This document shows positions 1-64,000 of a stretch of DNA of 64,000 bases, in pieces. The stretch is from the NCBI GenBank assembly GCA_009840635.1, contig VXNL01000071.1, forward strand, positions 1-64,000. The letters are read 5' to 3'. Position numbers and translations under genes: made by a program. Below the pieces are notes generated by a model that did not search any database, was not told the origin of the DNA, and saw only the letters and a list, made by a program, of their open reading frames with translations. Origin of the DNA: Acidobacteriota bacterium. GTDB lineage: Bacteria; Acidobacteriota; Vicinamibacteria; Marinacidobacterales; Marinacidobacteraceae. Position 1 is the stretch's first letter. Every line of letters begins with the position of its first letter.

Positions 1-226
1 AAACCTTTTTCCCTTGTTTCCTGTTGCTTCTTTTTTTTTAATCAACCCGCCCCCCCCGCGCCCCACCCTCCTCCCCCCCCCGCCCCGGCGGGCGCCCCCG
101 CCCCCCCCACGTCGTAACCTCGCCAACCCCTATGGCGCTACGGCTTGGAACGCCGGCTTCAGCCGGCACCGCAGCCCGCAGGGCCGCAGAGTGCGTTTCG
201 CCGACGGTCCGTGATCGGCGCCGCCC
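1..226. other. Low-complexity edge with no recognisable gene
   Basis: The first about 120 bases are unlike the rest of the window: a T-rich start followed by long C runs with scattered G and A. No credible protein is encoded, and the short open frames here are proline- or arginine-rich artefacts. The pattern resembles a low-quality contig end more than a functional sequence, though this cannot be proven from sequence alone. The second half carries one copy of the dispersed double-hairpin element described separately, which lies just beyond the 3' end of the minus-strand membrane protein gene. Confidence 0.6.
141..190 (+). repeat. Dispersed double-hairpin element, copy 1
   Basis: The first hairpin is GCCGGCTTCAGCCGGC at 152-167. 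The second, at 171-187, has arms built on GCCC and GGGC around GCA. The leader GGCTTGGAAC precedes the first stem. The same leader, stem and spacing recur at 17027 and 52797, and related copies lie at 26402, 50782, 52723, 44589 and 18871. This copy lies downstream of the stop of the membrane protein gene at 227, which is the usual position for this element in the window. Confidence 0.75.
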
Positions 227-1489
227 TTACCGGGACGGCCGTTCCGGAAGCGGCGTCCGCAGCACCCGCCGCAACCGCTCGTCCTTCGAGACCTGCCAGA
301 TCTTCGCGTCGAGGTAGTAGTGCTGCATGGCCCAGCCGAGGAGTGACGCGCCGACCACTTCGGCCCCGAGGCTCCCGCCGCCGCTCCCCGGCGCCCCGGC
401 CACGAGACCCGCGAACGGCAGCAGGAATCCGTCGAGGAACCCCGCGAGCAGGCCGCTCACGGAAGCCACCAGCGGGCCCCGATAGCAGAGGAGGGTGAAC
501 GCGAGCCCGAGCGCGAGGTAGAGCACCGGGTGCGAGAAGGAGAAGGCGGCCGGACTTCGTTCCGCCTGGTAGCGGCGCTGCCCGTAGTCCCAGACGAAGC
601 GCTGGTACTGGAGGTTGTGCCCGGCGGTGACCAGGGGCACCACGAAGAGCACCAGCAGCGGCGCCGAGAAGGCCGCGGCGTGAAGCGGCACCGTGGCCGC
701 GAGGAGCAACAGCTTGGGAAGATTCCGGGGGATGCCCTGCCGCGAGCGCCGCCACTGGAAGCCGGCGTAGGCGAGCAGGGTGACAAGCCACAGCGATCCC
801 ACCGGCGCGTGCAGCCAGGCGCCGAGCGTCCGGCCGCCGATCTCGGTGGCGAACCCGAGTTCGGGCATGCCGCTCGCCGCGTACCAGGGTGCGGTCAGGA
901 ACCACCCGATGGGTAGGTAGAAGAGCATCGGGAAGACGATGCGGTCCAGCCGGGCCTCGGTTTCGTCCTCCGCTGCCGGGTTCCGGCGGACGTAGAGCCG
1001 GAGAAACCCCCAGTGCTGGCGCACCACGTGGTAGTAGGCCCAGAGTCGGAAGAAGACCAGGAAGACGACGCTTCCGAGCGTTGCCGCTTCGGCGGGGAGC
1101 ACCCCGGCGGACGACAGCCCGCGCGGCGTCAGGATCAGCGCCGGGCCCAACAGGAAGAAGCCGAAGGAGGCGAGCAGCACCCCGCCGCGAACGCGCCATT
1201 CTTCCGGGTCCAGCACGGTGCGGGCCAGGGTGGCGAACAGGTGCGGGGCGTCGAGCACGATCGCCCAGCTCGCCACCACCACAAGCCCGAGGCTGAGGGG
1301 CAGCGCGAACTCGCCGACCCGGAGGGTAGCGAAGGGGTCCCGGATGGGATTCTCGAGTCCGGACCCGACCCCCAGGATCAACGTCAGGTAGGCCCAGCCG
1401 ACGGCGGCCGAGAGGATGATCCAGACCAGGTCGGTGCGGAACCCCATCAGCCAGTTCCGCGAAAGGGAAGGGATCGCCTGGGTCGTCAC
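227..1489 (-). CDS. Multi-pass membrane protein with conserved-looking histidine motifs
   Basis: This is a roughly 420-residue integral membrane protein of unknown function. About ten hydrophobic stretches alternate with short polar loops. Several histidine clusters lie at helix ends: APHLFATLARTVLD in the first third, YYHVVRQHWGF, AGHNLQYQRFVWDYG past the middle, and QHYYLDAKIW near the C-terminus. Such spacing could bind metal or haem, but I know no family with this exact set and assign no activity. I chose the GTG at 1489 because GGGGAAGGG lies just upstream; a longer frame to 1543 would overlap metG by 26 bp. It follows metG on the same strand with about 28 bases between stop and start, so the two may be co-transcribed. 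Confidence 0.75.
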   Translation of the reverse strand: MTTQAIPSLSRNWLMGFRTDLVWIILSAAVGWAYLTLILGVGSGLENPIRDPFATLRVGEFALPLSLGLVVVASWAIVLDAPHLFATLARTVLDPEEWRVRGGVLLASFGFFLLGPALILTPRGLSSAGVLPAEAATLGSVVFLVFFRLWAYYHVVRQHWGFLRLYVRRNPAAEDETEARLDRIVFPMLFYLPIGWFLTAPWYAASGMPELGFATEIGGRTLGAWLHAPVGSLWLVTLLAYAGFQWRRSRQGIPRNLPKLLLLAATVPLHAAAFSAPLLVLFVVPLVTAGHNLQYQRFVWDYGQRRYQAERSPAAFSFSHPVLYLALGLAFTLLCYRGPLVASVSGLLAGFLDGFLLPFAGLVAGAPGSGGGSLGAEVVGASLLGWAMQHYYLDAKIWQVSKDERLRRVLRTPLPERPSR

Positions 1490-1517
1490 CGCCCTTCCCC
1501 CGGGGTGCCGCAGATTG

Positions 1518-3047
1518 CTAGCTCCGGCCTCCCGACCGTCCACCTGAGAGCCGGGGCCAGAGCGGCTCGCCGGTACGCGTGCTGAGAGTGCGTCCGCCCT
1601 GAAAGACGGCGTCGTCGTCGAGCCGGATCGGATCGCCGTTCGTTCCGCCCAGCCGCTCGAGGATCCGGAGGGTGGACTGCGGCATCACCGGATGGAGGAG
1701 GACGGTGGCGATGCGTGTCGCCTCCGCAGCTTCGTAGAGGGCCTCGTCGAGCGCACCCCCGGCGTCCGGGTCTTTCGCGAGCTTCCACGGCGCCCGCTCG
1801 GTCAGGAACTCGTTGACGGCGCCCACGATCCGGAAGGCGGCAGCCGCGCCGTCGTGGAGCCGCAGTTCCTCCATCGCGGTGCGGTAGTCCGTGACCGCCT
1901 GCGTCGAGATCTCGGGAAGACTTGAGCGGGCCGAAGCGGCCAGCCGGCCCTCGCGGTAGCGCCCCGCCATCGAGGTGATGCGGCTGACCAGGTTGCCGAG
2001 TGCGTTGGCCAGATCGGAGTCGTAGCGGGCTTCGAACCGGTCCCAGGAGAAGTCGCCGTCCTGGCCGTACTGGATTTCCCGCACCAGGAAGAGGCGCAGA
2101 GGATCGGCGCCGAAGTGGTCGGCCGCTTCGAGCGGGTCCACCGCGGTGCCGAGCGACTTGCTCATCTTCTCGCCCTGGAAGTTCACGAAGCCGTGCCCGA
2201 AGACCTGGCGGGGGATGGCGACCCCGGCCGCCATCAGCATCGCCGGCCAGATGACCGCGTGGAAGCGGGTGATGTCCTTCCCGACGATGTGGAGGTCGGC
2301 GGGCCAGCGCTCGTTCCAGCCCTCCTCGTCGGTCCCGTACCCCGTCGCGGAGAGGTAGTTCATGAGCGCGTCGAACCAGACGTAGACCACGCTCTCTTCG
2401 TCGAAGGGCACCGGGATTCCCCAACCGGATCCCGGCCGGCTGACCGAGAGATCGAGCAGCCCGGCCTCCAGCACGTTCGTCAGTTCGTTCCGGCGTGTCT
2501 CGGGCTCGATGAAGCTCGGCTGTTCGCGGTAGAGCTCCAGCAGGCGATCGCGATAGTCCGACAGCCGGAAGAAGTAGTTCTTCTCGGAGATCCAGTCCGG
2601 CCTGGCCTTGTGGAGCGGACAGAGGTCGTCTTCGAGGTCCTTTTCCTGTTTGAACGCCTCGCAGGAGACGCAGTACCAGCCCTCGTAGGTGCCCTCGTAG
2701 ATGCCGCCCCGGGCGCGGATGGCCTCGAGGAGCTTCTGCACTCCCAGGCGATGGCGTTCCTCGGTGGTGCGGATGAAGTCGTCGAAGGAGACGTCGAGCT
2801 TCGCCCAGACGCCCCGGAAGACGTCCTCCATCTTCGCGCAGTAGTCGAGCGGGTCGAGTTCCTGTCGTTCGGCCTGCCGCCGGACGTTCAGCGAGTGCTC
2901 GTCGTTCCCCATCAGGAACCGGGTCTCGTAGCCGGCGCCCCGCTTGAAACGCGCGATGACGTCCGCGGTGATCTTCTCGTAGGCCGTCCCCAGGTGCGGC
3001 GGCGAGTTGACGTAGTCGATGGCGGTCGTCAGGTAGAAGCGGGGCAC
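1518..3047 (-). CDS. metG: Methionyl-tRNA synthetase
   Basis: This class I aminoacyl-tRNA synthetase charges tRNA-Met with methionine in the cytoplasm, for initiation and elongation. The HIGH-type motif is HLGT at residues 18-21, and the KMSKS signature is at residues 294-298. The connective-peptide region carries a CxxC pair followed by a Cys and His (YCVSC, then LCPLH), consistent with one zinc knuckle. At 509 residues it is the compact form that ends after the anticodon-binding helical domain and lacks the C-terminal tRNA-binding/dimerisation domain of longer enzymes. It is divergent from the amidohydrolase chimera at 3154, and the 106 bases between them must hold both promoters. Confidence 0.95.
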   Translation of the reverse strand: MPRFYLTTAIDYVNSPPHLGTAYEKITADVIARFKRGAGYETRFLMGNDEHSLNVRRQAERQELDPLDYCAKMEDVFRGVWAKLDVSFDDFIRTTEERHRLGVQKLLEAIRARGGIYEGTYEGWYCVSCEAFKQEKDLEDDLCPLHKARPDWISEKNYFFRLSDYRDRLLELYREQPSFIEPETRRNELTNVLEAGLLDLSVSRPGSGWGIPVPFDEESVVYVWFDALMNYLSATGYGTDEEGWNERWPADLHIVGKDITRFHAVIWPAMLMAAGVAIPRQVFGHGFVNFQGEKMSKSLGTAVDPLEAADHFGADPLRLFLVREIQYGQDGDFSWDRFEARYDSDLANALGNLVSRITSMAGRYREGRLAASARSSLPEISTQAVTDYRTAMEELRLHDGAAAAFRIVGAVNEFLTERAPWKLAKDPDAGGALDEALYEAAEATRIATVLLHPVMPQSTLRILERLGGTNGDPIRLDDDAVFQGGRTLSTRTGEPLWPRLSGGRSGGRS

Positions 3048-3153
3048 GGAACGGCCGGAATCTTACGCGGGGGCCTGGGCCCCGGAGGCCCCGATGGACC
3101 GCTCGCGCTGCCTCGGTTGACCGCCGTCCGTCGCTCGGACAGACTCGCTCGCC

Positions 3154-4733
3154 ATGTTGCAACGAATCCCCCCGCGGCGTGACCGCCACCTGCTGGTACC
3201 GCTTGCGGTGCTGCTGGTCGCGGCGGTGGCGACGAGCGGCGCCGCCCAGCTCTCCTCCCGCGCGGTGGCCGACGCCGGCCCGCGCGACTGGGCGATCACC
3301 GGCGGCATGGTCCACGTCGGCAACGGGACCGTGCTCGACGAGGCCACCGTGGTGATCCGGGACGGCCTGATCGTTTCGGTGGAGGCGGGGAGCGACGCGC
3401 CGGCCGGAATGGGGCGGCTCGATGCGTCCGGGAAACACGTCTATCCGGGATTCATCACCGCGCTGAGCGATCTGGGCCTCGGCGCGGCTGCTCCTCAGGC
3501 CAGGCAGGCCGGAGGCCCGGGCGGGGCCGCCAATCGGCCGCCTCCCTCCCGCGGACCCGAGGACCGGCCGGACACCTTCTCCTGGCGGCTCGCAGCGGAT
3601 GACCTGCAGGCGGACGACGACCGGATGGCCGCGCGCCGGCGCGCCGGATTCACCTCGGCGGTCACCGCCCCCCGCGGTGGGATCGTCGGGGGCCGGGCTG
3701 CATTCCTGAACCTCGCGGCGGACGACGCCCGGGACCTGGTGCTCGATCCGGATGTGGCGGTCATGGTGCGGCTCGAGACCCGCGGGTTCCGTTCCTTCCC
3801 CGGTTCCATGATGGGAGTGCTCGCCTACCTGCGGCAGCTCTTCATGGACGCCTCCCACTATGCCGAGATCTGGCGGATGTACGAGGAGGACCCGGCGGGT
3901 CTGGCGCGGCCGCGCTACGACCGGGCGCTCGCGCCGCTCGTGCCGGCCGCCGCGGGCGAGCAGGCGGTGCTCCTGCCGGCTGCCCTCGACAAGGAGGTCC
4001 GCCGGATGGTGGGTCTCGCCCGGGAGTTCGGTATCCGGCCGGTGCTCTACGGCGGGCACGAAGCCACGGAGTCCTCGAAGGGACGCGGCTGGTCCACGCG
4101 CACTGTTACCGGCAGGACGAGATCCTGCAGCTCCTGCGGGTCGCCGAGGAGTTCGGCGTCCGGATCGCCACCCTCCAGCACGTGCTCGAGGGCTACAAGG
4201 TCGCGAACGAGATCGCCGCACACGGAGCCGGAGCATCGACCTTCTCCGACTGGTGGGCCTACAAGGTGGAGGCGTATGACGCGATTCCGCATAACGCTGC
4301 CCTCATGACCGAACGGGGAATTCTCGTCTCCATCAACTCGGACAGCGCCGAGGAGGCGCGCCACCTGAATCAGGAGGCCGCCAAGACGGTGAAGTGGGGC
4401 GGGATGAGCGAGGAGGAGGCGCTCAAGATGATCACCATCAACGCGGCGATCCACCTCGGCATCGACGACAAGGTCGGATCCATCGAGGCCGGGAAGGACG
4501 CCGACCTCGCCATCTTCGACCGCCATCCGCTGAGCACCTACGCGGTGAACCAGATGACTTTCGTGGACGGCGAGATGCTCTTCAGCCGCGAGCGGGACCT
4601 CGCGATGCGGGAGGCGATGGCGGCCGAACGCACCGAACTCGAAGCGAAGCTCTCCGAGGGGGCCGACGCCGGGCGCGGCCCGGGCGGACGCGGCGGACCC
4701 CGGCGGGGACCGCGGGAAGGAGTCCGGCGATGA
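3154..4733 (+). pseudogene. Out-of-frame chimera of two secreted amidohydrolases
   Basis: Two open frames lie end to end. The first starts at ATG 3154, has a signal-peptide-like N-terminus and the amidohydrolase start (WAITGGMVHVGNGT, then HVYPGF), and runs to LYGGHEA at 4051-4065, a motif resembling LLGGSEAWK of the next gene. The second frame, clear from 4074 (LEGTRLVHAHCY) to 4733, has the metal-site half of another paralogue: HAHCYRQDE, LQHVLEGYKVA, FSDWWAYK, NSDSAEE, and a closing GSIEAGKDADLAIFD. The join at about 4066-4073 changes frame. The 3' half of the first paralogue and the 5' half of the second are missing, so a deletion fused two tandem genes rather than a single-base slip. As it stands, translation from 3154 ends at 4308 with a nonsense tail, so full function is unlikely. 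The stop at 4733 overlaps the next start. Confidence 0.75.
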
Positions 4734-6058
4734 CCCGGGTCGGCAGGAACGGTTTCGCGATCGCGCTGGCGCTGACCGGCGTTTGCGCGAGTGCGGCCGG
4801 CCAGGAGGAGGAATCCTGGATCATTCAGAACGCGCGGATCCACACCCTCGCCGAGGGGGCCGAGCCCATCGAGTCGGGTTCCATCCTGATCCGCGACGGC
4901 CGCATCGTCGAGATCGGCGCCGACGTTACGGCGCCCGCCGGCGCGGCCGTGATCGACGCCGCGGGAATGGACGTCTACCCGGGGATGATGGACTCGGTGA
5001 GCCAGCTCGGCCTGACGGAAATCGGGGCCATCAGCGCCACCGTGGACACGGTGGAACTGGGGGAGATGAACCCCCACCTGCGGGCGGCCACCGCGATCCA
5101 CCCCTCGAGCGAGCACCTGCCGGTGGCGCGCGCCAACGGGATCACCCATGCGGTGGTGGCTCCCGGCCGGCTGGGCGGGTTCGGCGGCGGGGGCGCCGGG
5201 ATCAGCGGGCAGGCTTCCATCGTCCACCTCGACGGCTGGACCGTGGAGGAGATGGACATCAACGCCTCCGCGGGGATGGTGCTGACCTGGCCGACGCTCT
5301 CGACCCGCTCCTTCAACCCGGCGACCTTCAGCATGGGACGGCGCTCGTTCCGGGAAGCCAGGGAGGAGTACGACCGGCAGGTGGCCGAGTTGGGTGAGGT
5401 GCTCGACGCGGCGCGGCGCTACGCGGCTGCCGGTGAGGCCGGGGCCCGCGAACGCGACATCCGGCTGGCCGCGCTGGGGCCCGTCGTCGGCGGTGAGATG
5501 CCGCTCCTGATCCTCGCCCAGCGCGAGCGGGAGATCCGCGGGGCCGTGGAGTTCACGAAGGAACAGGGGGTCAGGATGATCCTGCTCGGCGGGAGCGAGG
5601 CGTGGAAGGTGAAGGAACTCCTGGTCGAGAACGGGATCCCGGTGATCCTGGGACCCACCCAGCGGCTGCCGGGGGAGGAGGACGAGGCCTACGATCAACC
5701 GTTCACGACCCCGGGAGAACTCCACGACGCCGGCGTGACGGTGGCTTTCGCCACCTTCGGATCCTCGAACTCGCGTCTGCTGCCCTACGAGGCCGGGCAC
5801 GCGGTGGGCTACGGGCTGCCGCAGGAGGCGGCGATCCGGGCGATCACCGTGGTTCCGGCGCAGCTCTTCGGGCTGGCCGAGGACTTCGGGACCCTCGAAG
5901 AGGGGAAGGTCGCGAACCTGATCGTGGTGAACGGGGACCCGCTGGAGATCCGGACCCAGGTCGAGCACGTCTTCGTGAACGGGGTTCCGGTCTCGCTCGA
6001 CAACCGGCACCAGAGCCTCTACGAGAAGTACCGGTCGCGCCCGCAACCCGAGCGTTAA
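4730..6058 (+). CDS. Secreted amidohydrolase-family protein
   Basis: This 442-residue protein has an N-terminal signal peptide (cleavage likely after ASAAGQ, about residue 23) and is probably periplasmic. It shows the composite amidohydrolase layout: a small beta-sandwich start (IIQNARIHTL, IRDGRIVEIGADV), MDVYPGMMDSVSQLGLTEIG where metal-dependent enzymes usually carry HxH, a TIM-barrel middle, and the sandwich closure GTLEEGKVANLIVVNGDP. Because the first HxH is absent, it belongs to the imidazolonepropionase-like branch often found in tandem with a second, metal-site-bearing paralogue, and catalytic activity is uncertain. The start ATG overlaps the preceding stop (ATGA), so the two were translationally coupled. 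Substrate unknown. Confidence 0.85.
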   Translation: MTRVGRNGFAIALALTGVCASAAGQEEESWIIQNARIHTLAEGAEPIESGSILIRDGRIVEIGADVTAPAGAAVIDAAGMDVYPGMMDSVSQLGLTEIGAISATVDTVELGEMNPHLRAATAIHPSSEHLPVARANGITHAVVAPGRLGGFGGGGAGISGQASIVHLDGWTVEEMDINASAGMVLTWPTLSTRSFNPATFSMGRRSFREAREEYDRQVAELGEVLDAARRYAAAGEAGARERDIRLAALGPVVGGEMPLLILAQREREIRGAVEFTKEQGVRMILLGGSEAWKVKELLVENGIPVILGPTQRLPGEEDEAYDQPFTTPGELHDAGVTVAFATFGSSNSRLLPYEAGHAVGYGLPQEAAIRAITVVPAQLFGLAEDFGTLEEGKVANLIVVNGDPLEIRTQVEHVFVNGVPVSLDNRHQSLYEKYRSRPQPER

Positions 6059-6160
6059 CCGCCGGCTTCGAACCGACGCGCGCGTCCGCCGCGCGCGCCG
6101 GCGAGGTTGTTCTCCGCTGGACACCTGCTTAGGCTCGATTCTGTGGGCAGCAACGGAACC

Positions 6161-7015
6161 GTGACGCCGGTCCACCGGCATCGCGCCCGTCGGGAGGGGC
6201 TGCCGCACCGGATCCTCGAACTGTCGGACCTCACCCTCCGGTTCGGGGGCGTGACGTCGCTTGCGGGCCTCACCATGGAGGTGCGGGGCGGCGAACTGCT
6301 GGCCCTCATCGGGCCGAACGGGGCGGGGAAGACGAGCGTCCTGAACTGCATCTCCGGCCTCTACCGCCCGCAGGCGGGAGGCATCACGCTGACCGGTCCT
6401 GACGGGGCGCGGCACGCCCTCCACCGGCTCGCGCCGCACCGCATCGCGGCGCTGGGGGTCGCGCGCACCTTCCAGAACATCGAGCTCTTCAAGCACCTGA
6501 CCGTGCTCGACAACCTGATGCTGGGCCGCCATGTGCACATGAACGGCGGCGTGCTGAGCGGCGGCCTCTACTGGGGCCGCCAGCGCGCGAGGGAGATCGA
6601 GCACCGCCAGTACGTGGAGCAGGTCATCGACTTCATGAACCTGGAGCCGTTCCGGAGCGCCGTGGTGGGGAACCTGGCCTACGGGAACCAGCGGCTCGTG
6701 GAGATGGCGCGGGCCCTGGCGCTCGATCCGCACCTGCTCCTCCTCGACGAGCCGACCGCCGGGATGAACGCCGAAGAGAAGGAGTCGATGGCGCGCTTCA
6801 TCCTCGACGTTCACGAGGAGCAGGGCCTCACCGTGGTGGTCGTCGACCACAGCATCGACGTGATCATGGACATCGCGGACCGGGTCGTGGTGCTGGACTT
6901 CGGGCGCCGGATCGCCGACGGGACTCCCGACCAGATCCGAAACGATCCCGCCGTCATCGATGCGTACCTCGGCACGCAAGCGGACGATTTGGGCCGCCGC
7001 GAGGACGGGCCGTGA
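6161..7015 (+). CDS. livG: Branched-chain-amino-acid-type ABC transporter ATPase (LivG-like)
   Basis: This is one of two ATPases of a HAAT-family importer. It has Walker A GPNGAGKT near residue 50, the Q-loop region with VARTFQNIELF, typical of LivG, and Walker B LLLLDEPTAGM followed by the H-loop VVVVDHSID. The ABC signature position reads LAYGNQRLVEMARAL, as in LivG proteins, where the usual LSGGQ is replaced. About 284 residues from the GTG at 6161; alternative starts are GTG 6143 and TTG 6107, and none has a strong ribosome-binding site. The adenylation-domain enzyme starts at 7012, overlapping the stop by 4 bp. The first about 20 residues are not part of the conserved domain. Confidence 0.88.
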   Translation: MTPVHRHRARREGLPHRILELSDLTLRFGGVTSLAGLTMEVRGGELLALIGPNGAGKTSVLNCISGLYRPQAGGITLTGPDGARHALHRLAPHRIAALGVARTFQNIELFKHLTVLDNLMLGRHVHMNGGVLSGGLYWGRQRAREIEHRQYVEQVIDFMNLEPFRSAVVGNLAYGNQRLVEMARALALDPHLLLLDEPTAGMNAEEKESMARFILDVHEEQGLTVVVVDHSIDVIMDIADRVVVLDFGRRIADGTPDQIRNDPAVIDAYLGTQADDLGRREDGP

Positions 7016-8916
7016 CCGGGACCCTCCCCGGGCTCCTCGCGCACCACGCGGCGGGCCGTCCCGATGGCGTTGCGCTGCGCGAGAAGGAGTTCGGGATCTG
7101 GCAGGAGATCACCTGGGCCGGGTACCTGGCGCGGGTGCGGCGTTTCTCGCTCGGGCTCACGGAGCTGGGTCTGGAAGCAGGCGACCGGATCGCGATCATC
7201 GGGGACAACCGGCCGGAGTGGGTGATCGCGGAGCTGGCCTCCCAGACCGCCGGGATCCTGCCCCTGGGGCTCTATCAGGACGCCATCGCCGACGAACTCG
7301 CCCGCATCCTGGAGGCCGCCGACGCCCGCGTCATCGTGGCCGAGGACCAGGAACAGGTCGACAAGGTGCTGGAGGTGCGGGAACGGCTCCCCGGGCTCGA
7401 ACACATCGTCTATTACGACCCCCGCGGGATGTACGCCTACGAGGCGCCGGGTCTCAAGTCCTTCGAGGAGGTCGAAGCGCTCGGCGACGCGCTCCATGCG
7501 GGGTCGCCCGGGGAGTTCGACCGCCGATTGGCCGGAATCCGGCCCGGCGACACCGCCCTGCTCTGCACCACCTCCGGCACGACCAGCGTCCCGAAGCTGG
7601 CGATGCTCTCGCACGCGAACCTGCTCGCCATGGCGTCGCAACTGCAGAGCGTGGATGCGATGTACCCGGACGACGAATTCGTGTCGTTCCTGCCGCTCGC
7701 GTGGATCGGTGAGCAGATGGTGGGGGTGGCGAGCGGCCTGCTGGCGGGATTCACGGTGAACTTCCCGGAGGAGACGGCCACCGCGCGCCAGGACACCCGC
7801 GAGATCGGGCCGGCGTTCCTGATGTCGCCGCCCCGGATCTGGGAGAACATGGTGTCGGACGTGCAGGTCATGGCCGAGGACACGACCCGCCTCAAGCGCT
7901 GGATCTACCGCTGGGCGATGCGGCAGGGCGCCGCCGGCGCCGAGGCCCGCTTCCGGGGCCGCAGGGTCGGCTTCGTCCGAAGGGTCGGCCACCGGCTGGC
8001 CGACTGGACGGTGTTCCGTCCCGTCCGCGACCAGTTGGGGCTCGCCAGGGTGCGGCGGGCCTACACCGGGGGCGCGGCGCTCGGCCCCGACGTCTTTCGC
8101 TTCTACCACGCCATCGGGGTGAACCTGAAGCAGCTCTACGGCCAGACCGAGGTTTCCGGCATCTCGGTGGTGCATCGGGACGGCGACATCCGATTCCAGA
8201 CGGTGGGCGCGCCGCTGCCCCGCACCGAGATCCGCATCTCGGACGAGGGAGAGATCCTCTGCCGGAGCCCCGCGGTGTTCCAGGGCTACTTCAGGAACCC
8301 CGCAGCGACGGCGGAGGCCCTCGAGGACGGCTGGCTGCACTCCGGCGACGCCGGCTACTTCGAGGACGGCGGCCACCTCGTGGTGATCGATCGCCTGGCC
8401 GACGTGATGAAGCTCGCGGACGGGAGCAACTTCTCGCCGCAGTTCGTCGAGAACAAACTCAAGTTCAGCCCCTACATCGGGGAGGCGGTGGTCTTCGGGG
8501 GATCGGAAGCCCCGTTCGTGACCGCGATGGTCGCTATCGACATGGAGAACGCCGGGCAGTGGGCGGAGCGCCGCCGCATTCCCTACACGACCTTCACCGA
8601 CCTCGCCCGCCGCACCGAGGTGTACCGCCTGGTGCGCGAACATGTGGACGAGGTCAACGGGGAACTCCCGCCCGCCGCGCGGATCCACCGCTTCCTGCTT
8701 CTCTACAAGGAACTGCACGCGGACGATGCGGAGCTGACCCGCACCCGCAAGGTGAGGCGCCGCCACATCGCCGGCCGCTTCCGGGAGATCATCGACGCCC
8801 TCCAGGGATACGGCGATTCGGTCGCGGTGGCCACCGAGATCACCTACCAGGACGGCCGCACCGCGGCGGTGGAGCACCGGCTCCGCATCGAGACGATGGA
8901 CGGAATCGTCCGCTAG
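7012..8916 (+). CDS. Long-chain acyl-CoA synthetase-like AMP-binding enzyme
   Basis: This 634-residue protein of the ANL superfamily is predicted to activate a carboxylic acid to its acyl-adenylate and then CoA thioester. The P-loop near residue 187 reads TTSGTTSVPK, with Ser where most family members have Gly. The adenine-binding motif is YGQTE near residue 375. The hinge region is GDAGYFEDGGHLVVIDRLADVMKLADG, and a C-terminal TRTRKVRR places a candidate catalytic lysine. Start is GTG 7012, overlapping livG by 4 bp (GTGA). It sits inside an ABC importer operon, between the LivG and LivH genes, so its substrate is probably what the importer brings in. Whether that is a fatty, aromatic or other acid cannot be read from sequence. 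Confidence 0.88.
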   Translation: MTGTLPGLLAHHAAGRPDGVALREKEFGIWQEITWAGYLARVRRFSLGLTELGLEAGDRIAIIGDNRPEWVIAELASQTAGILPLGLYQDAIADELARILEAADARVIVAEDQEQVDKVLEVRERLPGLEHIVYYDPRGMYAYEAPGLKSFEEVEALGDALHAGSPGEFDRRLAGIRPGDTALLCTTSGTTSVPKLAMLSHANLLAMASQLQSVDAMYPDDEFVSFLPLAWIGEQMVGVASGLLAGFTVNFPEETATARQDTREIGPAFLMSPPRIWENMVSDVQVMAEDTTRLKRWIYRWAMRQGAAGAEARFRGRRVGFVRRVGHRLADWTVFRPVRDQLGLARVRRAYTGGAALGPDVFRFYHAIGVNLKQLYGQTEVSGISVVHRDGDIRFQTVGAPLPRTEIRISDEGEILCRSPAVFQGYFRNPAATAEALEDGWLHSGDAGYFEDGGHLVVIDRLADVMKLADGSNFSPQFVENKLKFSPYIGEAVVFGGSEAPFVTAMVAIDMENAGQWAERRRIPYTTFTDLARRTEVYRLVREHVDEVNGELPPAARIHRFLLLYKELHADDAELTRTRKVRRRHIAGRFREIIDALQGYGDSVAVATEITYQDGRTAAVEHRLRIETMDGIVR

Positions 8917-8924
8917 CACCGGGC

Positions 8925-9797
8925 ATGGACATCTTTCTCCAGTTGACCGTCTCCGGACTCAGCACCGGGATGATCTACGCGCTCGCGGCGGCCGGCTTCG
9001 TGGTCATCTACAAGGCGAGCGACGTCATCAACTTCGCCCAGGGAGACCTGCTCCTGCTGGGGACCTACCTGATCTTCTTCGGGGTGGCGCAGGTCGGCCT
9101 GCCCTGGAGCCTCGGGGTGGCGGTGACGCTGCTGCTCGCGGTCGCCGTGTCGCTCGCCGTCGAGCGGCTGGTGCTGCGTCCCCTGGTGGGCGAGCCCATC
9201 ATCTCCATGATCATGGTGACGATCGGGCTCTCGTCCGTCCTCAGGGGGGTCACGGGCGCCATCTGGGGCCCGAATCCGCGCTCCTTCGACTCGTTCCTGC
9301 CCGCCGGCGACATCGTGCTCGGGCCCGCCACGCTCTCGACCGCGCGGTTGCTCTCCATTCCAATCGCCCTCGCGGTGCTGGCGGGGCTGGGGCTCTTCTT
9401 CCGCCATACCCGGGACGGCATCGCCATGCGCGCCATCGCCGACGACCAGCAGGCGGCGCTCAGCATGGGGATCAGCATTCCCCGGGTCTTCGGGGTTGCC
9501 TGGGCGCTGGCGGCGGTGTCCGCCGCGATCGGCGGGATCATGCTCGCGGGCATCGTGGGAGTAAGCCCCAACGTGGCGTCCATCGGCCTCCGGGTCTTCC
9601 CCGTCGTGATTCTCGGCGGACTGGACTCGATCGCCGGAGCGGTTCTCGGGGGCGCCATCATCGGGCTGCTCGAGGTCTACGTCGGCTTCTACGTGGGGCA
9701 CGGACTCAACCTGGTGGTCCCGTACGTGGTCCTCGTCCTGATGCTCATGGTCCGGCCCTACGGTCTCTTCGGGAAGGAGATCATCGAACGCGTATGA
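8925..9797 (+). CDS. livH: Branched-chain-amino-acid-type ABC transporter permease (LivH-like)
   Basis: This 290-residue inner-membrane permease has about eight hydrophobic segments and the LivH N-terminal pattern GLSTGMIYALAAAGFVVIYKASDVINFAQGD. The cytoplasmic loop FRHTRDGIAMRAIADDQQAALSMGI matches the ATPase-contacting loop of this family, followed by IVGVSPNV and VVILGGLDSIAGAVLGG. It pairs with the LivM-like protein to form the channel of the importer. It starts 8 bases after the acyl-CoA synthetase stop; the LivM-like gene begins 19 bases after its own stop, consistent with one operon. Confidence 0.92.
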   Translation: MDIFLQLTVSGLSTGMIYALAAAGFVVIYKASDVINFAQGDLLLLGTYLIFFGVAQVGLPWSLGVAVTLLLAVAVSLAVERLVLRPLVGEPIISMIMVTIGLSSVLRGVTGAIWGPNPRSFDSFLPAGDIVLGPATLSTARLLSIPIALAVLAGLGLFFRHTRDGIAMRAIADDQQAALSMGISIPRVFGVAWALAAVSAAIGGIMLAGIVGVSPNVASIGLRVFPVVILGGLDSIAGAVLGGAIIGLLEVYVGFYVGHGLNLVVPYVVLVLMLMVRPYGLFGKEIIERV

Positions 9798-9816
9798 GCG
9801 CGGCGAGGAACCCCCG

Positions 9817-10890
9817 GTGAGCCTGGACTGCGGCGTCTTCCACACGCGCTACGAGGCGGACATGGGGCTCCGCCCGCGGCCCCTCCAGCGCCTCCGCCTG
9901 GGGATCCTCGCCCTCTTCGTGCTCGTGTTTCCCTTCGTGGCCAGTCCCTACTGGCTGGACCTGGCGAACCAGGTGGCCATCGCCACGGTAGGGGCTATCG
10001 GTTTGAACATCCTCGTCGGCTACACCGGGCAGATCTCCCTCGGCCAGGGCGCCTTCATGGCGATCGGGGCCTACACCGCGGGTCTCCTGACCCTGAACTT
10101 CGGGGTCCCCTGGGGCGCGAGCGTCTTCGCCGCCTGCCTCGTTACCGCCGCCGCGGGAACCTTCTTCGGGCTCCCATCACTCCGGCTCAAGGGGCTCTAC
10201 CTGGCCATCGCCACGCTCGCCGCCCAGGAGATCGTGGAGTGGGGAATGACCAACTGGACCGCGGTGACGGGCGGCACCGAGGCGATCGTGCTGCCCGCCC
10301 CCGTGCTCTTCGGCGTCCGGATGAACACCAACTTCAACTTCTACTGGCTCGCGGTGCTCACGGCGGCCGGGACCGCGCTCTTCGCGGCCAACCTGATGCG
10401 GAGCCGCATCGGGCGCGCGTTCGAGGCGGTGCGCGACCAGGACATCGCAGCAAGCGTCATCGGGGTGGACGTCTTCCGGACCAAGCTGCTGGCCTTCGCG
10501 ACGTCGTCGTTCTTCGTAGGGCTCGCTGGGGCGATGATCGCCTTCCACCGCAACATCATCACCTGGGAGCGTTTCACGCTGAGCACCAGCATCGTCTTCC
10601 TGGCGATGATCATCGTGGGAGGCCTGGGTTCGATCCGGGGGTCGTTCCTCGGGGCGGCGCTCATCACGCTGCTCCCGGCGATGATCACGAACGTGGGCCG
10701 GGCCATCCAGGACACCGCGCCCCAGGCGGCCTCGCTCCTCCCCTACGCGCAGCAGGCCGTGTTCGGGATCGTGATCATTCTGTTCCTGATCTTCGAGCCC
10801 CGGGGACTGTCCAAACTCTGGGAGAACGCCAAGGACTACTTTCATGTGTGGCCGTTCGCGTACCGGCGCGGCGAGAGCCGGGCCGGGTGA
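9817..10890 (+). CDS. livM: Branched-chain-amino-acid-type ABC transporter permease (LivM-like)
   Basis: This is the second permease subunit, 357 residues with eight to ten membrane segments. It shows the LivM hallmark ILVGYTGQISLGQGAFMAIGAY, the loop MRSRIGRAFEAVRDQDIAASVIGV, and GGLGSIRGSFLGA before a final EPRGLSKLW. The start is GTG 9817, about 8 bases after a GAGGAA element. The N-terminal CGVFHTRYEADM stretch precedes the first membrane segment and is a feature I associate with the LivM branch that travels with acyl-CoA ligases, not the classical leucine transporter. The binding-protein gene begins 50 bases downstream. Confidence 0.92.
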   Translation: MSLDCGVFHTRYEADMGLRPRPLQRLRLGILALFVLVFPFVASPYWLDLANQVAIATVGAIGLNILVGYTGQISLGQGAFMAIGAYTAGLLTLNFGVPWGASVFAACLVTAAAGTFFGLPSLRLKGLYLAIATLAAQEIVEWGMTNWTAVTGGTEAIVLPAPVLFGVRMNTNFNFYWLAVLTAAGTALFAANLMRSRIGRAFEAVRDQDIAASVIGVDVFRTKLLAFATSSFFVGLAGAMIAFHRNIITWERFTLSTSIVFLAMIIVGGLGSIRGSFLGAALITLLPAMITNVGRAIQDTAPQAASLLPYAQQAVFGIVIILFLIFEPRGLSKLWENAKDYFHVWPFAYRRGESRAG

Positions 10891-10940
10891 GGGACGGGTA
10901 ATTGAAGGCGAACAGCCATGAGCGCAGAATGAGGAAACGG

Positions 10941-12125
10941 ATGAGCAATACGACACGGATGGTCGCGCTTGGCGGCGTCATGCTCGTGGGCGCTGGCTGC
11001 GGCGGAGGCGGCGCGGACCTGGACGACCACAGCATCAAGGTCGGCGCGATCTTCGACCTCACCGGGCCCACCGCCGACGTCGGAACCGACTACGGCGACG
11101 GGGTGCGCGGCTTCGCCGACTGGGTCAACTCCCGGGGCGGCATCGAAGGGCGCCCGATTGACCTCATCTACCAGGACTACGGCTACCAGGTGGACCGCGC
11201 CGAGCAGCTCTACACCCAGTTCGTCGGCGAGGGTGCGGTGATCTTCATGGGATGGGGCACCGGCGACACCGAGGCCCTGCGCCTGCGGATCGCCGAGGAC
11301 GAGATCCCGTTCAGTTCCGCGTCCCTTTCGCATCGCCTGGGCGATCCGGCGGAGGCTCCCTACAACTTCCTGTTGGCGACGACCTACAGCGACCAGTTCC
11401 GCATCGCCCTCCAGTGGATTGCCGAGAACCACGGCGGGGGGACGCCCATCGTCGCGCTGATGCACAACGCGAGTCCCTTCGGGCTGTCGCCGGCGCGGCA
11501 GGGCGGGGTCGAGTTCGCGGAGGCGCGGGGCATCGACCTGACCCTCTACGAAATGCCCCGGGGAGCGGTGGACTTCACCGCCGAGTTCGCGCGCATCCGC
11601 CAGAGCGGTGCCCAGTACGTCGTGTTCCAGAACACTTCGGGGCCGGCGGCGGTGGCTCTCACGAACGCGCGCAGCCTGGGGCTGGACGTCACCTTCTTCT
11701 GTCTGAACTGGTGTTCGAACGCCCAGGTGATCCAGTTGGCCGGGGACGCAGCCGAGGGTCTCATGGGAACGATGCCCTACGCGCCCCTGAGCGTGGATGT
11801 GCCCGGCACGCGCGTCATCCGCGAGTATCTGGAATCGAAGGGCGAGTCGGTCGAGGGTAAGACCAACGCCTACACGCAGGGCTGGTGGACCTTCGCGGCG
11901 TTCGCCGAGGGAATGCGGCGGGTGCTCGCGGCCGGCGGGGAATTGACCGGGGCCAGCATCAAGGCCGCCCTGGAGACCTTCGCCGACTACGACCTGGGTG
12001 GAGTCACAGCGCCCGTGACCTTCACCCCCACGGATCACCGCGGATCGAAGGGGCTCCGCATCTTCCGGGTCGAGGAAGGCACGTGGGCGCCGTTCACGGA
12101 CTTTGTCGAGGCGCCGGGGTGGTGA
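10941..12125 (+). CDS. Periplasmic substrate-binding lipoprotein of the LivK/AmiC type
   Basis: This 394-residue type I periplasmic binding protein captures the solute for the Liv-like importer. The ATG at 10941 lies 4-5 bases after GAGGAAA, and the N-terminus is a short lipoprotein signal ending in VGAGC, so the mature protein should be lipid-anchored at that Cys. The fold is recognisable from IKVGAIFDLTGPTADVG, GGIEGRPIDLIYQDYGY, the paired-domain middle and TNAYTQGWWTFAAFAEGM. The pocket-lining sequence is not that of a known leucine binder, so the ligand is open. Longer starts at 10902 and 10929 are possible but would put extra charged residues before the signal. Confidence 0.9.
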   Translation: MSNTTRMVALGGVMLVGAGCGGGGADLDDHSIKVGAIFDLTGPTADVGTDYGDGVRGFADWVNSRGGIEGRPIDLIYQDYGYQVDRAEQLYTQFVGEGAVIFMGWGTGDTEALRLRIAEDEIPFSSASLSHRLGDPAEAPYNFLLATTYSDQFRIALQWIAENHGGGTPIVALMHNASPFGLSPARQGGVEFAEARGIDLTLYEMPRGAVDFTAEFARIRQSGAQYVVFQNTSGPAAVALTNARSLGLDVTFFCLNWCSNAQVIQLAGDAAEGLMGTMPYAPLSVDVPGTRVIREYLESKGESVEGKTNAYTQGWWTFAAFAEGMRRVLAAGGELTGASIKAALETFADYDLGGVTAPVTFTPTDHRGSKGLRIFRVEEGTWAPFTDFVEAPGW

Positions 12126-12135
12126 GGACGGCGCG

Positions 12136-12951
12136 ATGACGGGCGCGGAGGCGGCGCCGCTGCTGAGCCTCAACAACATCGAGGTTCTCTACGACGACGT
12201 CATCCTGGTGCTGCGGGGGCTGTCGCTCGAGGTGGCCGAAGGGCAGATCGCGGCGCTCCTCGGGTCGAACGGCGCCGGCAAGACCACGACCCTGAAGGCC
12301 ACGTCCGGGCTCCTCTACGTGGAGGACGGCGAGGTCAGTGACGGGACCATCGTCTTCGACGGCGAGGAGATCCAGGGAATGGACGCCCACCGCATCGTGG
12401 AACGGGGCGTCTTCCAGGTCCTCGAGGGCCGGCGGGTCTTCGAGCATCTGACCGTGCGCGAGAACCTGCTCGCCGGGGGTCATACGCGGAGCGCCCGGCG
12501 GGGCCTCGAGTCCGAAACGGACAAGGTGTACGAGTACTTTCCGGCGCTCGCGGACCGCCGGGCACAGGCGGCGGGCTACCTGTCCGGCGGCGAGCAGCAG
12601 ATGCTGGCGCTTGGCCGGGCGCTCATGGCCGCTCCGCGGATGATGCTGCTCGACGAGCCGTCGCTCGGCCTCGCCCCGAAGCTGGTGGAGACGATCTTCG
12701 GGGCTCTGCAGCGCATCAACCGCGAGGAGGGCGCGACGATCCTGCTGGTGGAGCAGAACGCCCGCATCGCCCTGTCGGTCGCGGACTACGGGTACATCAT
12801 GGAGGGAGGACGGGTGGTGCTCGAGGGCGGCGCGGAGGAACTCAGGGCCAACGAGGACGTCAAGGAGTTCTATCTGGGGCTCGGCGACGCCGGACGCCGG
12901 TCGTACCGGGACGTGAAGCACTACCGGCGGCGGAAGCGGTGGCTGTCGTGA
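12136..12951 (+). CDS. livF: Branched-chain-amino-acid-type ABC transporter ATPase (LivF-like)
   Basis: This is the second ATPase of the importer, 271 residues. Walker A is LGSNGAGKTT, where Ser replaces the usual Pro; the Q-loop segment is FQVLEGRRVFEHLTVRENL, typical of LivF; the signature YLSGGEQQMLALGRAL and Walker B MMLLDEPSLGLAPK are intact, followed by LLVEQNA. It carries a short basic C-terminal tail (YRRRKRW). I chose ATG 12136, 10 bases after the binding-protein stop and preceded by TGAGGA; an upstream start at 12103 would overlap the previous gene. The last bases overlap the PaaK-like gene. Confidence 0.93.
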   Translation: MTGAEAAPLLSLNNIEVLYDDVILVLRGLSLEVAEGQIAALLGSNGAGKTTTLKATSGLLYVEDGEVSDGTIVFDGEEIQGMDAHRIVERGVFQVLEGRRVFEHLTVRENLLAGGHTRSARRGLESETDKVYEYFPALADRRAQAAGYLSGGEQQMLALGRALMAAPRMMLLDEPSLGLAPKLVETIFGALQRINREEGATILLVEQNARIALSVADYGYIMEGGRVVLEGGAEELRANEDVKEFYLGLGDAGRRSYRDVKHYRRRKRWLS

Positions 12952-14177
12952 GGGGAACGGGAGCCCGGCACGCGGCCGCGGACTGGAGCGCGCAACAGGA
13001 CCGGATCGCGGCGCGCGCGGTGTCCTATGGGGCGGAACACAGCGCCGAGATCGGACGGCGTCTCGCGCGGGCCGGGGTTCGGCCCGAGGACGTGCGCGGC
13101 GTCGCCGATCTGCGGGCGATCCCGGTGCTGGCCAAGGACGAACTGCCGGCGCTACAGGCCGCCGACCCGCCCTTCGGGGGGATGCTCGCGGCGCCGCTCG
13201 CTTCGCTGGCGCGGGTTTATCGCTCACCGGGGCCGATCAACGATCCGCAGGGGACGGGCGCGGATTTCTCGCGCCTGGGCACAGCTCTCGAGGTGGCTGG
13301 CTTCGGCCCCGGCCAGGTGGTGCTGAACAGCTTCTCGTACCACCTGACCCCGGGAGGGCTGATGCTGGACGGGGGACTGCGCGCTGTCGGTTGCGTGGTG
13401 ATTCCGGGCGGCTCGAGCGCGATCGCCGCCCAGATCGACGCGGCCCTGGCCGCGGGCGCGACCGGGTACACCGGCATACCCCAGGTTCTTTTGACCCTGC
13501 TCGAGCGGGCGGAGGAATCGGGCCAGCCGCTTGGGTTCGAGCGCGCGCTGGTGACGGGCGCCGCGCTGCCGCCTTCGCTGCGCGCCCGCCTCCAGGACGG
13601 CTTCGGGGTGGACGTGTATCAGGCCTACGCCACCGCCGACACGGGGCTGATCGGGTACGAGTGCTCCGAAAAGGACGGGTGGCATGTCGCCCCGGAGCTG
13701 GTCGTCGAGGTGCTGGTGCCCGGCGACGATCGCCCGGCCGCGGAGGGGGAGCCGGGACAGGTCGTGGTCACCAGCCCGAACGAGGTCTACCCGCTGGTGC
13801 GCTTCGGTACCGGCGACCTCTCCGCCTGGGATCGGACGCCGCGTCCCGGCGGCCGCCCCGGGCCCCGCCTGGCGGGGTTTCTGGGCCGGGTGGGAGAGGG
13901 CGTGAAGGTGCGGGGAATGTTCGTGCATCCGCGCGAACTGGCCGGAGTCCTGGGGCCCGAGCGGACCGTTGCACGCTACCAGGCGGTGGTCTCCGCGGAA
14001 GGTTCGCGGGACGTCTTCACCGTGCGGGTCGAGGCCGCGCCCGGCCGCCCGATCGACGCTGCCGGACTGGCCGGCCGCATCCGGGAGGCGGTGAAGATTC
14101 GGCCGGCCGTGGAGGTGGTTCCCTCAGGGACTATCCCCGACGATGCACGCCCGCTGGTGGATGCTCGAGCGGAATAG
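12948..14177 (+). CDS. PaaK-like adenylate-forming protein with degenerate P-loop
   Basis: This roughly 409-residue protein resembles phenylacetate-CoA ligase. The later motifs fit: ALVTGAALPPSLRARLQDGFG, YQAYATADTGLIGYE, a GEPGQVVVT turn, VRFGTGDLSAWD, and GRVGEGVKVRGMFVHPREL. Where the family has the ATP-binding SSGTTG loop, this one has YRSPGPINDPQG. It may therefore be a non-standard ligase, a scaffold or a transferase-like relative; I do not assume activity. The start is either GTG 12948, overlapping livF as GTGA, or GTG 12939 just after GGAAGC. It is the last gene of the Liv-like operon and its stop is only 7 bases from the end of the convergent aldo/keto reductase. Confidence 0.8.
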   Translation: MRGTGARHAAADWSAQQDRIAARAVSYGAEHSAEIGRRLARAGVRPEDVRGVADLRAIPVLAKDELPALQAADPPFGGMLAAPLASLARVYRSPGPINDPQGTGADFSRLGTALEVAGFGPGQVVLNSFSYHLTPGGLMLDGGLRAVGCVVIPGGSSAIAAQIDAALAAGATGYTGIPQVLLTLLERAEESGQPLGFERALVTGAALPPSLRARLQDGFGVDVYQAYATADTGLIGYECSEKDGWHVAPELVVEVLVPGDDRPAAEGEPGQVVVTSPNEVYPLVRFGTGDLSAWDRTPRPGGRPGPRLAGFLGRVGEGVKVRGMFVHPRELAGVLGPERTVARYQAVVSAEGSRDVFTVRVEAAPGRPIDAAGLAGRIREAVKIRPAVEVVPSGTIPDDARPLVDARAE

Positions 14178-14184
14178 GCCACAC

Positions 14185-15195
14185 CTACTCTCCCCGTACC
14201 CACCCCGAACCTTCCCGGTTGAGGTTGTACCTCATGATGCGGCCGTGCGGGCCGCCCCGGTCGCGCTCGAGCTCGAAGACCTCGCCCGGCACCTCTTGGG
14301 GAACCGCCGCCGCCAGCGACCGCTCGTCGCCCGGTTCGAGGCGCAGGCGCCGCGCGCCCACCGCCCGGCCCCTTCGGCTTAGCCCGACGATCACCGCGCC
14401 GACCGCGGGCTGGCGAAGCGCATACGCCACCGCGACATCGGCCATGGTGGAACGGTGTCGGGCGGCCACCTCCGCGAGGGCTGCGCGCGCCCGCTCCAAC
14501 ACCGCGCGGCCCCCCACCTCGTCGGCGATGAGGCGGTACTTGACAAGCGAGCGCGACGGCGCCGGGGCACCGGCCGAATCCGAGAGCAAGCCGCCCGCGA
14601 GCGCCCCGTAGGCGAGCAGTGTCACGCTGCGCTGGAGACACAGGTCCGTAATGCCCTTCTGCGGCCGCCGGTCCAGCAGCGAGAACTGGACCTGGTTTGA
14701 GACCACCGGAATTCCGGCGTCCAGGAGAGCGGTGAGGGCGCCGCGGTCGAAGTTGGTCACCCCGATGTTGCGCACAACTCCCTCTTCGGCGAGCTCCGTC
14801 AACCACTCCGCCGCGCGCAGCCACCCCGGCTGGGAGAGGTCCCACCAGGCGAACTGGACCAACTCCAGCGCCTCGACGCCGAGCCTGTCACGGGACCTGA
14901 GGACGATGTCGCGCACGTAGCTCCGGTCGATGGTGGCTAGCGCGTCCAGATCCGGTACGAACTTGGTGAACACGACCACCTGCCCGGCGGACGCGGGCCG
15001 GGCCGCCAGCCAGTCGCCGAGGAGCTGCTCAGCGCCCGTGTAGATGTCGGCGCAGTCCAGGAAGAGCGGCCCCGGCCGGGTGGCGGCCTCGTCGAGAGCG
15101 GCGAAGGCGCGCTCACGGCTCCACTCGGGCCCATGCCCTCGCGACAACTGCCAACAGCCACGTACCAGCCCGCTGGCCGGCAGCGGCAACGTCAT
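14185..15195 (-). CDS. Aldo/keto reductase family protein
   Basis: This 336-residue cytoplasmic oxidoreductase has a TIM-barrel aldo/keto-reductase layout: GCWQLSRGHGPEW, the segment LDCADIYTGAEQLLGDWL with the catalytic Asp and Tyr, VVVFTKFVPD with the catalytic Lys, ELVQFAWWD, RNIGVTNFD and SNQVQFSLLDRRPQ. NAD(P)H is the expected cofactor; the substrate is unknown. Start ATG 15195 overlaps the stop of the upstream TIGR04076 gene (ATGA), so the pair is translationally coupled. The reading frame continues upstream over that gene to 15567, but that extension is a shadow. The C-terminal about 50 residues are less conserved in appearance. Confidence 0.88.
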   Translation of the reverse strand: MTLPLPASGLVRGCWQLSRGHGPEWSRERAFAALDEAATRPGPLFLDCADIYTGAEQLLGDWLAARPASAGQVVVFTKFVPDLDALATIDRSYVRDIVLRSRDRLGVEALELVQFAWWDLSQPGWLRAAEWLTELAEEGVVRNIGVTNFDRGALTALLDAGIPVVSNQVQFSLLDRRPQKGITDLCLQRSVTLLAYGALAGGLLSDSAGAPAPSRSLVKYRLIADEVGGRAVLERARAALAEVAARHRSTMADVAVAYALRQPAVGAVIVGLSRRGRAVGARRLRLEPGDERSLAAAVPQEVPGEVFELERDRGGPHGRIMRYNLNREGSGWVRGE

Positions 15196-15536
15196 CGCGG
15201 CGGCGTGAGGGGAACGCGAGTCACCTCGCTGTGGCGGAAGGCCGAGGTGCCGGTGCGGGTGATGCGGAAGCGGGCGCCACAGTGGGGATCCGGACAGGCG
15301 ATTTCGGCGTCGGAGGTCATCCAGTCGTTGGGATGGGTCCGGCGCTGCTTGGCCGGAAGCAGCGGAAGGAGCGCCGCCAGGGGGTAGAGCGGAAAGCTCT
15401 GCCCCGCGGGGAAGGACAGGTTCTCGCCCCGGAGTTCGAAGTAGTCGCCTTCCCTGTGGTTGCAGACCATCTCGCGCTCGCCGGCCACGACCTCCACCCG
15501 CAGGTCGTAGAGCTCGAACCTGTCGTCTTGACGCAT
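15192..15536 (-). CDS. TIGR04076-like small protein
   Basis: This 114-residue protein resembles the TIGR04076 family, short cytoplasmic proteins of unknown role. Features are an N-terminal beta-rich stretch (YDLRVEVVAG), a central NHREGDYFELRGENLSF and YPLAALLPLLPAK, and a C-terminal CPDPHCGARFRI with two cysteines. The ATG at 15536 follows GAGGAGAAAAG by a suitable gap. Its stop overlaps the aldo/keto reductase start by 4 bp, linking the two. It is divergent from the NhaC gene, with about 70 bases between the starts. No catalytic motif is evident. Confidence 0.75.
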   Translation of the reverse strand: MRQDDRFELYDLRVEVVAGEREMVCNHREGDYFELRGENLSFPAGQSFPLYPLAALLPLLPAKQRRTHPNDWMTSDAEIACPDPHCGARFRITRTGTSAFRHSEVTRVPLTPPR

Positions 15537-15607
15537 CTGACTTTTCTCCTCGCGGCGATCCGGGCAACGCCGCTGGACCCTCCGGCGACGATCCCCGATC
15601 ATAAAGT

Positions 15608-17020
15608 GTGGTCCACCATCCAAAGCAGCCCCTCGCCTTCCGGCTGGGCCTGGCCGGAGCAGCACTCCCGATCCTCGTCTTCGCAGCCGGCGCCGCCTGG
15701 CTGGGCTTTTCCGGCGCGCCGGACGAGCGCGGCCTGTGGCCCGTCCTGGTCGTGGCACTGGGCGCCGGCCTCCTGCTCGCCAGGAGGGCCTCCGACTACA
15801 GCGCGGCGGCTCTGCGCGGAATGTCGCGCCCCATCGTCATGCTCATGGTGGCGGCCTGGCTGCTGGCGGGCATCTTCTCGGCCGTGCTGCGCGAATCCGG
15901 GCTCGTCCACTCCCTGGTGTGGGCGGGCGCCGAACTGGGGGTGAGCGGCGGCGGCTACGTCCTGCTGGCCTTCCTCGTCGCGGTCCTCTTCTCAACCGCG
16001 ACCGGCACCAGCTTCGGGACGATCCTCATCTGCGCGCCGCTGCTCTACCCCGCGGCGGGCGTCTTCGAGGCCAGCCCGGTCGCGTTGATCGGGGCGATCC
16101 TGGCCGGCGCCACCTTCGGGGACAACGTCTCGCCCGTTTCCGACACGACCATCGCGTCCGCGACCACCCAGGACGCGCCCATGGGCGGGGTCGTGCGCAG
16201 CCGCCTCCGCTATGCACTGCCCGCCGCCCTGGCCGCCGCTCTCATCCTGACGCTGCTCGGCGGCGCCGAGGCGCCCCCGGCTACGGAAGTGGTCCCGGGT
16301 GCAGCGCTCGCGGGCGACCCGTCGGCGCTCCCCATGTTGCTGGCGCCCCTGGCCGCGTTTCTCATGTTGTGGCGGGGGCGCGGCCTGGTGGAGAGCCTCT
16401 TCGCCGGGGTGGCCGTAGCGGTGGCCCTGGCCCTGACGCTGGGGCTCGTCACCCCCGCCGGCCTGCTCTACATCGACGCCGGGTCCTTCCAGGCCCGCGG
16501 GCTCATTCTGGACGGGATGGAGGGCGCGGTCGGCATCGTGATCTTCACCATCCTCCTCATGGGGATCGTGGGGGCAGCCCAGGAGGCAGGTCTCGTGGAC
16601 CGGTTGGCTGGCGCGCGCGGGCCCTGGCGGGCCGCACCGACGGCGCGGAGGGTGGAGTTCGGCATCTTTGGCATGACGAGCGCCGCCGTGATGCTGACCA
16701 CGCATTCGGTGATGGCCATCCTCGCGGTCGGCGATGTGGTCCGGGATTCAGGGAGGCGCGCCGGGGTGGGGCGCTTCCGGCGCGCGAACCTCCTGGACAT
16801 GACCGTCTGCACCTACCCGTTTCTCCTGCCTTTCTTCATTCCGACTATCCTCGCGGCCTCGGCGACCGCCTCCGGTGAGGCTTTCGGCGTGCCGAGGGTG
16901 TCCGCCCTTGAAGCGGGGCTCGCGAACGCCTATTCATGGGCGCTCCTGGGGGTGATCCTGGTGGCGATCGCCACGGGCCTGGGCAGGTCGAACGACCGCA
17001 GCGACCCGACCACGGCGTGA
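15608..17020 (+). CDS. nhaC: NhaC-family Na+/H+ antiporter
   Basis: This 470-residue inner-membrane antiporter has about eleven to twelve membrane segments. It carries the family core: LFSTATGTSFGT in one half-repeat, then GATFGDNVSPVSDTTIASATTQDA, and a later TTHSVMAILAVGDVVRD. These acidic and polar residues in broken helices are where Na+ exchange occurs in NhaC proteins. Predicted role is sodium extrusion and pH homeostasis; NhaC-like proteins can also exchange small organic acids, so the substrate is not certain. GTG 15608 is the likely start, with GTG 15606 in another frame. A strong double-hairpin element begins 7 bases after the stop. Confidence 0.88.
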   Translation: MVHHPKQPLAFRLGLAGAALPILVFAAGAAWLGFSGAPDERGLWPVLVVALGAGLLLARRASDYSAAALRGMSRPIVMLMVAAWLLAGIFSAVLRESGLVHSLVWAGAELGVSGGGYVLLAFLVAVLFSTATGTSFGTILICAPLLYPAAGVFEASPVALIGAILAGATFGDNVSPVSDTTIASATTQDAPMGGVVRSRLRYALPAALAAALILTLLGGAEAPPATEVVPGAALAGDPSALPMLLAPLAAFLMLWRGRGLVESLFAGVAVAVALALTLGLVTPAGLLYIDAGSFQARGLILDGMEGAVGIVIFTILLMGIVGAAQEAGLVDRLAGARGPWRAAPTARRVEFGIFGMTSAAVMLTTHSVMAILAVGDVVRDSGRRAGVGRFRRANLLDMTVCTYPFLLPFFIPTILAASATASGEAFGVPRVSALEAGLANAYSWALLGVILVAIATGLGRSNDRSDPTTA

Positions 17021-17026
17021 CGCGTA

Positions 17027-17077
17027 CGGCTTGGAACGCCGGCTTCAGCCGGCACGCGCCGCGCTCCGCGCGGCGCA
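17027..17077 (+). repeat. Dispersed double-hairpin element, copy 2
   Basis: It has the leader GGCTTGGAAC, the first hairpin GCCGGCTTCAGCCGGC at 17038-17053, then a second hairpin at 17056-17076 with 8-bp arms GCGCCGCG and CGCGGCGC around CTCCG. It begins 7 bases past the NhaC stop, so it may protect or end that transcript, but there is no T run as in a classical terminator. Confidence 0.8.
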
Positions 17078-17188
17078 TGTCGCACCCGCCATTGTCGGGA
17101 GGGTGCTAGATTCGGACCTCACCCGGACCTTGACGTCGCGGTTCGCTCACCGCGCCGATACGGGGTCCCATTCCCGGGAGCGACGCCG

Positions 17189-18835
17189 ATGACTTTCCGG
17201 AACCGCGCCCCCAGGCGCCTTGCCCTTCCGGGGCTCGTCCTCGCCGCGTGCGTCTTCGGCTGCGGGCCGCCGGATTACGACCTGATCATCCAGGGCGGCA
17301 CCGTCTTCGACGGGACCGGGACGCCGGGCGTCGTCACCGATCTGGCGATCAAGGGAGAGCGCATCGCCGCGATCGGCGACGTCGGCGGCAACGCGGAACG
17401 AACGATCGACGCCACGGGGCTCTACGTGGCTCCCGGTTTCGTCGACATGCACAGCCACTCCGAGCTCCGGCGCCTGCTTGACGGCGGCCAGGGGCCTTCA
17501 TTCGCGTTCCAGGGGCTCACCACCGAGGTCTACGGAGAGACGACGTCGATGGGCCCGCGCGGCGGCCGGATCGAGGGCAGCCTGCCCGAGGAACTGGAAG
17601 GGAAGTGGGAGACCCTGGGCGGGTTCTTCGACTACCTGGACGAAACCGGGATCGCGATCAACGTGGCGTCCTACGTCGGCTCCGGCTCGGTCCGGGCCTA
17701 CGTCATGGGCTATGAGGACCGGGAGCCCACCGGCGAGGAACTCGAGCAGATGCTGGGGCTGGTGCGGGACGCCATGGCCGAGGGCGCGTTCGGAGTCTCC
17801 GCCGGGCTGAGCTACGTGCCCAACATCTACATGTCCACGGAGGAACTCGCGGCGATCGTCGCGGAGGCAGCCGCGGTGGGAGGCATCTTCGCGAACCACG
17901 CCCGCACCATGAACGGGACCGATCCGGAGGCGATCACGGAGGCCCTCCTCATCGGAGAACGGGCGGGCGCACCGGTCCACTTCTTCCACCTGAACTCGAC
18001 CTCCTCCACCGAGGCGGACACCTTCCTCGGCCTCATCGACGAGGCCCGGACCCGGGGAATGCAGGTTACCGGGGACTCCTACACCTACACCTGGGGCATC
18101 ACCGGGCTGCGCAGCTACATCCCCGCCTGGGCACAGGAAGGCGGCGTCGAGGCGATGCTCGAACGGCTGCGCGATCCGGAGATGCGCGAGCGCATCGCCG
18201 GCGACTTCGTCACCGAGCCGCCCTACCTCGCGAACATCGGCTGGCACCGCGTCCGGCTCGGCGTTGACGACCCGGAGATCAACGGCAAGCTCGTCGAGGA
18301 AGTGGCGGAGATGCGCAGCCAGCCCGCCGAGGAGGTCTTCATGGACGTGGTCCTCGAGCAGGAGGGCCGGGGCATCGTTATCGACTGGAACAACGAGGAG
18401 GACACGCTCCGCCAGGTGCTGGCCAAGCCCTACGTGGCCGGCGGGACCGACGGCGGCACGATCGATCTCGACTCGGACAACCTGCCCCCGCTCGTCCATC
18501 CCCGGCATCTCGGGACGGTCCCCCGCCTCCTCGGCACCTACGTCCGCGAGGAGGGTCTCCTCACCTGGGAGGAGGCGATTCGCAAGCTGAGCGGGCTTCC
18601 CGCGGAGATCCTGGGCCTCGAGGAGCGGGGGACGCTCGCCGAGGGGCACTTCGCCGATCTCGCGATCTTCGACCCGGAAGAAATCCGCGGGGTGGCCACC
18701 TTCGAGGATCCGTTCCACTACTCCGTCGGCATGCGCTACGTGCTGGTGAACGGGACCCCGGTAGTGGACGAGGGGGAGTACACCGGCGCGCTCCCCGGCC
18801 GGGCGCTGCGCGGCCCGGCGTACGCAGGCGAGTAG
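17189..18835 (+). CDS. N-acyl-D-amino-acid deacylase-family lipoprotein
   Basis: This 548-residue metal-dependent amidohydrolase resembles D-aminoacylase, which releases D-amino acids from N-acyl-D-amino acids. The N-terminus is a lipoprotein-type signal ending in VFGCG, so a periplasmic anchored location is likely. The beta-sandwich start DYDLIIQGGTVFDGTGTPG is followed by PGFVDMHSHSE near residue 88 (metal HxH), then GSGSVRAYVMG, IFANHARTMN, FFHLNST, TGDSYTYTWG and a late GGTDGGTIDLD with the catalytic-type Asp, and EERGTLAEGHFADLAIFDPEE closes the sandwich. Start ATG 17189 has GGGAG upstream. Neighbours are unrelated. D-amino-acid or peptide scavenging is the likely role, but the substrate is unproven. 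Confidence 0.88.
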   Translation: MTFRNRAPRRLALPGLVLAACVFGCGPPDYDLIIQGGTVFDGTGTPGVVTDLAIKGERIAAIGDVGGNAERTIDATGLYVAPGFVDMHSHSELRRLLDGGQGPSFAFQGLTTEVYGETTSMGPRGGRIEGSLPEELEGKWETLGGFFDYLDETGIAINVASYVGSGSVRAYVMGYEDREPTGEELEQMLGLVRDAMAEGAFGVSAGLSYVPNIYMSTEELAAIVAEAAAVGGIFANHARTMNGTDPEAITEALLIGERAGAPVHFFHLNSTSSTEADTFLGLIDEARTRGMQVTGDSYTYTWGITGLRSYIPAWAQEGGVEAMLERLRDPEMRERIAGDFVTEPPYLANIGWHRVRLGVDDPEINGKLVEEVAEMRSQPAEEVFMDVVLEQEGRGIVIDWNNEEDTLRQVLAKPYVAGGTDGGTIDLDSDNLPPLVHPRHLGTVPRLLGTYVREEGLLTWEEAIRKLSGLPAEILGLEERGTLAEGHFADLAIFDPEEIRGVATFEDPFHYSVGMRYVLVNGTPVVDEGEYTGALPGRALRGPAYAGE

Positions 18836-18870
18836 TCGGGGGCGTTCTCGGGGCAGAGCGGCGGCAGGCG

Positions 18871-18930
18871 GTCTGGTGGCCCTTCGGGCCGCGGTGCCGG
18901 TCTGAAGGCCGCTACCGCGAGAACCGGCCG
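18871..18930 (-). repeat. Degenerate dispersed double-hairpin element, copy 3
   Basis: On the minus strand this has the same parts as the other copies: a GGGACC leader, a GGCCTTCAGACCGGCAC half-stem, and a second hairpin GGCCCTTCGGGCC at 18878-18890. The first stem is interrupted by a short segment, positions 18914-18927, that also appears in the copy at 26402. It lies in the 200-base gap between the deacylase and the PD40 gene, where no protein is encoded. Confidence 0.5.
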
Positions 18931-18988
18931 GCGGTCCCAACCCTGCCGCCAGCCTGCCGTCCGGAGGTCGGCGGTCCCGAGTGCGCGG

Positions 18989-18994
18989 TACAAT
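18989..18994 (+). promoter_or_regulatory. Possible -10 hexamer upstream of the PD40 gene
   Basis: TACAAT lies 42 bases before the PD40 start, in an otherwise very GC-rich stretch. No good -35 hexamer is visible at the right distance. A similar TACAAT stands at 49351-49356, 26 bases upstream of gdhA. Both are suggestions only. Confidence 0.25.
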
Positions 18995-19036
18995 CACCGG
19001 CTACCGACCGGCCGGTTCGCAGCCCTCGTTTCCCCC

Positions 19037-20188
19037 ATGTTCCAGTCGTTGCGGCGCGTATCCGGCCGCCTCGTGTTCGTACTTCCAATTGCGTTGGGCG
19101 GAGGTCTGGTCAGCCCCGTCTTCGCGGGGCAGGGGGCTGACGACGAGTCGCGGTTCCTGAGCCGCATCCGCCGTTTGACCGTCGAGGGCAGACGCGCGGG
19201 AGAGGGGTACTTCTCCCCGGACGGGAAGGAGATGGTCTTCCAGTCGGAGCGGGAGCCGGGGAATCCCTTCTTCCAGATCTATCTGCTCTCGATGGAAACC
19301 GGCGACGTGCGCCGAGTGTCTCCGGGGCACGGCAAGACCACCTGCGCGTTCATCTCGGGGAAGAACGGGGACATCCTGTTCGCCTCGACCCACCTCGACC
19401 CCCGTTCGCTCGAGCTGCAGCGGGAGGAGATCGAGTTCCGGGAGAGCGGCCAGGAGCGCCGCTACGAATGGGACTACGACTCCCACATGGACGTCTTCGT
19501 GGAACGGCGCTCGGACGGCGAACTCGTCCGCCTCACCGACGCGCAGGGCTACGACGCGGAGGGAAGCTGGTCGCCGGACGGCCAGTGGATCGTCTTCACC
19601 TCGATGCGGGGCATGTTCGAGGACGAACTCTCGGAGCGGGAGAGCCGGCTCGCCGAAATCGATCCGTCCTACTTCGGCGAGATCTGGACCATGCGCGCCG
19701 ACGGCAGCGAACAGCGGCGCCTGACCCACGTTCCCGGCTACGACGGCGGCCCGTTCTACTTCCCCGACGGGTCGCGGATCATCTGGCGGCGCTTCTCGGA
19801 GGACGGGCTGGTCGCGGACGTCTGGTCCATGAACCCGGACGGGAGCGACCAGCGCCAGCTCACCGACTTCCGGGCCATGAGCTGGGCGCCGTACGTCCAT
19901 CCCTCCCTGGAGTACGTCCTGTTCGCCTCGAACAAGCTGGGATTCAGCAACTTCGAGGTGTACATGGTGGACGTCGCCGGTGAGAAGGAGCCGGTCCGGA
20001 TCACCACGACGGACGGCTTCGACGGGTTGCCGGTCCCCACCCCGGACGGGGAGGGCCTCGCCTGGACCTCCACCCGCCACGGCGGGGAAGGCGGCCAGAT
20101 CTACCTTGCTGACTGGGACCACGGGGCGGCGCTCGCCGCGCTCCGCTCCGCGCCCTCCCGGAACCAGCACACGGAGACCCCCCAATGA
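19037..20188 (+). CDS. Exported PD40/TolB-like beta-propeller protein
   Basis: This 383-residue exported protein has a signal peptide ending near PVFAGQ. The mature part consists of WD40-like PD40 blades: YFSPDGKEMVFQSER, EGSWSPDGQWIVFTS, GPFYFPDGSRIIWRR, YVHPSLEYVLFASN and PVPTPDGEGLAWTS, each in the xxSPDGxxIxF pattern of TolB and of the dipeptidyl-peptidase propellers. It is likely periplasmic and may present or bind a peptide or glycan. Its stop overlaps the ATG of the M28 peptidase (ATGA), which implies a fixed stoichiometry; the propeller probably works with, or is a subunit of, that peptidase. Confidence 0.85.
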   Translation: MFQSLRRVSGRLVFVLPIALGGGLVSPVFAGQGADDESRFLSRIRRLTVEGRRAGEGYFSPDGKEMVFQSEREPGNPFFQIYLLSMETGDVRRVSPGHGKTTCAFISGKNGDILFASTHLDPRSLELQREEIEFRESGQERRYEWDYDSHMDVFVERRSDGELVRLTDAQGYDAEGSWSPDGQWIVFTSMRGMFEDELSERESRLAEIDPSYFGEIWTMRADGSEQRRLTHVPGYDGGPFYFPDGSRIIWRRFSEDGLVADVWSMNPDGSDQRQLTDFRAMSWAPYVHPSLEYVLFASNKLGFSNFEVYMVDVAGEKEPVRITTTDGFDGLPVPTPDGEGLAWTSTRHGGEGGQIYLADWDHGAALAALRSAPSRNQHTETPQ

Positions 20189-21978
20189 ATCGCCGCCACC
20201 AGACCCTGACCGGTGTCAGCCTTTCGCTCGCGCTGTTCCTGACGCTCCCTGCCGCGGGCCAGACCCCCGAGGAACTCCGGGACGACGTCCTCGCGCTCAC
20301 CGGACCGGGCACCGACGGGCGCGCGGTGGGCACGCCGGGAGCCGCTACCGCGCGGCGCTACCTGATCTCCGAGCTGGAGGCCGCCGGCGCCCGGCTGCTC
20401 CCCGGCCAGGACGGCCTCGGGATCCCCTTCCGGTTCATCTCCGGAGTGGAGGACCGCGGCTCCTCGCTCCGGGCCGGAGGACACAAGCGTTTCGGCAGCG
20501 ACCAGGTGAAGGCCTTCGCGTTCTCGGAAACCGGGGAGGTGCGGGGAGAGCTCTATTTCGTGGGCTACGGCATCCGGGTTCCGGAAAACGCCGGGGTCAC
20601 CTACGACAGCTACGCCGGCCACGACGTTCGCGACAAGGTGGTCGTCGTCCTCCGTTATTTCCCGGACGACGTGCAGGACGAGACGCGATCCGTGCTGAAC
20701 CGCCACGCCGATTTCCGCTCCAAGGCGTCGGCGGCGCGGGACCAGGGGGCGGCCGGGATGGTGATGATCACCGGTCCCGGGTCCGAAGGAGCAGGAGAAC
20801 TGGCGCCGGACGGCTTCGACATCTCGGCGCCGGGCAGTCAGGGCATCCTCGCCGTCTCCATCGACGGGGCGGCCGGTGACCGGCTCTTCGCGGGGACCGG
20901 GGTCTCCCTCGCCGAGGTGCAGCGATCCCTCGACTCCGGCGAGGTGGACGCTGGGTCCTTCCCGCTTCCGGGGTTCGCCACGCTCGCCGTGGACCTTGAG
21001 AGGACGCCCACCAGCGGCGCGAACGTGGTCGGGATCCTCCCGGCGGCGGACGGCAGCCTCGATCCGCCCTACGTCGCGGTGGGCGCCCACTACGATCACC
21101 TCGGGATGGGGGGCGGCGGCTCCCTGAACCCCCACGCGCCCCCGGCCGTCCATCCCGGCGCCGACGACAACGCGTCGGGGACCGCGGCGGTGCTCGCGCT
21201 GGCGCGCACGGTTGCCGACTCTCCCCTCGCGCGGCCGGTGCTGGTCGGCTTCTGGTCCGGGGAGGAATCGGGCCTCCTCGGCTCCCGGGCGTTCCTCCGG
21301 GACGCGATCCGGCCGGACCAGCTCGCGGCCTATATCAACCTGGACATGGTGGGGCGGCTCGAGGAGAACCGCCTGACGGTCCAGGCGATGGGCTCGTCGA
21401 GCGTCTGGCCCGGCATCGTCGAGCGCGCGAACGTGCCGGGGGGCTTCGACCTCGCCCTCTCCGACGACCCCTACCTTCCCACCGACTCGTCGGCGTTCAA
21501 CAGCGAGAGCGTCCCCACCCTCAACCTCTTCACCGGGACGCACCCCGACTACCACCGGCCCTCGGACACTGCCGACAAGCTGAACTACGAGGGTCTCGCC
21601 CGGATCGCCCGCTTCACGGGGCTCGTCGCCCGCCGGGTCGCCGAGAGCGATCCGGTCCCCGAGTTCGTCGAGGTGGAGCGGGCCCCGGAGACCGCAACCT
21701 CGCGCGTCTCGATGCGCGCCTACACCGGGACGATCCCCGAGTACGCCACCGAGATCGAGGGACTGCTGCTCGGTGGAGTCATGGCGGGCGGCCCGGCCGA
21801 AACGGCAGGGCTGCAGAAGGGCGACGTGATCGTCGAGTTCGCGGGAACTCCGGTCCTGAACATCTACGACTACATGAACGCGCTGGAGGCCGCCCGCATC
21901 GGCGAGCCGCTCACCGTGGTGTTCCTCCGCAACGGGGAACGGCACGAGGTGACCCTCGTTCCCACGGCTCGTCCCTGA
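20185..21978 (+). CDS. Exported M28-family aminopeptidase with PDZ domain
   Basis: This 597-residue secreted zinc peptidase has an N-terminal signal (cleavage near PAAGQ). A PA-like insertion at about residues 110-260 is followed by the M28 catalytic core. The zinc-ligand and catalytic motifs are VGAHYDHLG (His near residue 302), GADDNASGT (Asp near 326), WSGEESGLLGS (Glu-Glu near 360), a Ser-Asp-Asp stretch, and THPDYHRPSDT (His near 450). The C-terminal about 100 residues form a PDZ domain (GLLLGGVMAGGPAETAGLQKGDVIVEF). It probably cleaves N-terminal residues from periplasmic or external peptides. It is translationally coupled to the propeller gene and followed 3 bases later by lepA. Confidence 0.92.
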   Translation: MNRRHQTLTGVSLSLALFLTLPAAGQTPEELRDDVLALTGPGTDGRAVGTPGAATARRYLISELEAAGARLLPGQDGLGIPFRFISGVEDRGSSLRAGGHKRFGSDQVKAFAFSETGEVRGELYFVGYGIRVPENAGVTYDSYAGHDVRDKVVVVLRYFPDDVQDETRSVLNRHADFRSKASAARDQGAAGMVMITGPGSEGAGELAPDGFDISAPGSQGILAVSIDGAAGDRLFAGTGVSLAEVQRSLDSGEVDAGSFPLPGFATLAVDLERTPTSGANVVGILPAADGSLDPPYVAVGAHYDHLGMGGGGSLNPHAPPAVHPGADDNASGTAAVLALARTVADSPLARPVLVGFWSGEESGLLGSRAFLRDAIRPDQLAAYINLDMVGRLEENRLTVQAMGSSSVWPGIVERANVPGGFDLALSDDPYLPTDSSAFNSESVPTLNLFTGTHPDYHRPSDTADKLNYEGLARIARFTGLVARRVAESDPVPEFVEVERAPETATSRVSMRAYTGTIPEYATEIEGLLLGGVMAGGPAETAGLQKGDVIVEFAGTPVLNIYDYMNALEAARIGEPLTVVFLRNGERHEVTLVPTARP

Positions 21979-21981
21979 CCG

Positions 21982-23808
21982 TTGCCCAACACCAGCGGTC
22001 CGGTTCCCATCGAACTGGTCCGCAACTTCTGCATCATCGCGCACATCGATCACGGGAAGTCCACGCTCGCCGACCGGCTCATCCAGCGCTGCGGCGGGGT
22101 CAGCGACCGCGAGTTCCGGGACCAGTTGCTGGACTCGATGGACCTCGAGCGCGAGCGCGGGATCACCATCAAGTCGAACAGCGTCTCGCTCCTCCATGAG
22201 ACGAAGCACGGGGAGACCTACCAGCTCAACCTGATCGACACCCCCGGCCACGTGGACTTCTCCCACGAGGTGCGCCGCTCGCTCATGTCCTGCGAGGGCG
22301 CGCTCCTGCTGGTGGACGCGGCCCAGGGGGTCGAGGCGCAGACGGTCGCCAACCACTTCGTGGCGATGGAGTACGACCTCGAAGTGGTTCCGGTGATCAA
22401 CAAGATCGATCTGCCGGCCGCCGATCCGGAGCGGGTGCGCGAGGAGATCGACGAGGAACTCGGACTCGACCCCTTCGAGGCGGTGCTCGCCTCGGCGAAG
22501 AAGGGCGAGGGAATCGAGGAGATCCTGGACGCCATCGTCACGCGGATTCCCCCGCCGGGCGGCGATCCTGCCGATCCGCTGCGGGCGCTCATCTTCGACG
22601 CCCAGTACGACACCTTCCGGGGAGTCGTGCTGCTGGTGCGCGTGGTGGACGGCGAGATTCGTCGCGGGGACCGGGTGCGCCTGATGCGCGGGGACACGGA
22701 CCACGTCGTCGAAGAGGTCGGGCTCCTGCGACTCCGCCGGGAACCGGTGGATGTTCTTTCCGCGGGGGCGGTGGGATACGCCATCTGCGGCATCAAGCGG
22801 ATTCAGGACATCGCGATCGGCGACACGGTGATTGACACCGCGCGCCCCGCGCAAACGTCGCTCCCTGGATACCGCGAACCGCGTCCGGTGGTGTTCAGCT
22901 CCGTCTACCCGATCTCGACCGACGACTACGGCGAACTCGAGAACGCGCTCGGGAAACTGTCGCTGAACGACCCGGCTCTGACGTATGAGCGCGAAACCTC
23001 CACCGCCCTCGGGTTCGGGTTCCGGTGCGGATTCCTGGGACTCCTCCATCTGGACGTGGTGCAGGAGCGGCTGCAGCGGGAACACGGGCTGTCGCTGCTC
23101 CTGTCGGCCCCCAGCGTGCGCTACCGGGTCAGCACCCGGGACGGGGAGCTGCACGAGGTCGAGAATCCGGCCTACTACCCGGACCCGGCGATCATCGACG
23201 GCACGGAGGAGCCGTACATCCGCGCTTCGATCCTGATTCCGGAACGTTCGGTGGGACCGGTCATGGAACTCCTGACCGAGCGGCGCCTGGCGACCAGCCG
23301 CATGAATTTCCTGTCTTCGCGGCGCGTGGAGATTCAGGCCGAGTTGCCGCTCGCCGAAGTCCTCTTCGACTTCCACGACCGGCTGAAGACGGTGACCCAC
23401 GGCTACGGCAGTTACGACTACGAACTGCTCGACTACCGCTCCACCAGGCTCGTCAAGGTGGACATCCTGGTGAACGGCGAGCGGGTGGACGCCCTCAGCC
23501 AGCTCGTTCACGAGGAAAAGGCGCGTCCCCGGGCGCTCGGCTACTGCGAACGCCTCGCCGAGGCGATTCCGATGCACAACTTCAAGATCGCCATCCAGGG
23601 CGCGATCGGGGGAAAGATCATCGCCCGCACCAACATCCGGGCGCTCAGGAAGGACGTCACCGCCAGGTGCTACGGCGGCGACGTCACCCGGAAGCGGAAG
23701 CTGCTCGAGCGCCAGAAGGAAGGGAAGAAGCGCATGAAGCAGGTGGGGAACGTGCAGATTCCCCAGTCGGCCTTTGTCGCAGTATTGAAGTCGAGTCCGG
23801 CGGCGTGA
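21982..23808 (+). CDS. lepA: Elongation factor 4 (LepA), ribosomal back-translocase GTPase
   Basis: This 608-residue translational GTPase is thought to act on stalled or misassembled ribosomes. The G-motifs are intact: AHIDHGKST near residue 20, the switch region RERGITIKSNSV, DTPGHVDFS, NKIDLPAA and SAKKGEGIEE. After the GTPase and domain II it has the LepA-specific C-terminal domain with NFKIAIQGAIGGKIIARTNI and a basic end containing VTRKRKLLERQKEGKKRMKQ. The start is TTG 21982, 3 bases after the M28 stop. Its last bases overlap hemW as GTGA. Confidence 0.96.
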   Translation: MPNTSGPVPIELVRNFCIIAHIDHGKSTLADRLIQRCGGVSDREFRDQLLDSMDLERERGITIKSNSVSLLHETKHGETYQLNLIDTPGHVDFSHEVRRSLMSCEGALLLVDAAQGVEAQTVANHFVAMEYDLEVVPVINKIDLPAADPERVREEIDEELGLDPFEAVLASAKKGEGIEEILDAIVTRIPPPGGDPADPLRALIFDAQYDTFRGVVLLVRVVDGEIRRGDRVRLMRGDTDHVVEEVGLLRLRREPVDVLSAGAVGYAICGIKRIQDIAIGDTVIDTARPAQTSLPGYREPRPVVFSSVYPISTDDYGELENALGKLSLNDPALTYERETSTALGFGFRCGFLGLLHLDVVQERLQREHGLSLLLSAPSVRYRVSTRDGELHEVENPAYYPDPAIIDGTEEPYIRASILIPERSVGPVMELLTERRLATSRMNFLSSRRVEIQAELPLAEVLFDFHDRLKTVTHGYGSYDYELLDYRSTRLVKVDILVNGERVDALSQLVHEEKARPRALGYCERLAEAIPMHNFKIAIQGAIGGKIIARTNIRALRKDVTARCYGGDVTRKRKLLERQKEGKKRMKQVGNVQIPQSAFVAVLKSSPAA

Positions 23809-25061
23809 CCGAGCGCCCGGATTCGACCTCGCTTTCGCCTGACCCACTCACCGAAACCCCGGAACCGGCTGCTCCGGGGCTCTACGTTCACGTTCCCTTC
23901 TGTTCGCGGATCTGTCCCTACTGCGACTTCGCCGTGACTCCGCTGGGGGGTCCCGGATCGGAGCGCCTCGATCGCTACCGGCACGCGCTGCTGACGGAGT
24001 TGGAGCTCCGGGCTGCCGCGCTCGGGGCGGACACGGTCTATTTCGGGGGCGGCACCCCCTCGCTCGCGCCGGCCGGATTCTTCCGGGAGGTGGCGTTGGC
24101 GGCTTCCGAGCGGGGCCTTGCTTCGCCCTCGCCGTTCATTTTCCTCGAGGCCAACCCGGAGGATCTGGTCCACGACCCGGAACTCGCCCGCCAGTGGGCG
24201 GCCGAGGAGATTTGGGGCGTCAGCCTCGGAGTGCAGGCGCTCGACGAGTCCCGGCTGCGGTTCCTCGGCCGCGCGCACAACGCGTCGGATGCCGCGGTCG
24301 CGGTGTCCCGGCTCGCCGAGGCCGGAATCCCCTGGATCTCGGTCGATCTCATCTACGGTACGGCGGGGCAGACCCCCGAGTCCCTGCGCGAAGAACTCGT
24401 CGCCATGGCCGCATTGCCGGGGGTGAACCACATCTCCGCCTACGAGCTGTCCATCGAGCCCGGAACGCCTTTCGGACGCCGCCGGGCCCGGGGGGAGACC
24501 CTCGCCGTTCGTTCCGAAGATGGGAGCGCCCTCTTCCACGCGGTGCACGAGACCCTCCGAGAGAGCGGTTTCGCCGCCTATGAGGCGTGCAACTTCGCCA
24601 CGGCGCCCGAGTTTCGTTCGCGCCACAACCGGAAGTACTGGAGCTTGGTGGAGTACCTCGGGGTCGGACCATCCGCCCATTCCTTCGCCCCGGAACGAGG
24701 GGAGCGGTTCTGGAACCGGCGGGCGTTCGAACACTGGGAGGAAGCGATTCTTCGCGGAGAGGAACCTACGGCCGAACGCGAAACCCTGCGTCCGTACGAG
24801 CGCGCCCTCGAAGAGGTGTTCCTGCGCCTCCGCACGACCGACGGCCTCCCGCTCGGGGGCTTCTCCGCCCGCTACGGCGAAGCGGTGGTGCGGGCGAACC
24901 GGAGGCTCTTCGGGAAATGGCGGGCACGGGGCCTCGTCGAGCTCAGGGGTGACGAGATGACGGGTTGCCTCCGACCGACTCGCGAAGGGTTGGCGGTTGC
25001 CGATGCGCTGGCCCGCGAGATGAATCTCGACGCGTTGACGGCGGACCGGGACGCCGCGTGA
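23805..25061 (+). CDS. hemW: Radical-SAM heme chaperone HemW-like protein
   Basis: This 418-residue radical-SAM protein related to HemN is predicted to bind heme and a 4Fe-4S cluster and to insert heme into target proteins; older annotation calls it oxygen-independent coproporphyrinogen oxidase. The cluster motif CSRICPYC near residues 33-40 is CxxxCxxC and is followed by DFAVTPLGG. Further motifs are YFGGGTPSLAP, SLGVQALDESRLRFLGR, and HISAYELSIEPGTPFGRR. The start is GTG 23805, overlapping lepA by 4 bp; longer frames upstream are shadows of lepA. Its stop overlaps the transporter that follows. The HNRKYW motif and the C-terminal helix-rich part agree with HemW. Confidence 0.93.
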   Translation: MTERPDSTSLSPDPLTETPEPAAPGLYVHVPFCSRICPYCDFAVTPLGGPGSERLDRYRHALLTELELRAAALGADTVYFGGGTPSLAPAGFFREVALAASERGLASPSPFIFLEANPEDLVHDPELARQWAAEEIWGVSLGVQALDESRLRFLGRAHNASDAAVAVSRLAEAGIPWISVDLIYGTAGQTPESLREELVAMAALPGVNHISAYELSIEPGTPFGRRRARGETLAVRSEDGSALFHAVHETLRESGFAAYEACNFATAPEFRSRHNRKYWSLVEYLGVGPSAHSFAPERGERFWNRRAFEHWEEAILRGEEPTAERETLRPYERALEEVFLRLRTTDGLPLGGFSARYGEAVVRANRRLFGKWRARGLVELRGDEMTGCLRPTREGLAVADALAREMNLDALTADRDAA

Positions 25062-26395
25062 CCCCCACCTTCGGGAAAACCCCGGAGGCGGCCCCGCCGC
25101 GGGCGCCGCTCACCACGAGCCGCATCTTCTGGGTGTGGCTGCCGATGGCGGCGACCTGGATCATGATGTCCGTCGAGGGGCTGCTGGTGGCCGCGGTAGT
25201 GGCCCGCCTTCCCGACGCGACCGTGAACCTTGCGGCATTCGGGGTCGCCTTCGCCTTCGCGCTGATCCTGGAGGCCCCGATCATCATGATGCTGAGCGCG
25301 TCCACCGCGCTCTGCAAGGACCGGGAGGCATTCCGTTCGCTCCGCCGGTTCGGGGCCACGCTGAACCTGGGACTGACCCTCCTCATGCTGGCCTGGACGC
25401 TGTCCCCGCTCTATCCGTGGATCGCCGAGACGGTGATGGGCCTCGATGCCCAGGTCGCCGAACTGAGCCGGCAGGCGCTGCTGGTCCTCCTGCCCTGGCC
25501 GGCGGCCATCGGCTACCGCCGCTTCTACCAGGGACTCCTCGTCCGGCATGGCCACACCCGGCGGATCGCCTACGGGACCACCATCCGGCTCTCGGGCATG
25601 GGGGTGACGGCCTGGCTGCTCTTCGACGCCCCGATATCGGGAGCGCTCGTTGGAGGGGCGGCGCTCTCGGTCGCGGTGCTGGTCGAGGCCCTCGCCACCC
25701 GCTTCATGGTGGCCGACTGCGTGCGCGAAGTGCTCGCCACCCCCCACAACGGCGAGCCGCTGACCACGCCGAGGATCCTCCACTTCTACATCCCGCTGCT
25801 CGTCAGTTCGGTGATCGCGCTCGCGATCCACCCGCTCGTCAACCTGTTCCTCGGCCACTCGCGTCTCGCCCTCGAATCGCTGGCCACCTACCCGGTGGTG
25901 GCGGCGCTGGCCTTCGTCTTCCGCAGCATGGGGCTCTCCTTCCAGGAGGTCGCCATCGCCTTCATGGACGGGAGCCGGCAGCGGTTCGACAAGCTGGTGC
26001 GCTTCGCTCTCGGCCTCGGGGTGGGGGCGTGCCTGCTGCAGGCGGTCATGGCCCTCACCCCGCTGTCCGGGCTCTGGTTCCAGCACGTCGCGGGCCTGGC
26101 TCCGAACCTGGTGGATCTCTCGGTTCCGGCGCTTCAGATCCTGGTCACGATGCCGATCTTCTCGGTGCTGCTCGCCTTCTACCGGGCGCTGCTGGTGTGG
26201 AGCACCGAGACCCGCGCCATCACCTGGGCCGGGCTCATCGAGACGGCGGCGGTCCTGTTCGTGCTCTGGGTGCTGATCCAGCCGGTGAACATGATCGGGG
26301 TGTACGCGGCGTCGTGGGCGACGCTGCTCGCGCGCGGGGTGGACCTCACCGCGCTCTATTTCTGGGGACTGCCGATCATCCGCCGGATGAAGTAG
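25058..26395 (+). CDS. MATE/ANKH-like multidrug or metabolite exporter
   Basis: This 445-residue membrane protein has about twelve hydrophobic segments in the MOP-superfamily style. Short motifs such as YRRFYQGLLVRHGHTRRIAYG and SVIALAIHPLVNLFLGHSRLALESLATYPVVAALAF resemble the ANKH-like branch rather than classical NorM. It probably exports an organic solute by coupling to H+ or Na+; the substrate is unknown. The start GTG 25058 overlaps the hemW stop as GTGA, making lepA-hemW-transporter a chain of overlapping genes. The frame extends to 24965 but that part is hemW in another frame. A double-hairpin repeat follows directly after the stop. Confidence 0.8.
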   Translation: MTPTFGKTPEAAPPRAPLTTSRIFWVWLPMAATWIMMSVEGLLVAAVVARLPDATVNLAAFGVAFAFALILEAPIIMMLSASTALCKDREAFRSLRRFGATLNLGLTLLMLAWTLSPLYPWIAETVMGLDAQVAELSRQALLVLLPWPAAIGYRRFYQGLLVRHGHTRRIAYGTTIRLSGMGVTAWLLFDAPISGALVGGAALSVAVLVEALATRFMVADCVREVLATPHNGEPLTTPRILHFYIPLLVSSVIALAIHPLVNLFLGHSRLALESLATYPVVAALAFVFRSMGLSFQEVAIAFMDGSRQRFDKLVRFALGLGVGACLLQAVMALTPLSGLWFQHVAGLAPNLVDLSVPALQILVTMPIFSVLLAFYRALLVWSTETRAITWAGLIETAAVLFVLWVLIQPVNMIGVYAASWATLLARGVDLTALYFWGLPIIRRMK

Positions 26396-26401
26396 CGCGC
26401 C

Positions 26402-26471
26402 GCCGGCTTGGAGCCCCCACCGGGAGAACTGGGCCGGCTTCAGCCGGCACAGCGGGCCGCAGGGCCGCGGA
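26402..26471 (+). repeat. Dispersed double-hairpin element, interrupted copy 4
   Basis: The first hairpin GCCGGCTTCAGCCGGC is at 26433-26448. Before it the leader GGCTTGGAGC is separated by an extra segment that includes ACCGGGAGAACTGG at 26419-26432. A second hairpin follows, GGCC arms around GCAG. It fills the convergent gap between the transporter and the minus-strand aspartoacylase-like gene. Confidence 0.65.
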
Positions 26472-26510
26472 TGACGCCTTGGGCGCCCGCCGCCGTGGCG
26501 GGCCCCGTGC

Positions 26511-27584
26511 TCACTCCACCTGGGCGATCACCGCGATCGTCTCGCCGCGGTTCACCGGCGGGGTCCCGAGCAGGATGAGCATCATTCCGCTGGCCGGCGC
26601 CCGGATCTCGGCGAGGGGGTTGCCGTGGAAGTCGCGCACCACCCCCAGTCGGGCGCCCTTCGCGATGTACTGGCCGGCCTTGACCAGCGGATCCGGCTCC
26701 CAGACGCCGTCGTGTTCGCTGGTCGCGTAGGCGCGCTCCCGAATGAAGAGCGGGTTCTCCGTCGGGTCGGGGTCTCCCGGCGCCATCCCGAGATCCCGCA
26801 TCACGCTCAGCACCCCGTCCACGATCGGAGCGATCGTCCGGTCCTCGATGAGACCCATCTCGCCGGACTCCACGTCGATGGACGGGATGCCACGGGCCAC
26901 CGCTGCGGACCCGCACCAGATCGCGCGGCTCGGATCTAGGTCGCCCTTGAACTCGACGATGGGGTCGAGGCCGAACGCGATGGCCATCCGCCGGGACTTC
27001 TCGATCACCTCGGCGCCGCCCGCTTCGGCGTAGTAGCCGGTGTACGAGGGACGGAGCCACTCGTTGCCATCGCCGGAGTGGATGTCCATGAGGAAGTTCG
27101 AGCGCACGATGACTTCCTCGGTAAGCACGTGGGCGATGCGCTCGCTGAGGGTGCCGTCCGCCTTCCCCGGGAACAGTCGGTTCAGGTTCTTCCGGTCATC
27201 CGGACTGAAGTAGATCGTCCGGCCCAGGAACGCCGGCAGGTTGGCCATGTGGACCAGGACCACCGTCCCGCTGATCTCCGCCGGGTCCAGGAGCGGCCGC
27301 AGGCGCTGCATCGCCAGGATGGGCGCGTATTCGGAGCCGTGAATGCCCGCCACCAGGGTGAGCACGGGGCCCGGACGAACCCCGTGCACGACGGTGAGCG
27401 GCAGGAAGGTTCCCCCGTCACCGCCGGAGGGAGCGACGTCGAGGCGGCCGGACACGGCCTGCCCGGGTTCCGCCGTGATGTCGCCGAGCCGGAACGCCTC
27501 CTGTCCCGGCGCCGGAGCGCCGGGGAGCAGGAGTGCGAGTGCGACTGCCAGCCGCACCGCATGCGTTCCGGCCGGGTGTTTCAT
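26511..27584 (-). CDS. Exported succinylglutamate desuccinylase/aspartoacylase-family hydrolase
   Basis: This 357-residue protein has a signal peptide (LAVALALLLPGAPAPGQ). The M14-like fold of the aspartoacylase/succinylglutamate desuccinylase family is shown by GIHGSEYAPI (near residue 80, His and Glu zinc ligands), a later KNLNRLFPG, and DIHSGDGNEW (third zinc ligand and DxHSG signature). It is predicted to remove an N-acyl group or cleave a C-terminal amide or ester in the periplasm. A C-terminal beta domain (GQYIAKGARLGVVRDF, IRAPASGMML) resembles the swivelling domain of this family. The start overlaps the stop of the TonB receptor (ATGA), which suggests processing of the compound the receptor imports. 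Confidence 0.88.
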   Translation of the reverse strand: MKHPAGTHAVRLAVALALLLPGAPAPGQEAFRLGDITAEPGQAVSGRLDVAPSGGDGGTFLPLTVVHGVRPGPVLTLVAGIHGSEYAPILAMQRLRPLLDPAEISGTVVLVHMANLPAFLGRTIYFSPDDRKNLNRLFPGKADGTLSERIAHVLTEEVIVRSNFLMDIHSGDGNEWLRPSYTGYYAEAGGAEVIEKSRRMAIAFGLDPIVEFKGDLDPSRAIWCGSAAVARGIPSIDVESGEMGLIEDRTIAPIVDGVLSVMRDLGMAPGDPDPTENPLFIRERAYATSEHDGVWEPDPLVKAGQYIAKGARLGVVRDFHGNPLAEIRAPASGMMLILLGTPPVNRGETIAVIAQVE

Positions 27585-29965
27585 CGCAGTCCGCCGAAGG
27601 ATACGAGTACCGAGAACGTGCGCGGCTGTCCCGGGAAGTTCCCCGCCCGTGCCGAGAAGAGCGAACTGGTGGCGTAGACCGCGTCGAAGGCGTTCTCGAG
27701 CTTCACCTGCACCTCAGCGAAACGTCCGAGCTGCCGGTAGAGGAACAGGTCCACCACAGTGAACGCCGGCGCCTCGATCCCCGCGTAGGGCTCGATCCGG
27801 TCGCCGACGTAGGTCACGCCGAGTCCGGCGGCCGTATCCCGGAACAGCTCCATCCGGGAGAACAGTCCCAGGGAATGAGGCGCCGCGTTCGGCAGCGGCT
27901 GTCCCACCGCATCCGCATTCGTGTCCTCCACGATCTCCGAATCGAGGTAGGTGTAGTTCACCGCCGCCTGCCAGCCTCGCCTGAGCGAGCCGACAAACTC
28001 GACCTCGAAGCCCCGGTTCCGCGCTTCGCCGACCTGGAGAGCCGCGTTCCAGTTGTTCCCGTTCGGCCCGTAGTCCGGATCCGGGCGGAGCACGTTGGAC
28101 TTGGTGATCGTGAAGAGCGCCGCGGTGAGCGAGAGGTCGTCGAGAAGTTCCGTCTTGGCCCCGAGCTCGAGCTGAACCGCGGTCTCGGGATCGTGGGGCC
28201 CGTTCGCGCTCGGCGTCTGCGCCAGCACGCTCGGCCGGTTGAAGCTCGTCGAGTAGCTGCCGTAGAGCGACCAGGCCGTCTCGGGCTTGAAGACCATGCC
28301 CACCTTGCCGGTGAGGCCGCTCTCCTCGCTGAGGAGGTCGTTCCCTCCCGCGAACCCGGTGTCGTCATAGGTGTTGTAGCGCCCGCCGGCGACCAGGTGG
28401 AACGCGCTGCCCAGATCCAGATGGTCCTGGACGTAGAAGCCGAGCTGCCGGGCGACGGCGGTGTCGGTGGTGAAGTCGCTTTCGGTCAGGCCATAGTCGC
28501 TGCCGCCGCTCAGTCCGTACTGCGGCTGGAAGAGAGGGAGGTTCGGGACGGGCCCGCCGGCTCCGGTGTCCCGCGCGCGGCCGTAGCGGAACGAGTGGTC
28601 TTGCCGGAACATGTCGGCGCCGAACAGCAGCCGGTGGACCGTGGGTCCCACCCGCACGATCTTGTTCACGTTGAGCACGAGGGAGACGTCGTCGTTCGTG
28701 CGCGTCTGGTCCCGGAAATGCCGCTTCATGGTGTTCTCGGGCGTGATCCCGCGCGGCTCGTGGTACTCCTGCTCGCGGTCGTACTGGAGGTAACGCAGCG
28801 TGGCGTCGAGGGTCCAGTCCCGGGCGAACACCTGGTCCCAGCGCACCTGAAAGACGTCGGCGTCCAGCGTCGTGAAGTCGGTGGGCTCGGTGGCGGTCCA
28901 GGTGATATCGGTCACGAAGGTCCCGTCGGGTTCCACCGGGACGCCGCGCAGCCGGTGCCCCATGAGATCCTGGTCGATGTTCTCGTATTCGAACGAGAGA
29001 TTGGCCCGGTCCGAGATCCGCCACGCCAGGTTCCCGACGAGGTGCACGTTCCGCATCGAGGCGTTCGCGCGGAAGCTGTCCCGCTCGTTGCCGTAGGCGG
29101 CGAAGCGGTAGAGCAACCGCTCCGAATCGCCGAGGGGGCCCGTGACCTCGGCCGAGCCGTAGGTCTGGCCGTACTGCCCGAAGCGGACGCTGCCGCGGAC
29201 GCCGAATTCGTCCTGGGGCTTGGCGGTCACGTAGTTCACCACCCCGCCGGGCTCGGTGGAGCCGTAGAGCACGGACGCCGGACCCTTCAGGATCTCGATC
29301 CGTTCGATGTTGCTGAGCTGGAGCTGGCTGACGCTGAAGCCGGAGTTGTTCACGTCGCCCCCGAGGCTCCCATAGGGATTCCCCCGCACCCCGTTGAACA
29401 CGAAGTCGCGCTGGGTGAAGCCGCGAGCGACGACGCTGGCATAGGGCGAGCTGGTCATGCCGGCGATGTTGCGGTAGACCTCGTCGGCGTCGGCGACGAC
29501 CTGATCCTCGATCAGTTCGCGCCCCACCACCTGGATCGAGGCCGGGGTGTCGAGCAGGGCCACCGGCATCCTGCCGACGACGGCGCTCTCGGCGCGGTAG
29601 CCCGGAGCTTCCGCTGTGACCTGCACCCGCTCCTGCACGGTGGCGACGATCTCGAAGTCGGCGGTCACGGTCGCCCCGGAGGCCACCTCCACCGTCCGCG
29701 GGTCGCTCACGGGCACTCCCCGCTCCACCACCAGCTCGTACGTGCCGGCGGCCAGGCCGGGGATCTCGAACTGTCCCTCGGCGTCCGTCGTCGCGGAAAC
29801 TCCGGTCGCCGGGATGCGGACCGCAGCGCCCGCTACCGGCGCACCGCTGTCCGCGAAAACGACCGTGCCGCGGATGGCGCCGGTCTCCTGCGCCGCGGCC
29901 GGCGCAGTTGTGAAGGCGGCCAGCAGGCCGGCCGCCAACAAACAAAGGAATTTGAATCGGTACAT
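27581..29965 (-). CDS. TonB-dependent siderophore-type outer-membrane receptor
   Basis: This 794-residue outer-membrane protein has a signal peptide ending at APAAAQ. Next is an N-terminal carboxypeptidase-regulatory-like domain (GAIRGTVVFADSGAPVAGAAV, residues about 27-110), then the plug domain (DTPASIQVVGRELIEDQ, YRNIAGMTSSPYASVVARGF, RIEILKGPASVLYGSTEPGGVVN), then a 22-strand barrel ending in the usual aromatic-rich strand (FSVLVSFGGLR). The plug motifs match FhuA/FpvA-like siderophore receptors. Ligand is uptaken by TonB energy, but a ligand cannot be named. A strong ribosome-binding site GGGAGGAAACC precedes the start. An unusually structured 200-base leader lies upstream. Confidence 0.92.
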   Translation of the reverse strand: MYRFKFLCLLAAGLLAAFTTAPAAAQETGAIRGTVVFADSGAPVAGAAVRIPATGVSATTDAEGQFEIPGLAAGTYELVVERGVPVSDPRTVEVASGATVTADFEIVATVQERVQVTAEAPGYRAESAVVGRMPVALLDTPASIQVVGRELIEDQVVADADEVYRNIAGMTSSPYASVVARGFTQRDFVFNGVRGNPYGSLGGDVNNSGFSVSQLQLSNIERIEILKGPASVLYGSTEPGGVVNYVTAKPQDEFGVRGSVRFGQYGQTYGSAEVTGPLGDSERLLYRFAAYGNERDSFRANASMRNVHLVGNLAWRISDRANLSFEYENIDQDLMGHRLRGVPVEPDGTFVTDITWTATEPTDFTTLDADVFQVRWDQVFARDWTLDATLRYLQYDREQEYHEPRGITPENTMKRHFRDQTRTNDDVSLVLNVNKIVRVGPTVHRLLFGADMFRQDHSFRYGRARDTGAGGPVPNLPLFQPQYGLSGGSDYGLTESDFTTDTAVARQLGFYVQDHLDLGSAFHLVAGGRYNTYDDTGFAGGNDLLSEESGLTGKVGMVFKPETAWSLYGSYSTSFNRPSVLAQTPSANGPHDPETAVQLELGAKTELLDDLSLTAALFTITKSNVLRPDPDYGPNGNNWNAALQVGEARNRGFEVEFVGSLRRGWQAAVNYTYLDSEIVEDTNADAVGQPLPNAAPHSLGLFSRMELFRDTAAGLGVTYVGDRIEPYAGIEAPAFTVVDLFLYRQLGRFAEVQVKLENAFDAVYATSSLFSARAGNFPGQPRTFSVLVSFGGLR

Positions 29966-30168
29966 GGTTTCCTCCCGATTTCTGCCCTCGGCAAGACAGT
30001 TCCGGCGTCAGCCGTGCCTGTCGCGGCGGGTCCCGCTCTTGAGGGCTTCCCGAACGGCGTCGGGAAACGGGACAGCCGCGAGGGGACGCGCGCGGTCGGG
30101 CGACCGCTGGCGCGTGCCGGCCCTGCGTCCGCCGCTCAGCGACGGACGAGCACGGCGGTTTCGCGGAA
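29966..30168 (-). promoter_or_regulatory. Structured 5' leader of the TonB receptor; candidate cis-regulatory RNA
   Basis: Read on the minus strand, this 203-base gap folds into a series of stems. They are GTCCGTCGC with GGCGGAC (plus-strand 30127-30147), GCGGTCG with CGACCGC (30092-30107) inside a longer ACGCGC/GCGCGT clamp, TTCCCGA with TCGGGAA closing near 30047-30066, an outer CGCGGC with GCCGCG, GACAG with CTGTC flanking GGCTGACGCC, and finally TGCC GAG GGCA just before the ribosome-binding site. No B12-box or other motif I know is matched: the GGGAA is present but the usual GGTG and CAGGAGAC of cobalamin switches are not. The first hairpin may also end the upstream small gene. Confidence 0.45.
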
Positions 30169-30456
30169 CTACGCGGGAGGAGCGCGGGCGGGGCGGCGGA
30201 GGGAGCGCCTGGACGGGACCTTCGGGACCTCATCTTCGGCTTGGGTGGGTCCGCCGGCACGGGACGCGACCAGCTCCACCGGAATCGAGAGATCGGCGGA
30301 CTGGTGTCCGGATTGGCAGACGGCGCACTCGTGTTCGTGCGCGTGCTCTCCGTGCCAGACGCTCGCCGGGAAACCGACGAGCAGGACCAGCGGGATGACG
30401 ATTCCCGCCAGCAAGCCGGCCCGCGTGTGGAAGGCGGCGCCGCGTCCGTTACCCAT
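30169..30456 (-). CDS. Small His/Cys-rich membrane-anchored protein (DUF2946-like)
   Basis: This 95-residue protein starts at ATG 30456 and has a hydrophobic N-terminal segment (GLLAGIVIPLVLLVGFPASV), then HGEHAHEHECAVCQSGH, a cluster of histidines with a CxxC-like pair (ECAVC), and a basic tail. The pattern resembles DUF2946-type proteins, which are often found beside TonB receptors and are thought to bind metal. Its position, about 200 bases upstream of the receptor on the same strand, agrees with that. No clear ribosome-binding site is seen; starts at 30519 and 30537 would add a non-hydrophobic stretch. Confidence 0.6.
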   Translation of the reverse strand: MGNGRGAAFHTRAGLLAGIVIPLVLLVGFPASVWHGEHAHEHECAVCQSGHQSADLSIPVELVASRAGGPTQAEDEVPKVPSRRSLRRPARAPPA

Positions 30457-30596
30457 GATCGGCGCGGGATGGTAGCCCAAGTCGACGGGACGCCCACCGT
30501 CGCCCGGGATGACGTTCATGCGGGACAAACCGGCCAACGCGGGCGGTCCTGCCGCCCGCCGTGACCGCTGCTACCCTGTGGTGCGGGTCATTCCCG

Positions 30597-31502
30597 ATGC
30601 GGATCACGACGACGTGCGGCGCCGCCGTGTTGGCGGCGGTTCTCCTGCTGTGTGGGCGTCCGGCGCAGGTGGAAGCGTCCCCGACGGCACAGGAGGCCGA
30701 GGCCAGCGGGTCGTACCGGGGAGGGAAACGTCACGGCCACTGGGTGATCCACCATGTGGATGGACGGATCGAGGAAGGCGCCTATGTGGACGGCGATCGC
30801 CGCGGACAGTGGATCTTCCGGTGGCCCGATGGGCGGGAGGAAGAGGGAACGCTCGCGCACGAGGAGCGTCGCGGCCCCTGGATCCACCGGTTCCCGGACG
30901 GATACGAGGAGGAAGGGGCTTACGTGGACGGCGAAAGAGAGGGACACTGGGTGCTGCGCTGGCCGGACGGGCGGATCGAGGAGGGCGCCTTCGAGTCCGG
31001 CGATCGCCATGGTCCGTGGGTCGTGCGCGGCGCCGATGGACAGGTCGACGAGGGCCCCTTCGTCCGTGGCGTGCAGGAGGGCCCGTGGATCCTGACTTTC
31101 CCTGACGGTGGCCGGGAGGAAGGGCCGTTGGCGGCTGGCCAGCGACACGGTGTCTGGGTCCTTCGCGATGGGGCGGGCGGCGTCGAGGAAGGACCGTTCG
31201 TGGAAGGCAGAAGGCACGGTCACTGGGTTGCCCGGGAGGCTGACGGGGACCGGGCCGAAGGCTCCTACGTAGACGGCATCGCGCAGGGGTCCTGGGTTTT
31301 CACCTACGCGAGCGGCAGCATCGAGGAAGGCCCGATGGTGGATGGAAAGAGGCACGGGCCTTTCGTCCACCGCTTTCCCGGGTCGGGGACGGCTCGCGGG
31401 AGTTACGTGGACGGCAAGCGGGAAGGGCGCTGGACGATCCGGATGAGAAACGGGACCGTCCGGGAGGAGTTCTACCGGGACGACAAGCTTGTCCGGCGGT
31501 AG
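30597..31502 (+). CDS. Exported MORN-like repeat protein
   Basis: This 301-residue protein has a signal peptide (AAVLAAVLLLCGRPAQVEA) and then eleven uninterrupted repeats of exactly 23 residues. The repeat consensus is GxYVDGxRxGxWVxRxPDGxxEE; each has a small residue-rich turn, a tryptophan and a Glu-rich end. MORN-type repeats bind membranes or act as scaffolds; the toxin-antitoxin MORN variant family is similar. Translation could start at GTG 30561, but ATG 30597 places the signal at the N-terminus. The product is likely periplasmic or surface-associated. Role unknown. Confidence 0.8.
   Translation: MRITTTCGAAVLAAVLLLCGRPAQVEASPTAQEAEASGSYRGGKRHGHWVIHHVDGRIEEGAYVDGDRRGQWIFRWPDGREEEGTLAHEERRGPWIHRFPDGYEEEGAYVDGEREGHWVLRWPDGRIEEGAFESGDRHGPWVVRGADGQVDEGPFVRGVQEGPWILTFPDGGREEGPLAAGQRHGVWVLRDGAGGVEEGPFVEGRRHGHWVAREADGDRAEGSYVDGIAQGSWVFTYASGSIEEGPMVDGKRHGPFVHRFPGSGTARGSYVDGKREGRWTIRMRNGTVREEFYRDDKLVRR
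30708..31466 (+). repeat. Eleven tandem 69-nt units coding 23-residue repeats
   Basis: The units run without a gap from codon Gly at 30708 to the Glu ending at 31466. All eleven have the same length. DNA identity between units is moderate, so they are old and have diverged, with the WxxxxPDG and EEG positions kept best. The residual C-terminus is EFYRDDKLVRR. Confidence 0.85.
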
Positions 31503-31524
31503 CGCCCCCGGCCGCCAACCCGGT

Positions 31525-32880
31525 TCAGTCGGACGAGGGCAGGGCGGCCTGTCGCTTCCGGAAGACCCAGTAGGCGGCGAGTCCGAGCCCGAGGAATCCC
31601 AGCGAGAACCAGACCCCGGTGGGTGGCCCGGTGAAGAAGAGCGCGATCCAGAGCGCGAGCGAGAGGAGCGCCGGGATCGGGTAGAGCCACATCCGGAACG
31701 GCTGGGGGATGTCCGGCCGGTAGCGCGCGATCAGCAGGACGGCGACGCACTGCCAGGCGAAGCGCAACAGGATCTGCACCTGCATGAGCCAGTTGATGAG
31801 TTCTCCCAGGCTGAAGAAGCAGAAGGGGATGGAGACCGCGATCAGCCAGACGAGCGAGACGTGGGGAAAGCCCCGGGTGGGATGGACCTTGCCGAAGATG
31901 GCGAAGAACTGCCCGTCGCGCGCCGCCGCATAGGGCATCCGCGAATAGCCGAGCGCGAAGGCGAAGACCGAGGCCACCGCCACGAAGAGGATCAGCGCGG
32001 TGATGACGGACCCCGCGAGCTGCGCGAGCCCGGGATCCTCCACCGTCCGGGCGATGAAGATGGAGGCGAGCGTGCGGCTCGCCTCCGCCTCCTGCCAGGG
32101 GATGAGCTCGAGCATCACCGTGGTCATCGCGATGTAGATCGCCGCGACCACCACGATCGAGAGCAGGATGGAACGCGGCACGTTGCGCTCCGGGTCCTTC
32201 ACCTCCCCCGCGATGTTGCAGACCTGGTTGTAGCCGCCGAAGCTGTACATCGCGATCACGGAGGCCGCGCCGAGCGCCGGCCAGAAGCTGGCGTCGAAGC
32301 CTTGGGGCGGCATGAACGAAGGCAGTCCCGGGCTCTCGATGAGGCCGGCCACGATCACCCAGCCGGTGGTGGCCAGAACGAGGGCGAGCATCGCCTTCGA
32401 GAGGCGCTCGACGGAATCGATGTTCCGGTAGAGCAGGAACAGCACCAGCACGCACACCCCGGCGGCGGCGAGGTGGTGCGGGAGCCCCGTCAGCTCGGGG
32501 AGGTAGAAGCCGAGGTAGTCGGCGAAGCCCACCGCGCCGCCGGCGAGCGAGAGCGGCGCCACCAGCAGGATGTGGAACAGGAACAGGAAGGCCATCAGCC
32601 GGCCGAGTCCGAACGGCCGGAACGCTTCCCGCAGGTAGATGTAGGGCCCCCCGCTCCCCGGCAGGGCCGCCCCGAGCTGGGCATAGACGAGGCCGTCGGC
32701 CAGCGACAGGAGCGCGCCCACGAGCCAGGCCCAGATGATGTGGGGCCCGCCCATCGCGAAGACCATGAGCGGGATGGTCAGGAAGGGGCCGATCCCCACC
32801 ATCCCGATGATGTTCGTGGAGGTGGCCCCGAGAAGCCCCATCCGGCGCTGGAGCCCGTCGCCGGAACCGGCCTTGCTCAT
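31525..32880 (-). CDS. APC-family amino acid permease
   Basis: This 451-residue inner-membrane transporter of the amino acid-polyamine-organocation superfamily has twelve predicted membrane segments. The helix-1 motif LGATSTNIIGMVGIGPFLTIPLM has the family's small-residue break, and the second motif GGPHIIWAWLVGALLSLADGLVYAQLGAALPGSGGPYIYL is diagnostic. A later SFGGYNQVCNIAGEVKDPERNVPRSI is also typical. Probable role is amino acid or amine import; the substrate is unknown. The ATG at 32880 was chosen because the LQRRMGLLG stretch follows directly. It is divergent from the peroxiredoxin, with 98 bases between. Confidence 0.9.
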   Translation of the reverse strand: MSKAGSGDGLQRRMGLLGATSTNIIGMVGIGPFLTIPLMVFAMGGPHIIWAWLVGALLSLADGLVYAQLGAALPGSGGPYIYLREAFRPFGLGRLMAFLFLFHILLVAPLSLAGGAVGFADYLGFYLPELTGLPHHLAAAGVCVLVLFLLYRNIDSVERLSKAMLALVLATTGWVIVAGLIESPGLPSFMPPQGFDASFWPALGAASVIAMYSFGGYNQVCNIAGEVKDPERNVPRSILLSIVVVAAIYIAMTTVMLELIPWQEAEASRTLASIFIARTVEDPGLAQLAGSVITALILFVAVASVFAFALGYSRMPYAAARDGQFFAIFGKVHPTRGFPHVSLVWLIAVSIPFCFFSLGELINWLMQVQILLRFAWQCVAVLLIARYRPDIPQPFRMWLYPIPALLSLALWIALFFTGPPTGVWFSLGFLGLGLAAYWVFRKRQAALPSSD

Positions 32881-32978
32881 GGTGAGGGGAAGGGTGTCAC
32901 GAACGGCGGGCGTCGCGGGGCTATCGTTCCGGCGTGCCGGGAAGCGCCCGGCGCTCCCGAGCCTCAGGAGGTGACCCC

Positions 32979-33638
32979 ATGGCAATCCGCATCGGCGACA
33001 TCGCGCCCGACTTCACCGCCTCGACGACCGAGGGCACGATCAACTTCCACGACTGGATCGGCGACGGCTGGGCGATCCTCTTCTCGCACCCGAAGGACTT
33101 CACTCCGGTGTGCACCACCGAACTCGGCTACATGGCGGGACTCAAGGAGCAGTTCGCGAAGCGCAACTGCAAGATCATGGGGCTGAGCGTGGATCCGGTC
33201 GAGGATCACCAGCGCTGGAAGTCGGACATCGAGGAGACCCAGGGCCACGCGGTGGACTATCCGATGATCGGCGACGACGACCTCGCGGTGGCGAAGCTCT
33301 ACGACATGATCCATCCGAACGCGCTCGGCGGAAAGGGGCGCACCGCGATGGACAACATGACCGTGCGCTCGGTGTTCGTGGTCGGTCCCGACAAGCGGGT
33401 CAAGCTGATCCTCACCTACCCGATGACCACCGGACGGAACTTCGACGAGGTGCTCCGGGTGCTCGACTCGATGCAGTTGACCGCGGCGCACCAGGTGGCC
33501 ACGCCGGTGAACTGGCAGGACGGCGACGAGGTGATCATCGTGCCGGCGGTCTCGGACGAGGCGGCCCGCGCAAAGTACCCGGACGGGTGGCGCGCCCCGA
33601 AGCCCTACCTGCGCCTGGTTTCGCAGCCGGGTAAGTAG
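32979..33638 (+). CDS. 1-Cys peroxiredoxin (Prx6/AhpE-like)
   Basis: This 219-residue cytoplasmic thiol peroxidase reduces hydrogen peroxide and organic hydroperoxides. The active-site region FSHPKDFTPVCTTE puts the peroxidatic Cys near residue 45, with Thr and Pro in the usual places, and an Arg occurs in TVRSVFVVGP. The C-terminal extension (TPVNWQDGDEVIIVPAVSDEAARAKYP) is that of the Prx6 class. No resolving cysteine in the usual CP position is seen. A near-perfect ribosome-binding site AGGAGGTGACCCC lies upstream. Starts further upstream in frame are shadows. Confidence 0.93.
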   Translation: MAIRIGDIAPDFTASTTEGTINFHDWIGDGWAILFSHPKDFTPVCTTELGYMAGLKEQFAKRNCKIMGLSVDPVEDHQRWKSDIEETQGHAVDYPMIGDDDLAVAKLYDMIHPNALGGKGRTAMDNMTVRSVFVVGPDKRVKLILTYPMTTGRNFDEVLRVLDSMQLTAAHQVATPVNWQDGDEVIIVPAVSDEAARAKYPDGWRAPKPYLRLVSQPGK

Positions 33639-33642
33639 TCCC

Positions 33643-35070
33643 CTACTCGGTCCGCACCGCCTTCCCAGGGTGGTAGCTCTGGTATGCGAACCAGTAGGCC
33701 ATGTGTCCGGGCAGCCGGACCAGCGTCTCGCCCTCCGGGCCGGTCAGCGCATCCTCGGTGACGCTCCAGAGCGTTCCGCCGCTCTCGACGTGGGCGGGAT
33801 CGTCCGCCACCACGGTGAACGTGCGTCCCCCGGAGTCGTAGGCGCGCACCGTCTCGAACTCGGCATCGCCGATAAGGACCACGTCACGCGTCCCCACCCG
33901 GTCGTGAAGGGCGGCGCCGCCGTCGAACAGGGACAGGGCCCACGCCATCTCCGCCTTCCCGTCGCGCAGCACGAAGATGCGGTCCTTCGGGTCGAGGCGG
34001 CGGTCCCGGACCACCACCGGGAACATGAGTTCGGGGCTCGCGAAATACTGCCCGTAGGGCCGTCCGGGCCGGTAGTCGCGGTCGAAGCCGGTGTCGAGGG
34101 AGAGCACCGTGGTGTGCGGGTGAGCGGTGAGCCAGTCGTTCCAACTCGTGATCACCACGGGCAGGACCTTCAGCACGATCTCGGACTCGGTGAGTTCGCC
34201 GACCACCGGTTCTCCTGTGAACTGGTTCCACAGGGACTCCGTCTCCGTGTCGTACATGAGCTTGTTGGACCGGTAGAGGAGCCCCGAGGAGCCGAACACG
34301 AAGGGTTCCCGGCGTCCGGGAACCCGGGTGTCGAACAGGATGCCCGACCCGCAGAGCGTGCAGTAGGCCATTGAGACCGGGACGCCGCCGACCACGTCGT
34401 TGAACATCTCGTGCCAGTCGAGGATACGGAGCGGATAGGCGCGGGAGTCGCCGTTGATGCTCACTCCGAAGACGAGCTCGCGGCCGGTGAGGTAGGTCGC
34501 GTCCGCCGCCGGAATCTGCTCGGCGTTCACGAGCGCCGGGATGCCGTCCTTTGTGACCCCGCCCCAGACGATCTCCTCGATCCGGATCCGGTGCCGCACC
34601 CCCCGGTAGAGGAAGTCGCGGAAGTTGGGATCGATCCCCGCGAGGATGTCCGCCTTGAACGAGACGAACCCGCGGTAGGGACGGATCTCGGTGTGGTCCT
34701 CCTGCCATTCCGTCCAGGCTTTCCAGTCCCGGGGGATGTTCGCCCGCGCAAGCCGCTGGAGGGCGTCGAGCAGCCGTCCGTCTTCATCGGGCAGCAGGCG
34801 GAGCACCGCGATGAACGCCGGGATCACGTCCTTCTGGTCGCGTTCGACCAGGAAGCGGAGCGCCCGGGTCCGTTGCGCGCTGTTCCTCGAGAAGAAGGCG
34901 GTTCGCACCAGGGCGTCCACGTCCGCGTCCGGCTCCCCGAAACGGTTCCCGAAGGGGTCTTCGCCGAACGGATCTCCGGGATCGGGCGGCGGTTGGGCGG
35001 CGAGCGGTGCGGCGAGGAGGAAGAGGAGCAGTCCGGCGAGCAGCGCCGGGAATCGGGTCGTTCGGAACAT
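33643..35070 (-). CDS. DUF3179 domain-containing exported protein
   Basis: This 475-residue protein has a signal peptide (LLAGLLLFLLAAPLAAQ) and an N-terminal alpha-helical HEAT-like region (TRALRFLVERDQKDVIPAFIAVL). The C-terminal two-thirds is DUF3179: RAYPLRILDWHEMFNDVVGG, VSMAYCTLCGSGILFDT, ESLWNQFTGEPVVGEL, and a SLDTGFDRDY segment. The CxxC in YCTLCGS is characteristic and may bind metal or form a disulphide. The function of the family is unknown; members are exported and common in marine and soil bacteria. It ends 4 bases after the peroxiredoxin stop, convergent with it. Start ATG 35070 follows a GGGGA element. Confidence 0.9.
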   Translation of the reverse strand: MFRTTRFPALLAGLLLFLLAAPLAAQPPPDPGDPFGEDPFGNRFGEPDADVDALVRTAFFSRNSAQRTRALRFLVERDQKDVIPAFIAVLRLLPDEDGRLLDALQRLARANIPRDWKAWTEWQEDHTEIRPYRGFVSFKADILAGIDPNFRDFLYRGVRHRIRIEEIVWGGVTKDGIPALVNAEQIPAADATYLTGRELVFGVSINGDSRAYPLRILDWHEMFNDVVGGVPVSMAYCTLCGSGILFDTRVPGRREPFVFGSSGLLYRSNKLMYDTETESLWNQFTGEPVVGELTESEIVLKVLPVVITSWNDWLTAHPHTTVLSLDTGFDRDYRPGRPYGQYFASPELMFPVVVRDRRLDPKDRIFVLRDGKAEMAWALSLFDGGAALHDRVGTRDVVLIGDAEFETVRAYDSGGRTFTVVADDPAHVESGGTLWSVTEDALTGPEGETLVRLPGHMAYWFAYQSYHPGKAVRTE

Positions 35071-35151
35071 GATGGATCCCCGCCGCTCCGGGGCTCTCCA
35101 GCCTGAATTCAAGCGCCCGAAACGGCTACCCGCATCGTAGCGAAATCGCCC

Positions 35152-36495
35152 TCACACTTCCTCCGCGACTGTCCGGAGCCTGTCGAAGACCTGCGCTGCC
35201 TTGGGGCCGGCGGCCGGGTGCTCGCGGAGCCCCTCGGCGGCAATACCCGGATTCCCGGCGAGCGCGGCCCGCACGAACTCCCGTTCGGCAGCCTTTGCCC
35301 GCCGGAGCAGGGCGCCGGCGGGAACCGGCAGCGGCGGCTGGGGAATCGGGGCGACGCCGTGCTTCCCGACGAGCGCCGCGACTTCCACGACATCGTCCGC
35401 GGGCAGTTCCGGGACCGCGGGCCCTCCGAGCGGGGTGCGGTTCCGGGTGTTCACCACCATCTCCTCCGGCCCGTCCCCAAGGAGCGCCCCCATCGCCTGG
35501 AGGCCGATGCGGTCGTAGCCGCTCGGGCCGTCGGCGGGGGGAGCGCCGCCGGGTGGAGAGGCGTCCGCGCGGGCCTCGATCCCGAAGTAGGAGGCGTCCC
35601 GCTCGTGAGTGAACTCGCGGTAGGCGGTCTGCGCCTGCTCCGGACTCCCGGCTGCCGCGAGCGCGGCGAAGAGCGTCTCCTCCAGACCGAGAATGGACGC
35701 GCCGCGGGTGGTCCCGGAAGCGCGGGTGCGCTCCATCGCGCGGTCCGGATGGAGGTGGAGGAACACGTACTCGGAGGGGATGGCCCCGGCCATCTCGGAA
35801 GTCTCGAAGAGCCCGTCGCGGTGAATCCGCAGGAGGCGGTCCGTGTCGCCGAACAGGTCCGCGAGGCGGTTCTCCGGGGGGAAGGCGCCGGTCGGATCGG
35901 CCTCCTCGAGCGCCGTGAGCCAGCCGAGATGGTTGATCCCGGACCAACCGACCGAGCAGGCGGCGGGATCGAGGTAGAGGAGTGCCACAACCCGGTCGGT
36001 GAGTTCGGCGGGCGTGTCGCAGATGCCCACCACCTCCAGTGAGGTCTCGTTCAGGAGCGCCTCGGTGACCATTCCGGCGGGATTCGTGTAGTTGATCAGG
36101 GTGGCGTCCGGCGCCTCCCGTTCCACGACGCGGGCGAGGCGGAGCATCGCCGGGATGTTCCGCATGGCGAGCGCGGCGCCGGCCGCTCCCACCGTTTCCT
36201 GTCCGAGCACGCCCGCCTCGATGCAAACCCGCTCGTCGTGGGCGCGGACTTCCTGTCCGCCGGCGCGGATGGATGCGAAGACGAACCGGCTGCCGCGGAC
36301 GGCGGCGTCCGGCGTCCGGCTGACGCTCACCCGGATGCCGGGCGCGCTCGCCTCCACGACTGGTGCGATGGCCGCGAGCCGCCCCGGGTCCGTGTCGTAG
36401 AGCGCGAGTTCCCGGACCCCGAGGCCGCTGCCGGCGAGCGCCCGCGCCAGCAGCGGGCTGCGCAGGCCGGCCCCGCCGAGAAGAGCGACCTTCAC
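35152..36495 (-). CDS. Glycoside hydrolase family 4-like NAD-dependent enzyme
   Basis: This 447-residue protein is GH4-like. The Rossmann N-terminus (KVALLGGAGLRSPLLARAL) binds NAD+. Typical family features are FVFASIRAGGQEVRAHDE, INYTNPAGMVTEAL, the metal-ligand segment GICDTPAEL (Cys near 159) and NHLGWL (His near 186). GH4 enzymes split phosphorylated or plain glycosides by an oxidation-elimination mechanism needing NAD+, a divalent metal and often reducing conditions. The start is GTG 36495, overlapping the kinase stop by 4 bp, so a kinase and GH4 enzyme are made together. Phosphorylation of the sugar before or after cleavage is an inference. Confidence 0.88.
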   Translation of the reverse strand: MKVALLGGAGLRSPLLARALAGSGLGVRELALYDTDPGRLAAIAPVVEASAPGIRVSVSRTPDAAVRGSRFVFASIRAGGQEVRAHDERVCIEAGVLGQETVGAAGAALAMRNIPAMLRLARVVEREAPDATLINYTNPAGMVTEALLNETSLEVVGICDTPAELTDRVVALLYLDPAACSVGWSGINHLGWLTALEEADPTGAFPPENRLADLFGDTDRLLRIHRDGLFETSEMAGAIPSEYVFLHLHPDRAMERTRASGTTRGASILGLEETLFAALAAAGSPEQAQTAYREFTHERDASYFGIEARADASPPGGAPPADGPSGYDRIGLQAMGALLGDGPEEMVVNTRNRTPLGGPAVPELPADDVVEVAALVGKHGVAPIPQPPLPVPAGALLRRAKAAEREFVRAALAGNPGIAAEGLREHPAAGPKAAQVFDRLRTVAEEV

Positions 36496-37382
36496 GGGCG
36501 CCAGGGCCGGCGCGGCAGCCCGCCGAGGTGCTGGACGGAGCGGGCCCCGCAGACGTTGCCGGCCGCGAGCTGTTCCTCGAGCGACCCGCCCCGGAGCCTC
36601 CGCGCCAGGAATCCGGCGGCAAACGCGTCACCCGCCCCCGTGGTGTCGCGGATCCCGCGGAGGGGTATCGGGGCGGGGACCCGCGTTTCGGGGCGTCCGA
36701 AGACCTCGGCGCCGTCCGCTCCCCGCTTCACGATCACCAGCGTGCCGGCGTCGGCGGCCCGCTGGAGAAAGCCGTTCGGGCCGTCGTAGAGGTTCGCTTC
36801 CTGGCCGTTCAGGAACACGCCGGCGGCCTGTTCCAGGAGTTCGGCGAAACCGTCGCGTCGCGGGAGGTCCTCGTCGTACCCGAAGTCCCAGAAGATCTCG
36901 GCCGTCTCGCCCACCTGCCGCATGGCCGTCTGGAGTTCCGACCACGCCGGGCAGACGCGGGGCGGCATCGCCATCAGCACGGCGCCGAAGGGAGTCGTGG
37001 ACCCCGCACGCCGGAGGGCGACGTAGATGCGCTGCTCGAGTTCCCGGTTCATCCCGTTGAACGTCGCGAAGCTGCGCTCCGGCCCGAACGACATACAGGC
37101 CGTGACCGCGTGCGGCTCGCGCGGCCGGCGGAGATTGCGGTAGCCGATGCCCTCGGTCTCGAGGACCCGGCCGACCCGCGGAGGCAGCGCCGAGAGGAGG
37201 TCCACCTCCAGGCCTTCCGCCCGCGCCCACGCCGCCGAGATGAGCGCCCCCCCGCCGAAGGTCCGCCGGAACTGGTCGGTCCGGATTTCCTCGCCGGGCC
37301 GGGGGAGGCGCGGCAGCTCCGCGAAGATGAGGTCCTCGAACGTCTCTCCGGCGATCAGCAGGCGGGGCGCGCCGGAGGGCAT
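36492..37382 (-). CDS. PfkB-family carbohydrate kinase
   Basis: This 296-residue ribokinase-fold sugar or nucleoside kinase shows an N-terminal RLLIAGETFEDLIF, the GGGA substrate motif (RRTFGGGALISAAWARAEGL), and the C-terminal anion-hole and catalytic motif DTTGAGDAFAAGFL near residue 247. It is predicted to phosphorylate a sugar using ATP. The stop overlaps the GTG of the GH4 gene as GTGA. The start ATG 37382 is close to the divergent hydrolase at 37434, and the gap of 51 bases must hold two promoters. No transporter sits within the pair. Confidence 0.88.
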   Translation of the reverse strand: MPSGAPRLLIAGETFEDLIFAELPRLPRPGEEIRTDQFRRTFGGGALISAAWARAEGLEVDLLSALPPRVGRVLETEGIGYRNLRRPREPHAVTACMSFGPERSFATFNGMNRELEQRIYVALRRAGSTTPFGAVLMAMPPRVCPAWSELQTAMRQVGETAEIFWDFGYDEDLPRRDGFAELLEQAAGVFLNGQEANLYDGPNGFLQRAADAGTLVIVKRGADGAEVFGRPETRVPAPIPLRGIRDTTGAGDAFAAGFLARRLRGGSLEEQLAAGNVCGARSVQHLGGLPRRPWRP

Positions 37383-37433
37383 GGAGGGAGAGGCTATCCG
37401 TAACCCGTCGCGTCAGCCGTTACGCTTCGCTGG

Positions 37434-38513
37434 ATGCTCGGGATCGGGTGGCGCTCTTGGCGGATGGGCCTTCTCCTCACGGTCCCGCTCGCTCACGGCG
37501 CGCCAGCATCGGCCCAATCACCGGCCCCGCCGACATTCCACGACGCGCACTACCACCCCACGGACTACATCCAGCAGGAGACGGCGCTCCCCGAGTTCCT
37601 CGACATGATGGGCGACCGGGTGGGGCGCGCCGCGCTGATGGGGATTCCCCTACAGCAGAAGTGGGACTGGTTCGAGTCGGGGGAACGCCCGCCGGACTAC
37701 TACCTGCGCTCGGACGCCGCCCTCTACTACTACCCGTTCGTCGACGCGATGGTGGCGGAGGCGGTGTTGGCGTTGCCGGCGGAGCAGCAGGAGCGGTTCG
37801 ATCCCATGATCACCGGCTTCAACCCCACCGACATGTACGCGACCGACCACATCCGCCGGGTACTGCGGCTCTACCCGGGGGTGTTCTCGGGGATCGGAGA
37901 GTTCTCGATCCACAAGGAGGTCGTGACCCCGAAGACGGTGGGGCACACGGCGAGCCTCCGCAATCCGGCACTCGACCGCATCCTGGAGTTTGCGGGGGAG
38001 GTCGGGCTCCTGACCCTCATCCACAACGACGTGGACGTGATCCTCCCGCACGAGGGCGCCCCTCCGACGCACTTCGATCCGTTCATCGAGGTGGTCCGGC
38101 GCCATCCCGGAACAACGATCCTCTGGGCGCACGCCGGCCTCGGCCGCTTCGTGGAGCCGACGCCGGGTTACGTGGGGCTGCTGGAGGAGATCCTCCGCGA
38201 CGAAGGGCTGGACCACCTCTACCTCGACCTGTCCTGGGACGTGGTGGCCGAGCAGATCGTGGGGCCTCCGGAAAGACTGGCGGCGTGGGTCGCGATGGTG
38301 AACGCCTGGCCGGAACGCTTCGTGCTCGGCTCGGATTCGGTGGTCACGACGGATGCGGACGCGTATCTCGGCGCGCTGGAGGTCTGGCGTCCGCTCCTCG
38401 ACGGCCTCGATCCGGACGCCAGCGAGAAGGTCCGCCTCGGCAACTACGAGCGGCTGTTCGATTCCGCCCGCGAGCGGGTCCGCGCCTGGGAGGCCGCCCA
38501 GACGGAGCGGTGA
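37434..38513 (+). CDS. Exported metal-dependent hydrolase of the amidohydrolase superfamily
   Basis: This 359-residue protein has a signal-like N-terminus ending near PASAQ. The TIM-barrel start FHDAHYHPTDYIQQE holds a HxH metal pair, with later GEFSIHKEV, LIHNDVD, LWAHAGLGR and VLGSDSV giving the remaining metal ligands and catalytic aspartate. This fits the TatD/amidohydrolase-2 group, often decarboxylases or lactonases. A periplasmic location is probable. The substrate cannot be inferred. It is followed by the AT-richer AbiJ-like gene after a 124-base gap. Confidence 0.8.
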   Translation: MLGIGWRSWRMGLLLTVPLAHGAPASAQSPAPPTFHDAHYHPTDYIQQETALPEFLDMMGDRVGRAALMGIPLQQKWDWFESGERPPDYYLRSDAALYYYPFVDAMVAEAVLALPAEQQERFDPMITGFNPTDMYATDHIRRVLRLYPGVFSGIGEFSIHKEVVTPKTVGHTASLRNPALDRILEFAGEVGLLTLIHNDVDVILPHEGAPPTHFDPFIEVVRRHPGTTILWAHAGLGRFVEPTPGYVGLLEEILRDEGLDHLYLDLSWDVVAEQIVGPPERLAAWVAMVNAWPERFVLGSDSVVTTDADAYLGALEVWRPLLDGLDPDASEKVRLGNYERLFDSARERVRAWEAAQTER

Positions 38514-38637
38514 TAACGCAGCGGAAACGACCGCCAGTCTCCAACCGGCATCGCCGATCCCCACCGGCGGGAAACGCCCCAGCCGAAACGAAACAGTACC
38601 CGGGAAAACGGCCACAGAACCGATAAGGAGAGAGACA

Positions 38638-39480
38638 ATGGGACTCAGTTTTTCGCAACGATTTGGATACTCCCCAGTCCCTCAACGTCTGACCCTTGAG
38701 GAACTGCCGGAGAACGCTAGGGTTGCGATATGGAATGTTCTGATTCGGGAGATTAGTACGGACATTCCAAGACGGATTGGACCTCTGTCAATGCCGTCAT
38801 CTTGGGTAGGTATCCTCGTTTCTGTACATGAGGAAGTCTTTAACGAGAAATACAACACGTTTAACTTCGACCATACGGTTCAGCGCATCGACGGGGTTAT
38901 TCAGGCCGATACGTTTTGGGTCGTTTTTGACCTTGTCCAATTTATCCTTCGACATCCGTCATGCCCGGCGCATCTTGTGGAAGCAATGGCCGATTGTTTT
39001 GCAGCCAAACAGCTGGCATATTCGATCGAGTGTGCAACCGAACCCACGATCGTCCCGGCTGCCAGCGAAGCAGAGGGTCACGCAATTTCGGATGCGTTCC
39101 AAACACTGAGGGATGCAGGCCTTCGTTCCGCCACGAAGCACCTAGAAGAGGCCAGTCAGTTAATCAATAGAGCTGACTACTCCGGCTCCATAAGGGAGAG
39201 CATTCACGCGGTGGAATCCGTTGCTAAACCCTTGGCCCGGACGTCATCAAACTCGCTCGGCCCGGCGCTGAAGGCACTCGAGAAAGATGGCACGCTGCAT
39301 CCGGCCCTTAAGGGAGGGTTCTTGAACCTATACGGATATACCTCAGATGAGCAGGGGATAAGGCACGCTCTGCTGGACGGGAATGACGCGGCTGTGGGGC
39401 CTGAAGAGGCCGTGTTCATGTTGAGCGCGTGCGCTGCTTTTGCCGGGTTTCTGGCACGGAAGGCTAAGCGAACGCGCTAG
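38638..39480 (+). CDS. AbiJ N-terminal domain 4-type protein, candidate abortive-infection gene
   Basis: This 280-residue protein has a start matching the AbiJ_NTD4 pattern (SFSQRFGYSPVPQRLTLEEL, then ARVAIWNVLIREI). A helical, HEPN-like C-terminal part contains INRADYSGSIRESIHAVESV, where RxxxxH-type residues typical of HEPN nucleases can be placed as RESIHA. AbiJ-like proteins are linked to phage resistance; action would be RNA cleavage after infection, an inference here. The ribosome-binding site AAGGAGAGAG is good. Its codon use and base content are visibly AT-richer than the neighbours, and it stands alone between a hydrolase and a deacetylase gene, so it was probably acquired by transfer. 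Confidence 0.7.
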   Translation: MGLSFSQRFGYSPVPQRLTLEELPENARVAIWNVLIREISTDIPRRIGPLSMPSSWVGILVSVHEEVFNEKYNTFNFDHTVQRIDGVIQADTFWVVFDLVQFILRHPSCPAHLVEAMADCFAAKQLAYSIECATEPTIVPAASEAEGHAISDAFQTLRDAGLRSATKHLEEASQLINRADYSGSIRESIHAVESVAKPLARTSSNSLGPALKALEKDGTLHPALKGGFLNLYGYTSDEQGIRHALLDGNDAAVGPEEAVFMLSACAAFAGFLARKAKRTR

Positions 39481-39761
39481 CGCCGGCGCGAGAGTGCCAC
39501 CGACACTGAATGAAGTCTCCCTCGACTCGGATGGCTGTTGCGGGGCTACCTTGTCTGAAGCAGGTGTCCTTCCGACTGAACGGTTTGTCGTTCTACGCGG
39601 ATCCGACCGAAGCTGGAGTGAGTTCCGCACAGAGCCTTTGTGGACGCATTTTCCGGGTGTCGAACGCGCTCCCGATGTCGCGAGTAGTCCTGTGTTGGAT
39701 AAGCCTCCGACCAGAAAGATGTGTCGTAGGGATCGCTGGCGTTCTCCTACACTTCCGCATC

Positions 39762-42374
39762 ATGCGCTGGGTTCGGTTTCTTGGCGGCTTGGGAACGGCA
39801 ACGCTGTTCATCGCGGTTGCCGGCGTGGCGTTCGCCCAGCCGTCGGGTCCGGGGCAGGGGCGGGCGGCCGAGGCCTGGCACTGGATCCAGAAGCTCCAGA
39901 CGACCGGATCGGTCCTGCACGTCACCGCGCATCCGGACGACGAGAACGGGGCGCTGCTCGCGCTGCTGAGCCGCGGCCACGGCGTCCGGACAGCGCTCCT
40001 CAGCCTCACCCGGGGCGAGGCCGGCGCCAACGCGATCGGGCCGGAACTCTTTGACGGCCTGGGCCTGATCCGGGCCGCCGAACTCGAAGCGTCCGCGAAC
40101 TGGTACGGACTCGACCGGATCTACTACACCCCGCTCGCCGACTACGGCTACTCGAAGAACCTGGAGGAGGCGCTCCGCTCCTGGGATGAGGATGCCGCGG
40201 CGGCCGATGTCGTGGAGGTGATCCGGCGGGAGCGGCCGATGGTCGTCCTCGCCCGGTTCACCGGGGACCCGCGGGACGGGCACGGCCAGCACCAGTTCGC
40301 GGGTCGGATCGCAGTGCGCGGCTTCGACGGCGCCCCGGACATGGGGGCGTTTCCGGCCCGCGAGGGACGGCGGCCGCACCTCCCGCTCGCCTTCTTCCAG
40401 CGGGCGCGCGACGAGGCGGGGGCGCTCGAGATCGACGTCGCGGGCTCCCGGCCGTGGCTCTCCCATTCCTTCGCCGAACTGAACGCGATCGGGCTCTCCT
40501 ACCAGCGCTCGCAGACCCGCGGCGTGGTCCGGCCCGTCGCTGGCCGGGGAACGACGCGGTTGATACGTGCCGACGGCGATCCGGACGCCGGGAACGACCT
40601 TCTCGCCATGCTCGGCCCGGAGCGGGCCTCGCTCTCCGCCCGTTTCGCCCCGGTGGTGCCGGCGCGGCTCCTGGCGGTGCTCGAGCGCCTGGATACGCAC
40701 TTCGGGGCGGTTGCCGCCGGGTTCGACTGGAACGCCCCCGAAGCGAGCCTGCCGCGGCTCGGCGAGGCGCTCGCCGAGGCCCGGGAACTGCTCTCCGAGC
40801 GGTCGCCGTCCGGGTTCTTCGACGTCCGGCACGAACTGGAACGGAAGGAGGAGCAGCTCGTCGCCGCGATCCGGGCCGCCGCTGGGGTCTCCTTCGACGC
40901 CCTGGCCAGCGAACCGGCCGCGGAGAGCGGCGGATCGCCCTTCGCGCCGCCCCCGGCCTTCGGCCCGGTCGTGCCCGGCCAGCGTTTCGAGGTTCGGGCG
41001 AGCGCCGCCGCCCTCGCTCCGGCGCGGGTCGCCGGTGTTTCCCTCGACGTTCCCGGCGAAGTCGAGCCGGTGGACGCGGCGGGCGGAACCCATCGATTCG
41101 TCGTGACCCTCGCCGCGGACGCTCCGGTGCTCCGCCCTCACGTCGAACGCTCCGGTCTCGGCGAGAGCCGCTACCGCGCGAACGGCGACTGGACGCTCGG
41201 CGCCCCGCCGCCGGCGATGACGGCGACCCTCGATCTGGAGATTCCGGCGGGCGGCGGAGGCGAAACCGTCACCGTCGCGCTCGCGGCCCCGGTGGAGCGC
41301 TTCGAACCCAACCTCCCCTACGGCTACGAGCGGCGCGAACTGGAGATCCTGCCGCCGGTTTCGGTCGCCTTCGATCCGGGTTTCGCGGCCTTTCCCGCCG
41401 GAGCGGAAACCGCAGCCTTCGAAGCCAGTCTGACGGTCACCGGGAATCAGCCCGGCGCGTTCCGGGTGGGCCTCGAACTGCCGGATGGTTTCCGGGCGGA
41501 ACCCGCCGGGAGCGCGGTCGCCTTTGACCGGGCCGGGGAGGAGGCGGGCGTCCGCTTCACGGTCCACGCCGCCGGGGTGGCGGCGGGCGCCTACGAGATC
41601 ACGGCGAACGTGGACGGAGGCTCCGGTGAGACAGCGGCGGCCGTCGGCTACCAGCGCATCGCGCACCGGGACCTGCCGCTGCGCTACCTGGTGCGCCCCG
41701 CCTCGCTCCGGGTTGCCGGCGTCGAACTGTCGATGCCGGAGGGACTCCGGGTCGGTTACGTGGTGGGCGCCGGTGACGAGGTCCCCGCCGGCATCGAAGC
41801 CCTGGGGGCCGAAGTGACGCTGCTGGACGAGACGGCCCTTCTGAACTCGGACCTTGGCGCGTACGACGCGGTGGTGACGGGGACCCGGGCCTACGCGGTG
41901 CGCCCGGACCTCCTCCGCGCCAATCGCCGGCTCCTCGACTACGCGCGGGACGGCGGTCACCTGGTCGTGCTCTACAACACGGACGAGCTGATCCCGAACC
42001 AGCACGCGCCCTTTCCGGGCGTTCTGCCCCGGCGGTCCGAGGAGGTCTCCGAGGAGGACAGCCCGCTGACGGTGCTGGCCCCGGACCATCCCCTGATGAC
42101 CTGGCCGCACCGGATCGGCCCGGCCGACTTCGAGGGCTGGGTCGAACAGCGCGGCTCCAAGTTCTGGAGCGAGTGGGACGAGGCGTACGCCGCGCTCTTC
42201 GAGACGCAGGACACCGGCCAGGAGCCGCAGCGGGGCGGAGCGCTCAGCGCCGAGGTCGGCGAAGGGCGCTACACCTACTTCGCCTACGCGCTGCACCGGC
42301 AACTCCCGGAGGGGGTCCCGGGAGCGTTCCGGCTGCTCGGCAACCTGATCGCGGCGTCCCGGAGCCCGCAATAG
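39762..42374 (+). CDS. Exported PIG-L family deacetylase with large C-terminal beta region
   Basis: This 870-residue protein has a signal peptide (LFIAVAGVAFAQ) and an N-terminal PIG-L/LmbE domain: zinc-binding AHPDDENGALLALLS near residue 55, then TRGEAGANAIGPE, and GQHQFAGR near 173 for the remaining zinc ligand. PIG-L enzymes remove N-acetyl groups from GlcNAc-like sugars. The remaining 500 residues are two or more beta-sandwich domains (PGEVEPVDAAGG, TVTGNQPGAFRVGLELPDG) and a final Rossmann-like stretch (GAYDAVVTGTRAYAVRPDLL), similar to other extracellular PIG-L proteins. Upstream, positions 39481-39761 have no gene and an AT content more like the AbiJ gene; the frame open there is not convincing. 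Confidence 0.88.
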   Translation: MRWVRFLGGLGTATLFIAVAGVAFAQPSGPGQGRAAEAWHWIQKLQTTGSVLHVTAHPDDENGALLALLSRGHGVRTALLSLTRGEAGANAIGPELFDGLGLIRAAELEASANWYGLDRIYYTPLADYGYSKNLEEALRSWDEDAAAADVVEVIRRERPMVVLARFTGDPRDGHGQHQFAGRIAVRGFDGAPDMGAFPAREGRRPHLPLAFFQRARDEAGALEIDVAGSRPWLSHSFAELNAIGLSYQRSQTRGVVRPVAGRGTTRLIRADGDPDAGNDLLAMLGPERASLSARFAPVVPARLLAVLERLDTHFGAVAAGFDWNAPEASLPRLGEALAEARELLSERSPSGFFDVRHELERKEEQLVAAIRAAAGVSFDALASEPAAESGGSPFAPPPAFGPVVPGQRFEVRASAAALAPARVAGVSLDVPGEVEPVDAAGGTHRFVVTLAADAPVLRPHVERSGLGESRYRANGDWTLGAPPPAMTATLDLEIPAGGGGETVTVALAAPVERFEPNLPYGYERRELEILPPVSVAFDPGFAAFPAGAETAAFEASLTVTGNQPGAFRVGLELPDGFRAEPAGSAVAFDRAGEEAGVRFTVHAAGVAAGAYEITANVDGGSGETAAAVGYQRIAHRDLPLRYLVRPASLRVAGVELSMPEGLRVGYVVGAGDEVPAGIEALGAEVTLLDETALLNSDLGAYDAVVTGTRAYAVRPDLLRANRRLLDYARDGGHLVVLYNTDELIPNQHAPFPGVLPRRSEEVSEEDSPLTVLAPDHPLMTWPHRIGPADFEGWVEQRGSKFWSEWDEAYAALFETQDTGQEPQRGGALSAEVGEGRYTYFAYALHRQLPEGVPGAFRLLGNLIAASRSPQ

Positions 42375-42381
42375 CGGGTAG

Positions 42382-42416
42382 GGAGTGCGGCACTCCGAAT
42401 CACGCTATAGTGCGTG
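42382..42416 (+). promoter_or_regulatory. Promoter and palindromic operator candidates for the Xre-RES operon
   Basis: Two short palindromes precede the antitoxin gene: GGAGTGCGGCACTCC at 42382-42396, with 6-bp arms, and CACGCTATAGTGCGTG at 42401-42416. The centre of the second is TATAGT, a good -10 hexamer, so a protein bound there would block polymerase. Xre-type antitoxins commonly repress their own operon through such sites. No clear -35 is seen. The site begins 8 bases after the PIG-L stop. Confidence 0.5.
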
Positions 42417-42432
42417 AATCCAAGTGGGAACC

Positions 42433-42783
42433 ATGCAGATTCAGGAGTTCGTCCAGGACGATCTCTTTTCCCCCAGCCTCATTGCTCGGGCGCTTCGGAC
42501 CACGCAGGCGGAGATTGCCGACACCCTCGGCCTGCCACGTGAGGCCCTGTCGCGGAAGACGAGGGTGGGGGCGGCGAAGACGCAGCTCCGGCTCCGCCAG
42601 ATGCTGGAGATCCTCCGCCGGGTATCGGACTACAGCGGTTCGGCGCTGTACGCGTACGCCTGGTACCGCTCGGAGCCGCTGCCCGGGTTTGGCGGGATGA
42701 CTCCCGTGGAACTTGTTCGGGAAGGCCGCGCTGACTGGGTCCACAATTATCTCAGCGAGATGATGGACGGCGGGTACGCCTGA
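42433..42783 (+). CDS. MbcA/ParS/Xre-type antitoxin (DUF2384)
   Basis: This 116-residue antitoxin has an N-terminal helix-turn-helix-like region (RALRTTQAEIADTLGLPREALSRK) and the C-terminal DUF2384 part (LRLRQMLEILRRVSDYSG, MTPVELVREGRADWVHNYL) that covers the toxin active site in this family. The ATG at 42433 was preferred over GTG 42424. It stands 27 bases upstream of the RES-domain toxin, the usual order. It should neutralise the toxin and repress the operon, with operator candidates just upstream. Confidence 0.88.
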   Translation: MQIQEFVQDDLFSPSLIARALRTTQAEIADTLGLPREALSRKTRVGAAKTQLRLRQMLEILRRVSDYSGSALYAYAWYRSEPLPGFGGMTPVELVREGRADWVHNYLSEMMDGGYA

Positions 42784-42810
42784 CATCTCGGCACGCTGAC
42801 GGTTCGTTCG

Positions 42811-43317
42811 ATGCGATTCCGAGGCGTGGTGTACCGGGCACATCTGCCCGAGCGGGCTCTGACGGATCCGCTGTCCGGGCAAGGAGCAGCGCTCTACGGC
42901 GGAAGGTTCAATCGAAGAGGGGTCCCGGCCTTCTACACGTCCCTGTCGCTGGCGGGTGCGGTCCGGGAAGTCAGTCGAGCCGGGTTTCCGGTCCAGCCGG
43001 TACTACTCTGCGCTTACGAAGTCGATTGCAGCCCGATCTTTGACGCCACCCGGCCGGACGCGATGGCCCGGGAGGGGGTTCGGTCGGAGCATCTCGATCC
43101 GCCCGACTGGAGACGTGATCGGGACCGAGGCAGAATCCCCGCCTGCTGGGCGGTTTCCGACCGCCTGATTGCCGGAGGCTACGCCGGAATGCTGGTCAGG
43201 GCCTTCTTCCGCGGTGCGGGCCCCGACGACCGCAACCTCGTCCTGTGGAAGTGGAGTGACTCGCTGCCGAGCCGGGTCCGGCTCATCGACGCTGAAGGAC
43301 GCCTCACACCGAAATGA
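42811..43317 (+). CDS. RES-domain toxin
   Basis: This 168-residue toxin of the RES family is named for conserved Arg, Glu and Ser residues. They appear here as YRAHLPE (Arg), a FNRRG turn, and AGAVREVSRAG (Glu), with the Ser in YTSLSLAG. RES toxins degrade or modify NAD+, as phosphorylases or transferases, and so stop growth. Family length is about 150-170, as here. A very short C-terminal SLPSRVRLIDAEGRL follows a WKWSD motif. The stop overlaps the ATG of the TraB-family gene by 4 bp (ATGA). Confidence 0.85.
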   Translation: MRFRGVVYRAHLPERALTDPLSGQGAALYGGRFNRRGVPAFYTSLSLAGAVREVSRAGFPVQPVLLCAYEVDCSPIFDATRPDAMAREGVRSEHLDPPDWRRDRDRGRIPACWAVSDRLIAGGYAGMLVRAFFRGAGPDDRNLVLWKWSDSLPSRVRLIDAEGRLTPK

Positions 43318-44507
43318 CCACCGAAGCGAGCGCTCCGCTCGTCCGCCGTATCCGCCGCCCGGACTGGCCGGAGGACCGCGAGGTGGTGCTGGTCGGCACC
43401 GCGCACATCTCTCCGGACTCGCTCCGGCTCGTCCGGGAAACCATCGAGCGCGAGCGGCCCGATGGGGTGTGCATCGAACTGGACGAGGCCCGCTACGAGG
43501 CGCTCATGGATCCGGCGGCCATCGAGCGGCTCGACCTCAGACAGGTGGTCCGCGAGCGGAGGCTGCTGCCGCTGCTCGCCTCGGTGGCGCTCGGCGCCTG
43601 GCAGGCGAGGATGGGTCTCCGGCTCGGGGTCGAGCCGGGCGCCGAACTGAAGGAGGCGGCGCGCACGGCCAAAGACGTGGACGCGGAGGTCCATCTCGTG
43701 GACCGGCAGGTCCGGACGACGCTGCTGCGGGTCTGGCGGCGGGCCAGCTTCTGGCAGCGGGTGAAGCTGCTCGCCATCGGGCTCGAGTCGGGAAGCGCCG
43801 ACGAGCCCACGAAAGAGGACATCGAGGAGCTGCTTTCGGGGGACGTGGTCTCGCGGCTGGTCAACGAACTGGGCGAGGCGTTCCCGACCCTGAAGGAGGT
43901 CGTCATCGACGAGCGCGACACCTGGATCGGGGAGGCGGTAAAGGCGGTTCCGGGGGGCCGGCTGGTGGTCGTTATCGGCGCCGGGCACCTCGACGGCGTC
44001 GAACGGACGCTGTTGATGGAGGAAGCGGTCTCCACCGAGCCGCTGGCCGAGATCCCGCCTCCGGGCCGGATGGGCCGGATCATCGGGTTCGCCATTCCGG
44101 CGGTCATCCTGGGCGCGCTCGCCTGGACCTGGGCGGTGCGCGGGGCCGACGCCGCCTCCGAGGGGGCGCTCTTCTGGGTCGCGGTGAACTCGATCCCGGC
44201 GGCGATCGGCGCAGCGCTGGCGCTCGCGCATCCGCTCACCATCCTGGCGGCGTTCCTGAGCGCGCCGTTCACCAGCCTGACGCCGGTGGTGGGGACCGGC
44301 TACGTCACCGCGTTCGTGCAGGCGTGGGTGCGGCCGCCGCGGGTGTTCGAACTGCGGGAACTGAAGGCGGACGCGCTGGTCGCCCGGCGCTGGTTCCGGA
44401 ACCGGGCGCTCAAGATCGCGCTGGCGCTGATCCTGCCCACCATCGGGAGCATCTTCGGGACGTTCGTGGGGGGGTCGCGGCTGATCAGCGGGGCGCTCGG
44501 CGGGTAG
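43314..44507 (+). CDS. TraB/PrgY/GumN-family membrane protein
   Basis: This 397-residue protein has a TraB domain: VVLVGTAHISPDSL, VCIELDEARYEALM, VVIGAGHLDGVERTLL, with the conserved GxxH/GAGH and EL/E residues. After residue about 230 it carries three to four membrane helices, then a short cytoplasmic end. The family, which includes PrgY and TraB, is thought to be protease-like with signal-peptide- or pheromone-linked roles, but the mechanism is not established. It overlaps the RES toxin gene by 4 bp, an odd link that may simply reflect an insertion of the toxin-antitoxin pair upstream of traB. The gap to the symporter is 147 bases and holds only repeats. Confidence 0.85.
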   Translation: MTTEASAPLVRRIRRPDWPEDREVVLVGTAHISPDSLRLVRETIERERPDGVCIELDEARYEALMDPAAIERLDLRQVVRERRLLPLLASVALGAWQARMGLRLGVEPGAELKEAARTAKDVDAEVHLVDRQVRTTLLRVWRRASFWQRVKLLAIGLESGSADEPTKEDIEELLSGDVVSRLVNELGEAFPTLKEVVIDERDTWIGEAVKAVPGGRLVVVIGAGHLDGVERTLLMEEAVSTEPLAEIPPPGRMGRIIGFAIPAVILGALAWTWAVRGADAASEGALFWVAVNSIPAAIGAALALAHPLTILAAFLSAPFTSLTPVVGTGYVTAFVQAWVRPPRVFELRELKADALVARRWFRNRALKIALALILPTIGSIFGTFVGGSRLISGALGG

Positions 44508-44588
44508 GTCGGCGCTGCAGGGCGACGGGACGTAGCGCGATCGCTCCCCTGCGGGCCGCGTGCGTTTCGCCTCCCTGCGGTCGGCGAT

Positions 44589-44605
44589 GCCGGCCGGAGG
44601 CCGGC
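44589..44605 (-). repeat. Dispersed hairpin element, reverse-orientation partial copy 5
   Basis: A perfect hairpin GCCGGCC, GGA, GGCCGGC lies in the 147-base gap between the TraB-family gene and the symporter. On the minus strand it is preceded by GGAGC and followed by ATCGCCGACC, as a truncated form of the element. No second stem is clear. No gene or promoter is recognised in the gap. Confidence 0.5.
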
Positions 44606-44654
44606 GCTCCGAGGTCGGCGTTTCAAGCCGTCTGCCACACAATCCCCGCGCCGC

Positions 44655-46277
44655 GTGCCGCTCTCCACCACCGACCTGGTCACCTTCGTCCTGTTCCTCG
44701 GGGCGGTCATCTTCGTCTCGCTGCGGGCTTCGCGGGGCAGGCGCAGCGCGGAGGGGTACTTCCTCGCGGGCCGGAACCTCGGCGGCTGGGCCATCGGGAT
44801 GTCGCTGGTGGCGACCAACATCTCCACGGAGCACTTCGTGGGGATGTCCGGGTCGGCGGCGACCGACATAGGCCTCGCCATCGCCAGCTACGAGTGGACC
44901 GCGGCGGTGGCGCTCATCATCATCGGCTGGTTCCTGCTGCCCCGCTACCTGAAGAGCGGCGTCTTCACGATGCCGGAGTTTCTCGAGCGGCGCTACGACC
45001 GGGGCGCCCGGACCATCCTCGCCGCGCTGCTTACCGCGGCTACCGTCTTTGTCGCGATGGCGACCGTGCTCTACGCCGGCGCGGTGGCCCTGAACGCCAT
45101 CTTCCTGCTGCCCGAGCTGCTCGGCGGTTTCTTCGGCCTCTCCCCGGACGCCGCGGAGCTCGCCGCCACGCTGCTCGGGGTGTGGGGCATCGGCCTGCTG
45201 GCGAGCGTCTACACCATCTACGGCGGCCTGCGGGCGGTGGTCTGGTCCGACTTCATCCAGGGGATCGCGATCCTCGCCGGCGGCGGGATGGTGCTCTGGC
45301 TCGGCTTCTCGACGCTCGGCGGGGACGACGGCGTGCTCGCCGGAGCGGCGCGGTTCCTCGCGGAGAACCAGGACCGGCTGCACACGGTGCTCCCGGCCGA
45401 CCACCCCGAGGTGCCCTGGACCGCCGTCTTCGTGGGCGGCCTCTGGATCGCGCAGTTCTTCTACTGGGGGGTGAACCAGTTCATCATCCAGCGCACCCTG
45501 GCGGCCAGGAGCCTCGCCGAGGGGCAGCGGGGCACCATCTTCGGCGCCTGGCTCAAGATCCTGGTGCCGTTCCTGATCTGCTTCCCCGGGATTCTGGCGG
45601 TCCAGCTGTACGGGGACCAGATCGTCCACCCCGACCAGGCCTACCCCGTGCTGGTCCGGGAACTCCTGCCGCCGGCGCTCCGCGGCGTGCTGCTCGCCGC
45701 ACTCGCCGGGGCGATCATGAGCTCGTTCAACTCGATGCTGAACTCGGCCTCCACGATGTACGCGCTCGACGTGCACGGCCGGCTCTTCGGCCGGAGGCGG
45801 AAGCCGGACGAGGATCCGGACGCCTCATCGGTCCGGGTGGCGCGGGTCGCCTCGACCGTGTTCGTGATCGCCGCGTGTCTCTGGGCGCCCCTGATCGGCG
45901 GGTTTCCGGGGGTATTCCGCTACATCCAGACCGTGTGGGGCTTCGTGACGCCGGGGATCGTGGCGGTGTTCTTCGCCGGCGTGGTCTCGAAGCGGGTGCC
46001 CGCCTTCGCCGCCCGTGCCGGCCTGCTGGCGGGCATTCCGATCTATGCCGTCCTTCGCCTCGGCTGGCCGGAGACCGCCTTCCTCCACCACATGGGGATC
46101 AGCTTCCTCGTCCTGGTCGCCGGGCTCGCACTCGCCGCCTGGCGCCGGCCGCGGACGGAGATCACGGAGCCGCCCGCCCCGGTCACCGGTGTGGACCTCA
46201 CGCCGCTGCCCGGGGTGTACTGGAAGGGTGGGCTCGCGCTGGCGACGATCGCCGCGATCTACCTGATCTTTCCGTGA
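44655..46277 (+). CDS. Sodium:solute symporter (SSS family)
   Basis: This 540-residue transporter has thirteen to fourteen membrane segments. SSS features are SAEGYFLAGRNLGGWAIGMSLVATNIS near the N-terminus, TIYGGLRAVVWSDFIQG in the middle, and a late LAALAGAIMSSFNSMLNSASTMYALD. It is close in look to SGLT-like sugar symporters. Sodium would drive import of a sugar, vitamin or organic acid; the substrate is not certain. The start is GTG 44655. The 147 bases before it hold the hairpin copy just described. The stop is 11 bases from the end of the convergent PEP-binding protein gene. Confidence 0.9.
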   Translation: MPLSTTDLVTFVLFLGAVIFVSLRASRGRRSAEGYFLAGRNLGGWAIGMSLVATNISTEHFVGMSGSAATDIGLAIASYEWTAAVALIIIGWFLLPRYLKSGVFTMPEFLERRYDRGARTILAALLTAATVFVAMATVLYAGAVALNAIFLLPELLGGFFGLSPDAAELAATLLGVWGIGLLASVYTIYGGLRAVVWSDFIQGIAILAGGGMVLWLGFSTLGGDDGVLAGAARFLAENQDRLHTVLPADHPEVPWTAVFVGGLWIAQFFYWGVNQFIIQRTLAARSLAEGQRGTIFGAWLKILVPFLICFPGILAVQLYGDQIVHPDQAYPVLVRELLPPALRGVLLAALAGAIMSSFNSMLNSASTMYALDVHGRLFGRRRKPDEDPDASSVRVARVASTVFVIAACLWAPLIGGFPGVFRYIQTVWGFVTPGIVAVFFAGVVSKRVPAFAARAGLLAGIPIYAVLRLGWPETAFLHHMGISFLVLVAGLALAAWRRPRTEITEPPAPVTGVDLTPLPGVYWKGGLALATIAAIYLIFP

Positions 46278-46288
46278 GGCGGTGAACC

Positions 46289-49258
46289 TCAGCCGTCTGC
46301 CTGGGCGGGCGCCGGCTTCAGGATCCAGCCGTCGCCGCGGCTTCCCTGCATCCGGACGCTCAGCGGAGCTTCAAGGCGCAGGTGACGGACGGGGCCGCTC
46401 TCCCAGGCGGCGGGCTGGCTCCCCAGCCAATCCCAGTCGAGGATGCCGTCGCCCCGCTCGGGATTCACGGTGAAGTACCCGATTCCGTTCGAGACCAGGT
46501 TCTCGAAGAAGTGGGTGCCCTGCGAAGGCGTCACGACCAGGTCCCGGAACCCGGCCTCCACGATGACCCGGGCGCCGCTCACCTGCTCCCAGGTCACCGG
46601 GATCCCGAGGAAGCGGTCCCTGGAGCCCCAGCGGCCCACCCCGATGAGCGCGTAGGGACGGCCCTCCCGCTGGAGGAGGCTGTTGCAGCGGGCGACATCG
46701 CGGGCCACCTCCCGGCTCCTCAGGCGGTCGTAGGTCTCCCGGTGCACCACCACGAGGTCATGGAGTCCGTCGATCTGACCGTGACCGAGCACTTGGGAAC
46801 TCCGGCAGAGGACGCCGTCCCCGCTCGCCACCGCGATCTCCTCCGCCGGAGGCGGTTCCCGGGTCTGCTGGAGGCGGCGCAACTGGACGAATCCGAATTC
46901 GCGGGGGCTCCCGCGCGGCACCGAGAGGTTGGCGGCGAACTCCAGCTCCACCGGAGCGCGGCAGGCCTCTTCGCCCAGTTCGAGGAGCTCGGTGAGGATG
47001 CCCGCGAGCGGGAAAACGTCCGGCATCTTGAGCAGCGGCGCGAGGGTGAGCAGCCGGCTCCCCGGTCGCGAGATGCCGTCGTAGAGAGTGCCCGAGTCCT
47101 TCGACCAGGTGGAGGCGAGCAGCCCCAGCACCCCGTCGGCCTCGGCGTCGGCGAGCGAACTGTTCAGGAGCGGCGGCAGGCCTCCGCCGCCGTCCGATGA
47201 CCCGGCTTCTAGATCCACGGCGAGGAACTCGCTCTGCGAGTTGCGCCAGGCGTCCTGGCCGCTCTGGTGACCGAGGCGGTGCTGGGGATGGCGGGGCGAG
47301 AACCGGACTGCCGGCCCGCCGCTCGTGATCGCCTCGCCCAACCCGAGCCCGACGGTCGCGATTCCGTCCCCGGACTGGAGCGGCGCGGTCGGATAGAAGT
47401 TCTGCGAGCGCGCGGTTCCGGCGATGTCCGGATAGAAGCGGCGCCCGTGGGGAAGACCCACCACCCGCTGGAGAATCACCGCCATCTTCTCTTCCTCCTG
47501 GCGGTACGGAGTGCTGTCGAGAAAGCTCCGGACCCGCGGCAGGAACAGCGAGGCGTACACCTGCTTGATCGCCCGGGCCAGGGCGTCGAGACGTTCCCGC
47601 GCGGTCTCCTCCTGGTTCGCGACCAGAACGGTCTCGTAGACGCCGGAAAAGGGCTGGTAGGGCGAGTCTTCCAGCAGGCTCGAGGAGCGGACCGCCAGCG
47701 GATACCGCACGTTTTCCTGGAACCGGCGGAGATCCCACCACGCCTCCTCGGGGAACCGCGCCTGGTCGAACCGCTTCCGTAGCTCCGCCTCGCTCGAGAC
47801 CTCGAGGGCGAACGGCAGAAGATTGTTCTCCTCCATGAACCGGTCGAAGATGCCGGTGGCGAGGACGACCGCCTGTGGAACTGCGACGACCGTGTTGGGA
47901 TAGCGCTCCTGGATTCCCGAGCGGGCGAGCACCGAGTTGGTGAACGCCAAGCCGCGCGCCTTCCCGCCCACCGATCCGCTGCCGATGCGGAGGAAGCTCG
48001 CGTCGGGGTCGAACCCGTCCCGCGGGAAGTCCGCCACCACCGAGCGGCTCCGCTCCTGCCGGCGCTTCGCGAGGCGCGTCGCCACGTCGCGGCCGATGTG
48101 GTCCCCGGGCCCGTAGTCGGAGATCCGCACGTCGCGCAGCCGGCGCGCGAGCTCCAGTTCGCCGCGCGCCATCAGCCAGTGGGAGATCTCGTTCCGCCGC
48201 GCGGACTCGAGGATCGCCTCGTGCGGGACGTCGGGGAGCATGCGTTCGAAGGAATCGAGGTCCTCGGCGCGCGCGACCTCGGTCCCGTCGGGCATCCGGA
48301 AGACGAAGTCGCCGAAGTGGAAGCGGTCCCGCATCAGGTTCCGGATCTGGCGCAGCAGGTCCCGGGAACCCTTCAGGAGGAAGTCGGCGCCCACGCTCCG
48401 CGCGAGCGCTTCATTCTCCGGACGGCGGGAGTGGAGGATCGCCGGAATGTCCGGCCGCACCTGGCGCATCGCGGCGACGAACCGCTCGCCCGCCTGCGGA
48501 TCGGGCCGGCCGCCCCGGGGGAACTCGACGTCCGAGATCACCCCGAGGATCTGGTCCCGGTAGGCGTCGAAGAAATCCCACGCTTCTTCGTAGCGGTCGC
48601 AAAGCAGGATCTTGGGCCGCCGCCGGATGCGGTCGAACTTCTCCGTGAGGCTCAGCCCTTCCGGGATCAGTTTCCGGGTCTGTTCGAAGACCGCCTGGTA
48701 CACCACCGGCAGGAAGGACGAGTAGTAGCGGATGCTGTCCTCGATGAGCAGGATGGCGGGGACACCGAGCCGGCCGGTGTCCTGCGGCGCGTTCCGGCGG
48801 TCCTCGATCTGCTTCACGATCGCGAGGAAGATCCCGACGTCCCCCTGCCACACGAAGGGCTTCTCGAGATCCTGGCCGTGGTGACGCGCCAGGTATTCGC
48901 GCACGGTGCGGGTGTCGTAGCCGAAGAGCGTGACCGGGGTCTCGCACCCCGCGTGGCGGAGGCGGTGCGCGAACGTCCCGATGTCCATGTCCCCGAGGTC
49001 CGGCGACGCGATCACGAGCTGGAAACGGTCGGGCATCCGGGCGATGCGTTCGAGCGCCTCGTCGCCGGATTCCACCTGGATCACGCCGGGGAGGGTCCGC
49101 AGGTTCAGGTCGAGAAACCCGGAAAGGACCCGGTCGTCGAGCTGGCCGTCCTCGGCGAGGATGAACGAGTCGTAGTGACTCAGCACGAAGAGGACGTCGT
49201 GGATCTGGAAGCCGACGAGGTCCGCGAAGGCCGGTGACAGGGCGCCGTGGAGCGGCAT
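46289..49258 (-). CDS. Receiver-domain protein with PEP/pyruvate-binding (PPDK N-terminal) domain
   Basis: This 989-residue cytoplasmic protein begins with two receiver-like domains: residues about 15-130 (VLFVLSHYDSFIL, LVIASPDLGDMD) and about 165-310 (VPAILLIEDSIRYYSSFLP, SDVEFPRGGRP, SRRPENEALARSVGADFLLKGS). A coiled stretch is followed by an ATP-grasp-like PEP/pyruvate-binding domain from residue 428 (GSGSVGGKARGLAF, RYPLAVRSSSLLEDSP, GVYETVLV). The phospho-histidine swivelling domain of true PEP synthase (GGxTSHAA) is absent, so phosphoryl transfer by the usual route is not expected. The role may be sensing or regulation of energy metabolism. AGGAATTC precedes the ATG. Confidence 0.78.
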   Translation of the reverse strand: MPLHGALSPAFADLVGFQIHDVLFVLSHYDSFILAEDGQLDDRVLSGFLDLNLRTLPGVIQVESGDEALERIARMPDRFQLVIASPDLGDMDIGTFAHRLRHAGCETPVTLFGYDTRTVREYLARHHGQDLEKPFVWQGDVGIFLAIVKQIEDRRNAPQDTGRLGVPAILLIEDSIRYYSSFLPVVYQAVFEQTRKLIPEGLSLTEKFDRIRRRPKILLCDRYEEAWDFFDAYRDQILGVISDVEFPRGGRPDPQAGERFVAAMRQVRPDIPAILHSRRPENEALARSVGADFLLKGSRDLLRQIRNLMRDRFHFGDFVFRMPDGTEVARAEDLDSFERMLPDVPHEAILESARRNEISHWLMARGELELARRLRDVRISDYGPGDHIGRDVATRLAKRRQERSRSVVADFPRDGFDPDASFLRIGSGSVGGKARGLAFTNSVLARSGIQERYPNTVVAVPQAVVLATGIFDRFMEENNLLPFALEVSSEAELRKRFDQARFPEEAWWDLRRFQENVRYPLAVRSSSLLEDSPYQPFSGVYETVLVANQEETARERLDALARAIKQVYASLFLPRVRSFLDSTPYRQEEEKMAVILQRVVGLPHGRRFYPDIAGTARSQNFYPTAPLQSGDGIATVGLGLGEAITSGGPAVRFSPRHPQHRLGHQSGQDAWRNSQSEFLAVDLEAGSSDGGGGLPPLLNSSLADAEADGVLGLLASTWSKDSGTLYDGISRPGSRLLTLAPLLKMPDVFPLAGILTELLELGEEACRAPVELEFAANLSVPRGSPREFGFVQLRRLQQTREPPPAEEIAVASGDGVLCRSSQVLGHGQIDGLHDLVVVHRETYDRLRSREVARDVARCNSLLQREGRPYALIGVGRWGSRDRFLGIPVTWEQVSGARVIVEAGFRDLVVTPSQGTHFFENLVSNGIGYFTVNPERGDGILDWDWLGSQPAAWESGPVRHLRLEAPLSVRMQGSRGDGWILKPAPAQADG

Positions 49259-49350
49259 GAATTCCTAGTTTGTCACCCGAGTCGGGCGCGTTCGGAGTTC
49301 GCCCAAAGCGCGAATCGCAAAAAACACAAGCAATCCCGGCGCTTCAGCCC

Positions 49351-49356
49351 TACAAT
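49351..49356 (+). promoter_or_regulatory. Possible -10 hexamer of gdhA
   Basis: TACAAT stands 26 bases upstream of the gdhA start, in a short AT-rich stretch within the 124-base divergent gap. No convincing -35 hexamer is seen at 17 bases spacing. Confidence 0.25.
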
Positions 49357-49382
49357 CCGCGCCCAAATTCGCCGGAGGCGCC

Positions 49383-50741
49383 ATGAGCTATATCGAGTCT
49401 GTCCTGAACCAGGTTGCGGCGCGGAACCCGAACGAGCCCGAATTCAACCAGGCCGTCCGGGAGGTGATCGAGTCGGTGGCCGTCGTCATCGACCGGCACC
49501 CCGAGTACCGCGCGGCGCGGGTCCTCGACCGCATGGTCGAGCCGGAGCGCCTGGTCCAGTTCCGGGTCCCCTGGATCGACGACGCGGGCGAGGTCCAGGT
49601 GAACCGGGGCTTCCGGATCGAGATGAACAGCGCGATCGGGCCCTACAAGGGCGGACTCCGCTTCCATCCCTCGGTCAACGCCTCCATCCTCAAGTTCCTC
49701 GCCTTCGAGCAGGTGTTCAAGAACTCGCTGACCACGCTGCCGCTCGGCGGCGGCAAGGGCGGCTCGGACTTCGATCCCAAGGGCAAGAGCGACGCCGAGG
49801 TGATGCGCTTCTGCCAGTCGTTCATGACCGAGCTGCAGCGCCACATCGGTCCCTACACCGACGTCCCGGCCGGGGACATCGGGGTCGGCGGCCGGGAGAT
49901 CGGCTTCCTCTTCGGCCAGTACAAGCGCCTCGCCAACGAGTTCACCGGGACGCTGACCGGGAAGAGCCCCGGGTGGGGCGGCTCATTGATCCGGCCCGAG
50001 GCCACCGGCTACGGGGCCGTCTACTTCGCCCAGGAGATGCTCAACACCCGGAACGACGGACTCAAGGGGAAGACCTGTCTCGTCTCGGGGAGTGGCAACG
50101 TGGCCCAGTTCACCGTGGAGAAGCTGAACGATCTCGAGGCCAAGGCCGTGACGCTCTCCGATTCGTCGGGCTTCGTCCACGATCCCGCCGGAATCGACGC
50201 CGAGAAGCTCGCCTGGGTCATGGAGCTGAAGAACGTGCGGCGCGGCCGGATCCGGGAGTACGCCGAGAAGTTCCCGGGCGTCAGCTACCACGAATCCGAT
50301 CCGGGCGCCGACCACAACCCGCTCTGGGCGATCCCCGCCGAGTGCGCGTTCCCGAGCGCCACCGAGAACGAGGTCAGCGCCCGGGACGCCGCGAACCTGC
50401 TGGCGAACGGCTGTTTCGTGATCTCCGAGGGCGCCAACATGCCGTCGGTGCCGGATGCGGTGGACCAGTTCGTGGCCGCCGGGATCCTCTACGGGCCGGG
50501 GAAGGCCGCGAACGCCGGCGGCGTCGCGGTCTCCGGGCTCGAGATGGCCCAGAACATCGGGATGATCCAGTGGAAGCGGGAGGTGGTGGACCACCGGCTG
50601 GCCGACATCATGTTCGAGGTCCACGACGCCTGCATCAAGGCGTCGGAGCGGTTCGACGCGGTCGGCAACTACGTGGTGGGCGCCAACATCGCCGGGTTCT
50701 TCAAGGTCGCCGACGCCATGATGGACCAGGGGGTCGTGTAG
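49383..50741 (+). CDS. gdhA: Glutamate dehydrogenase, NADP-type family I
   Basis: This 452-residue hexameric enzyme interconverts 2-oxoglutarate plus ammonium and glutamate. The active-site lysines are in GPYKGGLRFHPSVN (near residue 88) and LPLGGGKGGSDFDPKGKS (near 125), with a catalytic-type Asp in PAGDIGVGGREIG. The Rossmann site is LVSGSGNVAQFTVEKL, with Ser after the loop (SDSSG) suggesting NADP(H) preference, an inference. The length matches the short bacterial GDH. GGAGGCGCC precedes the ATG. An 11-bp inverted repeat begins at the stop codon, then a double-hairpin element. Confidence 0.95.
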   Translation: MSYIESVLNQVAARNPNEPEFNQAVREVIESVAVVIDRHPEYRAARVLDRMVEPERLVQFRVPWIDDAGEVQVNRGFRIEMNSAIGPYKGGLRFHPSVNASILKFLAFEQVFKNSLTTLPLGGGKGGSDFDPKGKSDAEVMRFCQSFMTELQRHIGPYTDVPAGDIGVGGREIGFLFGQYKRLANEFTGTLTGKSPGWGGSLIRPEATGYGAVYFAQEMLNTRNDGLKGKTCLVSGSGNVAQFTVEKLNDLEAKAVTLSDSSGFVHDPAGIDAEKLAWVMELKNVRRGRIREYAEKFPGVSYHESDPGADHNPLWAIPAECAFPSATENEVSARDAANLLANGCFVISEGANMPSVPDAVDQFVAAGILYGPGKAANAGGVAVSGLEMAQNIGMIQWKREVVDHRLADIMFEVHDACIKASERFDAVGNYVVGANIAGFFKVADAMMDQGVV

Positions 50742-50774
50742 GAGTCTGCGTCGCAGAATGCGGCGCAGACTCCT
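50740..50774 (+). terminator. Long inverted repeat at the gdhA stop
   Basis: Arms of 11 bp, AGGAGTCTGCG and CGCAGACTCCT, are perfect and enclose a 13-base loop. The first arm overlaps the TAG stop. There is no following T run, so it may stop transcription in a factor-dependent way or stabilise the message. It is separate from the double-hairpin element starting 8 bases later. Confidence 0.5.
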
Positions 50775-50781
50775 CGGGAAC

Positions 50782-50821
50782 GCCGGCCTCCAGGCCGGCA
50801 CCCGCTGGCCGCAGGCCAGCG
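50782..50821 (+). repeat. Dispersed double-hairpin element, copy 6
   Basis: The first hairpin has 8-bp arms GCCGGCCT and AGGCCGGC (50782-50799). The second has 8-bp arms CGCTGGCC and GGCCAGCG around GCA (50803-50821). Both differ in base pairs from the copies at 17027 and 52797 while keeping the pairing. It lies in the convergent gap between gdhA and the DUF502 gene. Confidence 0.8.
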
Positions 50822-50895
50822 CACGGCGCTTTCTTCGCTCACCCTCACGGGCCCGCTGAAAGGACGCCCGGCGGCCGCGCCGCCCGCCGAGCGCC

Positions 50896-51606
50896 TCAGG
50901 CCGGAGGGGGAGGAGGTTCCCCGTCCAACTGCTCCTTCTGCCACTCGGGGACCACGACCCCGAGCGAGATGATCATCTGGAGGGCCTGCTGCCGGCTCAT
51001 CGAGAGCTCGATGACGTCTTCCTTGGGGAGCGTGATGACGAAGCCCGAGGTCGGGTTCGGCGTGGTAGGCACGAAGACCGCCATGACCTCCCGCTGGCCC
51101 GGCGCCGTTCCGCCGGGCTCGGGCAACGTATCGGTTCCGTTTCGCTCCGCGATGCGCTTCCGCACCCGGTGCTGTACCTCCCCGAGTTCCCCCGCCATCT
51201 GGAAGGCGATGCTGTAGACCCCGCGCCGGGGGTATTCGATCAGCACGACCTTCCCGAAGGCGTCGCCGGAGCTGAAGAGCGCCTCCAGCAACTGGCGCAC
51301 CCCGGAATAGATCCAGCGCGCCACCGGGATCCGCTGGAGCGGTTTCTCCACCACCGCCCGCAGCACCACCCGGGCGACGCCGAACTTGGTGACCCCCCAG
51401 CCGGTCAGGAACAGCACCCCGATCACCACGCCGAGCGCGGTGAGCCGCGGCTCCCAGGGGAGGGAGGGGAAGAACCAGGACTGGATGATCGAATAGATCA
51501 GCCGGCCCACCAGGAACACCGCCGCGAGCGGAATCCACACCAGGAAGCCCCGCAGCAGATAGCGGCGCAGGGATCCCCAGAGCGTCAGCTTCGCGGCCGC
51601 GGGCAT
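50896..51606 (-). CDS. DUF502-family membrane protein
   Basis: This 236-residue protein has two N-terminal membrane segments (LRGFLVWIPLAAVFLVGRLIYSI and LTALGVVIGVLFLTGWGV), then a soluble domain with the DUF502 features: RIPVARWIYSGVRQLLEAL, VVLIEYPRRGVYSIAFQMAG, EVMAVFVPTTPNPTSGFVITLPKEDVIEL. This family is widespread, of unknown function, and possibly linked to envelope stress. It is divergent from leuB with 49 bases between. It ends with a proline-rich tail. Confidence 0.88.
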   Translation of the reverse strand: MPAAAKLTLWGSLRRYLLRGFLVWIPLAAVFLVGRLIYSIIQSWFFPSLPWEPRLTALGVVIGVLFLTGWGVTKFGVARVVLRAVVEKPLQRIPVARWIYSGVRQLLEALFSSGDAFGKVVLIEYPRRGVYSIAFQMAGELGEVQHRVRKRIAERNGTDTLPEPGGTAPGQREVMAVFVPTTPNPTSGFVITLPKEDVIELSMSRQQALQMIISLGVVVPEWQKEQLDGEPPPPPA

Positions 51607-51655
51607 TTCGGGGTGAGTCTATGGCTGCTGGAGCCGTTTACCATCCCCGGCCACC

Positions 51656-52708
51656 ATGGATCTGCCCATCGTTTGTCTTCCCGGGGACGGGATCGGCCCC
51701 GACGTGGTCGCCGCGGCCGAACGCGTGCTGGAGCGGGTGGCCGAGCGCTTCGGCCACCGCCTGCACGTGGAGCGCCACGACTTCGCGGGCGTCGCCTGGG
51801 ATCGGACGGGGATGGGGTTCCCCGACGAGACCCGGGCCGCCTGTGCCGGCGCGCAAGCGATCCTGCTGGGCGCGGTCGGGGATCCGCGGCACGACGTGCT
51901 CCCTGCCGCCGAGCGTCCCGAACGGGCGCTGCTGGAACTCCGCCGGATGCTTGGCGCTTATGCGAACCTGCGGCCAATCAGGGTGATGCGGGTGCTTGAC
52001 AGCTCGCCCTTCCGGCCGGAGGCAATCGAGGGGGCGGATCTCCTCATCGTGCGCGAACTCACCGGGGGCATCTACTACGGCGAGCCGCGCGGCATCCGGG
52101 AGGAGAGCGGCCAGCGCGTGGGCATCAACACCCTCCGCTACGAAGTGCGGGAAATCGAGCGCATCGCGCGGGTGGCCTTCGAGGCCGCCGGCCGGCGCCG
52201 GGGACTGCTCCTTTCGGTGGACAAGGCGAACGTGCTCGAATCGTCGCAGCTCTGGCGCGAGGTGGTCGCGGGCCTCGCCTCCGACTATCCGGAAGTGGGC
52301 CTCGACCACATGTACGTGGACCGGGCGGCCATGGAGATCGTGCGCGATCCGCGCCAGTTCGACGTGATCCTGACCGGGAACATGTTCGGCGACATCCTGA
52401 GCGACGAGGCCTCGGTGCTCGCGGGGTCGCTCGGCCTGCTGCCGTCGGCGAGCGTAGGCGCGGGCGGCGGCCTCTACGAGCCGGTGCACGGCTCGGCGCC
52501 GGACATCGCGGGGCAGGGGATCGCGAACCCGCTCGCCGCGATCTCCTCCGCCGCGATGATGCTCGAGCTTTCCTTCGGATTGAAGGAGGAGGCCGCGGCC
52601 ATCGAGGCGGCAGTCACGGCCTGCCTGCGGGGGGACGTCCTCCCGCGCGACCTCGGCGGAACCGCCGGCACCACGGAAATCACCGACATCGTCCTGACCG
52701 CGCTGTAG
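51656..52708 (+). CDS. leuB: 3-Isopropylmalate dehydrogenase
   Basis: This 350-residue enzyme of leucine biosynthesis oxidises and decarboxylates 3-isopropylmalate to 2-oxoisocaproate with NAD+ and Mg2+/Mn2+. The N-terminal LPGDGIGPDVVAAAERVL, LLGAVGDPRHD, RELTGGIYYGEPRG (with the substrate-binding Tyr/Arg), and DKANVLESSQLWREV fit. The Mg site TGNMFGDILSDEASVL and the NAD site EPVHGSAPDIAGQGIANP are complete. It is monocistronic; the rest of the leucine pathway is not nearby. Two double-hairpin elements follow the stop within 140 bases. Confidence 0.95.
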   Translation: MDLPIVCLPGDGIGPDVVAAAERVLERVAERFGHRLHVERHDFAGVAWDRTGMGFPDETRAACAGAQAILLGAVGDPRHDVLPAAERPERALLELRRMLGAYANLRPIRVMRVLDSSPFRPEAIEGADLLIVRELTGGIYYGEPRGIREESGQRVGINTLRYEVREIERIARVAFEAAGRRRGLLLSVDKANVLESSQLWREVVAGLASDYPEVGLDHMYVDRAAMEIVRDPRQFDVILTGNMFGDILSDEASVLAGSLGLLPSASVGAGGGLYEPVHGSAPDIAGQGIANPLAAISSAAMMLELSFGLKEEAAAIEAAVTACLRGDVLPRDLGGTAGTTEITDIVLTAL

Positions 52709-52722
52709 CACCCATCGGGACC

Positions 52723-52760
52723 GCCGGTCTTCAGACCGGCACCGCCGCGCGCAGCGCGGC
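52723..52760 (+). repeat. Dispersed double-hairpin element, copy 7
   Basis: First hairpin arms GCCGGTCT and AGACCGGC (52723-52740), second hairpin arms GCCGCGC and GCGCGGC around GCA (52744-52760). It starts 15 bases after the leuB stop and is followed 48 bases later by another copy. Confidence 0.8.
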
Positions 52761-52796
52761 GATAATCGCGCACCGGTGCTCCTCCGCATGGCGTAC

Positions 52797-52844
52797 CCGG
52801 CTTGGAACGCCGGCTTCAGCCGGCACAGCCCGCCGAAGGCGGGC
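52797..52844 (+). repeat. Dispersed double-hairpin element, copy 8
   Basis: Leader CGGCTTGGAAC, first hairpin GCCGGCTTCAGCCGGC (52809-52824), second hairpin GCCCGCC, GAA, GGCGGGC (52828-52844). The leader and first stem equal copies 1 and 2. Confidence 0.8.
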
Positions 52845-53059
52845 GGCGAGACGAACCTCACTCGCCACGATGGCGCGCGCCAACGCACCCGGGGTGGCGA
52901 CGAACCGCCCGCGGCCCTGCGGGCCGCTGCGGACCCACCTGTAACACGCTGCTTATTCTTTAGGTTATGGGTTATCCGCAGAATTCGATATCAGACTCGC
53001 TATCACTGACAAGGTCCGCTGACGGTACGAACTGTAATCGGCAACTCCGGGGTAAGCGG

Positions 53060-53656
53060 TAAGCGTTCGGTCGTGCCGGTATGGAGCCAGCATCGGCTTC
53101 CGCCTAAACCCTGCAAATGGTGTGGATCGTGGAGTCCGGGGTTCAATGGGTGAGATCACCGCTTTCGTCGGCTTGGCGATAGCGGGGTTCCTACTTGGCC
53201 GGCTGTTCCGGCGGTCTTCGAAGTGACACCCAGCCATCGGCCGCGGTCGAGTCCACTCGCGCATCGCCATGCGTCTTGGCTCCGACGAGAGCGAATGTCG
53301 AAGCCCGGTCCCCGTCCCACATACCGGCTCCACCGAACGCTTACGGTAAGCGGGTAAGCGTTTGGTCGTGGGTGTATGAGGACCGACAACGGGGTGGCCG
53401 GTGTGCGAACCCGAGCAGCGGAGAAAGGGAGCGGGGACGAGTTGCAGAGGGTAGAACTCGCCGCCCGCAGCCGTGTGGGCGCTTCGGGATCGGTGCCAAA
53501 AGCGTTGTGGCGCAAGGAGTTGGCGGCGATCCGGGAGGCGGAGAATGCGATGGCGGTGGAGGGCGTGCTGGTCGGCCTGCGTCTGTTTCTCCAGACGATG
53601 ACGGCGCGGCCGGATACGTCAACCCCATGTCTATATCCCCTCCACCGAACGCTTAC
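53060..53656. repeat. Two tandem cassettes bounded by 24-nt inverted repeats
   Basis: Four related 24-nt sequences alternate in orientation: 53060-53083 forward, 53321-53344 reverse, 53354-53377 forward, 53633-53656 reverse. The first pair matches at about 22 of 24 positions when one is inverted. All contain GTAAGCGTT or its complement AACGCTTAC. The forward copies are preceded by a second partial GGTAAGCG. They delimit two units of 285 and 303 bases, 9 bases apart. The interior sequences of the two units are not similar by eye. Confidence 0.7.
53146..53226 (+). CDS. Possible 26-residue single-span membrane peptide
   Basis: The ORF MGEITAFVGLAIAGFLLGRL plus a basic end FRRSSK has a short hydrophobic helix and a positive C-terminus, the shape of type I toxin or regulatory peptides. 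It lies inside the first inverted-repeat cassette. The ribosome-binding site is weak (GGGG, 5 bases before the ATG). With so short a frame, chance is a real alternative. Confidence 0.25.
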   Translation: MGEITAFVGLAIAGFLLGRLFRRSSK

Positions 53657-53684
53657 GGCCTGCCGGCCTGCGGGTTGGCAGTCT

Positions 53685-56600
53685 TTAGGTTTCTTCGAGC
53701 GACTCGACAAGCAGCCGGTCGGCGAGGACATGGACCCGCTTTTTCCGCTCGGCAACCCGCTCCCCGATCTGCGCGCCGAGCTGCGTGGGATTTCTGCACA
53801 CGAGGAAATCCCACTCCCCCATCCTTCCCCAGCGGTTGACCGCCCGTACCCAACGTTTCGCAGCTTCGTGCTTCGCCGGTGTTTCGGGAGGCTCCATTCC
53901 CTTGATCTCGACGATCAGGCGGACGCCGTTCGCAAGGCTCACGATGAAGTCGGGTTCGTAACCCCGCTCGTTTCCCTGGAACGAGTAGGGGATCACGAAC
54001 TCCAGGCGTTCGTTGCGGACGAAACTGGACACCACCCCGGCCTCGGCAAGCTGTTCGAGTTGTCCGGTAGCGGCCTGCTCCCAACGCGCCGTGTCGCAGG
54101 CCACGAAGTTCACGTGGCTCGCGGTGGCGGCGACGACCGGCTTGACCGTCTTGAAGTACACGCTGGCCGTGCTGCCGGAGGGCCGGTAGCGGTTCAGTCG
54201 GGGGAGTTCCGGCGGTTCCCCGACGGCATCGTCGGGCCGAACGGCGGCGGACAGCAGGCCGACGATCCGCTGCTGGTAGATATCGAGTCCGACCTCTTCC
54301 GGCGCCATGCCGTTAAGGTCTATGCGGTCCCGGAGGTAGTCGCGGACGATCTGCAGCACCTGAGGAAAAAGGGCCTGCCGCGACACCCGGCAACGTGACC
54401 CGTTTCCGTCGAGCCAGCCGGCGGACAGCACCCGTACTACTCCGGCGGCAATCTCGAACGCCAAGGTCTGTGGGTGGACGGAACGGTAGTACTGAGTCCG
54501 GTCCACTCTCCGCATGTCGAATCCGCCGTACTCGATCTGGTGGCCGACCTTGTACCCCACCTCGGGCCGCATCGCCGTCGTCTTGGGAGCCGTCATTCGA
54601 TCCAACACAGTCGGCTCCACCTCACCCACGTCACACACGATCCGGTTCCGCGCCGGAGCGGTCACGTATCCCTCGACCACCGGGAAGCGAATCTCCAAAT
54701 GACGCCTCTCCGGCAGTGCCATCACCTCATGTTTCGGACGATCTTCCTTTTGGTGTTGTCCGGGGGGGCGGCCCTTGAAGGGAATCAGGGAGAACGGAAT
54801 CCCGAAGACATCCACGTACTCGGGGGTGAGCAGTCCGGTCTCGGGATCCGGGGTGTAGTCCATGCGGCGAAGCCCGCGCCCCACGACCTGTTCGCAGAGG
54901 AGCTGACTGTTGAAGGCGCGTAGCCCAAGGATCTGGGTGACGTTGTTGGCGTCCCAGCCCTCGCTCAGCATGTTCACACTCACCACGCAACGCACCCGTT
55001 CTCCGGCCCTGCCCGGCTTTCCAACGGTGGAGACCGTTCGTCTCAGTCTCTCGGCCGCCTGCTTGCGGCCTTCCTTCACCTGACCGCTTTCGGCCTCCTC
55101 CAGCAGTTTCGAATCAATCCGCAAGGTGACTTCCACACCGCTCGTGTTCCAGAACTCGTCGAAACCTCTGAGCCCAGTGCCGAATTGCTTGACCTTCTTT
55201 GGTTTGGCACCGGACTTTCGTTGCTGCCGACGCCCGGCGGACCCCGGTACGCCGTTCCCGTTTTCGTCTGGCGCAACGAGGGTCTCGCCGGAGATCATGC
55301 GGTGGAAGTGACTTGCGATGTCGGTGTTGTCGCACACCACGATCATGACCGGAGGGGTCCGGTCTTCCCCGGGGGCTGCGTCCTGTACCTGCCGGAACCG
55401 CTCCCGCCACTGCCCCGCGAGTGTCAGCAGCGCGTCCTGCGCTTCCCGGTAGGCCGCCTCAGGTTTCAGCTTGCCCCCAGGTAAGCGGTCGTCCGGACCC
55501 AACGCCTCCTGAACCCGCTGCCAGAGCCGAAAGTACTTCGGGTCAGGCCTTCCGGAGTCATCCCGCGCGGGGAGCCGGGGAATCTTTGTGATGCCGGACT
55601 CGATGGCATCCACAAGGCTGAAATCGCTGACGATCCACGGCAACGGCGATCCCTCCGGATACCCGCTGCCCTGGATGTAGAACGGTGTCGCGGAGAGGTC
55701 CACAGCGAGCCCGATGCCGCACGCGGCGTTTATGCGATCCAACCCCTCGACCCAGACGGTTGCCGCTTCCCGTTCCCGCTTCTCCTCGTCGGTGAGCTTG
55801 CCGGCAACGGCCGCCGGCCGGTAGGCGTGGTGCCCCTCGTCGTTCAACACCATAAGCGGCTCGTCGTCCCAGAGATCGCCGAGGCGGGCGCGGGCGAACG
55901 CCTCCGGCGTCTCCTCCCCGAGGTCGCCGACCTTGGCGGTGCCCACGCGGATTTCCGGCGACTCCCGGTTCAGTAGGTGCCAGTTGGAGACCAGCACCCT
56001 TCCCTTCACCAATTCCGGCCGCATCGGGGCGGGAACGAGATCGAACTCCTCGTAGTAGTTTCCCGCAGTGCCCGGTCGGAGCACCGCGAGGCGTTCCCGG
56101 ATGGTGAGGTTCGGGCAGAGGACAAGCACACGGCGGGGATAGCGGGGGTCGCCGGGTTTGCTCCCCCGGTTGCAGAAGGCCCAAGCAATGAGCATCGCCA
56201 TGACCACTGTCTTGCCGCTTCCCGTCGCCATCTTGCACGCATACCTCGGGATCGCCGACAACGCCTTGTCGTGCGGAACGTCGGCGAGCTTCGGATGCTG
56301 CGCCACCTTCGCGACCCAATCCGCGGGCCGCGGGTTGTTCCCTTCGCAGAGCGTCCGGAACTCCTCCGGCGCGAGTCTTGGCTTCCAGCGAGGGCGTTTT
56401 CTCGCCCGCAGGATCTCCTCAAGGTAGAGGACCGTCTCGACGGCCTCCAGTTGGCAGAAGAACAGGCGACGGGGCCGATCATGCCGCCACCAGTGGCGCA
56501 GCAGCCGTTTCGTTGTCTCGGATGCGTTCTGCCAACCCGAGTTCCTCCAACGGCGCACGTCGTAGCGCAAAGCGTTGACGAGCGGCAGGTCGTCGACATC

Positions 56601-56798
56601 CTCGTCGGGGAGCAGGAGGCGCTGGGCGCTTCCGGCGCGAACCGATCTGAACCAATAGCTGGCGTCCCGCCGCGACGCTATCCGCTCCGGGCGTGGGCGG
56701 TCCCGCGTGTAGAGCCAGTGCTCGTTCGGCTCCTCGTAGGGGGAACAGAGGATAGGTTGCTCGACCGGTTCGACCGGGATTCCCAAGTCTTCCGGCAT
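53685..56798 (-). CDS. Type III-like restriction endonuclease (BPTD_3080-type Res)
   Basis: This 1037-residue enzyme is an SF2 helicase/translocase fused to a nuclease. Walker A is MATGSGKTVVMAML near residue 191, the DExH box is LNDEGHHAYRP near 318, DLSATPFY follows, and motif VI is EQVVGRGLRRMDY. A C-terminal PD-ExK nuclease is seen at YEPDFIVSLANGVRLIVEIKG near residues 949-965 with Asp, Glu and Lys present, so the nuclease looks active. It resembles the BPTD_3080 family, which works with a large Mod. It starts 10 bases after the mod stop, so the two are one operon. Predicted role: cleaving unmethylated foreign DNA. Confidence 0.9.
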   Translation of the reverse strand: MPEDLGIPVEPVEQPILCSPYEEPNEHWLYTRDRPRPERIASRRDASYWFRSVRAGSAQRLLLPDEDVDDLPLVNALRYDVRRWRNSGWQNASETTKRLLRHWWRHDRPRRLFFCQLEAVETVLYLEEILRARKRPRWKPRLAPEEFRTLCEGNNPRPADWVAKVAQHPKLADVPHDKALSAIPRYACKMATGSGKTVVMAMLIAWAFCNRGSKPGDPRYPRRVLVLCPNLTIRERLAVLRPGTAGNYYEEFDLVPAPMRPELVKGRVLVSNWHLLNRESPEIRVGTAKVGDLGEETPEAFARARLGDLWDDEPLMVLNDEGHHAYRPAAVAGKLTDEEKREREAATVWVEGLDRINAACGIGLAVDLSATPFYIQGSGYPEGSPLPWIVSDFSLVDAIESGITKIPRLPARDDSGRPDPKYFRLWQRVQEALGPDDRLPGGKLKPEAAYREAQDALLTLAGQWRERFRQVQDAAPGEDRTPPVMIVVCDNTDIASHFHRMISGETLVAPDENGNGVPGSAGRRQQRKSGAKPKKVKQFGTGLRGFDEFWNTSGVEVTLRIDSKLLEEAESGQVKEGRKQAAERLRRTVSTVGKPGRAGERVRCVVSVNMLSEGWDANNVTQILGLRAFNSQLLCEQVVGRGLRRMDYTPDPETGLLTPEYVDVFGIPFSLIPFKGRPPGQHQKEDRPKHEVMALPERRHLEIRFPVVEGYVTAPARNRIVCDVGEVEPTVLDRMTAPKTTAMRPEVGYKVGHQIEYGGFDMRRVDRTQYYRSVHPQTLAFEIAAGVVRVLSAGWLDGNGSRCRVSRQALFPQVLQIVRDYLRDRIDLNGMAPEEVGLDIYQQRIVGLLSAAVRPDDAVGEPPELPRLNRYRPSGSTASVYFKTVKPVVAATASHVNFVACDTARWEQAATGQLEQLAEAGVVSSFVRNERLEFVIPYSFQGNERGYEPDFIVSLANGVRLIVEIKGMEPPETPAKHEAAKRWVRAVNRWGRMGEWDFLVCRNPTQLGAQIGERVAERKKRVHVLADRLLVESLEET

Positions 56799-56808
56799 GG
56801 ACGCTGCG

Positions 56809-59800
56809 TTAACGCCGCTCCGGTTCCGCTGGGGTCAACGTCAGCACCCGGAGTCCCTCGATACCGCGGGGATCAATGACCTTGACTGCCACGCGCCAGG
56901 AGTCGCCAGCGCCAAGCCGCTCCGGACGGCGGAACCCCAAGCTCTGGAAGCCGCTGAGCGCAGCGAAAGACTCCCGGTCAGTGAGCCCCAGATCGCCCAG
57001 CGCGCGGGCAAGCCGATCCCATTTGTTGCGATCCGGGAAAAACGCTTGGCAGATGCAGAACGTCCGGCCATCGTAGTCGGTGTCGAGGAACCACGCCGCG
57101 ACCCGGTCGCGGTTCGTGGGGAGCACTTGGTTCCCCACCGGATCGTAGACATCCATCCCCTCCATGGTCACCCGGCATTCGCCATCTTCTCCGACCTCAG
57201 GATCGCTCACGCGCGGAGCGGCGAACACGGTGAAGATCTGGCTTCCCGGCTGGGTCTTGAGCAGTTCTTCCATGGCCACGTCCGGGCTGATGAGGGCCAT
57301 GTGGCACCTCACGTCAGGATGCGCGTCGTCCTGGACCGCTTCTTGGGCCGCTGCGTCGAAGCCGAAGGCAGCAAACACAAGGTCGTCGTACCCCGCCCGA
57401 TTTGCATCGCGGAGTGCCCGCTCCACCTGGAGTGCGGTGAGGTTGCCTACCTCGGGGCCGACACTCACGGCGACCCGACGGTTCCCGTTCTCCCATTCCC
57501 CCTCGGCGTGGAGGAGGGCGCCTATCGCGGCTTCCAGCCGGGCGAAGCGCATTGGAGACTGCTGCGGGAACTCAACACCGCTCGCGCGCAGCAGGCGGAT
57601 CACCTTGGCGATATGCGCCTCGCCGTTTAGGACAGCCGCTTCGGTGGCGTCCTCGGGGAACGACTCAAGCGCCTCTGGAGCGCCGCCGATTGGGGAATCC
57701 GGCCCCTCTTCGAGCGCGATGACGCCCTCGACGCTGAAGGGGCCGGCGACGCGGACGGCACCCGACTCGATGTGGGGCTGGTCGACGAGTTCCTCGGATT
57801 CGGCGTTCGCGGCGATACAGGCGTTCACCTCGTCCATCTTCGCCCGCCAGGCGGTCCGGTAGGCGCCGAGCGCCTCGCGGAGCGGCACAGGCCAGTCCGG
57901 GTCGGCGTCAAAGGGGACCTGCCAAGGGCGCCACGAACCGTTAGGAATATGTAAGCCGTATTTCCGAATCTGGGTCGCCGTGAGGGCCCTCAGCGGGCTT
58001 CGCGCCGACTGCGGCCGGACATCCACAAACGAGGTCCCCGGCAGTAGCCAGCGCCTTACATCGGCATCGGAGACGCCGAGCGCGCCCTGTTCGCGGTGTT
58101 TGGTCAAGAGCTTCCCTACGAGCTTTGCCTTCGTCTCTTCCGTGACGAGTGTCGCGGCCGCGTTCAGGTTGTCCAGAGCCGCCGCGAGGTGGGGCTCGTG
58201 CTTATCGAAGATGGAGTCGAGGGAGACGTTGTGGGCAATGCCCTTAAGGGTCACGCGCGGAGCCGTCTTGAGGTCGAGCGTCGCCGGTTCCTCAGTGGCG
58301 CGGCCCGCATGGTCCTGCGCCGAGAGCCACGGCCCATCGGGGTTGCGTTGCAAGTCCCTGGCGTTCGGTTTACGGAGTCGGTAGTTGTCGAAGGTCGCCG
58401 TCATGAGCCGGTGTTTCGCCAAGGTCAGGGCCACGCGGCTCGTATCCACCGCGATCCAGCGGCGGCCCCACTTCTCGGCCACGAAGGGGGTCGTCCCGCT
58501 GCCGCAGGTGGGATCGAGGACGAGATCACCGGGATCCGTGGTCATCAAGAGGCAGCGTTCGACGACCTTCCGGGCGGTCTGCACGGAGTAAATCGGCTGC
58601 TCTTCGCCCTTAGTGTCCGTCCAAAGGTTGGAGATTGCGGATCTGCCACGATCCTCCCAGAACACGACGCCTCCCACGGAAGAGCCCGTTCCCGAAAAAA
58701 GCCGCTCCGCCCTAGCCAGCCGATCCAGTCCGGCCGGCACGTCAAAACGCCAATGTTTGTTGGCGCCACATTTTCTCGGCTGTCCCTGAAAGCGGTAATC
58801 CCGGCTACGAGACGGATCCGGATCCTGGCTCACGATCGGGTAGTCCACCCGCACCCATCGCCAGCCATCCCGCAACAGACTTGTGAGTTCTTGTGAGTTG
58901 AAGCGACCAGCCGAGACGATTTCTCCTGACGGGGCCATCAGGCTCCGGTATTTGGAGTCCGTAACGGTGTCTGCCCGCCCCGCGGCCAGCGGAATGACCT
59001 TCTGGTGTTCCGCGTCCTTGGCGTACCAGAGCAGGTAGTCGTGCACTGACGCAGTGGGTACGGTGGCGCCCTTCTTCTTGAAGATGATGGTCACGACCGC
59101 GTTGTCCTTGCCGAAGACCTCATCCATCACACACCGGACCCGATGCACGTTTTCGTCGCTGATCTGGACGAAGATGCTCCCCGTATCGGCAAGCAGCTCC
59201 CGCGCCATGGCGAGCCGATCGCGAAGGTACGCGAGGTAGGAGTGGACGCCGAGCGTCCAAGTATCCCGGTAGGCTCGCACCATCTCCGGCTCGCGGGTTA
59301 GGTCCTGCTCCCGATCCTTGACATTCCGGCGACCTAGGTCCGGTTGGAAATTGGATCGGAAGCTGATCCCATAGGGCGGGTCCACGTAGATCATCTGGAC
59401 CTTACCCGCGAGATCCTCGTGGTGCGCAAGGCTCGCCATTACCTGGAGTGAGTCCCCGAGGATGAGCCGGTTCGTCCAGTCCACGTCGTGCCGATAGAAC
59501 TGGACCGCCTTCGCGTAGTCCAACTCAGGGTCCCCGAAGAGGCTCCTCTGCACATCCTTCCGGCGGACCGCCCGGAGGAGTGCCTCGGTCGAGACCCGCT
59601 CGTGCATGTGGAGCGCGACCGGATCCACCTCGAACCACGGCCGCTCGCGCTTGCCCGCCCACTCGAGCCACGGCTCGTGCCGCCGAAGCGCCTCGGCGAG
59701 GATCTGGGCCTCTTCCGCATTTAGCGGCCGCTTCCGCGCTTCCCGCACGATGTCCGGCAGCCGGTCCGCGTCGTCAGCCTCGGGCGACGACCGCAGCGCT

Positions 59801-59946
59801 GGCGGAAGATGCGGGTTGAACCAGTACCGGTGGGGAGCCTCGCTACCGACTCGCCCGTGCGACTCCAAACCCGCCGGCGGCAGGTTCTTCCGCTTCGCCC
59901 GGTGCTGGAGCGCCCCTACTGGCTCCCGGGAAGCTCTCGGCGACAT
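56809..59946 (-). CDS. Type III-like site-specific DNA-methyltransferase (Mod)
   Basis: This 1045-residue adenine-type methyltransferase of the beta order has motif IV IYVDPPYG near residue 187 before motif I VLDPTCGSGTTPFVAEK near residue 478. After motif IV comes YLRDRLAMARELLADTGSIFVQI, and the linker before motif I is long. Methyl transfer from SAM to adenine N6 is predicted, protecting host DNA and giving the site specificity. It is about 400 residues longer than a typical type III Mod; the extra C-terminal part (from about residue 560) has no known motif by eye and may help target recognition or the Res contact. Res follows after 10 bases. Confidence 0.9.
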   Translation of the reverse strand: MSPRASREPVGALQHRAKRKNLPPAGLESHGRVGSEAPHRYWFNPHLPPALRSSPEADDADRLPDIVREARKRPLNAEEAQILAEALRRHEPWLEWAGKRERPWFEVDPVALHMHERVSTEALLRAVRRKDVQRSLFGDPELDYAKAVQFYRHDVDWTNRLILGDSLQVMASLAHHEDLAGKVQMIYVDPPYGISFRSNFQPDLGRRNVKDREQDLTREPEMVRAYRDTWTLGVHSYLAYLRDRLAMARELLADTGSIFVQISDENVHRVRCVMDEVFGKDNAVVTIIFKKKGATVPTASVHDYLLWYAKDAEHQKVIPLAAGRADTVTDSKYRSLMAPSGEIVSAGRFNSQELTSLLRDGWRWVRVDYPIVSQDPDPSRSRDYRFQGQPRKCGANKHWRFDVPAGLDRLARAERLFSGTGSSVGGVVFWEDRGRSAISNLWTDTKGEEQPIYSVQTARKVVERCLLMTTDPGDLVLDPTCGSGTTPFVAEKWGRRWIAVDTSRVALTLAKHRLMTATFDNYRLRKPNARDLQRNPDGPWLSAQDHAGRATEEPATLDLKTAPRVTLKGIAHNVSLDSIFDKHEPHLAAALDNLNAAATLVTEETKAKLVGKLLTKHREQGALGVSDADVRRWLLPGTSFVDVRPQSARSPLRALTATQIRKYGLHIPNGSWRPWQVPFDADPDWPVPLREALGAYRTAWRAKMDEVNACIAANAESEELVDQPHIESGAVRVAGPFSVEGVIALEEGPDSPIGGAPEALESFPEDATEAAVLNGEAHIAKVIRLLRASGVEFPQQSPMRFARLEAAIGALLHAEGEWENGNRRVAVSVGPEVGNLTALQVERALRDANRAGYDDLVFAAFGFDAAAQEAVQDDAHPDVRCHMALISPDVAMEELLKTQPGSQIFTVFAAPRVSDPEVGEDGECRVTMEGMDVYDPVGNQVLPTNRDRVAAWFLDTDYDGRTFCICQAFFPDRNKWDRLARALGDLGLTDRESFAALSGFQSLGFRRPERLGAGDSWRVAVKVIDPRGIEGLRVLTLTPAEPERR

Positions 59947-60092
59947 GGGGAAATCGTAGGCGAAAGGCAGCCGACCTCAGCCCACCCGCCGACGGAGCAG
60001 CCCCGGGCTGGCGCTGACCCCGTGCACCACCGAACCAATCCAGTCTGGCGGAAGAGGGCCGTCGAGACCCTCCGTCCTGAAGTGCGATCCCT

Positions 60093-63000
60093 TCAGGGAC
60101 TCTCCTCCTCGTTGTCGCTCGCCCTCGAAGCCGAGTACCACTCCCTGGCGAATCGGACGACGCAAAGCGGATCCTCGTCTCCTGCCTTGGTCCAGGATTC
60201 GACTATTTCGTCGTCTCCTCGGCCAGCACCCGTGATGGCCCAAGCCAGCCACACGCACCAGTACCGACGCAGCGGAAGTTCGTCCGCAACCCACGGATCC
60301 GCCGAATTGGTCCGATATGCGAGTTCCGACCGCAGCCGTCTCAACCCCTCGACGACGCGCGAATGGATGGCCGCGATGAACTGTGGGTTCCCGCCCTCGT
60401 AAATGGTGCGGGCCACCCTCAGTGCGCCGATTAGGCCGCTCTGTTGGGTCGTTCCGACTGCTACACCGATGTCCCCCACACTCTCTACCGAAGGCGGACG
60501 CATGAGGGGTTCTCCTGTCTGACCGGCCTTCCTGATCCACCAGTGGAGGGCATTCCAAGCAGCCAGACTGACCCGTCCGTCGGGAGACCTCGTCCCCAAT
60601 CGCAGCCGGTCCTCTGCTTCCGTGCGATCCGCACCACCGAGAGCGCCCGATGCCGCGACCATCAGGAATTCGTTCTCGGGACTTGCCCATTGTTCGGCTA
60701 TCGGGTGACGACGCCCCGTAACGGGTTGCGCGTTATCTGCCAGCCGATGCAGGACCGAGTCTGGGGCGCTCTGGTGAGTCATGACACCCAACAGAAATCG
60801 AACCGCGCGGTCGCGAGATGTGCCACGCATCAAGCGCTGGGTTGACTCGTGACGAAGCCATTCTTCCACCTCCCCCCAGAACCAACCCCGCTCATCTGCC
60901 GAGAGACGGATGACTCGGTCGCGGAGATGATCGGGATTCCAAGCCGCGGCGACGTTCCGAATTGTCTCTTCCCGCCTCTCGGCACCCGCCTGCGTCGCAT
61001 TCGGACCGATCCATGTGGCCCGAAAGCGTTGAGCCGCCATTCCGGGCTCCGGCTCCGGGAGGACCAGATACACCCAGTCGTCTACGTTTCGGATCTTGGG
61101 CAGTCCAATCGGTCCTTGATGCACAGTGCCCCACAGGCTGAGAGCCACCTCCTGTTCTTCAGTCTCGGTAAGGAGGCGCCTCCAAGCGATCGGATTCAGC
61201 CGGTCGAAGGCTAGACGCCGAGCATCGTCACTGCCACGAAGGGCCGTGCAGATCTGGTGTACGCACGACGCCCAGACAGAGTCGTCGATATCACGCCGCT
61301 CAATTCTGGGTAGCCCGCCGAGCAGGAGATCGCCGGGATCTTTGTCTGTGATGAACGCGTCGTCCGGAATAGACGCCTGAAGAATCTCGGGGACGGCGCG
61401 TGTACGTGATTCGAGGTCCATGGCGCCCCAACTGCGTTTCCAAAGGCGGGTGATGCTCGACCAGAACCCGTTGTCCACCCAGCGCCGTGATCTGCGGTAT
61501 TGGAGTGCCCATCTAAAGACCTCAGATGCCGGGGCCACTCCGTGGCGGACAACGCATCGCGACATGATTTCCACGGCCGTTTCGGCCCGCTGCCGGACAA
61601 AATCGTCTTCCGTAACACCCGGAGCCCACTTCTCCAGAAAGTGGTCGCGTGCGCTCTGGGAAGTTTCGAAAAGCGTTGAGGCTTCTCGGTCGGACATCCT
61701 GGCGACGTTCGTCTGGGAAACCACGGCGTCCAGGACCTTTTCGTTCCCGGACCCACTCACTAGGAGCAGGCGGACAGCGTACGCCGGGAAGTGCGGCGCG
61801 AAGACCCGCGCCGCCCGGTCGATGTGATCGCTCACGATTCGAATGCCTGGAATACCGGATGGGAGTCCCGAAAGCTCGAGGAGCCGCGTCAGACGCCGAG
61901 CGGAATGAAACGACCGGCTCTCTGCGTTGGAGAGCGAGAAACGGTTGACTCGCCCAAGATCGAAGGTCCAGGGCGAATCTTCGCGCTGATCATGCGTCAC
62001 TTGTCGCACGTAGGCCTCTAGGTCATAGCGAGCATCGGAGTCGTACGGTGCCAGCCGCGCCCAGAGGTCGTCATCGGGTTGCCAGGATCTGGTGCCTTCT
62101 CGCAACTCATCCCACCACTGCGCCCAGTTCAGCGCGCGGCGCCAGTGGAGCGCCCAACCGAGTCGTGCGGCGGTCAGAACGCAGCCCTCACGCGCCCAGG
62201 CCTGCTCGGCACGTTGGAGGGTTCGAAGCGCCAGGTCCCGACCAGTCTCAGGATCGCCGGCCCCCACCGTCAGGGCAGCCTTCCGCAGGGACCACATCGG
62301 GTCTCCATCCGCCGTATCCCATGCATTCAGGCGTTCACCCAGGCCAGCAAAATCCTGCTGCGCGAGTTTCCAAAGGCATCGCTCGTGCTGGAGCCGATGC
62401 AATGCGGGTGCACCGGGCTGAACGATGTCGTCCAACCGAGCATCCCATTCGTCGAATTTGGCTCGGTCAAGATCGTGGCGAGAATCCGTCAGGAGCGCGA
62501 GCATCAACGCTGTGCGGTCTTCATCTATCTCGCTTCGTCGCTCGTCGGACAGTGTGCCGTTCTCGTCGAGGTGTTCCTCGATCGCCGTGAGCGTTCCGTT
62601 CACCGCCTCCGCCAGTTCCGGTGTCAACGGATCCATCAACCGTTCGATTCGCTCGACCAATTCCCGCGCGACGGCCAGCCGATCGGTCGAGCCCATCTTC
62701 GGCAATGTGCCCAGCATCGGCTCGACCCACTCCGATGTGTAGCTGGACAAATGGAAGTGCTTCGAAAACGGAAGGATGGGCCAGCCTGGATAGACGCGCC
62801 GGTTGTGGCGCCAGATGGTCGCCGCTTTCTTGACTTGATCGGTCAACGGCTCCGCGCTGGAACTCTGAGAAGGTGCCCCGGGTGCTTCGAGCGGTTGGTC
62901 CGATGGAGCAACCGGCAACGGTATACCGGCCGCTATGTTCTTAGGCCTTTGCGGCGGAGGGAACGGCCAACGCTGTTCCCTGGTTTCGCCCGCCTCCAAC

Positions 63001-63848
63001 GAGCCCAGAATCCACTCAGTTGCGGCGCGATACCGGGCCTCGAGGCTCGGCACCTCGGCGAGTTCAGGAGCCAGATCGATCGGAACGACACCGCGCTCCT
63101 CAAGCATGAGCCGTGTCGGCAGATCCAAATCCAGAAAATTCGCGAGATAGAGCCGCGGCGCTGCGGGTCCGAGGTGGTCTCGGACCCAACCGCACCAGTG
63201 AAAGAAATTGGGGTCGTCCCCCGAGAAGCCGACCAGCAGAAAGATGGACTCCATCAGGGCCTGCTGAACCGTATTTACCAGTGGGGCGAACTTCGTCGGA
63301 TAGGTGCGGTAGTCCTCCTCGGTGACCACGAACGGTCGGCTTGACGGAAACGAACCGTGGAGTTTGACGATACGCGGCGCGACTGTCGTCACAAGATCCG
63401 CGGCCCGAAAAACCCGTTGATAGGTCCGGCTGGAAGTTTCTTCTGACGCCTTCTCCAGCAAGGTGTCCCAATTCGTTGTGAAGACATCAGCCCACGGCAG
63501 ATCCAGCAGCCTCTTGTGGACCCGGCCGGGCTCCCCGTCGGGGACGTGGGAAAGCAGGAAGGAATCCAGAGCGGACTGGCCAAATGTCGCCTTGTACTGC
63601 TGAGCCAGGCGGGAGCAATCGCGGGCAGTAACGGACTCCTTCCGTGAATCTGCCCCTGAATCGGGGTTCCCGCAGCGAAGCTCTTTCTGAAGCAACTCCG
63701 CGAGCTCGCCCCAGGTAGGTGGGCGCGCATCCGTCGGATGGCTCGACCCCGCCTGCCGACTGAGGCCGGCGCCCACCATGACGCAGGCCCCGCGCTGGGG
63801 CCGCTTCCATAGCGCCTCCCGGATGTGGACGATGTGGCGCGCATTCAT
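60093..63848 (-). CDS. Large SIR2-domain protein, candidate NAD-depleting defence effector
   Basis: This 1251-residue protein has an N-terminal SIR2-like domain (about 1-290): CVMVGAGLSRQAG near residue 25, VFTTNWDTLLEKAS near 122, RIVKLHGSFPS near 162, and LLVGFSGDDPNF near 200. These are the GAGxS, TTNxD, KLHG and GxSxxD features of defence sirtuins such as ThsA and DSR proteins, which hydrolyse NAD+ in response to phage. The long helical remainder has no recognised domain and would be the sensor. An Arg/Trp-rich repeat-like middle (WAREGCVLTAARLGWALHWR) is visible. It is 146 bases upstream of mod on the same strand. Phage recognition and target are unknown. Confidence 0.85.
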   Translation of the reverse strand: MNARHIVHIREALWKRPQRGACVMVGAGLSRQAGSSHPTDARPPTWGELAELLQKELRCGNPDSGADSRKESVTARDCSRLAQQYKATFGQSALDSFLLSHVPDGEPGRVHKRLLDLPWADVFTTNWDTLLEKASEETSSRTYQRVFRAADLVTTVAPRIVKLHGSFPSSRPFVVTEEDYRTYPTKFAPLVNTVQQALMESIFLLVGFSGDDPNFFHWCGWVRDHLGPAAPRLYLANFLDLDLPTRLMLEERGVVPIDLAPELAEVPSLEARYRAATEWILGSLEAGETREQRWPFPPPQRPKNIAAGIPLPVAPSDQPLEAPGAPSQSSSAEPLTDQVKKAATIWRHNRRVYPGWPILPFSKHFHLSSYTSEWVEPMLGTLPKMGSTDRLAVARELVERIERLMDPLTPELAEAVNGTLTAIEEHLDENGTLSDERRSEIDEDRTALMLALLTDSRHDLDRAKFDEWDARLDDIVQPGAPALHRLQHERCLWKLAQQDFAGLGERLNAWDTADGDPMWSLRKAALTVGAGDPETGRDLALRTLQRAEQAWAREGCVLTAARLGWALHWRRALNWAQWWDELREGTRSWQPDDDLWARLAPYDSDARYDLEAYVRQVTHDQREDSPWTFDLGRVNRFSLSNAESRSFHSARRLTRLLELSGLPSGIPGIRIVSDHIDRAARVFAPHFPAYAVRLLLVSGSGNEKVLDAVVSQTNVARMSDREASTLFETSQSARDHFLEKWAPGVTEDDFVRQRAETAVEIMSRCVVRHGVAPASEVFRWALQYRRSRRWVDNGFWSSITRLWKRSWGAMDLESRTRAVPEILQASIPDDAFITDKDPGDLLLGGLPRIERRDIDDSVWASCVHQICTALRGSDDARRLAFDRLNPIAWRRLLTETEEQEVALSLWGTVHQGPIGLPKIRNVDDWVYLVLPEPEPGMAAQRFRATWIGPNATQAGAERREETIRNVAAAWNPDHLRDRVIRLSADERGWFWGEVEEWLRHESTQRLMRGTSRDRAVRFLLGVMTHQSAPDSVLHRLADNAQPVTGRRHPIAEQWASPENEFLMVAASGALGGADRTEAEDRLRLGTRSPDGRVSLAAWNALHWWIRKAGQTGEPLMRPPSVESVGDIGVAVGTTQQSGLIGALRVARTIYEGGNPQFIAAIHSRVVEGLRRLRSELAYRTNSADPWVADELPLRRYWCVWLAWAITGAGRGDDEIVESWTKAGDEDPLCVVRFAREWYSASRASDNEEESP

Positions 63849-63892
63849 CGCGTCAGATTAGCCCCGCGGTTCCGCCCGTGTCCGTTGAGCCC

Positions 63893-64000
63893 TTACTCCC
63901 TGCCTTCCTGCAGACGCGGGCACTCCCGCGCAGCCTCACGAACGACTGGGTCGGTCGGCGTCCCCACCATCACCCAACCGCGGTTGGTCATCAACACGGT
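63893..64000 (-). CDS. C-terminal end of an unknown gene running off the window
   Basis: A minus-strand frame is open from the window edge to a TAA at 63893-63895, encoding the last 35 residues of a protein (VLMTNRGWVMVGTPTDP, then VVREAARECPRLQEGRE). It precedes the SIR2 gene by 44 bases and could belong to the same operon. I do not recognise it; with 35 residues and no start the evidence is thin. Confidence 0.35.
   Translation of the reverse strand, partial: TVLMTNRGWVMVGTPTDPVVREAARECPRLQEGRE

Follow-up and report, generated by a model that had tools for sequence, protein, structure and literature searches.

Putative IS66-family MITEs stacked at an apparently preferred landing place just inside the attachment-like end of a defence-gene island

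Results

The two units that adjoin the res-like gene of the window, by which we mean the whole stretch of 64,000 nucleotides analysed here, are very probably IS66-family MITEs that would be moved in trans, favour one landing spot, stack there and probably leave it again. As MITEs they are ordinary elements of a known kind; it is their targeting behaviour that is apparently new, and the rule of their placement together with the tracks of tandem 8-bp copies is what a specialist would not expect. The ends, the duplications, the copies, the empty and occupied sites, the fixed spacing and the tandem 8-mers on which this reading builds are observed at the level of the sequence.

The first-pass annotation had described four alternating repeats that delimit two units of about 290 bases, separated by 9 bases and directly past the 3' end of res. 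These pairs were found again, the four copies alternating in orientation and being related rather than identical, with direct relations among them as well; the array starts at 53059 instead of 53060, the inverted pair of unit 1 is 92% complementary over 25 nt and that of unit 2 79% complementary over 24 nt, and the units measure 286 and 303 bp (Table 1). The 9-base gap (53345-53353) consists of 8 + 1 bases, and its first eight, GGTAAGCG, repeat those directly before unit 1, so that unit 1 stands between the two copies of a perfect 8-bp target duplication. Unit 1 is thereby positioned 1 bp outside the end of unit 2, plus its duplication. At the two sides of unit 2 there is no matching target-site duplication (TSD; GTAAGCGG versus GGCCTGCC), and the tandem 8-mer on its outer side is a possible excision scar or possibly what remains of unit 2's own duplication. 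The adjacency to res was likewise borne out, as unit 2 ends 28 bp before the stop of this minus-strand gene. Both units are under about 600 bp, have TIRs, are multi-copy and contain no transposase gene, all of which is expected of MITEs, a TSD being present at unit 1 only. A single long element reaching from unit 2 to an end at C68:71637 was rejected since the flanks do not match. A coding role of the interiors was rejected too: most 300-bp copies have open frames, yet several of these are open simultaneously, which their G+C content would predict.

Table 1. Features of the island end, the two units and the island cargo in the window
Feature	Position	Strand	Basis
Conserved island-end flank, type I, ends at docking spot	52934..53058	+	flank model positions 3-127, E 6.4e-15 (not independent, the flank belonged to the training set)
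Attachment-like core GTAACACGCTGCTTATTC, island left end, outer reference for distances	52941..52958	+	core profile 18.1 (one of the seven sites used to build the profile)
Unit 1 TSD copy 1, GGTAAGCG	53051..53058	.	
Unit 1, 286-bp IS66-family MITE (probable)	53059..53344	.	TIRs and 8-bp TSD
Unit 1 left TIR GTAAGCGTTCGGTCGTGCCGGTATG	53059..53083	+	repeat search and end profile
Unit 1 right TIR, minus strand reads GTAAGCGTTCGGTGGAGCCGGTATG	53320..53344	-	repeat search and end profile
Unit 1 TSD copy 2, GGTAAGCG	53345..53352	.	
Unit 2, 303-bp IS66-family MITE (probable), 300-bp subfamily	53354..53656	.	full-length copies elsewhere
Unit 2 left TIR	53354..53377	+	repeat search and end profile
Unit 2 right TIR	53633..53656	-	repeat search and end profile
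Tandem 8-mer GGCCTGCCGGCCTGC beside unit 2, outer side	53657..53671	.	run 7, period 8
res, type III-like restriction gene, island cargo	53685..56798	-	PF04851; REase_III models
mod, type III-like DNA methyltransferase gene, island cargo	56809..59946	-	PF01555; MTase_III E 9.7e-143
SIR2-domain gene, DSR2-like, island cargo	60093..63848	-	PF13289; Dsr2 model E 3.1e-135

In about 0.78 Mb of fetched DNA, a 25-column profile of the ends scored above 18 bits at 119 places, as against 0.0 with column-permuted profiles, and the repeats of the window are therefore far beyond chance; above 20 bits the fetched loci still contained 118 ends, and the permuted profiles yielded 0. The ends recur throughout the window's own genome and are present in seven of eight genomes of the genus, where the reversed control pattern gave 0 matches; they were not found in two genomes from other genera of the family. 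When one genome per species was scanned, 25 stretches matched the 24-nt sequence exactly, under record titles that name Acidobacteria or Acidobacteriota, Vicinamibacterales, Terriglobia, Gemmatimonadetes and Gammaproteobacteria and that include MAGs, those of Acidobacteria being, we presume, sponge-associated. Perfect 8-bp TSDs flank unit 1 and 19 other elements (two on contig C30, one on C31 and 16 further ones of 203-3,202 bp), and natural empty sites hold a single copy of the eight bases. That the units arose by local duplication, or are chance inverted repeats without mobility, might be argued from the mere four copies within the window itself, but the dispersed copies in many genomes, the perfect duplications and the empty sites have already refuted it and leave it scarcely any probability; the first-pass annotation, which had proposed querying related genomes and seeking duplications and empty sites, had named a local duplication without wider meaning as the outcome that would overturn its reading.

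The interiors have relatives of their own. Unit 2 aligns over its full length with copies of 298-304 bp in four genomes (G006, G007, G008 and G009) at 78-84% identity, and unit 1 with copies in G000 (C72:5198-5474) and in G004 (contig C65) at 77%. Likewise, G009 has, at four places, copies of a 325-bp element of the window's own genome, with identities of 89-96%. The earlier statement that the repeats and not the contents are conserved is thus right in that the two interiors differ from one another, but each of them represents a multi-copy family. Elsewhere, arrays with two or three different MITEs per spot were seen (L131 9479-10379, L132 48-593), in one of which the same duplication, CAGCGTTC, surrounds successive elements.

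The TIRs begin with GTAA, as IS66 ends do (typically with GTAAGCG), and agree with the published ends GTAAGCGTCCGG... and GTAACCGTCCGG... (PMC12888890), just as the duplications agree with the 8-bp repeats made by IS66 elements (PMC3281130; PMC12898284). A probable autonomous element with the same ends lies on a Terriglobia chromosome (L083 989-4190; 3,202 bp; TSD GATATCCG) and encodes a 743-aa IS66 transposase (DDE_Tnp_IS66, PF03050, E 1.9e-53; NCBIfam IS66 equivalog, 259 bits versus a cut-off of 180). Its second ORF contains a DruA domain (PF14236, E 4.3e-37), and apart from these two ORFs no TnpA or TnpB was recognised in its 3,202 bp. Such a DruA-domain (DUF4338) gene adjoins an IS66 transposase gene within one transposable element both here (L083 1026-1904) and at a second locus (L287 9027-9905); otherwise, DruA is familiar as a defence protein of Druantia. 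Both small and longer copies in the genus and in Vicinamibacterales retain pieces of transposase or DruA next to their ends, and the MITEs therefore look like internal deletions of such elements. In the window's genus only fragments of the IS66 transposase were seen, and no intact one (PF03050) was found in the window's own genome, an incomplete assembly of 110 contigs. Mobilisation of the MITEs would occur in trans. Dispersed copies, the ends, the TSD of unit 1 and the probable autonomous relative together give substance to the earlier suggestion of a miniature mobile unit; its remark that no named element has this layout no longer holds, MITE and IS66 being named classes.

Three longer relatives have IS66-type ends and a TSD round one unrelated ORF and are without transposase: L148 5297-6905 (TGCGGGCC; 496 aa), L108 9259-10667 (GCGCGCTC; 296 aa) and L104 2288-4329 (ATCCGAAC; 385 aa). 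At 1.4-2.0 kb, with IS ends and duplications enclosing a passenger gene, they correspond in their sequence organisation to mobile insertion cassettes (MICs). Searches of PADLOC, Pfam and NCBIfam gave nothing convincing for the three ORFs, and we therefore do not call them defence genes.

The units might alternatively encode a structured or regulatory RNA, or serve as a terminator for the neighbouring res gene, and both indeed fold strongly (z -5.1 and -3.0), with a terminator-like hairpin at 53660-53681. The fold is, however, what the inverted ends and the G+C content lead one to expect, covariation in the family alignment is almost nil (-1.46 of -102.87 kcal/mol), the units match no Rfam family, the scan for sigma-70-like promoters was empty, terminators are as numerous as in shuffled sequence, and relatives of the units adjoin unrelated genes. 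We consider an RNA function very improbable on these grounds, and the proposal of the first-pass annotation that the units are a source of long hairpin RNAs was given up.

The units lie just inside the left end of what appears to be an integrase island. In five congeners an amidohydrolase gene comes immediately after leuB, and no ends of this kind lie between the two genes, whereas the window reads leuB, attachment-like flank, two MITEs, res-like gene, type III-like methyltransferase gene and DSR2-like gene. Contig C68 terminates inside a tyrosine integrase gene, of which it holds the C-terminal residues, and contig C47 starts with most of the remaining, N-terminal part, followed by the amidohydrolase gene; we infer that the two join into one island with one integrase gene. 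From the adjacency in the congeners and these contig ends it follows that leuB and the amidohydrolase gene were parted by the entry of an island of about 25-26 kb (window 52941-63848, together with L025 and L166). The integrase stands at its right end and the MITEs just inside its left. A comparable island in G004 has the order tgt, attachment flank, mod and res, and its spot is empty. In another docked island end of the window's own genome an AAA ATPase gene is paired with a DUF3226 gene (L021 5967-7636; PDC-M38 / AbiLi-like models). Just outside the attachment cores lie REP-like palindromes (window 52716-52840), of which congeners have many copies; this hints that REP sequences adjoin the places where these islands enter.

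The integrase has Arm-DNA-bind_3 and Phage_int_M domains and would be the enzyme that moves the island. Could it also move the units, as integron-like gene cassettes? Such a view would fit the tandem arrays, which occupy one end of integrase islands and in which some units carry one gene, but 8-bp duplications and long TIRs point to a DDE transposase, the ends match those of IS66, and the arm-binding domain is that of island integrases and not of an integron integrase; we consider this reading very improbable.

In the window, 118 bp separate the first base of the core from the first base of unit 1, and flanks homologous to the one between them were found in other loci. Seven sites of the window's own genome served to build a core profile (GTAAGTCRTTGATTAT-like), with which stretches of other genomes were then searched, and at about 20 loci on which it had not been trained the outermost end has the core on its outer side at a distance of 118, 119 or 120 bp; about 0.02 such cases are expected by chance over some 110 ends (background 0.05 matches per kb). 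The seven sites themselves have distances of 118-120 at four and of 125, 125 and 136 at three. In many cases the outer sides of the elements, both of them, are conserved island-end sequence, which falls into three flank types, one of them also present in a Gammaproteobacterium (L074), and the empty sites reconstructed from occupied ones match natural uninterrupted sites in many islands. A conserved outer flank that is part of the transposon was rejected, because the duplications and the empty sites place the flank in the island. Of 78 distinct spots, the flank models give about 35 as occupied and some 43 as empty, two rows having been reassigned to the occupied ones on visual inspection, where the end overlaps that of the flank model; as these models were trained on occupied sites, only the core test, run on other genomes, and the empty sites are free of this dependence. 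GGGAAC often stands just before or at the duplication.

Elements of different families are docked at the same place in both orientations, flank type, element and orientation being combined in at least 15 ways (7 of the 39 docked elements being assigned by less than 30 bp only), and their duplications differ among the core-spaced loci. Many of the insertions are therefore independent. They could instead be IS66-family MITEs that inherited their place, one early insertion having been carried along as the islands diversified and the elements having been swapped by homologous recombination. The type III flanks of G006, G007 and G008, whose 300-bp elements all point the same way and have diverged to an extent comparable with that of the flanks, speak for this, as do the shared ends of array members, which would be able to recombine; but the variety of duplications, families and orientations does not, nor do the empty sites, whose single copy of the eight bases is the state before insertion. 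We regard common inheritance as an unlikely account of the spot as a whole. Nevertheless, since the type III cases share element, orientation and place, independent events are fewer than occupied spots; some of these insertions may be inherited and could descend from a single one. To us the docking spot thus looks like a preferred landing place where IS66-type elements come and go, and the spacing between core and end would reflect target choice.

Next to the ends, 21 of 135 flanks show tandem repeats whose period is 7-9 and whose run is at least 8, 0.8 being expected, and most have period 8, the length of the duplication; GGCGCCCA is present three times at L026 and GACGCCGG three to four times at L101. 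Among Vicinamibacterales, MITEs with same-type ends have two- to three-fold tandem 8-mers as well (L297 8310 and 8491, L294 7220), and such tracks are consequently not limited to the window's genus. Some empty spots also carry tandem repeats (L233, L235), and one has 10 extra bases (L303); a run of at least 8 is found in 2 of 45 empty spots taken alone, a small excess that is suggestive only. These 8-mers are probably duplications left by excision, although repeated insertion into the duplication, followed by loss of the element, would look alike.

Discussion

The observations are best accommodated by the following sequence of events. The MITEs would be non-autonomous derivatives of an IS66-family element that encodes a transposase and a DruA-domain protein, and on their ends, GTAA[GC]CGTTCGGTCGTG...GTAT, a transposase would act in trans and duplicate 8 bp. 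Landing would take place in a tyrosine-integrase island with defence genes, about 118-120 bp inward of its attachment-like core, and elements of several families would insert there repeatedly, a later one entering beside an earlier one so that a tandem stack results. Since tandem 8-bp copies accumulate beside the ends, the elements probably leave again. What determines the spot might be the flank, if it is recognised as such, the local sequence (GGGAAC) or the integrase complex, and the DruA-domain protein is a candidate helper. A remnant of cassette exchange, which the first-pass annotation had considered, is at most a possibility; what fits the data is that elements were added, and probably also lost, at a single spot.

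But what would follow if the spacing is indeed due to target choice? Integrase islands would then have a second, transposase-based route of gene gain and loss, with a docking place that leaves the attachment site intact, and the growth of defence islands could be tested at a single defined place, of which nature offers dozens of examples, both empty and occupied. In the tandem 8-bp tracks one would be able to read the history of insertion and excision, and the DruA-domain protein is placed inside a transposon, beside its transposase. It is conceivable, though on balance rather doubtful, that IS66-family elements, with DruA as candidate helper, choose the spot at about 118-120 bp, enter and leave it repeatedly, bring cargo and so help to build defence islands stepwise, which would amount to targeted transposition, a behaviour for which this family is not known, and possibly to an origin or first role of DruA. 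A literature search that covered few subscription papers gave no description of docking beside island attachment sites by IS66 elements, nor of a link between DruA or DUF4338 and IS66.

With the IS66 family the elements share the GTAA[GC]CG ends, the 8-bp duplications and, in the probable partner, DDE_Tnp_IS66. Because the L083 element has no recognised TnpA or TnpB, the comparison is with the single-transposase ISBst12-like group, and not with three-gene IS66, and further with the passenger-bearing tIS66, IS66 passenger genes being known from fosZ in ISPa75 (PMC12888890); the partner here differs in having a DruA-domain gene. MICs were identified in Bacillus cereus (cited in PMC3281130). The 1.4-2.0-kb relatives resemble them in their IS ends, duplications and unrelated ORF and in being without transposase, and differ in that their ends are of IS66 type; the window units themselves have no passenger gene. 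In behaviour only, the docking resembles that of Tn7 and CAST, as Tn7 inserts at a set spacing from the sequence that is recognised, largely irrespective of the bases at the point of entry; here, however, no Tn7-like genes were seen and the effect of distance is deduced from positions only. With MITEs such as MITEAba12, finally, the units share a size of 200-330 bp, TIRs, duplications, the lack of a transposase gene and multiple copies, but they are set apart by their clustering at one spot of integrase islands and by the flanking tandem repeats of duplication length.
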